Source of the DNA: Manis javanica
Lineage: Eukaryota > Chordata > Mammalia > Pholidota > Manidae
Reading direction: 5' to 3'
Assembly (NCBI RefSeq): GCF_040802235.1
Contig: NC_133156.1
Span: 181,052,351-181,116,350 of the forward strand
Length of the DNA stretch: 64,000 nucleotides
This document shows positions 1 to 64,000 of the stretch, one piece after another (the stretch's first letter is position 1; each line of letters begins with the position of its first letter). Made by a program: the position numbers and the translations under genes. Under the pieces are notes generated by a model. It ran no database searches and was not told the origin of the DNA. It saw only the letters and a program-made list of their open reading frames with translations.

Positions 1-920
1 GACCCCCTTGTGGTCAGTGTCTTAGAGACTGCAGCCTCCTGGTGGCAGATGGAGCCTCCTTATAGACCTTCAAGTCCAGGGAACTTTAGGTCTTACAAAT
101 TCTTCAGAGTAAACACCTATAAGACAAGCTGCCCATTATCCTGCTAATTCAAATCACCTCCCACAATTCATTTTATTCTTAGAGACCCTCTCCACAAGGA
201 GAGTGAAGATGAATTAAGGAGGTACCATAACATATAACATTCTTTTTATCCCTAGGTCTGAGTGTGTGCCTTATGACACCTGCTTGCTGCCTGTAACTGC
301 AAAACACAGATACAGGCTCAGTGCTGGGAAGAGTGACTAATGGCAGCATGTGTCACTCCAAACAGTAGCCTCTATATTATAAGCCTAGGAGAATGTCACT
401 CAGCAGCTGTTTCTCCCCATGGCAGAGGCTGAGGGAAAAACACTAATCAGTATTGGAGAGAAGGTGGGCAGGGAGTGTGGGGTGGGGACCTCTTAGTCAG
501 CTATCCTGGTCCCATCCTGGAAGAAGGAATTTCTGGAATGCAACAAAGGAAGTTCTATCCAAATTGGTGGGCAGTGGTTTTGAGATGAATAATATCTCAG
601 CTATATTTATTTGAGCTCCTCTTAAACATAGAAGAGTATGCTATAACAAGCAGCATTTAATCTGAGCTTTGTTCTCTGCCAAGTGAGGGCATTTAAGGAC
701 TTTTTAAATGTGAAGCCCGCCAAAGACTTGCTCTATCAGTGACAATGGGGACAGTTGAGATGGTGATATAACAGAATAGACCCTTGAATCCAAACCTGAC
801 TTGAGGACAGCACAGAACTAGGGTGAGAAATGGGATGGGGAAACCAGATAGATATGGGTTACTACCCAGGGACTAGCTTTGTTTTGAACGGTGAGTTTAT
901 GGGTGCTTATTACATTACTA
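1..920. other. intergenic DNA, nothing recognised
   Basis: AT-rich single-copy-looking sequence. No open frame with coding character, no RNA gene and no repeat that I can name. Confidence 0.5.
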
Positions 921-940
921 AAATTAACTACATAAGAGTA

Positions 941-1288
941 TAAAAACAAAGCAAAATTGAAGGAACAAAATAGCAGCAGACTCACAGACACCAAGAGGGG
1001 ATTATTGGTTATCAAAGGGAAGGAGTTGGTTGGGGAGGGTGTGGTGAGGGAGGGAGAAGGGGATTAAGGGATACTGTAATTGGCAATCACAATATAGGTA
1101 GGTCATGGGGAAGGCAAGCACGAAGAAGACAAGTAGTGACTCTGTAGCATCTTACTACGCTGATGAACAATGACCACAATAGAGGGGGTGAGGACTTGAT
1201 AATATGGGTGAATGTTGAAACCACAATGCTGTTTATGTGAAATATTCATAAGATTGTATATCAATGATACTTTAATTTAAAAAAAAAG
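941..1288 (+). mobile_element. 5'-truncated L1 3'UTR with target-site duplication
   Basis: This fragment is the 3'UTR of a young L1, sense orientation, ending in an A-rich tail at 1278-1288. It is flanked by a 20-bp direct repeat (921-940 and 1289-1308, 18/20 identical). The same 3'UTR family occurs in antisense at 46,373-46,802, where the matching stretch can be followed almost end to end. The insertion appears to sit in or beside an older L1 3' end (1309-1490). Confidence 0.85.
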
Positions 1289-1308
1289 AAATTAACTACA
1301 TAGAAGTA

Positions 1309-1490
1309 AGTTATAGAAGAAGAAGAAGGGGAAAAGTTATATAGAAGAAGGGGGAAAAATTAGTGAAAATGTTTGATACCTTGATCTGGGTGATGGGTAC
1401 ATGAGTGTGTACATGTGTCAAAATGCACCCAGCTATACATTAAGATTTGTGAATTTTTACTCTGTACCTCGGTAAAATAAGTAAATAATA
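1309..1490 (+). mobile_element. old L1 3' end remnant
   Basis: The stretch around 1375-1480 reads like an L1M 3' end (a 'gatgggtacatg' segment followed by 'aaaatgcacccagctatac' and an A/T-rich terminus). It is highly decayed, with no open frame. The exact family is not determined. Confidence 0.6.
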
Positions 1491-3229
1491 TATTGTAACT
1501 CTAGAGAGAAAATATGTTCCCAAAGGGCAAATAAACCTTTGAAGCCAAAATCGGACAAAGGGAGAAATAAAGTGGGAGAAATTGTTTATTGCTTACAAGC
1601 CCTCATCTCCTCCTGCTCGCCAGTGACTCTCACGATCTGGATGCCAAAAAGACCCCACCAAACCTCTCCTGTCCGGGTGCAGGCTCGCTCAACCCCCTTA
1701 CAATATTGATATGGAGATGGCTACACCTCTCTACCCCTTGGAAACACCTACTGATACGGAGATGTACTAAGGCCTGGCAAGAGATTCTAGAAATACTGCA
1801 ATTTTACCCACATACATAAAAAAAAAATAAGAGTTTCCAGTTGATTTCAGTTTGCAAATATGAAATCCATTTACTCATGCTTATTCAAAAAAATATTCTC
1901 TGTATAAAACAGTGAAAAAAAATAGTAAGTTATAAACAAGGAGGGGTGGGACAGAAGAGTCACTAAGCATTCCATGTTCCTATCTTTTAAATGGAAGTTT
2001 TTTTAAGGTTTAAAAAAATACTAGCCTTGCAAAAGAGTAAACATCTCTATACTCCTGTCATATTTTGGAGTGGACATTATAAATGTCTCTCCCACCACCC
2101 CTCAAATCTTAGAGGTCTCAGTAGGTTTGGGGCGGGCTTATAAGTAATAAGTTCCTAACTTATAAAATGGCAATGTAAGAGGGAGATCTTGGGCTCCCTC
2201 AACTCTATCTTCATGGTAAAAACATTCCTTTAAAATCTTCAACAGTGTTTATGCATATATTGTTGCCATGGTGTGAGTCTAAGTGATGATCAAATGAGGT
2301 TCCGGAATCTGGAACCCCCATGAGCTTGCAATTTAGGAATGATTAGAGAGGACAGGAACACTGGTTAAGTAAATATGCAAATGTAAAGAAGATAAAGGGC
2401 ATTTAATGGGTGGCGAGTAAACCGTAGGGCCAGAATAATCTGTATGCCTCCAGCAAGTCATCTGGACAAGCATGCATTGTGTCTAATGCGTGCCAAGCCC
2501 CAAACTAGGTGAGTCCAAAGTGGAGATAAGTTTCTACACAAATAGTTATTCTATACAACAATGCAGAATTGGACCGAAACTTTAAAAACGGGGTGGGTGG
2601 AGGGTGTGAATGCAGTGTGAGAAAGGGAAAGATTGGTTGAGAATTTAAGACACCTTGTGCTGGGCCTGGAGGAACAGGGAGAGCTCACAGGGGATGTCGG
2701 TGAGTGTGGAGCTTGGAAGGAAAACCCAGGGGAGCATCTGCTAGAAGGCTAGAAAGGATCGGGGAGAAGCAGTGAGGATGAGGGGCATGAGGAGGTACAG
2801 CCTCTAAATCTGAATCTCATTCCTGGGTTTTCCAGAGCACCCGAGAGTCCCTAAGGATGAGGCTCTCATGGCCAGTGGTAGGGAGTTAAACACAGATGCT
2901 CTTACATGCCCCTGGGTCAGGCTTCTGAGGGGAAGAAGGGCTTCATCTGGGGCGCCAGTCTCTGGAGCCTCAGGTCTGGTGCCCTGGGTCATGAGGCAGC
3001 TCTGTGGGAAAGCAGGAGTGAGTGCGCAGGGATCTATCCCCCCATTGAACCATCAGTTTGGACTCAACCACTCCCACTATTCTTTAATTTTCTAAATAAG
3101 GAGAGAGACTAGATATTCTCAATCACAGGTTTCAATCCCTCGCCTTCCCACCCACCTTCCACCTCCTCCAGCCCCTCCCACAAAGCTAACACCCCAGGGA
3201 AGAGAGTCTTGACCCTCCCGCCTCTCTGG
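1491..3229. other. intergenic DNA, nothing recognised
   Basis: Mixed-composition sequence without coding exons, RNA genes or repeats I can assign. Short open frames near 2804-3112 overlap each other in several frames and show no protein-like conservation pattern that I recognise. Confidence 0.4.
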
Positions 3230-3720
3230 AAAAAGGCTCAGCCTCTGATAAAAGAAGCGAGACTCTCACAGGCAGCAGAACCTTCAGGCAGCTCGGGAAG
3301 GAGCTGGAAGGCAAAGGTGTAGGCAGCCGGCAGCCGGCAGCCTATATATGGAGCTGCCGGGAAGGTGACTGTTTCCAGGGTGAGCCGACTCAACCGTGCA
3401 GGAAACAAGCAACTCAGAACTTAGCAACGTAATTGAAGCCTGCCAGGCTCACCTCTCACACCTCCACCCCCGGCGCAGCTCCTGCTCTGCCAGGCTGCTT
3501 CGGAGGATTCACTGCTGGCGCCCAACAGCTGGGCCAATTGCCCAAACAGCCTTGGGGGAGTTCTGGCTCTCTCACAAGGCTAGGGGTTGGGGCCCTGGTG
3601 TTGCAAATAATAGCAAACCAGTGAAGAGGGGGACAAAAGCGCTGTCCAGGGAAGTGAATCAGCCTAGACTCTCCGTTCCGAAACGGAAACGGACAGTGCG
3701 AGCTTGAGATGATGATGATG
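3230..3720. promoter_or_regulatory. GC-richer island with hairpin, TATA/CArG-like core and palindrome
   Basis: This short island stands out from AT-rich flanks. It contains a perfect 8-bp inverted repeat (3334-3341 and 3353-3360) whose 11-base loop is CTATATATGGA, both TATA-like and one mismatch from a CArG box. It also has a degenerate RE1-like sequence at 3639-3658 and a near-palindrome TCCGTTCCG/CGGAAACGGA at 3672-3693. It lies about 19 kb upstream of EGR4. A distal regulatory role is inference only; no gene is evident here. Confidence 0.3.
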
Positions 3721-4599
3721 ACTGATTCTTTTCTTAATCACTGTCATTAAAAGAAAACATTAAGGACGACAGCAGATTAAGCAAGAGAAATCCAGGAACC
3801 CGTGTACTGCCAGGATGCATTTATGATATAGTAGGCTCCTGGGGCCTCCGAACGATTTCGTCCGCACCAAGTCCCAGACCGCTTCCTGGCTTCACTTGCA
3901 AGGGCGGCAAAATGGGCTCCGGGAGACGCAGCTCAGTAGGGTGCTGTTCTCTCTTCAGCAGGATGATGACCCAGTTGTGGTTGCCACAAGGACCAGGAAA
4001 GACCCGAATAGAGGCAGCAAAGTCCATAATGTCCAAGATTTACATGGAAAAGAAACTTTAAGACCGGGAGAAAGAGAGATTAGCCAAAGACATGGAACCT
4101 CCAAAACCAGGGTTGTGACAGTGCTGCCGGCCTTAAAGGTAATCCCGGCCACAGAAGGCCTTTGAAGAGGGATTCCTTCTGTCTAGGACCAGAACCTTCC
4201 CCAAACTGACCTCCAGTCACTTTTTTTTTTAACAAAGATATATTTGATTTAATAAAATTTTGTTTCAGTGCTATTAGAACATTTTCTAGTCTTGATGTGA
4301 GCCATTTTAAATCATTCTTTTCTATCTATATCCTTATTTTAGTGCTTCTCTAATTTTCAGACTTCTATTATTTTTCCTTATTTCACATCCTATGTATTAA
4401 ACTTTAGAAAACTATTTGCTTCCATATTTTAGCTCATTTAAATTTTTTAACCTTTTAAAAATCTGCCTTTTATTTATTCATATATATATTCTTTTTAAGT
4501 GTTACTTGTTTCTCTATTTACAGATTTAGTATTTTCTACTGCATTTAGTTTTAGCTCAACCTTTTATTCTTAAGGTTTAAAAAAAAACCTTTTTATTAA

Positions 4600-5085
4600 C
4601 TGCATCAGTCATGTTTCAGAGCAGGAATGTGGCAAATTGTACTTCCTAAGAGTGGCCACAATATTTCCATCCCACATGCTCTGCCAGGACTTTGCCACTC
4701 TTCCTTCAAGAAGTGACATCTAAGTCCCCTTCCCTTGAGCCAGGGTGGGTTGAACCTGTGTGAGTCTGTGACTGTCTTGACTACTAAGAGTGTGGCAGAA
4801 ATGATGCTAGATGTCTGAAAATAAGTAATAAAGTTGATTGTACCCACACACATACCACACACGCACACACAAACTGCCCTGGGAACGCAGCCACCAAGCT
4901 GTGAGGAGAAGCCCACGTGGACAGGAAGCAAGCAGGTCAGCTGAGAGCCTGAACCAGTTCGCCCTCTGTATGCGTGAGCCCTCTTAGCAGCAAGCCGTCC
5001 AGCCTTCAGTACAGCTCCTCCAGCTTCCAGGGTGTGGCACAGAGATGAGCTTTCCCTGAAAATCCCTGCCCAAATCACAGATTTG
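4600..5085. repeat. interspersed repeat nested in L1, LTR-like, family uncertain
   Basis: The block begins around 'tgcatcagtcatgtttcagagc' and contains 'ctcttccttcaagaagtgac' and 'gagtgtggcagaaatgatgc', phrases typical of an ancient mammalian LTR-type repeat. The open frame across it (157 codons, minus strand) is not a gene. A CA-rich run lies at 4846-4870. Confidence 0.45.
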
Positions 5086-5446
5086 TCTGCAAAATAAATG
5101 ACGTTTGTATAATATCTTTCAATAAAATATTATCAATTTCTTTATAAAGATTTTACATTTTGTTATATTTATACTTCAATAGTTCATATTTTTATTATTT
5201 TTGGAAAATGACAGAATTTTTAAAAATTCTGTCTTGTTCTTTTTACATTTCATTTTCTAACTCATAGTTGGTGATACATAGAAAAAATAAAATTTTATAT
5301 ATCGACTTCGTACCAAGAAAATTTTATAAACTCTAAAAATTCCTCATAATTCTTCTGTTCATTTTGTTTTCTTCCCTGTACATAATCATACCATGTGGGC
5401 AATTTTACTGAAATTGCATTAAATTTGCAGATTAATTTGGAGAGAA

Positions 5447-5866
5447 GTGACTGTGAGTGTTGGCTATGGAGGTGTTCCCCTCGAGGGTCTCTTAAAGAAA
5501 GAATGTGCCATTCAGCTGCAAAGAGCACAGTTATGCTGATCCCCAATGGTAGCACCTTTCAGGTTCACCTCAGCTTCCAAACCAAGGCCATGCTTTTTCC
5601 AGGAATGCCCCCACCAGTGACTGAGTACAGAGAAGGTACCAGGGAACTGGCCATCTCTTCTCAGTACCAGAATCTTTGAATGGACAATTTTTGCTCTGGA
5701 ACTCATCTCTGGGTTGACTGAGACTGTCAGACATGTAGGACAGATTTGAGGCTCTCCTCCCCAGTCTTGCTTTTATCTCTCAGTGTGTTACTCCCAAATA
5801 AACCCCTTGTACTCCTAACTTCATCTCAGTGTCTGCTTCTCAGGGAACCCACTGACACTGACACAT
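5447..5866 (+). repeat. second repeat nested in the antisense L1
   Basis: This block interrupts the L1 and ends with 'aaataaaccccttgtactcctaactt', an AATAAA-bearing LTR-like or processed-transcript-like terminus. I cannot name the family. Flanking duplications are too short to be convincing. Confidence 0.4.
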
Positions 5867-6179
5867 TGACATAGTTATGATATTGAGTCTTTCCAGTCAA
5901 GAAAACATATCCTCATTGATTCTATTTTTTAAAGCTCTTCAGGAAAATTTTGTAGTTTTCTTCATATTCGTCTTGCACATTCTTGAGTTTATTACTAAAT
6001 TTTTAAAAAGTCTTTTTCCTGAAGTAAATTAGATCTTTTATTCATACTTATTATATATTTCAAATCTATATAGTAGGTCATAAAGGTTATGTTATATAAC
6101 TGGTTATACAACTGTTATATCTTGTCATTGTCATTCATTTCTAAATCATTTTCCTTGTGACTTCCTCAAAACAAACAAC

Positions 6180-6600
6180 CATAAAAGCAAGTGAAAACCT
6201 ACTCTTATCAGTAGGAGAATGGATAAACAAACTGTGGTATATTTAAACAATGGAATATTAGTATTTGAAAAAAAAGAATAAACTACTGATGCATGCAAAA
6301 CATGCAGTGGATAAACCTCACAGACATTGCACTGAGCAAAAAAAGCCAGACATAAAACAGTACATGCTGAATTATTCCATGTATATGGAGTTCAAGAACA
6401 AACAAAACTAATTATAAGGATAGAATTGAGAAAAGCCGTTACCTCAAAGCAGAAGTGTCTCTCAACTGAAAAGGGGCACAAGGGAAATTTCCAGGGTATG
6501 TAAATGTTCTATGATTTAGGTAAAAAATCATCAAACTGTATCCTTAAGAGTTTTTCCTTTTACTGTATGTAAATTATAGCTCCACAAATAAAACCCAATG
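6180..6600 (+). mobile_element. old L1 3' end, sense
   Basis: The sequence ('gtaggagaatggataaacaaactgtggtat' region, then 'tggaatattagtatttgaaaa' and 'cacagacattgcactgagcaaaaaaagccagacata') is the canonical decayed L1M ORF2 end/3'UTR pattern. Confidence 0.7.
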
Positions 6601-6769
6601 TTTGGTTAGAAGACTCTGCTTTCTTGCTGATTCTCCACTTAAGTAAATTATTACTCATCGTCAAACCAGAACCCGAGAGTCAACCCCAATTCCCTCCTCT
6701 CCCTTTTGCCCCACAGGTAGCTAATCACCCGTGTATGTCCATTAGAGACTAGCTTCTAAATGTCTGTGG

Positions 6770-7440
6770 ACTCTGGAAACTTCTTCTTTCCTGTTACTCC
6801 CATCAGGCTTCAGGCCTCACAACCTTCTCTCACCTGAACTGCAGCAGCTTCCTAACTGATCTCCACTGCAGTTCACCCTCCGTACAGTAGGCAGACTGGC
6901 CTTCCTAAAATAAAACTGCATCTCCTACATAGCTCAAACCTCTTCAAAGACTTCTTGTTGCCCCAGGAATAAAGTCCAGATACCTAAACGTGTTTAAAAC
7001 GGTCCATGATCCTGAGCTTTCCCATCTCTCCCACCTGACCCCACTTCTCCTTTCTAGCCTCTTTTACTCTTCTTGCTGCAGCCAACATGGACTTCCTTCA
7101 GTTCTCTAAATCCTTTTTTGTTCCCCACCCCTCCTTTTCTTACCTTCTGGCCTGTTCACATGCTTCCCTCTGCCTAGAACATGCTCCCCACTCACTTTCC
7201 ATTATTCTTGGTTAACTTTTACCCAACCTTCTGGTCTCAATTGGAAAATTACTTCCTTGGAAAATTACCTCCTGAATTTTTTGGCTAGATAATGAATTCT
7301 TGCCTCATTCTATGATCCCAAACTACCCTGAGCATCCCCCACTGTCATATGTATCACACCTTTCTGCAATAATTTGTTGAAGTGGCTGATATGTTAAGTC
7401 AGCCATAAATATTTAGATGAGTGAATAAATGAATGAATAA
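6770..7440 (+). mobile_element. LINE-2 (L2) fragment
   Basis: It shows the L2 3'-end succession: 'ctgatctccactgcagttcaccctcc', 'cttcaaagacttcttgttgccccaggaataaagtccag', 'ccttctggcctgttcacatgcttccctctgcctagaacatgctcccc' and a tail of 'gagtgaataaatgaatgaataa'. Sense orientation, roughly 670 bp, no coding capacity. Confidence 0.75.
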
Positions 7441-7619
7441 GAGCAGGGATTAGAAGACAAAAGCTAGTCATAAAATTCAGACTGTGGTGACCAACCCCAC
7501 TCCCATAAGAGGAGGTACCCAGAAAACATGAGAAGCATATCTGGAATTAATTGCTTTATCACATCATCTCTCTTTGCCATAGTAAGTGCTTGTGCTTCAA
7601 CTGCCTAATTTATTAATTA

Positions 7620-7800
7620 TAGCTCTTAATCCTTAGACTGTAGGTAGAGCAAGTGAGAGAATGTGAGCACAGAAAGGACCGGCATTTTGTTCAAGGTCAC
7701 AGAACAAGCTAACAGCAGAGCTGGGTTGGAATTAGTTCCAGTAACTCCCAGGCTTGAGATCCCTACTCCTTGATGGGATTCTCTATAACCCTGTGGCCAT
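7620..7800 (-). repeat. MIR SINE, antisense
   Basis: It carries the antisense MIR core: 'ttgttcaaggtcacagaacaagctaacagcagagctgggttggaatt'. Confidence 0.65.
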
Positions 7801-9885
7801 GTGTCCATAGTTTGGCCTTAGTGGAAGCTGGCATTTAGAAGCACTGTTTAAGTTCCTCCCATCCCTGACATACCCTGTATCAGAAGCCCACTGTATACCA
7901 TTGTTAAAGCCATTTCTGTTATGAACACCTGCTTGCTGCTGTCTGAGCAGGGGCCACCCTGGACCCTCCCCCTCATGCCCTGAGTAAAGGTCCCTGCTGG
8001 AGTCCTTGCATGGCAAACCACATGTGTGGGGCCCACAGGTTGCCAAGCTGAATATGGCTCCAGATTATTCTAGGAAACAAATACATTGTTTTGCTCTGGA
8101 TTGCTAATGAGGGATTTTTATTTTGGGCAATGTTCCTTGGAACTGGCAGACAGATGGAATAGGCAACTTGCTCCAGGGGCATTTCTAAGCAGTGGGAACT
8201 ATCCATTTCTGCCCCTGTTAGGAGAACATGCCAGAGTCCATTTCCGCCTAGCTCTTGCCCTCAAGGCCTGAGGCAGTGGCCTCTTGGAAGGCTTCCTGGC
8301 TCCCAGTGGTTTCCTCTTTTCTGGGAATGGCCCTCAAAACACAAGCACAAGCCCCTACTGGTCTTATCAGCTGTAAATTACCCTGCCACCTAGCCAGCTA
8401 ATTGTCCTAGAGAGGATAGCAATGGTCTTTCCTGAGATTTCCTACCTGGAATTGAGAACAAGCATCCATTTATCACAGCAGGCTGACATGGAGAACACAG
8501 AATCTGCCAGTGGCCAGGTTTTCACTCATTAGTAAGAGAAAAGAGGAAGAGCTGAAAGCATCTGAAAAACTTTTAGCCCCTCGGTCCACCAGCTCCTGAC
8601 ACCCAGCTGTATCCTTTCCCCCTTGCCAGTTGTTTGATACTCCCTTAGATTCTGTGAGTTAATAAATTACTTTTTTTTCTTTATTTTTTCAGTTTAAGCT
8701 AATTCAGGTTGCATTTTTGTTACTTGTGACCAGAAGCCTAGCCTAACGGTGGTGGGCATGGTCCAGGGATGCACAGAAGACTCAGGCTATGGCTCAGTGG
8801 GTCAGCAGTGGATAAACCACCAGGTATTTTGGAATTATGTTGTCAGATCCCAGTACATTGACCAACTACTTCAAAGAAGTTTAAGGAAAACTATTGTGAG
8901 ATGGGGGAGGAGAGATAAAACACGTGAGATGAGCTCAGGTGAGAAGCAGGAGGAAGACAGGGAGAAGAGAAGTATGCCAGGTAGGTTTAGTTTAGCAGGT
9001 TTATCTCTGATTTCGGTTCTGTTCTAGAGCTATAGACCTCTCAGTCTACACTCTCAGACTCTTTTTCATCTTCTTAATACATAAATTAAAAATCAATGCA
9101 CTGAGTATCATTTCTCAATCAAATAAAAGCATATAGCAAGATCCAAGTCCATTACTGCCCACCAAAGGAGAAGCAGGCTTAGATACAAAGGGAGTTTGAT
9201 CTCACATTATAGGGTGGCTAGCAGCATGGAGAAGTCATTGTGCCCACCCCCCGCCTCTGATTCTCCTAAAGCCCATCCTAGTCACCTCTTCAGTGATGAT
9301 CTACCTCTCAGCTCTGTCTGATGCTGACTTTGCCCAAGGAGGCATATAAATGGAAAACAAGAGAAACAATAACCTTCCTCTCTCCTGTGGTAACACAGCT
9401 TAGAAGCTGCCTTGGAATAATTTAAGAAGCTTTTCCTAAATGGTTTGCAGCCACCTTGGTCTCCTACTCTCCACCTCCTGCATGACCCAAACTAGAAAGA
9501 ACAAAAGTAAGGAGGCTACAGAAGCCTCCCACCCCCGCAGTATACCCTCTCCAGTCCATGTCAGAACAGCCTCATCTCCAGTGGCCACTGCAGGGGTAGG
9601 AGGTAGGTTCCCGCTCAGGTCCTGGATGAGGCATTAGACCCCTAGATCATAGAAAAAGAAATACCAAGACCCTATGAATACATTTTCATCCTTCTTTAAT
9701 AATTTTTACAGTGCGATTACAATTAGCACTGGGATACTTCTTTCTGCTAGCCAATTAGCTCTCATATACTGCTGACTAGCATCTAAATCAGAACAATCTT
9801 CTCAAAGGAAGGTTTGACAATATATATTATACTTTTAAATGTTTGTACCTTTGACCTAGGAATTCCCCTGTTTGGAATCTAGCCT
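7801..9885. other. intergenic DNA, no gene
   Basis: No coding exon or RNA gene recognised. The 8560-8760 stretch, with an A/T-rich 'aataaattacttttttttctttattttttcag' segment, resembles the terminus of an ancient transposed sequence, but I cannot name it. Short open frames on both strands near 7.8-8.3 kb overlap one another and are taken as chance. Confidence 0.4.
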
Positions 9886-9889
9886 ATGG

Positions 9890-10110
9890 TTATACTGCAG
9901 GTTCAAATTCTGGCAAATCACTTACTAACCTTATAAGCTTAGGGAAGTTTAACCTCTCCATGCCTAGTTTCCCCATCTGCGAAATAGAGACAATAATAGT
10001 ATTCATCAAGTTGTTGTGAGAATTAAATGGTGAGTATGTATAAAGCTCTCAACACCTGGTAGTGAGTGTCATAGTAGGTAGCATACAAATGCTAGCTAGC
10101 ATACTGTATT
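9890..10110 (+). repeat. MIR SINE, sense
   Basis: It shows the sense MIR pattern: 'ggttcaaattctggcaaatcacttactaacctt', 'gtttccccatctgcgaaatagagacaataatag', 'ttgttgtgagaattaaatgg'. It is followed by a short (TTA)n tract at about 10,108-10,128. Confidence 0.75.
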
Positions 10111-10149
10111 ATTATTATTATTATTACTACCCCCATTAGTGCACCAGGT

Positions 10150-10379
10150 ACACATAAAAGGCTATGCACAGTCAGATTCTTTATAATAGTTAGAAACAGG
10201 AACATGTCAAGGTAAAAAATTATGTACATTTACATGATGGAAGACTCTGGTGCTGTTGACACTATTGATTAGTTTGTACCATGATTGAGGGGGAAAAAAA
10301 ACATTCAAGATACAATGTTAAGTTAGTTACAAGAGTATGTATAATAGGATGCCATTGGTATAAATAATACTGATGGTGA
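10150..10379 (+). mobile_element. old L1 3' region, left half of the interrupted host element
   Basis: The sequence ending '...gttacaagagtatgtataataggatgccattgg' is the typical decayed L1 3' stretch. It continues on the far side of the composite insertion at 18,310-18,510, so this old L1 is the target into which the younger composite landed. Its last 17 bases (10,363-10,379) are the left copy of the target-site duplication. Confidence 0.6.
10363..10379 (+). repeat. left target-site duplication of L1-POM121 composite
   Basis: AATAATACTGATGGTGA. It matches 18,293-18,309 at 16 of 17 positions. The L1 5'UTR begins at the next base. Confidence 0.75.
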
Positions 10380-11344
10380 GGACTCTGGATTAAAGATGGT
10401 GGTGTGAGAGGTGAGACAGAGGCCTCCTCCCAAAACCACATATAATACAAAAATATAATTAATACAGCTGATCCTGAAAGAGTAACAGGAAAGAAGGCTG
10501 TGTCAGACTGCATACATGCAGAGAAAAGAACAGACATCAGGGAACAGGGTAACGTACCAAAGCCATGATCTGGTGGGACCCAAGCTCTTCCCCCACCTCA
10601 ACTCACTAGTGCAAGGAAGAGAAATGGAGCAGGGAGGGAGGAGAGGCCTGGGACTGCTGAACACCTAGCCCTGGAGATCTGCTCTGGGAGCATGAACCTA
10701 CATTGCATGGTGCACTGGTGATTAGTGGGGTTGGAAAACTAAGACAAGTGGAATGCCTGGAGAGACTGATATTCCAGCTGTTTGTGGAAAACAAGGATCC
10801 ATATGCAGCTGCTCTGGGACAAAGGAAAAGTGGGCAGTCTGAGAGACATCCTAAAAGCAAGTGGGTGGCTAAAGGGACAAGGATTGCACAGAGCTTACTG
10901 CTCAGGAGAAAGGACAGGTAGACAAAATTGTCCAGGCTCACTCTGCCCAGCAGGTTGAGAACTTCCAGGAGCTTCCGGCATTCCATCCCACTGGCTGGCT
11001 ACGCAGCTCTAAAGCCCCCCACAGTGATATGCATCCTGCTGCGCCTTCCACCCAGCCAGCCCGCACCTGTCTTGCAAACTGGCAGCCCCTACCCTGGTGT
11101 CAGGCCAGCCAGAGGAAAGCCCTGCCTATGGAGCTACAAACACAAAGCATAGAGGCTTATACTTGTGTGTTTGGCCAACTGATTCTGGCAGTGGAGACAG
11201 GCAGAGGAGCCAGGAAGCAGGAAATAGCTCTTTCCTCCCAAATAGGCACCCACACCGCTCCCCTACAACCCACAAAATAGCTCCAGGGGCTGAGCAGCTC
11301 CAGAGAGTAGAGTTTCTGGGAACTAGAGGGCGCCACATACAAAT
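10380..11344 (+). promoter_or_regulatory. L1 5'UTR (internal promoter region)
   Basis: It starts 'ggactctggattaaagatggtgg', the usual opening of laurasiatherian L1s with the 'aagatgg' YY1-like motif close to the 5' end, and runs to the ORF1 start codon. In intact L1s this segment holds the sense promoter. Here it would drive ORF1 and, further down, the POM121-like copy. Activity is unknown. Confidence 0.7.
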
Positions 11345-12093
11345 ATGAAAAGTCAGAGGAACCTGGTTCAAACCAAAATCCCACAAACACCAGAAAAAGG
11401 ATCAAGTGAAACCAAAATCACCAATCTTCCTGAATGAGATTTCAAAATAAAAATCATAAACATGCTCATGGAGGTATAGAAAAATTCAAGAACTTAGGGA
11501 AGAATTCAGGACAGAGATCCAATAATTACAGAATACAGTAGAGAGATTTAAAAGATTAGATATGGTAGAGGAGATGATAAATGAAATAGAACTTAGAGAA
11601 GAGGAATACAGAGAAGCTGGGGCACAGAGAGAAAAAAGGATCCCTAGGAATGAAAGAATATTGAGAGAATTGTGTGACCAACTCAAACGGAACATTATTT
11701 GTATTTTGGGTTACCAGAAGAAGAAGAAGAGAGAAAAAGGGATAGAAAGTGTCTTTGAGGAGGTAATTGCTGAAAACTTCCCCAATCTGGAGAAGGAGAT
11801 AGTCTCTCAGGCCATGGTGGTGTACAGATCTCCCAATACAAGGGGCCTATGGAAGACAACACCAAGACATAATAATTAAAATGGCAAAGATCAAGGATAA
11901 GGACAGACTGTTAAAAGAAGCCAGAGAGAGAAAAAAGATCACATACAAAGGAAAACCCATCAGGCTATCATCAAACTTCTCAACAGAAACCTTACAGGCC
12001 AGAATATTCAATGCAATGAAACAAAAGGGCCTTGAACCAAGAACACTCTACCCAGCAAGATTATCATTTAAATTAGAAGGAGAGATTAAATGA
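11345..12093 (+). pseudogene. L1 ORF1 (nucleic-acid chaperone), broken
   Basis: ORF1p is the trimeric RNA-binding protein of the L1 ribonucleoprotein. The start is placed at ATG 11,345, which opens with the typical MKSQRN peptide. The frame then stops after about 31 codons. The coiled-coil part is legible in another frame at 11,562-11,879 and the C-terminal domain in a third frame from 11,881 to the TGA at 12,091-12,093. So there is at least one premature stop and two frameshifts, and no functional product. The C-terminal end (about 'PARLSFKLEGEIK') is well preserved. Confidence 0.8.
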
Positions 12094-12481
12094 TTTCCAG
12101 ATAAGCAAAAGCTGAGGGAATTTACTTCCCACAAACCCTATCTACAGTGTATTTTGGAGGGACTGCTGTAGATGGAAGTGTTCCTAAGGCTAAATAGCTG
12201 TCATCAGAGGAAATAAAACCACAGTAAAGAAAGTAGAACAATTAATTACTACAGAAAAGCAAAATTAAATCAACTACCCCTAAAGTCAGTCAAGAGATAG
12301 ACAAAGAGTGCAGAATATGATACCTAATATATAAAAGAATGGAGGAGGAAGAAAAAGTAGGGGGAAAAAAAAGAACATTTAGATTGTGTTTGTAATAGCA
12401 TACTAAGTGAGTTAAGTTAGACTCTTAGATAGTAAGGGAATTAGCCTTGAACCTTTGGTAACCATAAATCTAAAGCCTGCA

Positions 12482-14075
12482 ATGGCAATAAGTACATACC
12501 TGTCAACAATAACTCTAAATATAAATGGTCTATATTCACCAATCAAAAGACATAATATCACTGAATGGATTAAAAAACAAGACCTTTCTATATGCTGCCT
12601 ACAGGAGACTCACTTCAAACCCAAAGACATACACAGACTAAAAGTGAAGGGATGGAAAAAGATATTCCATGCAACTAATAGGGAGGAAAAAGGAGGAGTG
12701 GAAGTACTTGAATCAGACCAAATAGACTTCAAAACAAAGAAAGTCACAAGAGACAAAGAAAGACATTATGTAATGATAAAGGGGTCAATCCAACAAGAAG
12801 ATATAACCATTATTAATATCTATGCACTCAACACAGGAGCACCTACATATGTGAAACAAATACTAACAGATTTAAAAGGGGAAATAGAATGCAATGCATT
12901 CATTCTAGGAGACTTCAACACTCCACCCAATCCAAAGGACACATCGACCAGGAAGAAAATAAGTAAGGACACAGAAGCACTGAAGAACACGTTAGAATAG
13001 ATGGACCAAATAGACATCTACAGAACTCTCCACACAAAAGCAACAGGATATACATTCTTCTCAAGTGCACATAGAGCATTTTCAAGAATAGATCATATAC
13101 TAGGCCACAAAGAGAGCCTCAGTAAATTCAAAAAGATTGAAATCGTACCAACTAGTTTCTCAGACCACAAAAGTATGAAAGTAGAAATAAAGTATGCAAA
13201 GAAAATGAAAAATCCCACAAACACATGGAGGCTTAACAACATGGTTCTAATAATCAACAGATCAATGACCAAATAAAAACAGATCAATGACCAAGCAATA
13301 TATGGAGACAAATGACAATAATAATTAAATACTGCAAAATCTGTGGGATGCAGCAAAGGCCATGCTAAGAGGGAAGTATATTGCAATACAGGCTTACCTC
13401 AGGAAAGAAGAACAATCCCATATGAACAGTCTAAACTCACAATTAACAAAAATAGAAAAAGAAGGACAAATAAGGCCCAAAGTCAGTAGAAGTAGGGACA
13501 TAATAAAGATTAGGGCAAAAATAAATAAAATCGAGAAGAATAAAACAATAGAAAGAATCAATGAAAACAGGAGCTGGTTCTTTGAGAAAGTAAACAAAAT
13601 AGATCAACCCCTAGCCAGACTTATCAAGAAAAAAAGAGAGACTACACACACAAACAGAATCAGAAATGAGAAAGGAAAAATCACTACGGACACCACAGAA
13701 ATACAAAGAATGATTAGAGAATATTATGAAAAATTATATGCCAACAAACTGGATAACCTAGAAGAAATGGACAACTTTTTAGAAAAATACAACCTTCTAA
13801 GGCTGACCCAGAAAGAAACAGAAAATCTGAACAGACCAATTACCAGCAATGAAATTGAATTAGCAATAAAAAAACTACCTAGGAACAAAACCCCTGGACC
13901 AGATGGCTTCATCACTAAATTTTATCAAATATTTAGTGAAGACCTAATAAACATCCTCCTTAAAGTTTTCCAAAAATTGGAAAAGGGAATACTTGCAAAC
14001 TCATTCTATGAGGCCAGCATCACTCTAATACCAAAACCAGGCAAAGATACCACAAAAAAAGACAAACTGCTTCAA
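12482..14075 (+). pseudogene. L1 ORF2 5' half: endonuclease and start of RT, broken
   Basis: ORF2p is the L1 endonuclease/reverse transcriptase. The start is placed at ATG 12,482 (MAISTYLS). The apurinic-type endonuclease is legible: 'LNINGL', 'CLQETHF' (catalytic Glu), 'LGDFN' and 'FSDHKS' (catalytic Asp-His). A TAG at about 12,998-13,000 interrupts the domain. A frame change near 13,280-13,360 leads into the linker and early reverse transcriptase ('NKTPGPDGF', '[13 protein letters not shown]'). The sequence then leaves L1 just where 'NYRPIS' should follow. The catalytic YADD region, the Cys-rich C-terminus and the L1 3'UTR are all absent, so the copy is dead. The inter-ORF spacer (12,094-12,481) has no feature of its own. 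Confidence 0.85.
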
Positions 14076-14968
14076 ACACCTGTAGCCCTCAGGGGGCAGT
14101 TCCGGGTGCTAGGAATTTTACTGGGGTTGGTGTTGGGGCCACGCCCTGTGACCTTTGGCAGGGTTTCCTTTGTGTGGGGCTGGTGTGCTTACAGCAGTGC
14201 TCACAGCCCCAGGTGACATCACAGTTGCCCTAGCTGGGCAGCCCAGTGCATGCTTAACCTGAGAGGAGTTAGAAGCAAAGGAGACCCTCTCCTAGTTCAT
14301 ACCCTATTCTCAGATCATTTGGCACACAATCAATTTTCTGTGTGGGCAATTTCCTTCCTAAGTTTCATGCCCCACTCTGCCGCCTCCCCAGCCCCACCTT
14401 CTTTGCCTACTGGTCCTTCCCATCCAGGACGCTGCCTGTGCACCTGCTGATTGTCCTGGCTGCAGGCTGTTCCACTGGGACCTTGTGTCTTTACCAGTTG
14501 ACTTTTCCATCAAGCTGCAGAGGCGGTATTCTCCCCTCTGGGAGTCCTGACTTCAATGAACCAGGGGTCCCACCAAAGAAGGCCACACTCTCGACTTATA
14601 ATTCCAAGATGTCTGGACTCCCGAGAACCACAAAAATGGCTCTCTCAGGGTGAAAACGTTCTCTCCTGCATCCACTACCTGAGGAGGTAGTCAAGGCTAA
14701 AGAGCCAGTGCCAGCTAGCGACCTCCCACTTCCTCGCCCGGAGGTAGAGGTCCCAAAAGAGCCTAGAAAGGGGACAACAGAGGAGGAGGAGGTTTACGCA
14801 GAGACCAAAGGGCAGCATGATGAGAACAGGGGCCCCCATGGCAGTGGGGGTCCATCATCAACATTTAGGCCCCTAGAGACCAGCAGGGTTCTCACTTCCC
14901 CAGAGGGCAGTCCTGGGCCTCTGGACTGTCCTAGGCTCCCAGAAGACGGCTCGAGAGAGACCACCCAG

Positions 14969-16567
14969 ATGAGCTCCTCCTCTGCAGACCGCATGGGCAC
15001 CACTTACAACCCGTCTGGAGGTGTCCTGCCTCCTCAGAAGTTTGATCCAGAGGCAGCAGTGCCCTCTGACCCAACCCCATGCTGCTCCCGGCTGCCAGGG
15101 AGGTCAGCAGAGGAAGTGCCAGGTGACAGTCATCAGCTGAGCCCTGCAGACTCACCAGCATCTGGGAAGAAGATGCAGCGCACAGAGCCTTCTGACACCC
15201 CAAGGAGCTCTTTACCAGGACCTGCCCACAGGAGGCCCTGCAGAAGGAAAATACCCATGCCTCTGACTCTGCCATGGCCACGGCCACTACCAGTGCTGTG
15301 GGATCACAGGGAGCTGCCCCAACCTCCTAAACTTCCTCACTTAGCTATTGCTGAAGACCCAGGTGCTGTGGAGAACAGTACTGACCATCAGAGAAACAAG
15401 AACTCAGAGGATAGAACGGAGGTCATGGCTGATGGCAGTGCCCCTCAGCCAGCCCCTTCCTCCTCCCCACTAGAGACTGCAAGCTCCCTGCCCTCAACCA
15501 GTCACACCTTACAGGTCCCTGCTACCACCGCCAACTTGGATGGCTTGTCTGCCAGGCCTCTGATCCCACCTGTCCCCCCACCTTCCCCCAAACCCAATAC
15601 TGAGCAGGAAACAAGAAACATGGCCCCTAACTCTCCTCCTCCCCTTGTTCCTGCTGAAACTGCTCCTCCTCTTAGTCCCAATCCTGTAGTTGGAATTCCA
15701 CCCAAGGAGAATGCAAGCCCTTGTCAGTCAGTCACAGCTACAGCATTTCATATTTCTGACCTCTGCACACCTCCCAGCACCTCAACCACCTTCTCCCAGC
15801 AGCCTTCCTGGGTAAGGGACTCCCCATCGCCTGTGTGTATAGATTCTCCCAGTCCTTGTTTCTTACCCATTCTGGTTCCAGGGCCTTCCCTCAGTAACTC
15901 TGTTCTCAGTGTCCCCACAGTCACCTCCACAGCAGGCCCTCCCACCATTGCCGCCCAGGCACCTGCAGGCTTGACCTCCCCACCTACTTCAGATCCTGAT
16001 ATGAACATGGACATGACTCCCCTTTCCCATGCTGTCATCTTCACTTCTCCCCCAGAGTCCACAGGGAGATTGCTCCCATTTACCCAAATCAGCTGCAGGG
16101 TGGACCAGAGGTACCCCCGCTTTTACCCACCCCATTGGCCACACCCCCGCTTTTACCCACCCCATCGGCCCCCAAACTGCCCCTCAGCTCACCATTGGAA
16201 TTCCCAGAATGCCTCTCTCCCCAGGGCTCCTGGTTCATTCCTTGTGGCGCCTTCAATCCCACACAATGCCATGGGCAGCACAATTGCAATCTTCAACCCT
16301 ACTTTTGATGATGATGCTATAGATACAACACCATCTTCCCAGGCTGTCATTTTCCAGTCTCCGCCTGTCTCTGGGAAGAATCATTTCCCAGCTTACATGG
16401 TGCCTCCTGGATCTCAGGACAAACTGCACAATGGCAGTATGGCCTCAGCCCATGTCTCCACCTTTTTACATCCCAAAGTAGGCAGCAGAAAAAATACAAT
16501 TTCCACCCATCTCTTTAACCCAGCAATCCCTGTTCCCAGCACTTCTCAAAACTGTGGTGGGCAGTAG
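14969..16567 (+). CDS. candidate 532-aa open frame within POM121-like copy
   Basis: The long open frame runs from the TGA at 14,651-14,653 to the TAG at 16,565-16,567. Its first in-frame ATG is at 14,969 (MSSSSADRMG...), giving 532 residues; a longer product would need a non-AUG start. Composition is extremely Pro/Ser/Thr-rich, with the POM121 'PPKL..' block near residues 107-125 and repeated 'AVIF.SPP' phrases ('SHAVIFTSPP', 'SQAVIFQSPP'). An in-frame 30-bp duplication adds a second PRFYPPH. The Kozak context is weak. Expression is unproven; the frame may be open by recency and composition rather than selection. Confidence 0.3.
   Translation: MSSSSADRMGTTYNPSGGVLPPQKFDPEAAVPSDPTPCCSRLPGRSAEEVPGDSHQLSPADSPASGKKMQRTEPSDTPRSSLPGPAHRRPCRRKIPMPLTLPWPRPLPVLWDHRELPQPPKLPHLAIAEDPGAVENSTDHQRNKNSEDRTEVMADGSAPQPAPSSSPLETASSLPSTSHTLQVPATTANLDGLSARPLIPPVPPPSPKPNTEQETRNMAPNSPPPLVPAETAPPLSPNPVVGIPPKENASPCQSVTATAFHISDLCTPPSTSTTFSQQPSWVRDSPSPVCIDSPSPCFLPILVPGPSLSNSVLSVPTVTSTAGPPTIAAQAPAGLTSPPTSDPDMNMDMTPLSHAVIFTSPPESTGRLLPFTQISCRVDQRYPRFYPPHWPHPRFYPPHRPPNCPSAHHWNSQNASLPRAPGSFLVAPSIPHNAMGSTIAIFNPTFDDDAIDTTPSSQAVIFQSPPVSGKNHFPAYMVPPGSQDKLHNGSMASAHVSTFLHPKVGSRKNTISTHLFNPAIPVPSTSQNCGGQ
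16111..16170 (+). repeat. 30-bp in-frame tandem duplication
   Basis: Two copies of an approximately 30-bp unit ('acccccgcttttacccacc...ggcc') start at 16,113 and 16,143. They encode PRFYPPH twice within the POM121-like open frame. Confidence 0.85.
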
Positions 16568-17267
16568 CCTAAACACTTGCACTTGCTGGGAAAACAGACA
16601 GCCCTGCTCTCCTGCCGCCCAGTCACCCAGCAGCCACAGAATGAAATCAAACTTCACAGGTTTCACATCGCTAGTCTTGGCATCTGGCACCACTGTGAAT
16701 GTCTGGCCAGCCGCTGGCATGTCCAGCAGCACAGCCACCACCAGTGGGTTTAGAGGTGCTACCAGGATGCCCAGCAGTGGGAACAGGAGTTCACTGCTCA
16801 CAGGTGCTACACCAGGCCCATCTGTGTGGGCAGCTCCTGCAGCCCCCGTGGGTGGAGGAAGACCTGGGCTCAGCGTATCTGCCCAAGACCCTACTCATTC
16901 ACAGGCATCCCAAATACTCAACCAGACGTCATCCAGGAAGAGGGCACATAGCCCCACTTCTGTTCCTCCTGGTGGCCATATAACCTGGGCTCCGTATGGC
17001 CACAGCACGGCTGCTTCAGGACAACAGGCAAGCACCTCAGCGGTAGGACACTCTATGAATACAACCTTACATCCGAGCATGTGGGGCTTACCTGTCCTAA
17101 ACAAAGATGGTACAGCAACGGGAGGCCCTAGTGTTCCCACATTCCATCAATAGGCCTGAAGCCCGCCTGGACGGGTAAGACCTACACTTGGAGGAACCAC
17201 CATCATGAAAAAGAGATGTGTGTCAAGAAACACGTCTGTTAACACCTTCCATCAGGGCAGCTGGGGC

Positions 17268-17443
17268 TCTCCTGGGCATACCACAGCCAGCCACTGCAGC
17301 TCTGAGTGCCAGCATTATTCCTGTGTCTAATTGCCCACTTCAGGTTCCACCTCCATCTCCTGGGCATACCACTGCCACTGTAGCTCCGAGTGCCAGCACT
17401 ATCCCAGCGTCTAATTATCCACATCTAGTTCCACCATCATCCC
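17268..17443 (+). repeat. 88-bp imperfect tandem duplication
   Basis: The unit beginning 'tctcctgggcatacca' at 17,268 recurs at 17,356, with shared 'gagtgccagca' and 'gtctaatt' blocks and a handful of differences. It lies in the frame-broken 3' part of the POM121-like copy. Confidence 0.8.
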
Positions 17444-18264
17444 AAGCACCTGGGGCACACCTGCCCAGAAAGCAGGTGTCATGAAGGTAGGGGACAACAT
17501 CATTACTGTGATTAAAGGACCTGGTGTTCCTATATTCATTCCATCAGTGCAGCTGGGCGCCACTGGGCCAAAACACAGGTGACACAGTTGAAGTAAAACA
17601 TCTCACCTATAATAGGATTTCCCTGTGTCACCACCTGCCATTACATCACTTGGAGCCCACCTACCCAGAGCACAGGTGGAGGTGTGGGTGATAGCACCAT
17701 GCCTGCTATGACTGGACATCTCACGGATCCCATCAATGCAGGGGACCTGGGGCCCTGCTAGCCAACAAAATGCAGGTGGTGCAACAGGGGACAGTACCAC
17801 CATTTTTAGAAACTAGTCTATTCTCATCCCAAACCCCTGCCGCCGTCGCTCCAGCAGGGCAGCCCTGTGACTCTGCAGGAGCCAGCAGCGTGTGTGGAGA
17901 CTCCTGGTCAAACAGCCACTGCTGTGTTCTGGGCCCAGCAAGCTGTACTGATCACAGTTTCACAGGAACCACCACTTGATTCCATCCTTCTGTCATGCAT
18001 CTCAACAAATATGGAGAAGATGTTGGTCTGCAATCTGTATATAGCATGAATGGACTTGACTGTATGGGAAACTCGACCTGCTCTCTTCCTATAGAAAGCC
18101 AGGAGCCTGCACCTCAGGAGTGTGTATGTTGTAAGGACAGTTTTTTCTAGTCCTGGAACTACTAAGGTGCCTATGGCTGTTGGTAGGGGCTTCATTTCCT
18201 CCTAACCATTTAACAAAATGGGCCCTTATCTTTCCCAGATCGTGTATATATATTATATATTCAT

Positions 18265-18270
18265 ATTAAA
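18265..18270 (+). terminator. polyadenylation signal of the POM121-like copy
   Basis: ATTAAA, followed about 13 bases later by the A-rich remnant tail (from about 18,284) and then by the right target-site duplication. Confidence 0.6.
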
Positions 18271-18292
18271 CCTTGTTCTTGTTAAAAATAAT

Positions 18293-18309
18293 AATAATAA
18301 TGATGGTGA
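18293..18309 (+). repeat. right target-site duplication of L1-POM121 composite
   Basis: AATAATAATGATGGTGA, 16/17 identical to 10,363-10,379. Its start merges with the A-rich tail and a short TAA-rich tract, so the left edge is not exact. Confidence 0.7.
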
Positions 18310-18510
18310 TGTTGATGCTACAGTTGAATAGATGAATGTTAAATAACTATTCATGAAGAAAAACCTATTGGAATCAACCTAAAACCATTTAAATGTTTAT
18401 ATCTGGGTATAGAATTGCAAAATGTATTTTCATTTTTTGCATATAAGTTGTAACATGTTTGGCTTTTTCCAGTGGGCCTATGTTACTTTGTGGACATTAA
18501 AATAATAATA
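18310..18510 (+). mobile_element. old L1 3' end, right half of the interrupted host element
   Basis: 'tttatatctgggtatagaattgcaaaatg', '...cattttttgcatataagttgtaacatg' and the terminal 'ttaaaataataataatag' are typical of an old L1 3' end. They continue the element broken at 10,379. Confidence 0.6.
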
Positions 18511-19399
18511 ATAGTAAGGACCCAAACCGTAAACCAATAACTGGCCATGGGCAGGAAAAGGGAAGAGACAGGACCCCGATGGTGGTCCCTTGCCTCAAGG
18601 ATAGTGCAGACGCCATCTGCCCTAGTGGTCAGAGAAGACTGGGGACATGGCAGGAGTCTGGGGAGGGGAGTGGTATACTACAGAGGTGCTGCTGGAAGCA
18701 GACTCCGTCTCTGCTGCATCTTCTTTGGCTTTGTTCCTTGTTAGTCTGATGGCTGGATGCTGCCTCTGTTCCTGCTTTTAAATAAATCCTTTAGGAAGAG
18801 AAAAAGAGAGGGAGGAGAGGAAGAGGGGGAGAAGGAGGGGCAGAAAGGAGAGAGAAGGGTGAAAGATGCTGCGTCCCTGCATCTCCATGGCCCCAGGAAG
18901 TAGGATGTGAGCTGTTCCTGAGCTCTCTGTCAGGAGTCGCCATGGAGACTGAGTGCTGGCCTCTTCATGATTAATGCTCTGAGGCAGCTGTCTTCTTGGA
19001 GTCTTTTAAAATATATACACTATTATTTGAGCACAATGGTATTTAGAGCAGAAAGCTCAAGGTGGGGAGTGGGGGAGGGGGCGGCAGCATTACCAGATTG
19101 AGGACAGGGGCTGGGCCTTCCCCAGAAGAGACAGAAGGGAGGCTCACTCTTTCCAATATGCTTCCTCTTCTCCCTCCCTGGTTCCAGAGCTTCCAGTCTC
19201 ACCCACTGTAGCATCAGCATCTGAAAGACCCGTGCAGTGCCTGGCACAGGGCTGTGCTCAATGAACTTTTGATGAATGAATTTGTTCATTCATTCATTGA
19301 TTCAGTAACTATCCCTTCAGTGCTTATCTGGTAGATAAACTCTGCTTCCCCCACCTTTTCCCATTGAAATCAGAAATTCCATTTGACCTGCCCCAAGAG
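18511..19399. other. intergenic DNA with GA-rich tract
   Basis: No gene. A purine-rich (GGAGA)n-like simple tract occupies about 18,795-18,862. An AATAAA occurs at 18,780 after 'cctgcttttaa' with no recognisable upstream gene. Confidence 0.5.
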
Positions 19400-19424
19400 A
19401 CACACACACACACACGCACACACA

Positions 19425-19472
<48 letters not shown>

Positions 19473-19480
19473 ACCACCAC
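19400..19480. repeat. (CA)n microsatellite
   Basis: An interrupted CA dinucleotide run ends in (CCA)n. The open frame on the other strand (Cys/Val repeat) is an artefact. Confidence 0.95.
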
Positions 19481-19689
19481 TAACTTCCACACTGGCTCCC
19501 AAGGACCTTATATTGCGTTCCTTCTCCGCATGTATCTGATGTGACCCATGTTGTTCCTATCTTTGGCATTCACATCAGGGAATTCTTGCAGGGATGGACA
19601 CCAACGAGGTGGAGTTTGTATGTCATACCCTATTTGAAAAGCTAGATGGAGATTCTCCATCTAAAGTCATTTTACAGTGAATCTTTTGT

Positions 19690-19900
19690 AAAATGAATTA
19701 TCTTTTCCTAAATTATTTTGTGGCATAGGCTAGCCTGGTCTTGACTCTCAGGCCCTACCACTGAATGGAAGTGTGACCTTAGCAAGATATTTAACCTTTT
19801 CGATTCTTTTTCCTCATCTGTGAAATACATCTCCAATTCCTTACTCCACAGAGCTTTTTGGATAATCAAATGATGTTTAAAAAGTGTTCAATGTATATGA
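19690..19900 (+). repeat. MIR SINE, sense
   Basis: 'gactctcaggccctaccactgaatggaagtgtgaccttagcaagatatttaacc' followed by 'tcctcatctgtgaaat' is the MIR core. Confidence 0.65.
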
Positions 19901-20148
19901 TCTCCCTTTTTTCCATATAAATCTGTGTGAATTAAAGTAGGGCTCATAAATCTAAGCTCCTCTCTCTTCCATCCCCTCCCAAATATCTTTATTATATCTG
20001 GGCCCAGAATTTCTTCTTAAGCTGTTAAAATTTAGGGCTAAAAGGGACTAAGCTAGGAAAGGCTACAAAATTCATATTCCCTTCTCATCCTCAAGGAACC
20101 AAGTGCAAATACAATTGCCCTCTAGAGGTAACCATGCCATGTGTAAAT

Positions 20149-20204
<56 letters not shown>
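20149..20204. repeat. (GT)n microsatellite
   Basis: A nearly pure GT run, the reverse complement of the CA run 0.7 kb upstream. Confidence 0.95.
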
Positions 20205-20205
<1 letters not shown>

Positions 20206-21735
20206 CACTGAAGGTGAGTGGTTCAGAGATGGGAGTGTGGGCCAGCCCACACCCAGAGCATGAACTGTGTTCCCCATCTTCTCTCCTACACATTCCTCTC
20301 TCCACAGCTCTGCCTCTAGGCTTGGCCTCTCACAAGAGGAAGTTGGGGTGACTTGGATCCATGTCTTAACACAGACCTCTTCCAATAACCCTTGGCAGAA
20401 AGCAGCAATGCTCTGGGAACTTGCCAAAGGAGTAGGGGAATTATCTATGACTAAGAAGGAGAAGGAATGCTGTGGTAGAGAGAAAAGCAGCAGAAGGCAC
20501 AGGGAACCTGGGGCTGGCCAATCTGGCCAGACGGAGCAACCTGGGGAGCCCTGGACACCGGCCTAGCCAAACCCCTCCACTCCTCCTCCCTCCCAGGCAG
20601 CAAGATGCCAGAATGGATTTGAGACATGTGCACCCTGCATGTCTGGTGTGGGCTCACCTGGTCTTGGCAATGCATTTGGTTTAGAACCAAATCCCAGCCA
20701 TCCTTACAGACATGTGGTTGGTTTCTGCATTTCCCACATGCAAACATAGGTGCTGCTAACATAGAACTATGTCTGTGACATTTGTTAGGACATGCTGCAC
20801 ATGCATGACTCTTTGAAAACCTTTGTATGATTTCCAGACACAAGGAGAAGATGAATGCAAGTGTGTCAGCATGTGTTTTTGCAGATGACTATATGATGAC
20901 ATACTCTGTAAACACACTTAGAGGATCATGTTGGAGGGGGCAGCTAGGACTGGAAGGCCTCAGGGTCCTGGTAGAAGAAAAAACAAAATCAAGCTCTGGC
21001 CCATAGTAGGCTCTTAAAGAATGAATGAACATTCAGAAATCGAGTGAATGAATGTTTGGATGATGGACATAGGGTGAAAGGCCTGCATTTGGACATTCTT
21101 GGCATTCTTTCTTGAAAAGGCAAGGGAGGCTGGGAGATACATTGCCAGTCATGCTGTAGCTCATCAGCCCTGGATGCCTTTGCTCCTATTCCTAGGAAAG
21201 TAGAGAAGGAAGAGGGAACCCATCTTTCCCCTCCCCACTTTCCAACAGCCAGAGTCCCAAGAATGATGCTCTTTGTAAAGAAAAGCATGCTATACCATAT
21301 TTATTTCATTTCCTGATTTGGTTTCAGAAAGGAGTTGAGTGAGCATAACACAAAATAAAATGAAAAAGTTAAAAGGAGGAGGAGAAAATAATACAGAGGG
21401 AAAACCATAGCAGAAGAGAGATGAGATCAGGGAAGTAGTCAGGCTTCTTTGTTGGAGTTGACTGACCTTCTGCAGCCAAGATTCACAGTCTCCATAAAGT
21501 TAAGGGGATTAAAAAATTTTTGTTTGTTAACTTTTTCAGAAGAATTCCAACTATTTAGGGTACTGATTTCATGGAAAAATAATTTGTGGATTCTCTTTGT
21601 GTTGCTGGGAACATTCCTAGAGTAAAAGTCATTTATATGAAGGCAGAAAAAATGTCCACAGAGACATCTCATACCCTGTGAATGAGGAAGGTTGGAGCAG
21701 GAATTGGCCCTACTTCTCTGGAGGACAAGTTGCCA
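20205..21735. other. intergenic DNA, nothing recognised
   Basis: No coding exon, RNA gene or nameable repeat apart from a short MIR-like 3' end near 21,000-21,060 ('ggctcttaaagaatgaatgaac'). Overlapping short open frames at 20.3-20.8 kb are non-coding. Confidence 0.4.
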
Positions 21736-21739
21736 GTTG

Positions 21740-22230
21740 TCTATCAAAATTTTATATACTCTTGACACAGAATTACACTCATTGGAATTTATCTCACAGA
21801 TATATTCACATTTATATAGTCAAGGATGTTGGCTACATGTTGATAAAAGCAAAAGGTTAGAAACTTCTTATATGCTCACAGATAGCGGACAAATTAACCC
21901 CCCTTACAATGGAGTACTATACAGCTGTAGAAAAGGATACCCAAACTCCTTATGTTTGGATAATTTCTCAGCTATTGTAGGTGGGAAAAAATTATATTGC
22001 TGAACAGCATGTATGCTTGCATATGCATATTTTTTTCTGAAAGAATACACAAGAAACTTAGATGTGGCTTCCTCAGGAGGTAGGTGGGTAGGGAAAAGAG
22101 AGGTTTTTGCTTTTCAATTTGGAATATACTTTTCTGTAGTAATTTACTTTTTCCCTCACCATTAGCAAGTATTATGTTCCTTATTAATTTAGGTAACATA
22201 TTTTTCATAGAAACAAACTAAAAAAAGACA
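21740..22230 (+). mobile_element. old L1-type fragment, sense
   Basis: 'aatggagtactatacagctgtagaaaagg' is the characteristic L1 'tggaatactatgcagc' segment. The flanks ('gatgttggctacatg', '...ttagatgtggcttcctcaggaggtaggtggg') fit an L1M/HAL1 3' end. Decayed. Confidence 0.65.
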
Positions 22231-22334
22231 GTTAACAAAATGAAAAAAAATAGAGGTGCTAGCAAACAATGGATAATGGTGATAATCTCTATGGTTTACT
22301 GTGTGCCCTTGTGCATAGAACTTCACATACTCAA

Positions 22335-22500
22335 GCCCAGTTACTCTTCATTGCACATTTGCGAAGTAAATATAAATATCTCCATGTCGCAGGTGAGGAC
22401 GCTGACGTCCCTCCCGGGAGATTAAATGACACAGAAGTGGCAAAAAGTGGATTCGAACCCGAAGTTGTGGCATCCCAAAGTCACGTGCTCTTTCCTCGGC
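22335..22500 (-). repeat. MIR SINE, antisense, abutting the EGR4 promoter
   Basis: 'gcaggtgaggacgctgacg...gattaaatgacacagaagtggcaaaaagtggattcgaacccgaag' is antisense MIR. It ends about 120 bp before the first CRE-like site of EGR4. Confidence 0.6.
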
Positions 22501-22619
22501 TGCCTTCCGCTTCTGCCTCCAGGCGGGAAGCGCACTAACTGGTCGTTGGGCCTCACGCGGCGCAGCGCCCGGGCCAAGCGCACCCGCGGCCCCGGCACGC
22601 ACAGGGCTCCACGCTTGGG

Positions 22620-22850
22620 GAGTGCGCGCGCACGCAGCGGCACGGGCTCGGCAGCGGCGGCGGCGACGACGTCACAGTCCGAGTTTTCCTTTTCGGGAGT
22701 CCCCGGCAAACATCCTGTGTCCATGTTTGGGCATTTACGTCACGACGGCAGGGCCGGGGCCTCCCGAAATGGCAGTGGCCCGGGGAGTCGGAAGCCCGGA
22801 GCCAGCGCCGCCGCTGCTATATAAGTGGGGGGGCCAAGCATTGGGGGAGG
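22620..22850 (+). promoter_or_regulatory. EGR4: EGR4 core and proximal promoter
   Basis: A CpG-rich promoter with a strong TATA box, TATATAAG at 22,818-22,825, predicts transcription start near 22,848. Upstream are CRE-like elements (ACGACGTCAC at 22,666-22,675; TTACGTCA at 22,735-22,742) and two CArG-like boxes with mismatches (CCTTTTCGGG at 22,688-22,697; CCATGTTTGG at 22,721-22,730). This is the layout expected of an immediate-early gene driven by CREB and SRF. Binding is inferred from motifs only. Confidence 0.75.
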
Positions 22851-23069
22851 CCGGCTGCGCTTTGGAGGAGCTGCCGCCCGAGGCTGGTCTCAGCTAGCAA
22901 GGGCTCCTCGGCCTGGCAACCACTTTCCCAGAGGTGAGCCCCTGGAGCCAGGAGCCCGGGTGCCCGGGTCTGCGAGGCGTGGGGCACCCCTACTGCCGGC
23001 CTCCACGCCACCCGCGCTCCCTCAAGCCCAGCGGGCGAGGCCCCGGCGCCCCGCAGTCGCCGCCGCGCC
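22848..23069 (+). other. EGR4: EGR4 5' untranslated region (predicted)
   Basis: GC-rich leader between the position predicted from the TATA box and the start codon. It contains no upstream ATG. The exact start site is inferred. Confidence 0.6.
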
Positions 23070-24909
<1,840 letters not shown>

Positions 24910-25063
24910 GGGGAGAAATGGGTTTGTAAATTGGGGCGTAGCCGTCCGGCGCGCACAAAAGGACCTGGCCTGACCCCACCCCTCCCCACTCCTCTTCCCG
25001 TCACGCCCGGGGGCCGGCTTGGTCCAGCTTCCAGTTCCCGGGAAGCGCCCACTGCACACGCCC

Positions 25064-25090
25064 TTCAGCACCAGCTCCGTGGACAGCTCC
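25064..25090 (+). promoter_or_regulatory. candidate expanded RE1/NRSE (REST site)
   Basis: The left half TTCAGCACC (25,064-25,072) is a perfect RE1 half-site. The right half GGACAGCTCC (25,081-25,090) matches GGACAGCGCC at 9/10. The spacer is 8 bp instead of the canonical 2, i.e. +6, inside the range reported for expanded REST sites. REST occupancy is inference. Confidence 0.45.
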
Positions 25091-25415
25091 CAGGGCCCAG
25101 GCGCTGTGTCCCGCGTTAGCTGCGCTTTGGGAAAATCCCTCTCAGGTCACCCACTGAGTAGGCATTTCCTTGGGACTTAAGACAGTCTTTTGTACTTGGC
25201 TTGACGCACGCCCCACGGCCTCCCCTAACCCCACCCCACCCCCAGAGACAGGCTGGGGCAGCGCAGAGCCGGTCTCGCGCGGGATTTTGTACAGCAATGT
25301 CGTTTCCAGCAGCCATTGGATGTAACGTTTTGCTTTGGGGTTATTTCCTTTTTGTTGTTAATTTTGTAAAGCAGACGCTACTCTCAAGCAGTTGACAAAA
25401 CTGTTTATTTTTGCA

Positions 25416-25421
25416 ATTAAA
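25416..25421 (+). terminator. EGR4: EGR4 polyadenylation signal
   Basis: ATTAAA preceded by 'ctgtttatttttgca'. It is the only plausible signal downstream of the stop codon within 600 bp. Confidence 0.75.
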
Positions 25422-25669
25422 AGTATCGTGCTAAAAGCTTACTAATTTGCCATCCAAGCTTCTGACCCTTGCCCCCAACCGCTCACTGCCGCTGGAGAAT
25501 ATGTGCCAGAAGAGAAAGGAGAGCCTCACGCTAATGGAGTCAGTATGCACCTTAAGTCAGGCACTGTGGCACATAGAAGGCATTCAATAAATATGTACTG
25601 AATTAAGGAATGGATTTAATCACAGCTGACCTAAGGGCTCAGGGTGTTTCTGGAAATGGAGCGTGGCTA

Positions 25670-25860
25670 AGAGGTTTAGGTGTTAAACATTATGCACATA
25701 TTATCTTCCTTAATTCTCACAATCCTGAGTGCAGCAGTCAGATACTCTGTTTCAAAGAGGAGGAAGCAAAGTAGGTAACCTGCTGGGTAACCCAGCCAGT
25801 AACAGACAGGGTCAAATTCAGATCTGTCTGGGTCCAAAGCCAGTGCTCTTTTTCAAATCC
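25670..25860 (-). repeat. MIR SINE, antisense
   Basis: 'ttatcttccttaattctcacaatcctgagtg' through 'taacccagccagtaacagacagggtcaaattcag' is antisense MIR. Confidence 0.7.
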
Positions 25861-27460
25861 CAGAATGGAGGCACCTCATCTTAAAAGCACTATTTGGAAA
25901 GGCTTCTTACCAGGAGATGAAATAGGTTGGGCAACTACAAGGAGCCCCAGGGAGTAGCGACAGCAACACAAGACTGCAGTATTTCAGCACTATGAACACC
26001 CAGAGTATTGGGTATTACAGAAGTTCCAGGCGGTGCCTAGGCATCTGTATGAGAGTCACATGCTGTGAGCTAGACCACTGATAGGCAAAGCCAAGCCCAG
26101 CAAGGAGAGGGTGCCTGTCAGAAGCTCTTCCCGCAGAGGAGCTTCCCCAAAAGGAGATATACCCATTTACCATCTAGCCTTGCACCTGGCACAGACCCCT
26201 TTTCCCTACCCCTCTTTCCAGGTGAACCCTTCATGGCTTTGCCCAGGAGGTCAGAGTGGAGAGGGGGCAGGTGGAGCTGGGAGGTTGGTGAGGAAAGCAT
26301 GACTCTGATGGGGAAAGTGAGAGGTGAGTGAAAATTAGCCCCCATTTACTCCCTGAACTTCCAGCCCCAAAACTTTTTCACTCTTTTTGGTCACCTTTGG
26401 CAGAACTTGAAGCATTAAAAACCTTCTGTGCACCCCATTTCTCCTTCCCAGCAATTCCTCTCTGTTAAGGAAAGGGTAGGGCCTGTCTGGGGGTTTCACT
26501 ATTTTCTCTTCTGAGCTGAACTGTTCTTGAATTAAGAGAGCCTTATTGCTCTATTATGCCAGATCAACCCAGATTCTGAGCCTTTGGCTCCTTCATCCCT
26601 TCACTCTCAGATGTGCTCACCCTCTATCCCCACAGTCCAGTTGACCAGAGACAAAATTATAAAATCAGAGAATTCCACCCATTTCTCTCCCTAAGTGTTA
26701 AGTACTTTCACATGGCTGAGTATCTTGTATTTAATAAACCAATTTGTGGTAAGGGATTTAGTATTACCTCTTCTAGGAGAATTAACATTTTAAAAGAGTA
26801 GCCGGCAGAGGGCAATGTTTAGCCCTACAGAAAGGCTCAAATGACAGACCATCAGACACTAATAGGTAAGTGGTAGGTTCATGGAAACATAAGATAATGA
26901 TGCGTCTCATTTATCTTGCTACTTGAGTGACCACACTTTGTACTTATAGTCATGAAAGTGACTTTCACTGATTTCAGTTTCCATGCAAAATATGGTAAAG
27001 AAGAGCACAGAGGCCCAGATTTCAAACAACTGGTGTTAAACCACACACTTCGAACAGAGGAAGAAGCGCTGACAGGCTATGGGTTGGTGACAGCTAACCA
27101 CGCCATCCTTGCCCCCTTCAGCAGCCTTATTTTGCTCACACACCCACCTAGGCCTAATATCACTGATGAGAAAGTTGGAATGCCAAAGAAGTGACTTAGT
27201 AGTGGTGTTGGTACCAGAACCCATCTTGGTTCCCCGATGAAAAGTTCCTCCTATTAATCCCAAGGGAAACGGCTCCATTTACTGGACCTTCCCCTAGGAA
27301 TTCTGAAGTAAGAGAATGTGAGGTCAGAGATGGAAAGAATTAAAATCAAACAATCAGAAAATCAACCCAAACAGAATCAAAGACTAAGAGCTCATTGTCC
27401 TTACTTGTTCCTCTTCTTCATCTGGTCCTCAAAATGTGGGTGTTTTCCAAACCTTGGTTC
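25861..27460. other. intergenic DNA, nothing recognised
   Basis: No exon, RNA gene or nameable repeat. Short open frames have no recognisable product. Confidence 0.4.
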
Positions 27461-27464
27461 TGAG

Positions 27465-27910
27465 CTCTCTCCTATTGCCTGTTCCCAGCTTTCAGCTCTC
27501 ACAGCTACAGAGATGACTTCTAAGTCACCCAGGCCTGGTCCTCACTCCAGCTTCAGCCAGCCCCTTGGTTTTGATTAATGAACATCTCCATGTGGATGTC
27601 CCACCACTATTTCAAATTCACTGTTTAAAATCAAATCATCCTTCTCTCTACCCAATTTCTGCTAATGGGAATTATTATTTGTTTGGTTCCCTGGAGTCAC
27701 CCAAATAACTAAAATTCTTCTGTGGGATTCACCTTTGACCCTTCCCTCCTCCACATCTAGTCTGTCACTCAGACCTGTTTGATCTTAGTGAAGTTCTTCA
27801 GGGCCTTAACGACTTTCATTCATGGTACATTGCTTCCTTTTGTATATTGTGGTCTTTAGCTTGTAAGCTCATTTTCAGTGAGGATTTACCTGGACAGTAA
27901 TACTCTGGGG
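27465..27910 (+). mobile_element. LINE-2 fragment
   Basis: It reads as L2 sense: 'atgacttctaagtcacccaggcctggtcctc', 'catctccatgtggatgtcccaccactatttcaaattca' (the L2 'stwMshrhLkl' coding segment), followed by 'gattcacctttgacccttccctcc'. Confidence 0.7.
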
Positions 27911-28544
27911 CCCGGGTTAGGCATGTGTTTATCCCAAGAAGTTTTGTGTTTGCCTGTGCCAGCAACTTGTGGCAGCCTGTGCTCACAAGCAAACTGGAGT
28001 ATCAACTGATAGAGATCAGTTTTTATCTTAATTTCTTGGCCTGGGATTCCTGTACATACAGGTGTTGTGTGTTTAAACCCTAACTCAAATAGTTATTAAT
28101 TCTCAGAGGCAATTAACTCCCTCAATCCTCGAAAGCAGGGTCCAAGTCAGGACAGAAGAGCAATGTTCCCTGGCCCCATACCTCCTGTGGTTAGTCACAA
28201 CACATCTCTTGCTTTCATTTCTTTGTCTCAATTACCTTACTTTGGTTGATGTAGATTTTCTTTCCTTTCTTGTAATCTCAGCTAAACATTTCAAATGTCT
28301 GTTACATTTTGTGAACCAGTCCACCTATTCTATAGCAGTAGGGTCTATGATTTATTTATTCAACAATATTGATTAAAACTGAAGCCAGAAGATGTTGATT
28401 CCTCTATTAAAATACTTCCCACATTTATCCTCTCTGTGCCTATTGCCAGCTCCTCAGTCCATGCTACCCACTTCACGTATGTGTACACTGTGGCTAGGAC
28501 AGTCACATAGAATTGCATAGGAGCCTATAGGTAGAAGGAGTTTA

Positions 28545-28730
28545 TAAGAATACCCTTTCTGACCCCTCAGTGTATAAAGGAGGAAACTAAGGCTCAAGAA
28601 GTTTGGGGGTTAAGGCTTAAGGGCACACTGATGATGAGAGACTGAAGTGGACCTTGAACCTGGGCCTTCCAGTTCCAAGATCTGGGACTATCCCTATTCT
28701 GCAAGTATTATTGAGTGCCTACCATATTCC
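28545..28730 (-). repeat. MIR-like SINE, antisense
   Basis: 'aaaggaggaaactaaggctcaagaag...gggcacactgatgatgagagactgaagtggaccttgaacctggg' is a diverged antisense MIR. Confidence 0.5.
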
Positions 28731-28959
28731 ATGTCAGTGGTCCCCAACTTTTTTCCTTTCCAGTGCACCTGAGGAATTCAACACACACATCAGTAACAAA
28801 GGTTCACTCAAGTCCTGATTCTCACCGTAGAGAGAGGGGAAGAGTAGTATGAGTCTTGGTGTGAAGTAAGATATGCGGGACGGTTTGACAAAGCAACACA
28901 GGATGTCTGCTATTCTCCCCTCCCCCAACTCCTGCTTCCTATTTGAGACAAGCCTGCAC

Positions 28960-29310
28960 TAAACCAAACTGAGCTACGTCTGCCTCCATTCTCTCTCCAT
29001 TCCACATTGCACATTGCTACTGATGTGATTTCCCTAAAATATTATTCAATGTTTTATCTTTAATTGACCACAGCTTCCACTTTCCTCCAGAAATACACTG
29101 CAGTTAAAGCCCTCCATGTCTGAACCAAATTCATCTTCTCCCTCCTCTGTCATTTTTTCCTTTACTCTGTTCTCTCCCCTCCCTGCATGTACTATCCAAC
29201 TCCTCCCACCGCTGAGCTCCTTCAAAGGTAGAGACCTTGTGTGATCCACCCGTGTGGATACCATATCACCAAACTTACTGCCCATACACTAAAGTACAAT
29301 AATTTTGTGC
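28960..29310 (+). mobile_element. LINE-2 3' fragment
   Basis: 'ctgatgtgatttccctaaaatattattc', 'ttgaccacagcttccac', 'aaagccctccatgtctgaaccaaattcatcttctccc' follow the L2 3' succession. Confidence 0.55.
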
Positions 29311-29689
29311 ACATTGGTTGGCCAAAAAGGGCCTAAAGTGCTAAAAGGAGAAAGGAAAAGAGAAAAGGGGAAGAGGAAGGGAGGTGGTTGGAGAGCATGA
29401 AGCTGGGAAAGGGTCAGGAGGGAGAGATGGGAAGAAGCAGGATTGAGGCCCTAGTCCAAGCCATGGGGTCTCATGAGGGGGGACCACATTTCCAACTAGT
29501 CTGTGGATGTCCAGTTCTTGTTGAGCCCATGATTCTCTGCCTTAGCACTGGGCCCCCCAAAGTGTCTGTCACTCAGCTCACTCTCTCTTGGTTTCTCTGG
29601 CCCACATGGAGTGGGATTCAGTTAACATTTTTAGAACTGTGGTTCCCATAACAACCAGGCAGGAACTGTTGTCTGTGAAATGTAGCATG

Positions 29690-29960
29690 GGCACACATGC
29701 GCACAAGCACACATGCATGCACACATACGCACACCCACATACACATACACAAATACACCCACACCCACACACAAACACATGTGCATTTGTTATACATATA
29801 TGTGCAGTGTATTTCCACATATACACACATGCATTCACACATACATGTACTCACATATGCAGACATGAGTGCATATGTATATGCACAGACATACACCTGC
29901 ATGCACATGCATGCATATGCTTTTGCACAAAAGCACATACATACATACACAAGCATGCCC
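29690..29960. repeat. degenerate (CA)n/(CATA)n microsatellite region
   Basis: About 270 bp of imperfect CA, CATA and CATGCA runs. All Cys/Val/His/Thr-rich open frames here are artefacts of the repeat. Confidence 0.9.
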
Positions 29961-30129
29961 TAAATCGTTTTTGCATATTCACAAGAAGCACAGGGTGAGG
30001 ACAAACATCACTAGAAAAGGTAGAAACAAGACAATATATGGATATTTTTGGATCACTACAGAAGTGGGTGGATTTAGGGAATCTGAATTTTGGTAGGGGA
30101 AGGCTGAGTGAGTTTAATACAGTAAAGAG

Positions 30130-30350
30130 GTTGGAGAAGGGTCCCATGGTTAAGCAAAGACTTCGGAGTTTGGTGATGTGAGTTCACATCCTGGCTGTGC
30201 CATTTCTTGAACTCTGAACTTTAGCTTTCCCATCTGTAAATTGGGGGTAATAATATACCTACTCCATAGGTTTATTAGGATGATTGAATGGCATCAATAT
30301 GATTAGTATAATGCTTGGCACTCGATTAATAGAAACTGGTATCATTTAAA
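30130..30350 (+). repeat. MIR SINE, sense
   Basis: 'gatgtgagttcacatcctggctgtgccatttcttgaactctg...cccatctgtaaattgggggtaataatatacc...ttggcactcgattaatagaaac' is sense MIR with its 3' end. Confidence 0.75.
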
Positions 30351-31369
30351 TCTTAGGAGAAGTGATTTCTCATTCGCTCAATCTAAGAACACTTTCTGGA
30401 GGAAGAAAGAAATTTGGGAGCTAAAGAAAGGAAGAGAAGGTGTGGGGAGGGGGTAGTTTGATCTGGCCACTATTCAACCTCAAACTTTACTAAATTTGCC
30501 TCTCCCCAGGGCCACTGACAAGTCTACAAATGATCCTTCCTGATACTAAATGCCCAATGCCTCTGCCTCAGCTGGAGTAGAATGTGGCCAAGGGAAGTCC
30601 CATTAGCCTTTACTGGAGAATCCTGGGGCTATACTGGCTTTCTGCTCTGCTGCAGCCAGACTGCCCTTTATGGCCTTGGTGCTCAACCTTACCCAAGCCT
30701 GTCTCTATGCCTCAGCCCAAGTAACATCCCTAGCCTGAAATTCCATCTTCCCCTTTCCTCATCCAAAGACCAGCTCAGCCCTGGGCTTGTAGCCCCTGTC
30801 CCCTGATTGCTCAGGCCCCACTGTAGCCCTGTGGACGTCTTCCAAGCCTAGAGCAGCCAGACTGTTTCTGCTTCTTCAGCTGGACAGGCCTTAAGCCAAG
30901 GGCCACGCAGGCCCTCTAGATGCTCTAGTTCCAGGGATCCAGGCTTCTCTGCTAACCATGTTCGAGGTGGAAGTGGGTTAGAAGGAGCAGTCCGGAGGCC
31001 TGCTCTTTTCTTCCTCTGGGTCTGCGATGGAATTTGTGGCGATAGCATGTGCTCCTAGGTGGCACCCTCAAGGGCAAGGCTGGGTTCCAGGACACCAGTA
31101 GCCTGAAACAGCCACTCCCACCTCCCCATATTCCCTAGGGATGCCCAGAGCGGACTTATTCAAGCAGTCTCCGCAGAGACCACGCATCGGACCCGAGGTC
31201 GCCAAGTCCACAACCTAGGCGCGTAGCCCACGGGCCGCTTAGGGGCCGGGGCACATATCCCAGGAGTATTGCAGCGCGCCGGCGCTCTTCTACAGAACCG
31301 CCCACCCTAGGATTCGTCCCGAGTAGGAGCAGGCCCAAGCCAGGGTGGTAGGGTTAAGGAGGAGAGGTT
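30351..31369. other. intergenic DNA, nothing recognised
   Basis: Composition rises in GC toward the FBXO41 CpG island. No exon is identifiable. Confidence 0.4.
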
Positions 31370-32110
31370 CGGATTAAAGGTGGGCAGCAGAGGCCACAAC
31401 TGGGGGTGCTCGGGGCCGGGAGAATGCTCAGGGCGGTGCCAGGAAGCGGCAAGACGGAGACCCAGGAGCAGCGCGGCCAGGGCGGTCCCTGCACCCGAGG
31501 GCGGCGCCGTGGACCCCTCCCCCATAGAAGCCACCTTCAGCAGAAAACGTGGGATCCCGGCGCAGCCGCTTCTGGCGGCGTCTGCCGCTCCCCAGCTTGC
31601 AGGAGCGCCCGCCCCAGAGGAGGGGCCGGCTCCGCCCCACCTCCTAGCTGCCTCCCTCCCCCTTCCCTTCCTTTCCTCCGGCCGCGCACCCCCTCCTCCC
31701 TCCTCTTCTCCAATCTTCCCCCACCCGGTTGGTGGGCCCCTCCCGCCGCGACTGGCTGGGAGGCTTGGCCGCCCCCGCCCCGAGAGGGAGGCGGGGGCTC
31801 CAGACGCGGCGGTCACCCGAGGCTGCAGTGGGGAACGAGATCCCAGGCCCCGAGGCGGCCCTTCATCTGGACCGGGCACGCGGGGGCTGCCTCTGCACCC
31901 CCAGCCGGGGCCTGGCCTCGCCGCGGGGTGGAGGAGGTAAGGACGAGTCGCGGGTTCGCAGTGGGACCGCTCCTGGAGAGAGAAGGCAGGCAGGGAGGAC
32001 CCCAGCCGCTGCCTCTTCCTCTTCCTTCTCCCCCACAGCCCTCTAGAGGCCCGCGAGGCTGCCAGACCGGCAGGGATTCTGGACAGGCCAGACCGGAGGC
32101 AAGGAAGGTG
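31370..32110 (+). promoter_or_regulatory. FBXO41: CpG island, probable FBXO41 promoter
   Basis: Dense CpG and Sp1-like GGGCGG/CCGCCC sequence begins about 6 kb after the EGR4 polyadenylation signal and 12.4 kb before the first FBXO41 coding exon. In human the FBXO41 5' end lies, from memory, a similar distance from EGR4. No TATA box is seen. Long open frames on both strands here reflect GC richness. Confidence 0.65.
31750..31936 (+). other. FBXO41: probable FBXO41 non-coding first exon
   Basis: A strong donor, GGAG|GTAAGG, ends an exon at 31,936 inside the CpG island. The partner acceptor would be 'ctcttttccag' before 44,359. The 5' boundary is arbitrary; transcription starts in such islands are usually spread. 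Confidence 0.45.
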
Positions 32111-33430
32111 TTAATTTAAGGAATTAAAATCCGAAGGATTTGAGACCAGGTTTCCCATCCCCCCTCTCAACAGTCGCTCCCTGTGCGCAGGTTGGGGGCC
32201 GGGGCGGGCTCCAGACCCCAATGAGACTGTGGACCTTGGAGAGCAGGGGCCAGAGGGAGGAAGGAGGGGCAACGCCCGCAAATCCCAGCCCACTCCACCT
32301 GCTTCTGAAAAGGGGTGGGGGAGGGGCTTGGTGTTGAGGCCTGGCTGGGCACCTGTGCGGGTGGTGTCTGAGGGTGGGAGGGTTTAGGTATCTGTGTGTG
32401 CGTGCTGCTGGGCACGTGTGACAGTCTACGTGGTCTGGAGGTGTGCATGCATGTGCACACGTTTCTGTCTGCTCATATTCCAGTGCCTGGATGTGTGCAC
32501 CCCACTGCATTGCATTGCTTTGCATTTGAGTGTGTGACACGGTGCCTATGTGCACTTACTAAGGTCCGCCTGTAAGAGTGGGCCCTGCTCTCTCCTTAGG
32601 CCGAGTCTGCAGCTGTGGGTTCAAATGATTTTCTGGGTGTGGGATTCATATGCTGGAACCATGTGTGTGACCTTGGGAGGTGTGTGCATGTTTGCAGGAG
32701 CCTGAGAGTGACTGGGGGCTTAGAACAGAAAAGGCAGTATCAGGGCAGTCAGGAAGCAGAGGACTGGGTACTTTGACCCCTGTGGGTCTTGACCAGGCTA
32801 TAGTGACTACTCTGGGATGTAAACATGTTGGAGCCCCATCCCCAGCTGTGGAGAGCCAAAGACCCTCCCTCCCTCTTGAGGGTTTAGAAGGATTTAAAGA
32901 GGCAGGGGGCATTCCTTTATTCCTTGTCCACGGGGACACCTCTGACTGCCTCTCCCTCTTTAGAATACCTCCTCCACATGCTGGCAGTTGTCTCCTGAAG
33001 CTTACTTCATTTATTTGGCCTGTAAAATCATCTATTAACACCCAAATCTCCCTCCCCATTTCTGTAATTTCCACCTTTTCTGCTCCTCTCCTGCATGTGG
33101 ATTTTATATGGAAAGAGAAGAAAGAGCTCAGGGGCCCAGAAGGCCAATGGAGAGGAGATGCCAGGGGCATGGTGGGGAGCTGGGCACAGGGGGAAGGACC
33201 ATAAAAAACCAAACTCTGCTAATGTCTCAATTTTGCCTGATCAAATTTAACAGAGAAAGAGAGTGAAGGAGTTTGGTGATATCCACACGTTCATTTCTAG
33301 ACTTAGGGGTGTTTTTGTTTTTGGAATATTTGTGCTGAAAGGGGATAATGGTTGTTGAAAAGTAATTGCCATCCTGCCTTTGAATTCCCAGGACTTTCTT
33401 ACCTCTCTGGTAGCCCACCACCCCTTTATT
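32111..33430. other. FBXO41 intron 1, first part, nothing recognised
   Basis: GT-rich low-complexity sequence at about 32,390-32,560, otherwise no nameable feature. Confidence 0.4.
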
Positions 33431-33524
33431 CATTCATTTGACAAATATTTATTGAGTGCAGTATGGGCCAGCCTGTGAATATTACAGTATCAATGCGACA
33501 TTCCACTTCCAACCAGAAGGAACC

Positions 33525-34215
33525 TAGTGTTGAGACTAAGACCGTGGGTTTTGAAGTTCATCAGGTAGTACTGGGTTCAAATCATAGTTTGTCACTGTTT
33601 CAATTATACATTGGTGCATAACAAGCCACCCCAGAATTTAGGGGCCTCAAACAACAGATATTTAATATTTCTCATGGTCTGTGGGTTGGCCATGACTGTG
33701 GCTGTGGGCTTACTTGGTACCTGTCAGCTGTGTTCAGTTGAGAGGGTGGCTGGAAAGAAACACCAAGATGATCTTTCATCCTCCAGGGTATCTCTCCACA
33801 TAGCTTCTAATCCTTCAGTAGTTTAGCCCAAGTATTTTACATGGCAGCTGGATCCTAAGAGGAAGTATTCCAGGAGGGTAAGCCCTTATTTACAACTGTT
33901 TATCAAACCTTTGTCTGCATCAGACTTGTGCATGTCCCACTGACCAAACCAAGACACATGGCCACACTCTAAGTCAATGTGGAGGGGACCACGTAAGGGC
34001 AAGAATACTGGGAGGCATAGCTCATTGGAGGCCATCAAAGCAACAGCCTGTTACAGTCACTTACAATACTTGGGCAAGTGATTTGGCCACCCTGAGCTTC
34101 AATTTCCTCCTCCTAAAATGGACATGATACCACCCATTTTGCAGCATTGCCTTGAGAACTAAATGAGAAGCATGGTATCTGATCAAAATAATGAGTAAGT
34201 AAATGTTCACTATTT
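33525..34215 (+). repeat. MIR split by a younger interspersed repeat
   Basis: The MIR 5' part (33,525-33,600, 'gtactgggttcaaatcatagtttgtcac') resumes at about 34,053 ('gtcacttacaatacttgggcaagtgatttggcc...aattaaatgagaag'-like). Between them is a different old repeat opening 'ttggtgcataacaagccaccccagaatttaggggcctcaaac', a common mammalian family I cannot name with certainty. Confidence 0.6.
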
Positions 34216-35545
34216 AGATTATTAGACTGCAAGCACCTTGAGGACATGACTGTTTTATTTATCTTTGTGTCCCCAGTGCCTGGCATGGACCTTATGTTTG
34301 GCGTCTTTTTGTTGAGTGGGTGAAGTAGAATGAAACAGAGAAGCTCTGTTCAAGCTCTGCTTAGAGCGACAATGTCAAAAAAGCTTAGCAAGTTCTTACC
34401 TCCCAGTGGATGACTAGCAGAGCCAGGGAAGAACTTGTTATTAAAGATGATTCTTAGATTGACCTAATTGTAACCAAATTCATCTAGTTCCATGACAATG
34501 AGTGGTGGAAATCACTTTGGTTACATGAAAACAGTGAATTCATCCATTAGCCAGTGTGAGTCCTCTAAGAAGATACTGATGTCTACTGTGTGTGAGGAAG
34601 GTGTGAAATGAATCACTTGCATTGTCCCTGCTCTCTAATTTGTGTGTAGGCCAGGATCTGATGTGTAACAGGTCTTTGACTCTCCAGCATGTGATACCTG
34701 CTAACATGTGTTGAAGAGCTATGGGAAGGAGTGATTCATGCTGTGATGTGATTTGATCTGGAGGAGAGGACCCAGGAAGGCACCGTGGAAACTGCAGCAT
34801 TTGAGCCGGGTCTGCAGAAATCACCAATTGGAGAGGGAGTCCCAGAAAGAGGGACCAGTGTGAGCCAAGATTGAGGATGTGACAGCACATGGCACTTCTC
34901 AGTGAAGCTGAGCCCCACAGGGCTTGCTAAGGATGCGTGTGGGAAGCAGAGGCAAAATTTAGGGCTGACAAGGCTTGGTGGTAGTCAGATCCTGGCCAGC
35001 CTTGAGGGCAGGCAAGACAAGGTGGACTTTACCTCTCAGAAGATGGCTTGCCTTTAGATATTTAGAAGAAGAGTGACATGACTGGATCTATATTTTCAGG
35101 AAACATGAGAATTCAAAGCTGGAGGAATCAGAGACTTCAGGTCTGGGGCAGCAGCTATAGAAAAGCAAGAAGTAGACAGAGTCAAATATTCAGACAATAG
35201 TATTGACAAAAATCAGTGATTGATGAGATCTGAGGGGGACACTGAGAATTCAGTGATGCCTTGGTGAGTCACGTCCAGGTTGCTGAGTAGATAATAAAGA
35301 TGTTGGTCAAGAGGGGAAACACGAGAAAGCAGGTTTGAAGGTGAGTATTGTGGTATTGGGAGTTCAGTCGTAATATGCTCTGAGCTATCTACATTGAAAT
35401 ATCCCTTTTCATCCTCTCTCTACGTGGTGCTTCTAAGAAAGAATTGCTACAAATTTCAGGTCTAATGCATTGAGTTATCTGTGCCCCAGGCTAGCAGACG
35501 TGATGGTATAGATTATAGGTTATCTCTAAGAAACATTTAAATATG
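34216..35545. other. FBXO41 intron 1, no gene
   Basis: An L2-like 3' end is suggested at 34,225-34,325 ('gactgcaagcaccttgaggacatgactg...ccccagtgcctggca'). The rest is unassigned. Confidence 0.4.
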
Positions 35546-35549
35546 TTCA

Positions 35550-36920
35550 GGTGTCTCACATCTTAAAACCTGTTTCTGGATTCTTCCATGCTGCCTCCTC
35601 CCACCCACAGTTGAACTTCTTGTGTCCACTCACTGACTCTATTCACATCCTTACCTTGCTGTCTCCTAAACCCACATTAGCAAAGCTCATCAAAGTGGCC
35701 CTCTCTAAAATCACCAGTAGACCCTTTGCAGCTCTGCTCTTAATTGAGTTGTCAATTCCTGCTGTTTACACTGTTATTTACACTGTTGCCCATTCCTTTT
35801 CTTCCTGATATCCTGTCCTCCCTAAGGTTTCCCACCAGAAATCCCATTTCTGCTGCTGGTTCATAGGAATTTCTTGGTTCTTCTCTTCTGCCTCTCTGAT
35901 GGTCCACCTTTCCTCTGGCTCTCTCCTCTCTGCACCCTCTCCCTGGTCCTCATCCACTTTTGTTTTTATGCTTAAGCTGCCAAACTGTATTTTCAGCTCC
36001 ACATTGCAAACTATGTACTGGGTATCTCTACTTCCAAGACCCCAAGGAAACTCAAGTTCATGGAATCTACAACCAGACTCATTATCTTTCTCCCAAACCT
36101 GCGCTCCTTCATTTTTCCTCCTTACTGAACCACATACTCATCTACCCAGAAGCTCAGAACCCATACCTAAGCCTGATCCTCAACTCCTTCCTTTTGTACC
36201 TGCCACAAGCATTCTGTTACCAAGCCTTCTCAATTCTCCTTCTTTAATTGTTCCTGTATCCACCCTCCTCCCTGTTTGCACTCCTGCTACTTTGGCTGAC
36301 AGTATCCGCTTCCAACATCCCAACAGCCTTCCTCCTGACCTTGGCCCTGGCCCTCTCTGGTACATTCTCTAAACTGTACAAGTGATTAAGCCCTTGCCAC
36401 TCCTTCATTCCACACTTGCTGAGCACCTGCCCCATGACAAGCATTTCTTGTTAAGTACTGAAGAAATAGCAGTGATTGAGACAGACAGTGTCTCTACCCT
36501 ATGGAGTTCACATTTTAGTTCTCTGAGGGAAGCGTACTTTTTCTCACTTCCTGGCCTTTGCACATGCTGTTCCTGCTACTCAGAATGCTTTTCTTCCTCA
36601 CCCCCAATCTCATAATTGCCCTTCCTTACCTGACAACTTTCCTTTGCTCTTTAAGAGTCAGCCTGGATGCTACTATCTCAGTCCTCCTGTTCCTCAAGTT
36701 GCATTGATTGTAGAATCCCATACCAGCCTCCTGCATTTATCTTATGATGGTTTCATCCAATACCTCATCTGCCCCAGAAGATCACAAGCCACTTGAAGGC
36801 AAGGTTTGAATCTTGTTGGTCTGTGTGTCTTCAGCTTACCTAGCACAGCACCTGATATAGTTCATGGTACGGAGCAGGTACTCCGTGAATGTACATTCAA
36901 TGAATTCATGTTTTAATAGA
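35550..36920 (+). mobile_element. long LINE-2 copy, interrupted
   Basis: About 1.4 kb of sense L2. The coding part is legible ('agaccctttgcagctctgctcttaattgagttgtc', 'aactcaagttcatggaatctacaaccagactcattatctttctcccaaacc'), followed by the 3' part ('ctggcctttgcacatgctgttcctgctactcagaatgc', 'ccacttgaaggcaaggtttgaatcttg'). A short unrelated repeat sits at about 36,400-36,525. No open product. Confidence 0.75.
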
Positions 36921-36964
36921 GCCCAGGAGAGAATTTTAGGCTAGAAATATAGACTTATGAGAGC

Positions 36965-37430
36965 ATTAGTTAGGACTTTTGATCATAAGTGACAGAAATC
37001 CAACCCAAATTATTTTAAATGAAAAAGAATAGCTACCAAATAAGGGAGATGAGTGGGTCTTGGCATAACTGTACCCAGTTTCTCAAAAATGTCACAAAGA
37101 CCCTTTGCCTAGCTTTTGGCTCAGTTTTCCTCTGAATGTTGCCATATTTATTCTCCAACCATGATAGTGGATGGAAGTTGCACAAGGCCATAGATAGCTT
37201 CATCCTCCTAGCATGTGATCCCAGAAGGACCAGAGGACTCCTGAATCTTTGTTATAAATCCCCAGTGAAAGACTGTTGGCTCAGCTTGAGGAATGTGCCC
37301 ATTCCTGGGTCAATCATTGTGGCCAAGGAGATGGGGGTACCATGATTGGCCAGGCCTGGGTCATATGTCCCCTCTGCTAGGATTGGCAGCTCCATCAGAA
37401 CCACATGGAGTGAGGAGAGGCAGCTCATCA
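36965..37430 (+). repeat. ancient repeat, copy 1 of 3 of one family
   Basis: It shares with 40,600-40,950 and 42,345-42,845 the motif series: 'agtgacagaaatccaa', an internal 'gctcag..ttcctctg' block, then 'tgattggccaggcctgggtcata' and 'aaccacatgg'. All three are in the same orientation. Family name uncertain. Confidence 0.5.
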
Positions 37431-38450
37431 AAGAAAGGACAAGATGTTGCTAATACCAGAAGGTAAAGACTTGCTGAGCAGGGAAAAATAATATCTACTG
37501 CAGGAATTCTTGGTGATCACATGGTCAAGGAAGCCATGAAAATGTAAGATTATCTGTGTTTCTGGCAGAGAAACATGAGAAACATAAGAAAATGACAGTA
37601 GACATGAGCCAGAGAAGACACACACCTTGAGATGTTGATCTTGTTTGAGGAGATGAGACTGACACACCTGAAAGCCTTAAAAAAAAAAGAAGAAAAAGGA
37701 GAAAAGATAATGCCTCTGATTGGTTCAGCCTGTAGAATCCTCTTACCCAATGAAAATTTTGAGCTGGACTTGAAAAAAAGCAGACTTGAGATAGGCATTC
37801 GGATGGGAGAAGGCGGAGCAGGTCTTGGGGACAGCCAGGGGACTTAGCCAGGCTGAAAAAGGAGGCAAGTCTTAGGGCTGCAGGGGTTGCTGATTTGGTG
37901 AGACTGGAATGCGAAGGAAGATCTCTGTTCTGTCATGGTACTGAGTATAAGTTTGCAATGGAATTTAAACAGAACATTTCTATTTTTCTTTTTCCTCCTC
38001 TCTTGCCTTCCCCTGCCTCCATCACCTTCTTGCCTACATTCAAAGCTTCATGCTCATGATGAGGAAATGTATACATTTGGGCAAAAATATTCCTAAGAAT
38101 GATTCATAGTCATTACTCAGCTCCAGCAGATGGAGGGAACTGTGGGACGGGCAGGCCTCTTGTGAAGAGCCAGCTGGATCCCAGAAGCCCCTTCCTTTCT
38201 CTGCCTTGCACGTCCACACAACAGCCTGCACCCCGAGACTTTCCCCTTCCCCTGCTTTCTTGGAGCCTGTCTAGCAAGATTCAGTGCAGGTGAAGGGTTC
38301 TTCAAAAATGCACCCTTTTTGGGGGAGGGGAGGAAGCAGGCTGGCTACTTTTGAGGCTCTAAAAAATGCCCCCACTGGAGGGACCGGCACTTAGCTGGTA
38401 TGAACAGGCACACACGAGTACCGCGACACCAGACTGACCATTCCATACAG
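37431..38450. other. FBXO41 intron 1, nothing recognised
   Basis: Unassigned sequence apart from a short A-rich tract at 37,680-37,708. Confidence 0.4.
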
Positions 38451-38453
38451 ATA

Positions 38454-38931
38454 CAGGCATACCTTGTTTTATTGTGCTTCACGGATACTGCATTTTTTTT
38501 ACAAACTGAAGATTTGTGGCAACCCCACTGAGCAAGTCTTATTACCGCCATTTTTCCAAGTGAGTGCATTTGCTCACATTGTGTCTCTGTGTCACAATTT
38601 GGTAATTCTCACAATATTTTGAACTTTTTCATTATTCTATTTGTTATGGTGATCAATAATCAGTGCTTATGACTCTCTGAAAGCTCAGATGGTGGTTAGC
38701 ATTTTTTAACTATTTAAAAAAATTTTTTTCAGTATTTAAATGTTACAAGTATTTTTAAATTAAGGCATGTACCTTGGTTTTTTAGACATAGTAACATTGC
38801 ACACCTAATTGAGTATAGTATAGTGTAAACATAACTTTTATATGTAAAATATCCATTCAACTCACTTTATTGTGATACTTGCTTAATTGCAGCAGCCCAG
38901 AACCCTACTTACCCTCTCTGAGGTATGCCTG
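38454..38931 (+). mobile_element. Tigger1-type DNA transposon, internal-deletion derivative
   Basis: The 478-bp element opens with CAGGCATACCTTGTTTTATTG and closes with the inverted terminus ...GAGGTATGCCTG. A TA dinucleotide lies on both sides (38,452-38,453 and 38,932-38,933), the pogo/Tc1-mariner target duplication. The 5' part ('gaagatttgtggcaacccc', 'gccatttttccaa', 'tgtctctgtgtcacaatttggtaattctc') and 3' part ('agctcagatggtggttagcattttttaa', 'gtatagtgtaaacataacttttatatg') match Tigger1 ends. The transposase gene between them is missing. Confidence 0.88.
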
Positions 38932-38989
38932 TAACCCTGTTCCTGAACAGTTGGGTATGTGTGAACTGAATTCTATTTTATAATATCCC

Positions 38990-39330
38990 TTGGCCACTTT
39001 GCCAACTTCTTCAGTTTTATCTACAGTCAATAGTCTATTCAGGCTTTCTATTTCTTCTTGGGCCAATTTTGATAATTTAATATTTTCCTAGAAAAGCTTT
39101 CAATTAATCCAGATTTTCAAAAACTGGGGCCAAGAGTTGTACCTGGTAGCATTTTAGTAATTTCTAAAAAATCTCTGTGTCAGTAGTTATTCTTCTTTTC
39201 ATTCATAGTTTTATGTGCTTGTTTTCTTTTTTTTTTTTCTTTTTGAATAGATTTGCCAGAGGGGTGTTTATTTTGTTGGTCTTTTCAGAAATCCATCTTC
39301 TGGATTTACCTTTGGGTTTTAATATACATA
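38990..39330 (-). mobile_element. old L1 ORF2 fragment, antisense
   Basis: 'ttctatttcttcttgggccaattttgataatttaatattttcctagaaa' and 'ttggtcttttcagaaatccatcttctgg' are antisense L1 endonuclease/RT-linker sequence. Confidence 0.7.
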
Positions 39331-39539
39331 CCTAAAGGATGATGATGTTAGAACAGTGACAAGTATTTTTTCAAAAAGAGATCTAAGTCCCGGTCTTATA
39401 CATACTAAGGTATTTTGGGATGAAATAATATGATATCTTGGATTTGCTCAAAATTGTCCAGTGGTGGGGATGGAGGAAGTGTGAAGCAGGGGAGCAGTGT
39501 ACAGATGAAACAGAATTGGCCGTGAGTTGATGACTGTTG

Positions 39540-40190
39540 AGGCTGGATGATGGGTACACTGGAGTTCATCATCATATTCTGTTTTTGTGAAAATGTCCAT
39601 AACAAAAAGTGGTCCTTGTCTCACCATGCATACCAAATATTTCTGGATGGATTAAAACTCCAGGTAAACAAAACCACAAAGCCTAGAGATTTGCATGCTA
39701 CCAAGTCATTGTTAGTTTATAGTGTAATGGTTATTTGTTTAAAGCCCTTAATTTAAAAAAATGTTCTGGACTTTAAAAAAAGGAAATCACATAGTACTAA
39801 AAGAAAACATTTGTAGCTGTTTATATAATCTTCAGGGAGGGACAAACTTCTACATGTGACAACAAAATCAGAGATCCTGAAGATTTTGCTGAAACAAACG
39901 TAAAAGCTTTAGTATATCAATAAAGACCATAAACAAAAGTAAAAGCCAATCAACACACTTGAGAAAAATATTTCTAGTATATAAATATCAAAGGATCAAT
40001 ATAATAAAAAGCTTTTGCAAATCAATAAGAAAATATGAATGTTCAGTATAAAAATGAGTAGTGCATAGGCAAGTCACCAATGAGTTATAAATGACTGACA
40101 AATGTGTGAAAAAATGTCTAGCCATAGTAATCAAAGAAATGCAAGTGAAAACAGCCAAGCCATTTGTCAATCTCAAATTGTTAAGAGTAC
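39540..40190 (+). mobile_element. old L1-type fragment, sense
   Basis: Includes 'ggatgatgggtacactggagttcatcatcatattctg' and, from 39,780, 'caaagaccataaacaaaagtaaaagccaatcaac...caaatcaataagaaaatatgaatgttcagtataaaaatgagtagtgcatag', typical of L1M/HAL1. Decayed. Confidence 0.6.
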
Positions 40191-40599
40191 AGGGAAGCCC
40201 ACACATGAATTGAGGAGTTTGGCTACAGCTGATAGAGGATGGGAGCCACTGAAGGACCATGAGCAGGGGTCATCTGTGGACAGAGGAACCTGGTACCTTC
40301 TTGAGGGTGGAGAACTGTGAGATTGCAGTCTGGGCCAGCAGCCCAGGTGTGAGGAGGAGCACAAAGCATGAGGGGAAACCAGTTGGGTTGAAGGCATTTG
40401 AAGGAAAAACCAGCAGGTCTTGATGGTTAGCAGAGAGAACAAATCAAGATGGCCAGTGGTGTGGTGTGACCGGGAGGGCAAGGGCACCGCTGAAGGCAGC
40501 GGGGGTGCTGGGACTAGGTGAGGGGAAGATCAAGGCTTGGTTTTTGACAGTATGGGTCATTGTTTTAGTCTAGTGTCTCATGACTAGTGACTGGCAACT

Positions 40600-40950
40600 G
40601 ACTCAAATGATTTAATCTACAGAAAGAATTTGTTGCCTCAAACAGTTGACAAGTCCTGGGCTAAAATTTCAGGCACATCTGGATCTGGATGCTCAGGATA
40701 TCATCAGGTGTCTTTTTGAGATTCCCACCCCAAGGAAGGATAGAAATGGCCATGAGCAGCTCCAGGCTCACATTCTACCAGCTGAGCATGGGTCCTAGAG
40801 TGGCTGTATTGGCCTGGACTGGGAAACGTGCCCAGTACTGAATGCTCAGTGTAACTGATGAGCAGGCTAAGGTCACGTGCACTTCCCTGGAGCCAGTGGG
40901 TGGGGTCAGCCCTCCCAAACAATATCATCCACAAAGGAGAACTGGAGCTG
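40600..40950 (+). repeat. ancient repeat, copy 2 of 3
   Basis: 'gaatttgttgcctcaaacagttgacaagtcctgggc', 'atggccatgagcagctccaggctcacattctaccagctgag', 'ggagccagtgggtggggtcagccctccc' identify the same family as the copies at 36,965 and 42,345. Confidence 0.5.
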
Positions 40951-42340
40951 AGCAGCAAAAACAATAAATGATCACTACATTCCACGTCTCTCCAAGATCT
41001 ACACAGCTCCCCCTTGTACAATTTTTTAAAAAATTTCTGTTTACCGTAATGCAACTATACCTCACAAAACTTAAAACACACTTGTCCCATCTCCAGAAGG
41101 AAACATTCCAAGTTCTCACCTATTTACCACACCCTTGGTGATTCTTGATAATGGGCTGTCTGTTTCACAAAGTACTGAGCCAATTCCTAAAGGTCTTTCA
41201 GTGTTTTGCTAGACTACAGCCGTGGAGGTAAACGCAGATAGATTAAAGAACAAAAATCCTCTCCATTGAAGAGGGGAGATGAAGAAACTCATGCAGTGGT
41301 CAAAGGCCCATGGCAAGGTCAACACGCTCCACCAGTGTGGGTGAGGGTAGTGGCCCACCTCTTGGCGGCTCTGGTTCTGCTGTACCACAAAGAAATTTTG
41401 TGGCCATACACAAAAGGAGGGTTGAGGGGTCACCTCCCATTGGTGCAGATTTGGGGGAGGAAAACATTAGGGGCTGAGTAATCCCCAGCCTTTGTTTGTG
41501 ATTTTTTTCTGGCAGTACAATTTCCTTCATCATTAGGAAGCTTTCAGTGAAATTGTACTCCGTCATCCCCAAAGCTATTAACCAAACTAGAGATCTTACT
41601 GAAAGTTGTCATTCTTGAATTGAGTCCCTGGTGATGGTGTTGTGGGAGAAGGAGGGGTTGTCTCTTAGCAACAGGCTTTGGTACCCTGCCCATCCCAGGA
41701 AGGAGCCCAGGGTTCTGTGGCCTCTAATAAGGGCTCTGCCACAGGGCAATGAGAATGCGTAGTGTAGGGTGGGAGGCAGAGTTCATTTGCGCCTTTCCAC
41801 TCAGCCTGCATCCCAGTGAATAGCTGCTTATAATGGAAGCAACAGTTGCCTCTGTTGAACTGGAAGGGCACAGCAGGAGGGCTTCAGGAGGGTCTGAGGA
41901 GTCAAGAGCCTTTCAGGCCCCAGGTTTGTCTCCCTCTGTGTTTCCAACTTGAACTGCCTTTAGCTAGAAGCAGAGAGCTGGCTCTTAATTATCTGACTCT
42001 CAGCCGTGTTGGATTACTGGCCTCAGGCAGAAAGGGCCTCTCTGGGCAAAGCAGCCTTTTCTTCCTCTCTGCTTTCAGCCAGTGTCTGTTTCTTGCTGTA
42101 CCTTTCTGAGGCCATGAGAAAGCCCACACCCCAACATCATGATGTTTTCCTACAAGTCCCCTGTCACCTCAGCCCCAGAGATGGTGGGAGAGTTCAATCA
42201 GCTGCTTTGCTTCTCTGCAGCAGGGTTCACCAACTTGACTAGGGAAGCAGTACTATCCCACTCCTCACTCCCCTTAGTTCAGCTAATTCCTCCTTAGGGT
42301 CTGTCACTTTAAAAAATTCTATTTCTCATTCTAATTTCTG
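40951..42340. other. FBXO41 intron 1, nothing recognised
   Basis: No exon, RNA gene or nameable repeat. Overlapping open frames on both strands at 41.2-42.2 kb are non-coding. Confidence 0.4.
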
Positions 42341-42344
42341 AGTT

Positions 42345-42845
42345 AGGACTTTCTCCTGGTCCAGGTAACACAGATGCGACTCCAACTGGCTTATGCAAAA
42401 AAGGGGATTGATTGGCTCACATAATTGAACAGACCAGGATCTCAGTGTCTGGAAGAATCCCTTTTTCTCCATCTCAGTCCTGCTTCTCTGTGTTGGCTTC
42501 ATTCCCAGGTGGTTTCTCCCAGAGAAGACAAAGATGGCCTTTGCTGCTTTGACTTTCCCCACCAGCTTAGAAACCTGAAAGAGGATGCTTTTCTCTAGTA
42601 GTTCTAGAGAAGTCCTGGATAAATGACTCATTATGCAGTGAGAAAAGACTCATTGATTTAACTTGGTGATCTGTGCCCATTCCAGGATTCTGATTGGCCA
42701 GGCCGATATCGCCTTCTTATTCCTGGAACCTGGGTTGGACCATCAATCCCCACTCAGACCACATGGACTGAGAAAGTGGGGAAGGAAGGATGGTTCCTCA
42801 AGGTCAAAGCAGGGTTTTGTTACCAGGAGGAGGACTGGGTGCTGA
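42345..42845 (+). repeat. ancient repeat, copy 3 of 3
   Basis: 'ggtaacacagatgcgactccaactggcttatgcaaaaaaggggattgattggctcacataattga', 'tctctgtgttggcttcattcccagg', 'gattctgattggccaggcc' and 'cagaccacatggactgag'. This is the fullest of the three copies. Confidence 0.5.
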
Positions 42846-43689
42846 GCTGGCAAACATCCCCCCACATATCTATGTGGAAATGCCACAAGGCAAACAGAAT
42901 TCAGAAGCAGGTCAGGATGGAGAGGTAGAGCTGAGAGTCATTGGCTTAAAGGTGTGAGTGAAGCTGTGGGAGTGAACCAGACTACCTGGGAGAAGACAGA
43001 GGCAAAGGGGGCGGGAAGGGAGACTTCCCAACAGGAGACAGGATGATTAGGAAGACAGTGAGAGGAGGTCTGAGGACACAAATGGGGAAGCTTCATGGCA
43101 ATCAATGAAGATGAGAGGTCTGTAGTATCAGCTGAGGGGCAAATGGGTGAAGGAGACTCTTGATGACAAGGGGACTGTCTGATTAGCAGGTCGTCTGTGA
43201 CCCAGAAGAATGTAGTGACAACAGAGGGTGGTTGATTCCCAGTTGCAGGCAGTTAGGAAGAGGAGGGCACTGAGAGGAGGGCACTGGGAGTAGAGATCCC
43301 GTGAGGCAGGGGAAGGATGATGGGTCAGAGAGAAGGGAGGATGGGCAGTGGGAGTTGAGGGTGACCAGGGGTGGGATGCCAGGAAAGGTGGTGGCTTGTG
43401 CCACAAAGGATCTGAGTAAGACAAATATGGTAGCCCTTGGAGCAAAGGGCAGGGCAGGGGCACTTATTGGAAAGCAAAGAAATCTGAAAAAGAACCTAGG
43501 TACCTGGAGTGGCAGGAATGGGAGAATGTGGTTCAGAAGCAGGGACAGGAACAGTGATACACAGGTACCATCAGGTGAGGTGGCATCTTGGTCACTGCAA
43601 CAGGGTATCAGTAGTCCAGCCTGTCTGATGGGTGTGGTTTGCACAACATGGAAATTGAACAGCATCTTTTTTAAAGGATTTTTTGTGGA

Positions 43690-44130
43690 GATGTAACATA
43701 CAGCCAAGTATATATAGTGCACTAATCTTAAGTATACAGCTAGATTGTTTATGTATGTACACACCTGTATGTCACCACTCATATGAAGATATGGAACATT
43801 TTCAGCATCACATGAAGGTCCTTCCTGCCCCTTCTTGGCCCATATAGCCCCCAAGGGTGACCTCTATTCTGACTTCTGTCATTGTCAACTTGGTTGTTCT
43901 CAAACTCTGCATTGTATGGAATCCGATGGTGTGCACTCTGCTGGTTTGGCTTTTTTCACACAACCTAATATTGAATGGATTCTTCCATGCTGCATGTGCC
44001 AGTGGTTCATTTGCTCACTGCTGGCTAATATTCCATTATGACTATACCACAGTTTATCTGTTTCACTGGCAATGGGCACTTGGGTTATGCCGAGGTTGGA
44101 GTTATTATAAATAAACCGAATGCCTTTTTT
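43690..44130 (-). mobile_element. old L1 3' end, antisense
   Basis: 'gtatacagctagattg...gtacacacctgtatgtcaccac', 'ccaagggtgacctctattctgacttctgtc' and 'ctaatattccattatgactataccacagtttatctg' form the usual antisense L1M 3' pattern, ending 220 bp before the FBXO41 coding exon. Confidence 0.7.
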
Positions 44131-44358
44131 TTCCTTAAAGAATTCTCCTTCTTTCTCACTCTGCCATATGTACAGGCCCTGGCACAGGTACCAGAGCAGG
44201 CCAGCCCCTTCTGGGAGGTTAGGCCATTGGTCCCAGCTGGCCCCTCCGTTCTGAGCATGTGTTTCCTGGGAAAGTCAATTTCCTCACGGGTGGGGGATAT
44301 GGGGTGGGGGGAGGGGTGAAGGAATACCAGCCTCTAAGGCTTCCTCGCTCTTTTCCAG

Positions 44359-44480
44359 CCTCTTCGCCCTGAGCCGTCCTGACCACGTGGGGGGGCCCGC
44401 CTGCAGCCCTTCATGTGCGCGCCCGGCTGACCTGCGGGTGGGCCGCGCTGGAGCCTGGGCGCCGCGGGGGCGGCGGGGTC
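44359..44480 (+). other. FBXO41: FBXO41 5'UTR part of the first coding exon
   Basis: The acceptor 'ctcttttccag' at 44,348-44,358 opens this exon. A weak-context ATG at 44,413 starts a five-codon upstream open frame ending in TGA at 44,428-44,430, 50 nt before the main start. Confidence 0.6.
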
Positions 44481-47400
44481 ATGGCCTCGCTGGACCTCCC
44501 ATACCGCTGCCCCCGCTGCGGGGAGCACAAGCGCTTCCGCAGCCTGTCGTCGCTGCGGGCGCACCTGGAGTACAGTCACACGTACGAGACGCTCTACATC
44601 CTCTCCAAGACCAACAGCATCTGCGACGGCGCCGCCGCAGCGGCCGCAGCCGCGGCCGCCTCGGGTTTTCCGCTGTCCCCCGAGCCCGCCGCCCTGCTAG
44701 CCGTGCCCGGCGCTCGGCGCGAGGTTTTTGAGAGCACGTCCTTCCAGGGCAAGGAGCAGGTGGCCGGGCCGTCGCCCGCAGCGCCACACCTGCTGCACCA
44801 CCATCACCACCACGCGCCCCTCGCCCACTTCCCCGGCGACCTCGTGCCCGCCAGCCTGCCCTGCGACGAACTGGCTGAACCCGGCCTCGTGCCCGCCGCC
44901 GCCGCGCGCTACGCGCTGCGTGAGATCGAGATTCCGCTGGGGGAGCTGTTCGCCCGCAAGTCCGTGGCCTCGTCGGCTTGTTCGACGCCCCCGCCCGGGC
45001 CGGGCCCCGGGCCTGCGTCCGCCTCGCCCGCGTCCCCTTCTCCCGCCGATGTGGCTTACGAGGAGGGTCTGGCGCGCCTCAAAATCCGCGCGCTGGAGAA
45101 GCTGGAGGTGGACCGGCGGCTGGAGCGGCTGAGCGAGGAGGTGGAGCAGAAGATCGCTGGCCAGGTGGGCCGGCTGCAGGCTGAGCTGGAGCGCAAGGCG
45201 GCCGAACTGGAGACTGCGCGGCAGGAGAGCGCGCGGCTGGGGCGCGAGAAGGAGGAGCTGGAGGAGCGCGCTTCCGAGCTCTCCCGCCAGGTGGACGTGA
45301 GTGTAGAGCTCCTGGCCTCCCTCAAGCAGGACCTGGTGCACAAGGAACAGGAGCTGAGCCGAAAGCAACAGTGAGTAGCCCGCAGAGCCATGTAGTTGAT
45401 GTGCGCTTGAGTGTTCCAGAATGGGTGACAGCATGGAACACTGTGCCCCTGCCACCACCATGAGTGTGCGTGAGTGGCCGTGGTTTTGTAATACGGGATC
45501 TGTGGCCACGAGCATGAAATGGTGTGTGGGGCCAAGAGTGTCATGATGGAGTGTATTTGGGACCGTGAGTCAGTCCATGGCAATATGACCATGTGCCTCA
45601 CTGTGAAAATTGTCTCTCTTTCTTTTCTGTCTTCCTAGCCAGGCCTGCCCCTGCATGTTGTCTACTCAAAGACGTGGCTTAATTCTCCCCTCTCCATTTT
45701 CCATCATCGGAGTTTCCTTATTTACTGTATCATTCCTAAAAGCATACACACACAGAAGGTTGTTTACCCCATCTGCCCTAATGCCTCCTCCTCTTAAGCT
45801 TCTGACCTTTTTCTCTCCTTGGAAAACACCTTCAAAGTATTCTCTGTACTCCTGGTCTCCCATTTCCTTTCCCATCTTCTCCCTTAACCCACTTTGATCA
45901 GGTGTCTACCTCCACCGCTCTTCTCCATGTGATCAACCTGTATGCTGCCAAGACCCAGTCATCATCTTACTTGGCCCATCAGTTGCATTTGACATAGCTG
46001 ATCCTTGAAATAATTCCCTTCCAGGACACTCTCCTGGGATTTCCTAGCTTTTGTCTGCTTCTCAGTCACCTTTTCTGGCTTCTCATTGCTGTAGTCTTTA
46101 AATGTAGAATTATGAAATATATAGATGTTGTTTTTCTGTCCACATTGTGATATGAGCTCCATGGGCGCAGGAATTTTTCACTGGTTTGCCCACTGCTGTA
46201 TCCCCAATACCCTAGAACAGTCTCTGACACCTACAAAGTGCTCAGTAAATGTTGAATGGATGCATAGACAACTGTGAATGTGTTTGGGAGTAAATACTCA
46301 TATCACACATAAACATGATGTTGACCCTTAATACATTTGAACTGCAAGGGTCTATTTATATGGAGATCTTTTTTTTTCTCATTATATCAGCATTGCACTG
46401 GTTTATTTTTCTTTAATTTTTTATTAAGATATTATTAATACACACTCTTATGAAGGTTGCACATGAAAAAACAATGTGGTTACTACATTTACCCATTTTA
46501 TTAAGTCCCTACCCATATTCCAATGCAGTCACTGTCCATCAGTGTAGTAAGATGCCACAGATTGACTGTTTGCCTTCTCTGTGCTACACTGTTCTCCCCA
46601 TGATCCCCCACACCATGTGTACTAAACATAATACCCCTCAATCCCCTTCTCCCTCCCTCCCCACCCGCCTTCCCACACCCCTCCCCTTTGGTAACCACTA
46701 GTCCCTTCTTGGAGTCTGTGAGTCTGCTGCTATTTTGTTCCTTCAGTTTTGCTTCATTGTTATACTCCACAAATGAGGGAAATCATTTGGCACTTGTCTT
46801 TCTACATGGAGATCTTTTAAATAAAGGTGTTAGGAAAATTTTTGGAGACTTGTGACAATTTGAAAAAACATTTTATTTTCTCTAGCAGACTTTGTAGTAA
46901 GACTATATAGCATGTAATACATATAATATACAAAATATGTGTTAATCAACTGCTTATGTTATCGATAAGACTTCTGGTCAACAGGAGGCTGTTACTAGTT
47001 AAGTTTGGGGGAGCTCAAAAGCTATACACAATTGTTAACTGTTCAGGGGTCAGCCTCCCTAACCCCTGCATTGTTTGAGGGTCAATTGTATGTGTACATG
47101 GGTAAATGTGCATGTATATGAGTGATATAGGCTATGCATACATGGCTGTGCAACCCTAAGGGTGTGCCCGTGATTGTTTCTGGAGGGAGGAGGTGGCTGT
47201 GTGTGACTGAGCATACCTATGAGCATTTCCCTTGGTAGTGGGGGCGTTTAGTTGTATGTATGGGGCTGGGTCGGTGGTGTGTGGAGTGTGTGACCCAGAG
47301 AGTGTGCTTGCTTTTCTGTGTGTGCCATGAGCAGAGAGTGCCTGGACCTGTGCTGCACATACCCACATGACTGTGAGCAGATACAGCGGGCAGCTGTGCT

Positions 47401-50400
47401 CATGTCTCTCCCTACTGCTCGGGTCTCCTCCCGGGGCTGTGTGGGCAGCCAGGCCCTGGCACTGGGGTAAGGGACTGCTCTGGGCCCAGGGAGGTGGTGC
47501 AGATCGACCAGTTCCTGAAGGAGACGGCAGCTCGGGAGGCCAGCGCCAAGCTGCGGCTGCAGCAGTTCATCGAGGAGCTCCTTGAGCGGGCCGACCGTGC
47601 GGAGCGCCAGCTGCAGGTCATCAGCAGCAGCTGTGGCAGCACGCCTAGTGCCAGCCTGGGCCACGGAGGTGGGCCCGGCGCCCGGGGCCCAGGCAGGTCG
47701 GTGAGTGCCCAGCTGCCCTTGCTCCTGGACCTGTGTGGCCGGCCCCGTGACCTCTCCTTGCACAGGCCTGACATCCCCCTTGCTCCATGCTTCCCATCTT
47801 TGGCTCTTCCCTGTGAGCAGACTCAGGCCTGAAGTAGGGGTATAAGAATGGGGGAGCCCCTTTTATATGGCAGGAGTGCCAGTTCCTGAGGCTGTAGTGA
47901 GGTGTGAGACAGCAGTCCAGCCTTCAGGGGCCCATCTCTACCCGTCCCTGCAAATAAGAGCCCAGGAGCCACAAGCTTTGGCCTGGGTTGCTGGGGGGAT
48001 GGGGTGGGGGGAGGAGGTTGGTGAGCCTGCCTCTCTGGGCTGTCTGTCTGTCTATTTGTCCATCTTTCCCAACCTGTTTCCTTCTCTCTCCTCTCCCTCT
48101 TCTCTCTCTCTCTGCCCTGTTTCTCCTCCTCCTTCTCATCCTCTTGCCTCCTCTGCTCCCCACTGCCCCCTCCCTCTCCCTCCTGCACTGGGGGCCCACA
48201 GCGAGAATACCACGCAGGCCCGGCCATGCCTAGCACATACGCAGTGTCACGGCATGGCTCCTCTCCCAGCACAGGGTAAGCCTCGGGCCTGGCCCGCCCC
48301 ACACAGCCCACTCTCAGCCCGGAAAGCTCCGCCAGCCCACTGGATGCTGGCCTGCCTGGGGTCATATGTCCTCCTCTCCCTGTCCTCCTTGAGTCACTTC
48401 CATCTGCCTTTCCACACTCAGAGGGGCTCTTGAAAGGGAGGGTGGCGGGGGCCTGCCCTTGGACAGAGGAGGTGGGTATGGGAATGTGGGCAGGCCTGGT
48501 GCCCCTCGCTCCTCACCATCTGGTCCACCCCACCCCAGGGCCTCCAGCCGCATTCCAGCTGCATCCCAGAGCTCAGGCTGCTATGACAGTGACAGTCTGG
48601 AGCTGCCCCGGCCAGAAGAGGGGGCTCCTGAGGACAGTGGCCCTGGGGGCTTGGGCGCAAGCCAAAGGGCTGCCAATGGTGGCTCAGAGCGGGCCCAGCC
48701 CCCTCGCAGCTCAGGCCTGCGACGCCAGGCCATCCAGAACTGGCAGCGCAGACCCCGCCGACACAGCACAGAGGGGGAGGAGGGTGACGTCTCGGACGTG
48801 GGCTCCCGAACCACCGAGTCAGAGGCTGAGGGTCCCTCAGATGTGCCCCGCCCCGGACCTGCTGTGGCTGGGCCACCGAGCAGCTGCCGGCTCTCAGGTG
48901 AGGCCTGGGGGGTGTGCGGAGAGGCTGGTCTTTCCATGGTGCTGGGCCCTCTCAAGGGACACAGGTCTGAAGCTGTTAATCTCCTGGGCTCCTGCACTTC
49001 CTTCCCCCTTGCTGCAGACCTCACACAATGACAAAGACAAACTTCTTCCTGCATAGCACCCTGCAAGCCTGGAGCAGGAGCTTGCAGTGCAGGGCACTCA
49101 GTTTGGGTATAGCACAAGGATGGCATGTCTCAGGGGGTCTGTTCACATCGTGGGCTCACTGACACGTACAGGAGAGTGGTGGAGTGTTAGCCCCAGACTG
49201 AAGCCCCCAGAGCAGTGGGGAGAGTCCCTCCCACATATGTGAGGCCATGTGCATATGTGGGTGAGTCAGGATCAGGAGGTTAGAGGGATCCTCTGGGTGT
49301 GGCAGTGGCCCAGTGACTACTCTGGGCAGGCTCACACCTGCTTTCCATTCACAGAGATGGTTTCTGTCCACCCGTCCCCCAGCCCTCCATACTCTTTCCT
49401 TCTCCAAACTTGGCTCAGTTGCCTCATCCAGGGGGTGAGTTTGGACTGTGTGATGATACACAATCTTAGAAAGTTTGCTTGAGGAAGGACTGCCTTTTTC
49501 TAATTCGCAAAGTTAGGGACTGGGGTGATGCGGAGGAGGGGAGGCAGAGGCCCTGTTCTTCCTCCCAAGTCTCTGGTCCCCAGCATGGGTCTCATGCCCA
49601 TTCTTCCTGTAGCTCCTAACCTACTCCAGTTTCCCACCCATGTGCCCATGCTGGCCTTTGACCCTCCACACTCACCTTTGACCCTCTGGTACTGTGCAGC
49701 CCGCCCTGAGGGAGGCAGCGGGCGCGGAGGTCGGCGAGCTGAGCGGGGCAGCCCCTCTCGTTCCAACGAAGTCATCAGCCCGGAGATCCTCAAGATGCGA
49801 GCTGCCCTGTTCTGCATCTTCACCTACCTGGACACACGCACATTGCTGCATGCTGCTGAGGTCTGCCGGGACTGGCGCTTCGTGGCCCGCCACCCCGCTG
49901 TCTGGACACGGGTGCTACTTGAGAATGCCCGCATCTGTTCTAAGGTGCTTCCCCCACCCACCACCCCTTCCCTCCCACCCATTCCCTCTGAGCGCACCTT
50001 TCCCCCAGCAGAGTCTGGGGCTCCTCAAGGTCTGGTCTTTGCAGCCCCTTAAACACCCCAGTTCCAGTCTGGCTCCCCGAAATGCTCTCATGGGGCCCCC
50101 ATCCTGGGGCTGGGCCACCTCCAGTCAACCAGGCTCAGACCCCCTCATCCCCAGGTAACCCATCTCTCCCTGCAGTTCCTGGCAATGCTGGCCCAGTGGT
50201 GCACCCAGGCCCATTCACTAACATTGCAGAACCTGAAGCCCCGGCAGCGGGGCAAAAAGGAGAGCAAGGAGGAATATGCCCGGAGTACCCGGTGAGGCCG
50301 TGGTGGGTGGCTGGGTGGCTGCTCCTGGGCTGCAGACCCAGAATTACATGGGGATACTTCCTGAGGAGGAGGTGGCCATAAGCAGCACCATGACTTCTTG

Positions 50401-53400
50401 GCCATCCCCAGGGGCTGCCTGGAAGCAGGGCTGGAGTCCCTGTTGAAGGCGGCAGGGGGGAACCTGCTGATCCTGCGCATCTCCCACTGTCCCAACATTC
50501 TCACTGACCGTTCACTCTGGCTGGCCAGCTGCTACTGCCGCGCCCTGCAGGCTGTCACCTACAGGTGGGTCTGCACCACCAAACGCACCGCCTATCCCCT
50601 CCTGGCCTAGGACCCAAGGGATCCCTCCTCTCTGTATATGCTTTCCCCAGGGCTCTCAGGCAAAGGGACCCAAGAGCTCTGTGGCCCAAGGGAAGGGAGC
50701 AGAGGCCACCAGAGTGGGCGGCCCCAGCTTCGTCTTTTCAACAGGAGCGCAACAGACCCCGTGGGCCATGAGGTCATTTGGGCCTTGGGCGCAGGCTGCA
50801 GAGAGATTGTCTCCCTCCAGGTGGCACCACTTCACCCCTGGTGAGCCCTGGCAGGGGTGGGGAGGGTCAGGGTTGGGCTTGGGGCTGTGGCTGTGGCTGA
50901 GGACTGAGCAGATCTGGCCCCATTCCATAAACTGGCTGGGGAAAAAGATTCACATTCATCAGTCTGTATTTCAGCATTAGGAACATGACTTCAGAATCAG
51001 ACCTGGGGTCACGTCTTGGTTTACTAACAGTGTGACTTGGGGCAACCCAGTCATGCCTTAGTTTCTCAACTGCAAAGTAAAAGTGATATTAGGGATCTGT
51101 CGACATTATTAGGACTATAGCTGGCTCAAATGAGATGTGTACAGAAGGCTTGCAGGGCCCCCAGTAAGTGTTCAGTAAACAGTAGCTAGAAATAGCCAGG
51201 TTTGTTTGGCATATGAAAGGCACTTCAGGGAGGTCAGTGTATAATATACAAAAGAGTTGGTTGTCGGAGAATCCAGGGTGTGAGATCTTCCATCGCTCTC
51301 CTTGGAGTTCCTCAAACACACCAGGCTTTTTTTTGTTGCTCTTGCCTTGCCCTCCAGGCCCTCTCTCCGTGTGACGACTCCTCCCAGGTCATCCAGTTTC
51401 CCTTCACTAGCCCCCTGGTAGGATTTGTCACTGCTCCCCTGCCTCTGTTCCTGTTGCAACTTGTCCTGACCTCTGCAGTTGTCCATTTTGCAATAATTTC
51501 TCTATATTTCAGTCTACACTAGATTCATGGTTCTTGGGCAGAGGCTGTGACTGTCCGTTTCCACATCTCTGGTACCAATCACAAGGCAGACGCCAGTGAG
51601 TGCTGCCTGGGCAAGTGTTGAGGGATGAAGTGTTCAGGGAAGCAGCAAATTTGGTGTGAGTGGTGGGCAGGGCTGAGCAGGGAGTGTGGAAAGGATGGCT
51701 GGGGCAAGGTCAGTAAGCCCTTGACCTTTAGATTTTTGCATTTTATCTAGAAAGCACAGGGGAGTGGTTGGGGGATTTTAGATCTTAAAAATGGGATTAC
51801 ATTAGACTGGTTATGTTGTGTGCCCCCACCCCTCCCCTGCCATTCCCTCCCTCCCCAGACACAGATGCATTGTCCGCTCCTTGAGGGCAGAGACCATTTC
51901 TGTATTGTCACCACTGTATCCCCAGGGCCAGGCTCAGAGGTTCTTGCTATAGTAGACTTTTGGGAACCATTATTGAATGACTGACAGAGAATGTAGGGAT
52001 GAATGGCTCACTGTCAGCAGTATGGAGGCTGAATTAGCAGGGAGACCACTTAAACTCCAGATGATTATTGATGGTGGTCTGAACTGGGCTTGAAGAGGCA
52101 TTCAAGAATCAGAATCTGCAGGTCTTGGCAGGAGGTGACAGAGAGGGAGTCAGGGATGATCCCACAGTTCTGATGAGTTGTTAGGTGGTCGGTGGGGCCC
52201 TTTGCCGGAGAGGTGGGGGGGGCGCCTGGAGGAGAAGCAGTCTTGGGCTGTCATGCCACCAGAGGCTTCCCTGACCACCTTCCCTCCACCCCATTCTCTA
52301 GCCAGCAGCCCATGCGCTTCAGTAACCGCTGCCTGCAGATGATCGGTCGCTGTTGGCCCCACCTCCGAGCCCTAGGGGTTGGGGGTGCTGGCTGTGGGGT
52401 TCAGGGCCTGGCATCACTTGGTGAGTCTTTCCTGGGCTCAAGAGTAGTGTGGGGGGAAACAGGCATGGGTGTGGTACTTCTATCCCAGAGGGCTCAGGGC
52501 TGCAGCCTGACTGGTGGCAGGTGCTCCATCCAGGGCAGGAGCTGGGCACAAGGTGACCCAGGGAGTTTGTCAGCAGAATCTCCCCTCTACCTCCTTCTCA
52601 GCGAGAAACTGCATGCGGCTGCAGGTCCTAGAGCTGGACCATGTGTCGGAGATCACCCAGGAGGTGGCCGCTGAGGTTTGCCGGGAAGGCCTGAAGGGAC
52701 TGGAAATGTTGGTGCTCACAGCCACCCCTGTCACCCCCAAGGCCCTGCTGCATTTCAACAGTGAGCGATGGGGAATGCAGGGTGGGAATGCACTGTCACC
52801 TTTTACCATGCTTGTAACTAGTTCCCTCTCGCTCCTAGACAGCAGCACAAGCCCTGGGGTCACACGGACCAGGGTTCTAGTCCTCGCTTTGCTAACAGTG
52901 CCTTCTGAAGCCAGCATGGCATGTAAGGTCTGTCAGCATCTGGTCCAAATGGCTCAGTTCTACAGACATTTCTTGCCCTGTGCTCCACCCATGGAGACCT
53001 GAGCTGTGCAGCACCATCTGCCCCAACATGAGCCTCCAGCCAAGGGCATAAGCAGAAGAATAGGCAGGTTATGAGCATAGGTCCTGGAGCTGGACCGACC
53101 TAGGCCTTGATTTGGACTCTGTTGCTTTATTAGCTGGGTGACTTTGGGCAAGGTACTGTACTTCTGTACTCAGTACTACTGTACTGAGTTCTGTATCCCC
53201 ATCTTCTAAGCTGACTTTCTAGAATGGGTGGAAGGATTAAATGAGATGTATGTGAGTCCCCAGAGGACAGTTCTCAGTGTAGACTCCTCTCTTGCTGGTG
53301 TAGACTCTTAACGTGCCTCGTCTGGCCCCACCTCTCTCCAACCACCCACTCCATTCCCAGCCATTCCTCCAGTGTCACCCATTGAGGACATGGGTGCCCA

Positions 53401-54328
53401 GCTCAGGCTGCTCAAGCCCAGTGAAACCATCATCCAGGACCATTTGGCCCCTGGCAGGACACCATGTGCTGAGGACTGATGGTTCCTTGACCTTGGATTA
53501 TTATTTCCAGATCCTTTTCTTCCTTCCCCTTCCGCCTCATGGTCTCATCCCGACTGACCACCACAACTAACCGCTCAGCCTCCTGACCTTGCCCCTCCTC
53601 CCTTGACTTCATGGCAACATCCAGGCCCTCAAGCCTTCTGTTCTCAACTTTGTTGCTCCTATCTCCCCTTCACCATGCTCCCTCAGCTGCTCTGTCCATG
53701 TAATTCATTTCCAAATCCCCAGGCCATAGCACAACTGTGTCCTCTGTAGGGGAAGTTTCTAGAGCCCCTACACAATTGGCTGTTGCCCACTCATCCTTCA
53801 GAGTCCGCTGCGGCCTCTGCTCTTCAGCCTGACTGTCCACCTTCTCCCTTGTCCAGCTGAACCCCTGGGCATCATGGGTCTGCTGTTCTGTGTTCCCATT
53901 GCCTGGCCCACGATCATCTCTCAGTAGGGTTCTCATTTAATTAGGGAGAGGAGAGGAAGCAGCCCCATTGCCCAGGCCAAACATGGGCCCCCACTTCACC
54001 CACCTCTTCCCAGGCATTTGCCGGAACCTCAAGTCCATTGTGGTCCAGATTGGGATTGCTGATTATTTCAAAGAGCCCAACAGTCCTGAGGCCCAGAAGC
54101 TGTTCGAGGACATGGTGACAAAACTCCAGGTGAGGAATTGGCTCTGAGGCCAGCCACCATGACCCCAAGTGGCATCCCTAGGCTGGGGCTGGTGACATGG
54201 GTATATGAAGGGAGGGCCCCACCTGTTTGGCCCTGAGGGGAACTAACCCAGGGTTTGGTCTGCAGGCCCTACGACGGAGGCCCGGCTTCTCTAAGATCCT
54301 GCACATCAAGGTGGAAGGCAGCTGCTAA
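44481..54328 (+). CDS. FBXO41: FBXO41, F-box only protein 41
   Basis: FBXO41 is a brain-enriched F-box protein that joins SKP1-CUL1 ubiquitin ligases; mouse work links it to neuronal migration and cerebellar function. Twelve coding exons join in phase: 44,481-45,370; 47,490-47,700; 48,202-48,275; 48,539-48,897; 49,700-49,944; 50,176-50,291; 50,412-50,564; 50,745-50,840; 52,302-52,420; 52,602-52,760; 54,014-54,129; 54,266-54,328. All introns are GT-AG. The total is 866 residues (human about 875 from memory). Visible parts: a C2H2-like finger with C10, C13, H28, H33; ten Ala at 51-60; six His at 106-111; coiled coil about 190-345; Ser/Arg-rich linker; F-box about 537-590; leucine-rich-like C-terminal half ending KILHIKVEGSC. 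The start ATG has -3 G and +4 G. Introns hold L2, L1 and MIR copies. Identity is certain. Confidence 0.97.
45960..46265 (+). mobile_element. LINE-2 3' fragment in FBXO41 intron
   Basis: 'ttgcatttgacatagctgatccttgaaataattcccttcc', 'ggacactctcctgggatttcc', and 'gagctccatgggcgcaggaatttttcactggtttgcccactgctgtatcccc' follow the L2 order to its 3' end. Confidence 0.7.
46357..46818 (-). mobile_element. L1 3'UTR, antisense, with target-site duplication, in FBXO41 intron
   Basis: The element (46,373-46,802) carries the same L1 3'UTR family as 941-1288 in the opposite orientation, starting with a T-rich tail complement. Direct repeats TA[T/C]ATGGAGATCTTTT flank it at 46,357-46,372 and 46,803-46,818 (15/16 identical). 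It lies in the intron between the first two coding exons of FBXO41, antisense to the gene. Confidence 0.88.
50965..51185 (+). repeat. MIR SINE, sense, in FBXO41 intron
   Basis: 'cttcagaatcagacctggggtcacgtcttggtttactaacagtgtgacttggggcaa...gtttctcaactgcaaagtaaaag' then 'agtaagtgttcagtaaacagtagc'. Confidence 0.75.
51860..51985 (+). mobile_element. LINE-2 3' end in FBXO41 intron
   Basis: 'ctccttgagggcagagaccatttctgtattgtcaccactgtatccccagggccaggc' and 'attattgaatgactga'. The remainder of this intron (51,190-51,860 and 51,990-52,290) has L2-like traces but nothing firm. Confidence 0.7.
53060..53260 (+). repeat. MIR SINE, sense, in FBXO41 intron
   Basis: 'gagcataggtcctggagctggaccgacctaggccttg', 'gctgggtgactttgggcaaggtactg' and 'ggattaaatgagatg'. 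Confidence 0.7.
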
Positions 54329-57300
54329 CCCGGGTTGGGGGCGGCAGGGCCTCTGCCAGCCCCACACCAGGGCACTCTCTTTGGATCTCCAGAGGGACCT
54401 TGATTTGGAATGGACCTTTGGAGGCCTAGTATTATTCCTGGCTTCCAGGGAGGGGAGGACAGTCTCCTGTCCACCTCCTGGGACAGTGGAACAACAAGCC
54501 TGATCCTGGGCACTGCCTCTCCATGGCAGGGGCTCAGACAGAAGCTGCCCTCTAGCCCCTACCCCACCCCCAGTTGGAGCAGCCTTCTGAGCACAGCCAG
54601 CGAAGAGCTGAGTCACTACCAGCAGCACCTGGTGTCATTGTCCCAAGGATCTGCAATAACCACCCAGTGGCTCCTCAGCTACTCAGGCTGCAGGGGAGGC
54701 TTCCACTTCCTGAGGCCCAGCCTTCCATTCAGGGGCCTCTGCTAGGCCCCCGACCAGAGGGGGCTCCACAAGGCAGCTCAGAGTTGGAAAGGAGGGCCCT
54801 TCTCCTTCCTCTGTCCCACCCCTCTGCAGGGCAACTCCTTCAGACAGCCCGCCTAGGCTTGGGTCCACATTCTCCAGGGACAACACCCTAGGGGCCCAAA
54901 AGTAGGGGGGCAGGGTGCGGTGAGGTAATGGGAGTGAGCTTGGAACAGCAAAATATTATTCCAGAACCTCTCCACAGAATATTGAGACCACCCCTTCTAA
55001 AGGGGGAAATTGCCAGGTAGAGACACTTAGAGTTCTTACTGCTATAGGAAAGAGAAGACTCCTCTTCCCATCCAGCACATATCCCATGCCACCTGGTGAC
55101 CCCCCGAACTGGCTCAGCTCAAAGGTACGTGTTTCTGTACTTCTCGGCCACTCTGAGCTTCCTCAGGGAACAGGTGCCAGCTCTGCGAGACTGCCATGGT
55201 GAGGAGCAGTTCTGTCCTCAAGGAGTGTCATCCTAATCCAGTGCTTGGGCAGGAATCTGATGGCCTTTGGGTCTAAGACTGTGGGAGGGAGTTATGGGGC
55301 TGCCCTCTGGGTTGGGGCCTGGAGGAGGCCAGGACGAGAGTGGTTGGCTTTGCTCCCTTGTCCAACCAGCTTGCTTGACGATGTGGCCTTGGTAGGGAGC
55401 AAAATTCATGTGGCCAAGAGCCAGGAAGAGCACCCTCACCACACTCACCCCTCTCCCCTGTCTCTGCTGGCTGAGGACTGTGTTGGGGTCTTGTCTCTTG
55501 GGGGTGTTGCTGGGGTCTGAGCCAGAGCCACTTGGCCTAAAAACCACAGATGCAAATGGGGGATTTTCAGTAACTCTGATATGGTTCCCACAGGACCAGG
55601 TCCCAGCACCAAGGCTCCAAAGACTCAGGTCTCACCAGTTCCTCCTCTCACGACTCTCACAATGGTGCAGAGGCCATGGGTCCTGCCAAACTTCATTTCA
55701 AAGATTCAACAACCATAACCTAGATCCACTTTAGGGCTTCCTTCTCTCCTGTACAGGACCAGATCTCTGCCCTAACCATTAGGCTGCTGGTCATGGTAGG
55801 GACTGGGCATCTCTAGCTTCTCAGTACTTTCCAGGGACCCAACTTCCTGCCACAACCTGGCTTGGACATCAAGACCCAGTCCCGCAATAAGTCCTCCAGA
55901 GCTGGGGCCCCACAGGCTCAGCAGTGCCCCCAGCTGTGTCCCAGCTTTTCATAGTTGATGACTTTTGCTTCTGTGGCTTCTACTGGCCCTGGTCTTTGAA
56001 GACCCCAGATAGCAAGGGTGTCATGGTGGCAACTCCCTGTCCAGTCCTGCATGAAGCCTTGGCTGTGTGGCATTCCCCACCCCAGAGCAACTCGCTCCAC
56101 TGGCTCCCACCTCCCTGGCCCTGTCCCCAAGAGTCATGGGAAGGAGAAGCACAACTTTTCCCCGAACTCCAGGGGCCTGCAATGGAGGTGGAGGGCCAGT
56201 CAAGACCTGGCCATCCTTTATGTGTCTGTCCTGTCTGCCAACTGCACTCTCTGTAGCCCCTGCTCCCCGCAACCCCAGGACCAGAGGCACTGCCCTTTCT
56301 GTCTCCTGGACAAAGCACAAAGGGATGCCCTGCCAGGCCTGAGCTTGCCCTACTGAGGGACTTTCTCTGCCCCAGGAAGCCTCCAGCCCTGAGGGCAAAG
56401 CTCCAGGCAGTTCCTCCCTTGGTGAGTGTCACTGGAGTGCCTGGCATCAGTCCTGGCAAAGGAGGTCAGGGTGCACAGGCAGGTAGCTACAGTGGGAGAA
56501 AGGTGGTGGTAAAAGACTAGTTGTATGGGTAAGGTCATTCATTCATTCATGAATGCAGCCGTGCTGAGCACCATCAGCCCAGGGGACACAAGAGGGAACA
56601 GGACCCCTTTCTCCTGCTGGTGGGAAATTTGCCTCTCACAGGATTGGCTTTTGCCAAGAAACCCCCAGGTGCCCCGCTCTAAATTTTCCATCTAAGTATG
56701 TGAAGGATGTGTGGAGTGCATTCTATACAGGCCCAAGGCCCTGCCAACAGGAACGCTGGGTGTCTCATTGCACACCTGGCCCCAGGGCTGACAGACGTGT
56801 GCGCACAAGCCTTCATGCATGCCCTGGGAAGCGGTGGGTTTGCAGGCACCCTGCCAGCAGCTCAATGCTATTTGTTGCTTCTCAGGGGCATAAGCCTTGC
56901 CACGGAGTGAGGAGCTTTTATTTGCTGGGATACTTTATCCACTTTCCTGATAACCACACAGCTAGGGCTGAAGATGCGATACGGAGATGGCAGGCCTGGC
57001 TATCCCTGCAGTGCCGAACCCTTCACTCACCCAAAGGAGCCCTCCTCCACATCTCACACCCAGTAAGGTGCAAAGAAGAGTATCTGAGACCGCAAACCAA
57101 GGCAGGACTGCTCCCATAGGCGGTGGCCTCTTGTCACTGCTGTCCCCCACCTGCTGTACAGCTGGGTCCCAGCACCCAGAGGCTTGGTTTACTTGGCTTG
57201 AGTACTTCATCAGGCTTTATTCAGACTGCCTCCCCACAGCACTGGCAGAGAACAAAGGAGATGCTATGTACATCTGGATCCCCAGAGAGGGAGTGGGCTG

Positions 57301-58535
57301 CCCAGAACCACGGCTTTCTACTGGTTAGGAGAGACCACCTAAGGACCGAGGCAGCTCATGTTCTCTTATCTCATGAGAGTGGAGTTTGGGCCAACCCCTC
57401 CCTCAGGAATTGCTTCAAAAAACAAAAAAAGCTGCCTCCTTCCCAAGGCTTGATGCTCCAAGGTTTGACTACATCCCTTGCATTTGGGTCTTGTGTGTTC
57501 CCCTCATTCTGGCCTCTACTTCTTTGGGTTACAGTTGGGGAGCTACCCAACCCCAAGCTCTCTAAGGCGCTAAGTTGAAGACTTTCCCAGACTATTGGTG
57601 CCAAAGATCCAATTCCTGTGGACTTGGGGTGAAAACAGGTGAGGGTACAGGGCCCAGGTACCCAGAGGAGTTAAACTCATGGCATCTGTCCCAGCCTGTT
57701 AGTCCCTGACAAGTGTCACTTCCCTCCCCCAGGGGCCTGGCACTTCTCTTTACTCCTGGTGGCCTCACTTTCTCACCCAGCCTTGTCCCAGGCCTGCATT
57801 TCTGTATATATTGCTGTGTATCGTGTGTATGTATTTATTCCTGGACAAGTGTTTATCTGCAGCCCTTGCCTGAGGATATTTAGGATTGGGTGAAGATCAG
57901 AATACCAGGGCCAACTAAGGCAACCAGCTCCTATTCCTTCCCCAACCCCTTGGGAGCCTGGCCAGTCCCAAGGTGGCCCTGACAATCAGGCAGGCTCCCC
58001 ACCATGAGTCCAAGCCTCACTCGCCCGCCACCACTGGCATGGCCCTAGAGAGGCTTGGCCTTGGGCTCTCCAGCCTCACCTCTGCCCTGGCTGGGGTCTT
58101 GCATTCAGGTGCAGAGGCCTGAGGTGACCTAGGCTTGCTTTGTGACTGGGGCTAGTAGGCTTGGTTCTAGTGAGCACTAGTGGTGGGGTCCTCCACAACT
58201 GGCCCCCAGGCCCTGCCTTCCCCACGCAGCCTGGCTGCAATGGGCCTGAGCTATGAGAGGGTAGCTTCCCCCACCTCATGCACATCAGGCAGAGCGGTGG
58301 AGAGCATTTTTTTGGTTTTGTTTCTGAAGTGGTGCCTGTACCTCCAGCCCCCAGGGGGCCTTCCCTGGCCCCACTTCTTTGCCCCGACCCAGGCATCACC
58401 ATCCCAGCACTTTGCTCCACATCACCCTTAGATGCCCTTTGCTGAATGTACCTGAGCATATGTATTTAAAAGGACTCACATGGGCATCAGAGAATTTATG
58501 ACTTTGTATCCAATAAAAGATGGTGAAACTGGAAT
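54329..58535 (+). other. FBXO41: FBXO41 3' untranslated region
   Basis: About 4.2 kb from the TAA to just past AATAAA at 58,512-58,517. No earlier canonical signal was seen. A Pumilio-type TGTATATA element lies at 57,803-57,810 and an AU-rich 'tatgtatttattc' at 57,828-57,840. Many open frames on both strands here are non-coding. The length suits a neuronal mRNA under post-transcriptional control (inference). Confidence 0.7.
58512..58517 (+). terminator. FBXO41: FBXO41 polyadenylation signal
   Basis: AATAAA with a GT-rich downstream stretch ('gatggtgaaact...actcgtgtcagg'). Confidence 0.75.
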
Positions 58536-59995
58536 ACTCGTGTCAGGGAAGTAAATGTAGGTGGCCACATCTGCAACTCTGTATCACCAAGCTTTTCTGT
58601 AGCTCGAATGCACTGAGGTGGGCAGGAGGTGGGTGACCTGCATGGTGTCAGCATGGGAAGTGAAGGATGAGGAAGACATGTCTCGGAACTACAGGCATGG
58701 ATGGAGGCAGGCCATGTGGGTTACTGGCTCTGCCCTAGCTCACTTGCCCCATCAGTATCTGCATGTGGACAGGAAGCCTGTGGTCTAATTTCTGACTCCC
58801 AGCCAGGTAAGGCCATCTTCAAGGGCAGCCCTTGCACAAGTAGAGCAGGAGCAGCAGGCCCTGCTGAGTCCCTCACTGGCTCGGTCACCTGCTTATGTGG
58901 CTGGCCAGCCGGTCAGGCTCAGGCCTTGGGGAGACCAACTTGCCCACCACAATCTGGGCACCAACTTCCTCCTTATTTTACAAAATAGGGTTGATCCATG
59001 CTTTGATTACTCAAGTCTTAAAATACTTAAAAGTCAGAAAAAAGATCAGGTATTCAGCCTTAAACAATGCATGGCCCTAGCATCAAACAAGTAAATGAGC
59101 ATTTCTCCACAGCTCTAAGCCAGCTAGTCTTACCTTCACTGGACAGGGAGAACAGCTGAGGCTCAGAACAGTTAGTTTACTCAAAGACCATCAAGTTACA
59201 TGGACCACCAGACTCCAAAGCCTGCACCTGTCCATCACCCAATTCTGCTTTGGGATCTTTCCAACCAGGAGTAATCAGATGCAGATTTTTTAACAATCAC
59301 TTTCCAGTTTCAGGCAACAAAAGCTTTAATGGCTCAAGGTGACAGCTTTATTCATTTCTAGTTTCAACAATTATTAACCATAGCTAACTGCAGGCCAGCT
59401 CTAGCATAAACGAGGCAGTTTAGACCCTGCTGATTCCCAGGCTATCTGTGCCAGTCAGTCCACACTTCCACTGTTCAGACAAGGAAAGGAACCCCAAAAC
59501 TGAAATCAGGTTAGTGCTCCTTCAGCCACTTCCTTGGTGGGCTTCCAGGAAGTCTAAGTTGAGAGGATGTGGCTTCTCTAAAACAGAGCCCTCAACCTCC
59601 AGATCTTGAGTAAGAGGGACCAAAAGAGTATGTGGGCAAAACGGGCACACAGGTCATGTACTACATTTACTCAAATCCAGAGAAAGTCTAGGGTCAGTGC
59701 CCAGTTGGGCTAGGGCTGAGGAAGGTGATGTCAGAAGGGCAGCAACTCATCTCCCAGCCACTTCTGGGACTAAGAAGCAACCAAAGCAAGACTTCTGGAC
59801 AAGGGCCACTGAGATGGAGCAACCCACGTTCTACCTTACCAGCCATAGGCTGATGAGAACTCAGGAGCCTCATCACAGGCTCCTGATAGGAGGGAAGATG
59901 GTTTTTTCTACCTACTGGGTGAGTACACACAACACTAAAGCCCTGAGCCACCATTAAGGCAGGTATGGGTAAAATTCCTGTGCCTAAATAATTTG
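58536..59995. other. gap between convergent FBXO41 and CCT7
   Basis: About 1.5 kb between the two polyadenylation signals. Contains a diverged antisense MIR at about 59,130-59,260 ('gaacagctgaggctcagaacagttagtttactc'). No gene recognised. Confidence 0.5.
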
Positions 59996-60019
59996 CCAAG
60001 TGAATTCCAAGTCTTAAAT

Positions 60020-60025
60020 TTTATT
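60020..60025 (-). terminator. CCT7: CCT7 polyadenylation signal (minus strand)
   Basis: AATAAA on the minus strand (TTTATT on plus), 132 bases beyond the stop codon. It gives a short 3'UTR of about 150 bases (60,156 down to about 60,000). Confidence 0.7.
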
Positions 60026-60156
60026 TAAATAACCTCCAGTAAGAACACAGTGGGCCAATTACTACCCCTTCCTTGTGATACCGATTAACCAAGACAGAAA
60101 ATAAGCACATCCTGCAGCCAGCTTGCTGGCCACCTGTGTGAGCAGTGGGATGCCTC

Positions 60157-63100
60157 TCAATGCAGGCGGCCTCGATCTCTGCCCCGGCCAGCAGCTGCGG
60201 GCACATCCACTGTCGAGCGAGGGTTCTTGATTGTTTCATCGATGGACACAATAAGGCACGCGGCCTCAGAGGCTGCGATCAGGGCATTGATCCGCACCAT
60301 AGCTGGCTCCCACACAAAGGCCTCGAAGTTGTCAGCAATGTCCTCATTGTTGATGTCCACTCCGTACCACGTTCCCCCCTGAAAGCAGGGAGAGAAAGGT
60401 GATAGGGAACCATTCTCAATTTCTTCTTGCATGCCCTTCTGAAGACCTACTAGAAATCCCAACTTGGAACTGGCCAGCACCTCCCTGAGGAAGACAGCAC
60501 CTGCCTGCGGCATCAAACTACAACGCTGGAAGCGGCCCTCTTCCCACCGCTGCCCTCGCCAACCACCCTCATCCATTCTGGACATGATCACATAAGAGCT
60601 CTGAGCCCGCTTCCACGCAAGCTGCTCTTTTGAGATGGCCCAAGGACTCTGTTTATCAAGCAACAATTCTTAAGAGGAACACTTTCCAGTCCCTTATCTC
60701 ATTTTATCTCACTGCTTCTGTTAGTCCCCATTTTACCGATGAGAAAACTGAGACACGGGCAGGGAAAGTGGTGGTGTAAGCCCAAACACAAGTCAGAAGC
60801 AAGCCACCTGTTTAGTGCTCCTGTCACAGTACTGAGCCCTTAACAAGTATCTCTAACCAAGTATTTGCTAAATAGCAAATGAACAAATTAGGTTCTCAGG
60901 TAACAACTTGGAGATGGTAAAGCCAAGGAGGGATGGTGCCTCAGCAGGGTTGTGGAGTGCTTCACTGCCACACTGGGAAAGCTGGTACTGTGGTCTGTGT
61001 GTGCTGCCAGGCAGGAGGCCACAGGGCTCCCCCGGTTCCTCCCACTGCACCATGAGGAGTAACCATACTCTTGGGAGAAGCACTGAAGAAATCCTGGAAC
61101 CTCCTGTCTTGGCACTGTGGCTTCCCCTCTGCTCTCTAAGGAAGCAGTTTAGTACGGGGTTTGGTTCCGGCCGTCACCCGGGCCAAGCGGGTAGAGCTTG
61201 CAAAAACACGGCGTGCACTCAGAACCTAGCCCCGTCCACCCAATTCCTAGACCCCGACGAGAATAAGGACCCACCTGGGCATGCCGAGCCCGCAACTTGT
61301 TGAGGATGTTTGTGGCATCAAAGCCAGCATTGTCACATAGCTGGCGTGGGATAATTTCCAAGGCCTTGGCATATGCCCCAATCAACAGCTGCTGTTTTCC
61401 TGGAATGGTCCTTGAGTAATCCCGCAGGTACTTGGAGAGCTCCATCTCGATGGCCCCACCACCAGCTACTACTGAGTCATTCTGCAAAGACCAGACCCAC
61501 CTCTCAATGTAAGGAGGCCCCTGGTCCAAGCTCCAGCCATGGCCAAGTTGGGCCACTCAGTCAACAGGCTTTCCAGCCCAGAGAGTGGCTCTTCATTCCA
61601 TCCCCCATCCCAAGGCCCAGGAAGCCCTGACATGGCTCTTGTCTGGCACATCCCAACTTTAATCTGGTGAACCTTTTGGTTCCGACCATCTTCACGGTCA
61701 CATATAGCTCGAGGGCATTGGCGCTATCCCTGGGATGGCTGACTACTCCAGCTGCAGAATTTGCTCATAAGAACCAGTCTTAGCCTTTAAGACAGCATAA
61801 CCTATTTCAGGAGGCTAAGGCTCTATGATTTGTGAGGCCAACCAGGGCCCACACACCACTCAGGGAAGAACAGGGCATATAGGGAAGGAATCACCACACA
61901 AATCCAGGGTCTCGTCAGCTTGGGCAGTAGAGGGGCTATGAAAGGCAGAAGTCCCAAGTCCCGAGTACCTTGATGGCCCTCCTGACAATCATGATGGCAT
62001 CATGCAGGGACCGCTCTGTCTCCTCCATGAACTGCTGAGCACCACCCCGGAGGATGATAGTGCAAGTCTTCGCCTTGGGGCAGCCAGTGAAGAAATTGTA
62101 CCTACACCCAGTCAAAACAAACACGTGAACTCCTTTCTGCTGCCAACCTGCTACGTTCTGACCTCACCAAGTCCTCCCAATGCTCAGCAGTTGCTCTTCT
62201 GTTCCTCATGAAGATTCTCTAATCCTACCCTTAGAGACATGTTGTTGGGAAGGTCTGGGGCTGTACCACTGGGGCACAACACATTGTGGACTTCTGCTGT
62301 GCTCTAGACCCAACTTGACACTCTTCCCTACTGAAATACTCTATATCTGAGCTCCCTATACCCCACAAAATGAGACCTCCACAAGGGGTAGCATATGCTA
62401 TATACCACATTGATGACAGCAGCAGGCCAGTCCCAGGCAGGTCTCATAAACTCCTCAAATAGGCAGCTCACCTCTCGCCTCCAATCTGGGTCTCCTCAAA
62501 GTCCTGGCAGTGACCCAGCACATCTGCCGACAGAGCATTCACACTGGTCTGGATGGAGCCTCCACAGGCCTGAGAAGCAGAAGGCGGCAAGAAAGTCAGC
62601 AGTGAAGGCTCAGAAAGGCCAGAAGACAGCTTCCCACCACCCACTTTCAAATCCAGTTCCCATGCTGGACTCTGCCTCAGTGTCTCTGAGCCCTCTGCAC
62701 TGAGTAATCCACTCTCATCGGTGACCTCCAGGCAACCCCTACCCCCTCTGGGAGGGGAGAAAACAAAGCAAAGATAAGACACATGCAGGGCAAACAGGCC
62801 TAGTTAAAAGGAGACAGGGACCCAATGCTTTGCTCTGATACCCCCTCCCCCAACTAGGGTCTTAGGATCAATGGTTTAGACCTGAAGTGGATCTGGTAAG
62901 ATGCTTTATTAGAGAGGGAAGAAACCTGGCTGGAAGTGTCATTACTTGGGCTTATCCAGTTCATCACAGCACTACTGCTAGGTTCCTGCACAAATCAGAT
63001 TTTCTGACTAGTTCTGGTTAGACTAACTTGTACAGACCTCACATACACTGGGATTGGTGTGCTTCATGAAAAAGGTGACGCAGGCAGGCCTAGATCGCAC

Positions 63101-63357
63101 TCCAGTACCTCAGGGCTAACCTTACAGGGCCACAAAGGCCAAGCGGCCGTCTGTTCAGGTTTGCTTACCATCATCGTCCTCTTCAGATCCTCTTCCAGCA
63201 CGCGGCCAGCACAGAACATGTCCCTGTCAGCAAAGTACTGGGTCGCCACATCCCCAATGGGGAGTTTGGACAAGATAACTTTGGCTCCAGAGTGATAGAT
63301 CTTCTCTAACTTGTCATAGAGAATGTTCCACTCTGCATCAACAATTGCCTGATAATC
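60157..63357 (-). CDS. CCT7: CCT7, T-complex protein 1 subunit eta (3' half)
   Basis: CCT7 is one of eight subunits of the cytosolic chaperonin TRiC/CCT, which folds actin, tubulin and many WD40 proteins using ATP. Five exons are present in minus-strand order: 63,357-63,169; 62,569-62,472; 62,101-61,969; 61,481-61,275; 60,378-60,157. They join in frame to 282 codons plus TGA, matching human residues about 262-543, so upstream exons lie beyond the window end. Recognisable segments: '[20 protein letters not shown]', '[11 protein letters not shown]', '[18 protein letters not shown]', '[13 protein letters not shown]', '[25 protein letters not shown]' (nucleotide-site region across an exon junction), '[16 protein letters not shown]', and the Arg-Gly tail ending [10 protein letters not shown]. 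All splice sites are GT-AG. Transcribed toward FBXO41, tail to tail. Identity is certain. Confidence 0.97.
60690..60860 (-). repeat. MIR-like SINE, antisense, in CCT7 intron
   Basis: 'cttatctcattttatctcactgcttctgttagtccccattttaccgatgagaaaactgagac' is the antisense MIR 3' half. Confidence 0.6.
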
Positions 63358-64000
63358 CTGAAAAGACCCCAAAAAGGATCAGGATGCTCTGGGGTGCAGG
63401 TTAGCGTATGTAGTGGGCTAAAATATACCATTCCCCCAAATATGCTGATTTCTTTGGGAACTAATAACGGGTAAACACAATAGCCTCTCCTCAGTCCAAG
63501 TAAACAAGGACACAAGACAATTTAGGAACGACCTAAAACTTTCAAACACAAAAACATCAAGTAGCCCCACAACTGCGAGCTCCTCCAGAGCTGGAATTGC
63601 CACGGTGTAAGAAACAGTTTGGCCTGGCTGAATTCTTGCCTCCTCTTGAGGCGCTGCACCCATGGAGCTCCCACTGACAAGACCCCTTCCCCCAAAGGCC
63701 CTTCTGCATCAGGGCCACATTTCTCAAGATCACCTCGGAGCTGGGTGCTACCTCCAGAGATGGCCTTCGTAATGATGGGCACTCCTGCCCCTGCAGCCTG
63801 GGAGGCCGTCTAGAAAGGGAGGAGCCCACCTCTGCCAGGGAAGAGGAACCCAAATCCTGGGCTTGCTGCAAAGCCAGAGAGTCTGGGGCAGCCCTGGCCC
63901 AGGGCCAGAGGAGAACCTCTCAGCAGGCCTGCCCGACTCAAGCCTCCTCAGGCCCAGAGGGCCAGGTTCCTCAGAGAGTATGGAGTGAGAAAAAAAGAGA
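63358..64000 (-). other. CCT7: CCT7 intron, to window end
   Basis: No further CCT7 coding exon was found on the minus strand; the next expected peptide (ending ..VHTVE) is absent. Open frames on both strands here are intronic. Confidence 0.55.

Follow-up and report, generated by a model that had tools for sequence, protein, structure and literature searches.

LINE-mediated chimeric retrogenes (U6/L1, 5S/L1, and mRNA/L1; PMC13174262, PMC2104539, PMC4476161) are, in the available portions of these papers, composed of two same-sense RNA copies that share one target-site duplication (TSD) and end in a 3′ A-tail, the 3′ partner being an L1 or an mRNA. The features given in the accessible text of PMC2104539 are parts that are directly joined in the same orientation, a single pair of short direct repeats, a 5′ part that copies a cellular RNA over its full length, and a 3′ part that is 5′-truncated at random sites and mostly of LINE origin. 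PMC4476161 describes, in the portion that was available, template switches that involve U6 and a trans-mobilised mRNA. Apart from mosaic L1-L1 copies, an L1 in the 5′ position is not described in the sections of the chimera literature examined; the accessible part of PMC2912911 held nothing decisive for this case, and the pangolin LINE-1 and retrocopy literature, judged by titles and the opening of abstracts, yielded no paper on such a chimera. Two further systems are relevant, namely the NPAP1/POM121-related retrogene family, for which no paper was found on POM121L12 as a retrogene or on NPAP1L, and processed pseudogenes nested within an L1.

The insert described here, from the pangolin Manis javanica, lies approximately 4.5 kb upstream of EGR4, within a 64,000-nucleotide stretch of contig NC_133156.1 that was analysed as a whole (the window). 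In the insert, the 5′ half of an L1 and an NPAP1-like pseudogene follow one another, joined directly and in the same (sense) orientation (Table 1), and the best reading is that the two are a single retrotransposition of a chimera. The direct joining in one orientation and the single repeat pair listed in the available text of PMC2104539 are both found here. In contrast to the full-length 5′ part of that list, the L1 runs from its presumed 5′ end only to residue ~525-535 of the 1,275 of ORF2. The 3′ part is an NPAP1-like sequence that reaches upstream of its own N-terminus. In the pangolin insert, L1 stands in the 5′ position and is cut short on its 3′ side, whereas the retrocopy of the mRNA follows it and is without obvious 5′ truncation. 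Since L1 occupies the 3′ side in published chimeras, as far as the consulted portions describe them, the order seen here is the reverse of the usual one and represents an unusual variant.

Table 1. Features of the chimeric insert and its flanks (window coordinates)
Feature	Position	Strand	Basis
Left piece of old L1M-type 3′ end (host sequence older than the insert)	10158..10362	+	Local alignment, provisional consensus positions 13-249
Left TSD, AATAATACTGATGGTGA	10363..10379	+	Direct-repeat comparison
L1 5′UTR, presumed 5′ end, AAGATGG at +14	10380..11345	+	Sequence; comparison with human L1 start
L1 ORF1 remnant, broken by stops and a frameshift	11346..12150	+	PF02994 (weak); three-frame translation
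L1 ORF2, endonuclease and start of RT, 3′-truncated	12455..14069	+	PF03372; ORF2p homology
Interval containing the L1/NPAP1-like junction	14064..14093	+	A7 at 14,054-14,060 before it
Presumed 5′UTR of NPAP1-like mRNA	14094..14341	+	Place between junction and N-terminus-like sequence
NPAP1-like (POM121-family) intronless coding remnant	14342..17734	+	PF15229; homologues; tblastn frames; ORF
Probable NPAP1-like 3′UTR, ATTAAA at 18,265-18,270	17735..18283	+	Sequence
Short A-rich/(TAA)n tail	18284..18292	+	Sequence
Right TSD, 16/17 identical	18293..18309	+	Direct-repeat comparison
Continuation of that old L1M-type 3′ end on the right, from consensus position ~250	18313..18489	+	Local alignment to provisional consensus

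The L1 part lies in sense from 10,380, reaches into ORF2, and ends at ~14,064-14,093. Its first base is presumed to be the L1 5′ end because AAGATGG stands at base 14 of the insert, which we take to be close to its place in human L1. The RNA-binding domain of ORF1 (PF02994, 11,562-11,879) scores 20.9 bits, under the curated cut-off of 22.4, while ORF2 is recognised both by its endonuclease domain (PF03372, E 2e-11) and by homology to ORF2p (E ~1e-93), which runs out at residue 534-535 of 1,274-1,275. A stop at 12,998 interrupts the ORF2 frame, which also shifts close to a direct duplication of 17 bp (13,256 and 13,278).

The downstream part had been described in the initial annotation as POM121-like intronless sequence ending in ATTAAA and an A-rich tail. 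The POM121-family assignment, the signal, and the tail all hold, but the partner is more exactly NPAP1-like and extends upstream to its own N-terminus. The POM121 domain PF15229 is matched at E 9e-18, its 65.4 bits lying above the curated cut-off of 27, and the top homologue comes from alpaca, a protein named ‘nuclear pore-associated protein 1-like’ (43% across 100% of the 619-aa query). The N-terminus, separated from the junction by ~250-280 bp, resembles the mustelid sequence MGNLLSKF, with the ATG start codon now GTG. In its lack of introns, its PF15229 domain, and an N-terminus like that of the mustelid NPAP1-like protein, the sequence resembles the NPAP1/POM121-related retrogene family, from which it differs in being fused to an L1, in lying upstream of EGR4, and in having a reading frame that stops and shifts of frame have broken, 14,654-16,564 being the longest stretch left open. 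Little weight can be given to the suggestion that an L1 promoter had been placed upstream of a POM121-family frame: besides being broken, the NPAP1 frame lies behind those of L1 ORF1 and ORF2, and a stop at 14,214, upstream of the NPAP1 start, closes the open frame that leaves ORF2. A functional L1-driven POM121 protein was rejected on account of the broken frame, nothing points to a working L1-driven gene, and the locus does not look like a functioning gene but rather like what is probably dead DNA.

One insertion of the pair is favoured first by the repeats that enclose it. The 17-bp direct repeats reported in the initial annotation were recovered. When 17 bp were compared with a 67-bp region at 19,934 random pairs of positions, 16 matches were never reached and 15 only once; within the window’s plus strand, the runner-up match to the left repeat is 13/17. 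It had been cautioned that the right repeat lies in a TAA/GAT-rich tract, and the TAA tract can explain part of it, but not the 9-bp core, TGATGGTGA, which the window carries only at the two TSD places, with none on the minus strand. When repeats of 8-22 bp were compared, no TSD of at least 8 bp was found for the L1 half alone or the NPAP1-like half alone; the best score at either half was 3, against 14 for the enclosing pair and a maximum of 12 in 1,497 random region pairs, and separate duplications of this length for each half were therefore rejected. The insert carries further marks of TPRT, in that the TSD falls within the ~7-20 bp range and the poly(A) signal at 18,265 is followed, after 13 nt, by A5 and TAA units that form a short and decayed tail. 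The putative nick, in AT-rich surroundings, may be read by eye as AT/AAAT, which would agree at 4/6 positions with the endonuclease motif TT/AAAA.

Outside the repeats, the claim that halves of an older L1 lie on either side is supported by alignment of the flanks to a provisional L1M 3′-end consensus, in which they are consecutive. The left flank scores 114.5, as high in none of 300 shuffles and in 1 of 245 other stretches of the window; the right flank alone is weak (78.0), equalled in 4/300 shuffles and 4/241 other stretches. The joined flanks score 171, a value attained by none of 1,000 shuffles of the right flank (maximum 165.5) and by 1 of 565 other stretches, which itself lies within another old L1 copy. 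Set directly against the two further old L1 copies of the window, the joined flanks gave uncontrolled scores of 90.5-95. It is well supported, through the provisional consensus, that the empty site would have been an uninterrupted old L1 that the insertion split.

The two parts have also decayed alike within wide error: the L1 part has 4 stops in 738 codons (d 0.051, 0.013-0.101) and the NPAP1-like part 6 in 981 (d 0.081, 0.027-0.148). CpG ratios do not date either part. One insertion is favoured by the single TSD that surrounds the pair, by the common sense orientation of the parts, by the poly(A) signal and A-rich tail at the far end, and by the similar decay; the flanks, which follow one another in a single old L1 3′ end, add to this.

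The reading preferred here, to which we give a probability of about one-half, is that of a chimeric retropseudogene formed in the pangolin lineage by one insertion into an old L1 upstream of EGR4, with priming on an mRNA followed by a jump to L1 RNA. In this process, L1 ORF2p would nick the target, and reverse transcription would prime on the poly(A) tail of the NPAP1-like mRNA and copy it up to its 5′ end; the reverse transcriptase would then jump to an L1 RNA, landing inside ORF2, and copy it up to the L1 5′ end. An NPAP1 part that seemingly starts at its own N-terminal region is expected if the enzyme ran off the 5′ end of the mRNA before jumping. That a single L1-driven event used a polyadenylated host mRNA as its first template and an L1 RNA as its second, leaving the L1 5′ and the retrogene 3′, is proposed tentatively. 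Against a template jump stand the landing point inside the L1 RNA, where the closest AATAAA upstream (13,946) is more than 100 nt away, an A7 run ahead of the likely junction, as in a nested insertion, and the order of the partners in the sections of the chimera literature examined.

The initial annotation had proposed a one-piece insertion by template jump. The TSD common to both parts and the single older L1 that was split agree with this, but a single TSD is also expected from a nested insertion followed by deletion or from a ready-made L1-NPAP1 RNA. In the former case, which we regard as unlikely, a full-length L1 would have inserted with the 17-bp TSD, an NPAP1-like mRNA would have retroposed into ORF2 at A7, and a deletion between the two poly(A) tails would have removed the L1 3′ half (~2.7 kb by our own estimate) together with the inner right TSD. 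Each step is an ordinary kind of event, and the series accounts for the single outer TSD, the L1 5′ end, the absent L1 3′ half, and the A7 run, which starts 10-16 nt upstream of the likely junction. Such a run starts 7-20 nt upstream of 52 of 2,685 L1 positions (A6, 94; A5, 325; A4, 721), counts that include the junction’s own run. The exact point of the junction is only bounded by the interval in Table 1; the A7 mildly favours a nested origin in that it resembles an L1-endonuclease target followed by a gap of TSD length, a hint that disappears if the junction is 14,093. As in a processed pseudogene nested in an L1, a sense retrocopy adjoins ORF2 right after A7, but neither an inner TSD nor the L1 3′ half was found; for the inner TSD, the best other plus-strand match in the window is 13/16 and falls within the L1 itself. 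Moreover, the deletion must have had both ends in A-tails, and within the wide error nothing marks the NPAP1 part as the younger of the two.

Less probable again is a pre-formed RNA, in which an NPAP1-like copy lay within or downstream of an L1 elsewhere, or two RNAs were ligated or spliced, and an L1-promoted RNA ending at the NPAP1 ATTAAA was retroposed in trans. This would give an identical anatomy without a jump by the reverse transcriptase and would account for the A7 site, and PMC13174262, in its available text, prefers fusion RNAs spliced in cis or trans as the source of mRNA/L1 chimeras. Against it, splicing at the junction is disfavoured by the absence of a GT donor directly 3′ of either candidate breakpoint, as judged by eye with generic L1 codons. 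In addition, no second junction was found among predicted proteins: 157 candidates were scored, 59 with E ≤10, and in none of these 59 was the peptide after the junction matched by more than a chance run of 5 residues, which is a weak test of DNA. Finally, two unrelated insertions with outer repeats alike through TAA-rich sequence are very improbable in spite of the right repeat lying inside a TAA/GAT tract, for the 9-bp core is outside the TAA tract and unique to the two places, the flanks are continuous in one old L1, and no random pair matches as well; this reading is largely refuted.

If the pangolin insert arose in one event, L1 RNA can act as the second template in the trans-retroposition of an mRNA, and new retrocopies could arrive with an L1 5′ region or promoter in front. 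Surveys that search only on the 5′ side of L1, as PMC13174262 does according to its accessible portion, would miss such a class.

Elsewhere in the window, Rfam and tRNA scans each gave no matches, and a viral-contig scan with the L1 ORF2 part yielded 25 matches to the pattern, of which none was confirmed. Near 63.3 kb, a seeming L1 match was rejected as chance, the stretch reading as what we take to be a CCT7 exon. A human origin of the window was rejected because its EGR4 is closest to that of pangolin, with 95% identity to a Smutsia gigantea protein.

Single-event retrotransposition of the sense L1 5′ half and the intronless POM121-family pseudogene joined to it (the NPAP1-like part) would explain an outer duplication, a continuous empty site, matching decay of the two parts, and the 5′ reach of the NPAP1-like part. 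In the route favoured here for such an event, given about even odds (roughly 0.5), priming would have taken place first on an NPAP1-like mRNA and been followed by a jump from that mRNA to an L1 RNA; this weight and those behind the wording of the alternatives are judgements, with a remainder unassigned. Template switching has been reported between a trans-mobilised mRNA and U6 (PMC4476161), and mosaic LINEs formed through switching between LINE RNAs are mentioned (PMC2104539).

Positions of the insertion, its surroundings, and neighboring genes
Feature	Position	Description
Left flank	10,158-10,362	read as part of an old L1M-type 3′ end
Left duplication copy	10,363-10,379	AATAATACTGATGGTGA
L1 part	10,380 to junction	5′UTR, broken ORF1, ORF2 with endonuclease
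NPAP1-like part	junction to 18,283	intronless pseudogene
Right duplication copy	18,293-18,309	AATAATAATGATGGTGA
Right flank	18,313-18,489	read as part of the same old L1M-type 3′ end
EGR4	about 22.85-24.9 kb	exon 23,515-24,906
FBXO41	start about 44.4 kb	PF23165

Profile searches identified the endonuclease domain PF03372 in ORF2 of the L1 part and the ORF1 domain PF02994 with a score slightly below the curated cut-off. Matches to ORF2p chains in the PDB (E about 1e-93) carry ORF2 to residue about 525-535 of 1,275; it has a stop at 12,998, and its frame changes close to a directly duplicated stretch at 13,256/13,278. The first base of the L1 part is presumably its true 5′ end, an assumption based on a human L1 landmark.

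The initial annotation had described POM121-like sequence with ATTAAA and a short A-rich tail, and this is borne out by a PF15229 profile match of 65.4 bits and a 3′ end consisting of ATTAAA and a short A/TAA tail. Among 7,990 proteins scored, 11 match the NPAP1-like query at E 1e-3 or less; the top three are all named nuclear pore-associated protein 1 and come from alpaca (the best, 43% with 100% query coverage), a mustelid (36%, coverage 91%), and pangolin (42%, coverage 44%), and the remainder comprise five deer-family proteins (unnamed or “UPF0607”) and three armadillo NPAP1-like proteins. Because of its 42% over 44% of the query, the pangolin protein is taken as a paralogue rather than the window copy. 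tblastn places the alpaca protein, with gaps, across 14,564-17,734, moving from frame 2 to frame 3 and back to 2. The peptide VGNFLPKF from 14,342, whose first codon is now GTG, is similar to MGNLLSKF, the N-terminus of the mustelid protein, and the retrocopy therefore appears to start within its own 5′UTR. NPAP1 itself is described, in a review, as originating from duplication of a retrotransposed POM121 paralogue (PMC5408686). Spaced 88-180 bp start to start and 60-75% identical to the reference copy, six degenerate copies of a 40-nt unit lie in its 3′ coding part at 17,067-17,675 and may be left over from a C-terminal repeat region. Elsewhere in the NPAP1-like part, a 28-bp direct duplication at 16,113-16,170 (96%, start-to-start 30 bp) keeps the frame.

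At the junction, identity to L1 proteins holds through a 13-residue stretch and falls off afterwards. ENYRPISL is present in 26 of the 59 L1 matches (38 with close variants counted), and the window peptides KKDKLLQ and TPVAL are absent from all 59. Carrying the L1 match to about 14,090 needs a 2-residue gap (HMMER, BLAST), and gapped local alignments of the DNA to two generic L1 stretches continue as far as 14,093 (scores 44.5 and 55.0). Against one of these stretches, the part past 14,069 gives 15.5 when scored by itself, a value equalled by 8.1% of 2,000 other stretches. A junction at 14,064-14,069 seems more likely than one at 14,093, short of proof. If it lies at 14,064-14,069, an A7 run at 14,054 precedes it by 10-16 nt, an arrangement like that of an L1-endonuclease target with a duplication-length gap; if at 14,093, the run would be irrelevant, and GGGGG at 14,092 would suit the 5′ end of a capped mRNA. 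In a test picked after the sequence had been seen, an A7 run begins 7-20 nt ahead of 52 of 2,685 L1 positions, the junction’s own run included (A6, 94; A5, 325; A4, 721).

The A7 run mildly favors nested insertion of the NPAP1-like part into the L1 followed by tail-to-tail deletion, an unlikely history, albeit the best placed of the alternatives, that would leave the same DNA product. Against it, the 16-mer that nested insertion should have duplicated has no second plus-strand copy (the next best, 13/16, lies inside the L1), and decay gives no sign that the NPAP1-like part is younger. From stops per codon, d is 0.051 (0.013-0.101; 4 stops in 738 codons) for the L1 part and 0.081 (0.027-0.148; 6 in 981) for the NPAP1-like part, estimates that are rough because the L1 stop at 13,274 and several NPAP1 stops adjoin frame changes or fall where the alignment is weak, and the parents were possibly not intact; reading frames were hand-picked, omitting ORF1 before 11,490 (where more stops occur), 13,277-13,328, 14,342-14,563, and all sequence beyond 17,528. 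Retroposition of a ready-made L1-NPAP1 RNA, again with the same product and mildly favored by the A7 run, is somewhat more doubtful still.

The proposal of one 17-bp target-site duplication around the pair held up, its copies being identical at 16 positions, a number reached in none of 19,934 random pairs (15 in one). The left copy has no further plus-strand match in the window above 13/17, and the core TGATGGTGA is confined to two plus-strand sites in the window, 10,371 and 18,301, with none on the minus strand. For repeats of 8-22 bp (match +1, mismatch -2), the outer borders score 14 against a maximum of 12 among 1,497 random region pairs, a null with no minimum length, whose usual scores of 4-6 are hence short exact runs; taken separately, the L1 and NPAP1 halves each reach 3. 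That the outer repeats match by coincidence is highly improbable.

Before a single-event insertion, the site was most likely one uninterrupted old L1, judging by the flanks. The probe, a generic L1M 3′-end consensus, is usable because it found old L1 ends at 21,810-22,186 (182.5) and 6,181-6,562 (140). The left flank aligns to its positions 13-249 with a score of 114.5 (equalled by 0/300 shuffles and 1/245 other window stretches) and the right to 234-424 with 78.0 (4/300 and 4/241; weak alone). Joined over one duplication copy, they score 171 (0/300 and 3/247); with the left flank fixed, this was reached by none of 1,000 shuffles of the right flank (maximum 165.5), in keeping with the suggestion that the insertion split an older L1. 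When other window stretches were substituted for the right flank, one of 565 reached it; that stretch, at 22,020, belongs to a further old L1 end. Aligned directly with the two old copies, the joined flanks scored only 90.5-95, an uncontrolled comparison.

Known chimeras had been said generally to carry L1 at the 3′ side, and two papers describe that order: foreign RNA at the L1 5′ end, in a survey that sought insertions 5′ of L1 (PMC13174262), and a full-length 5′ part with a 5′-truncated, mostly LINE, 3′ part (PMC2104539). In the window, by contrast, the partners are reversed, with L1 at the 5′ side and NPAP1-like sequence at the 3′ side. Titles and abstract openings of the open-licence papers retrieved on related chimeras do not describe this L1-5′/mRNA-3′ order, and on our own reading it may be a variant not reported before.

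Of the suggestion that an L1 promoter lies ahead of a POM121-family frame, the upstream L1 5′UTR stands; the frame does not, being broken in the NPAP1-like part, and the open frame leaving L1 ORF2 meets a stop at 14,214-14,216 in a frame different from that of NPAP1. To judge from these frames, the 5′UTR does not make a POM121-family gene at this locus. As regards an L1-NPAP1 fusion in predicted proteins, the post-junction peptide is absent from the 59 matches, bar a 5-residue chance match.

In the pangolin genome, the chimeric insertion is about 4.5 kb upstream of the EGR4 TATA box (TATATAAG at 22,818), and a (CA)n microsatellite lies about 1.1 kb to its right (19,401-19,470). Of 189 matches to the EGR4 exon at E 1e-60 or less (7,979 candidates scored), a protein from Smutsia gigantea ranks first with 95% identity; among the 120 of these listed, Crocuta is the next named species (91%). 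A minus-strand stretch at 63.2-63.4 kb is taken, by its translation, to be CCT7, and the order EGR4, FBXO41, CCT7 is presumably that of human 2p13. Self-BLAST of the window (1-64000) shows a single interspersed repeat pair, plus a repeat within the NPAP1-like part; a search of that sensitivity thus shows no sign of an abundant young SINE family. Copies at 936-1,291 and 46,408-46,767, 76% identical and in opposite orientation, look to the eye like 3′ ends from a younger L1 family, and an old L1 ORF2 fragment lies on the minus strand at 38,998-39,322 (tblastn, L1 proteins).
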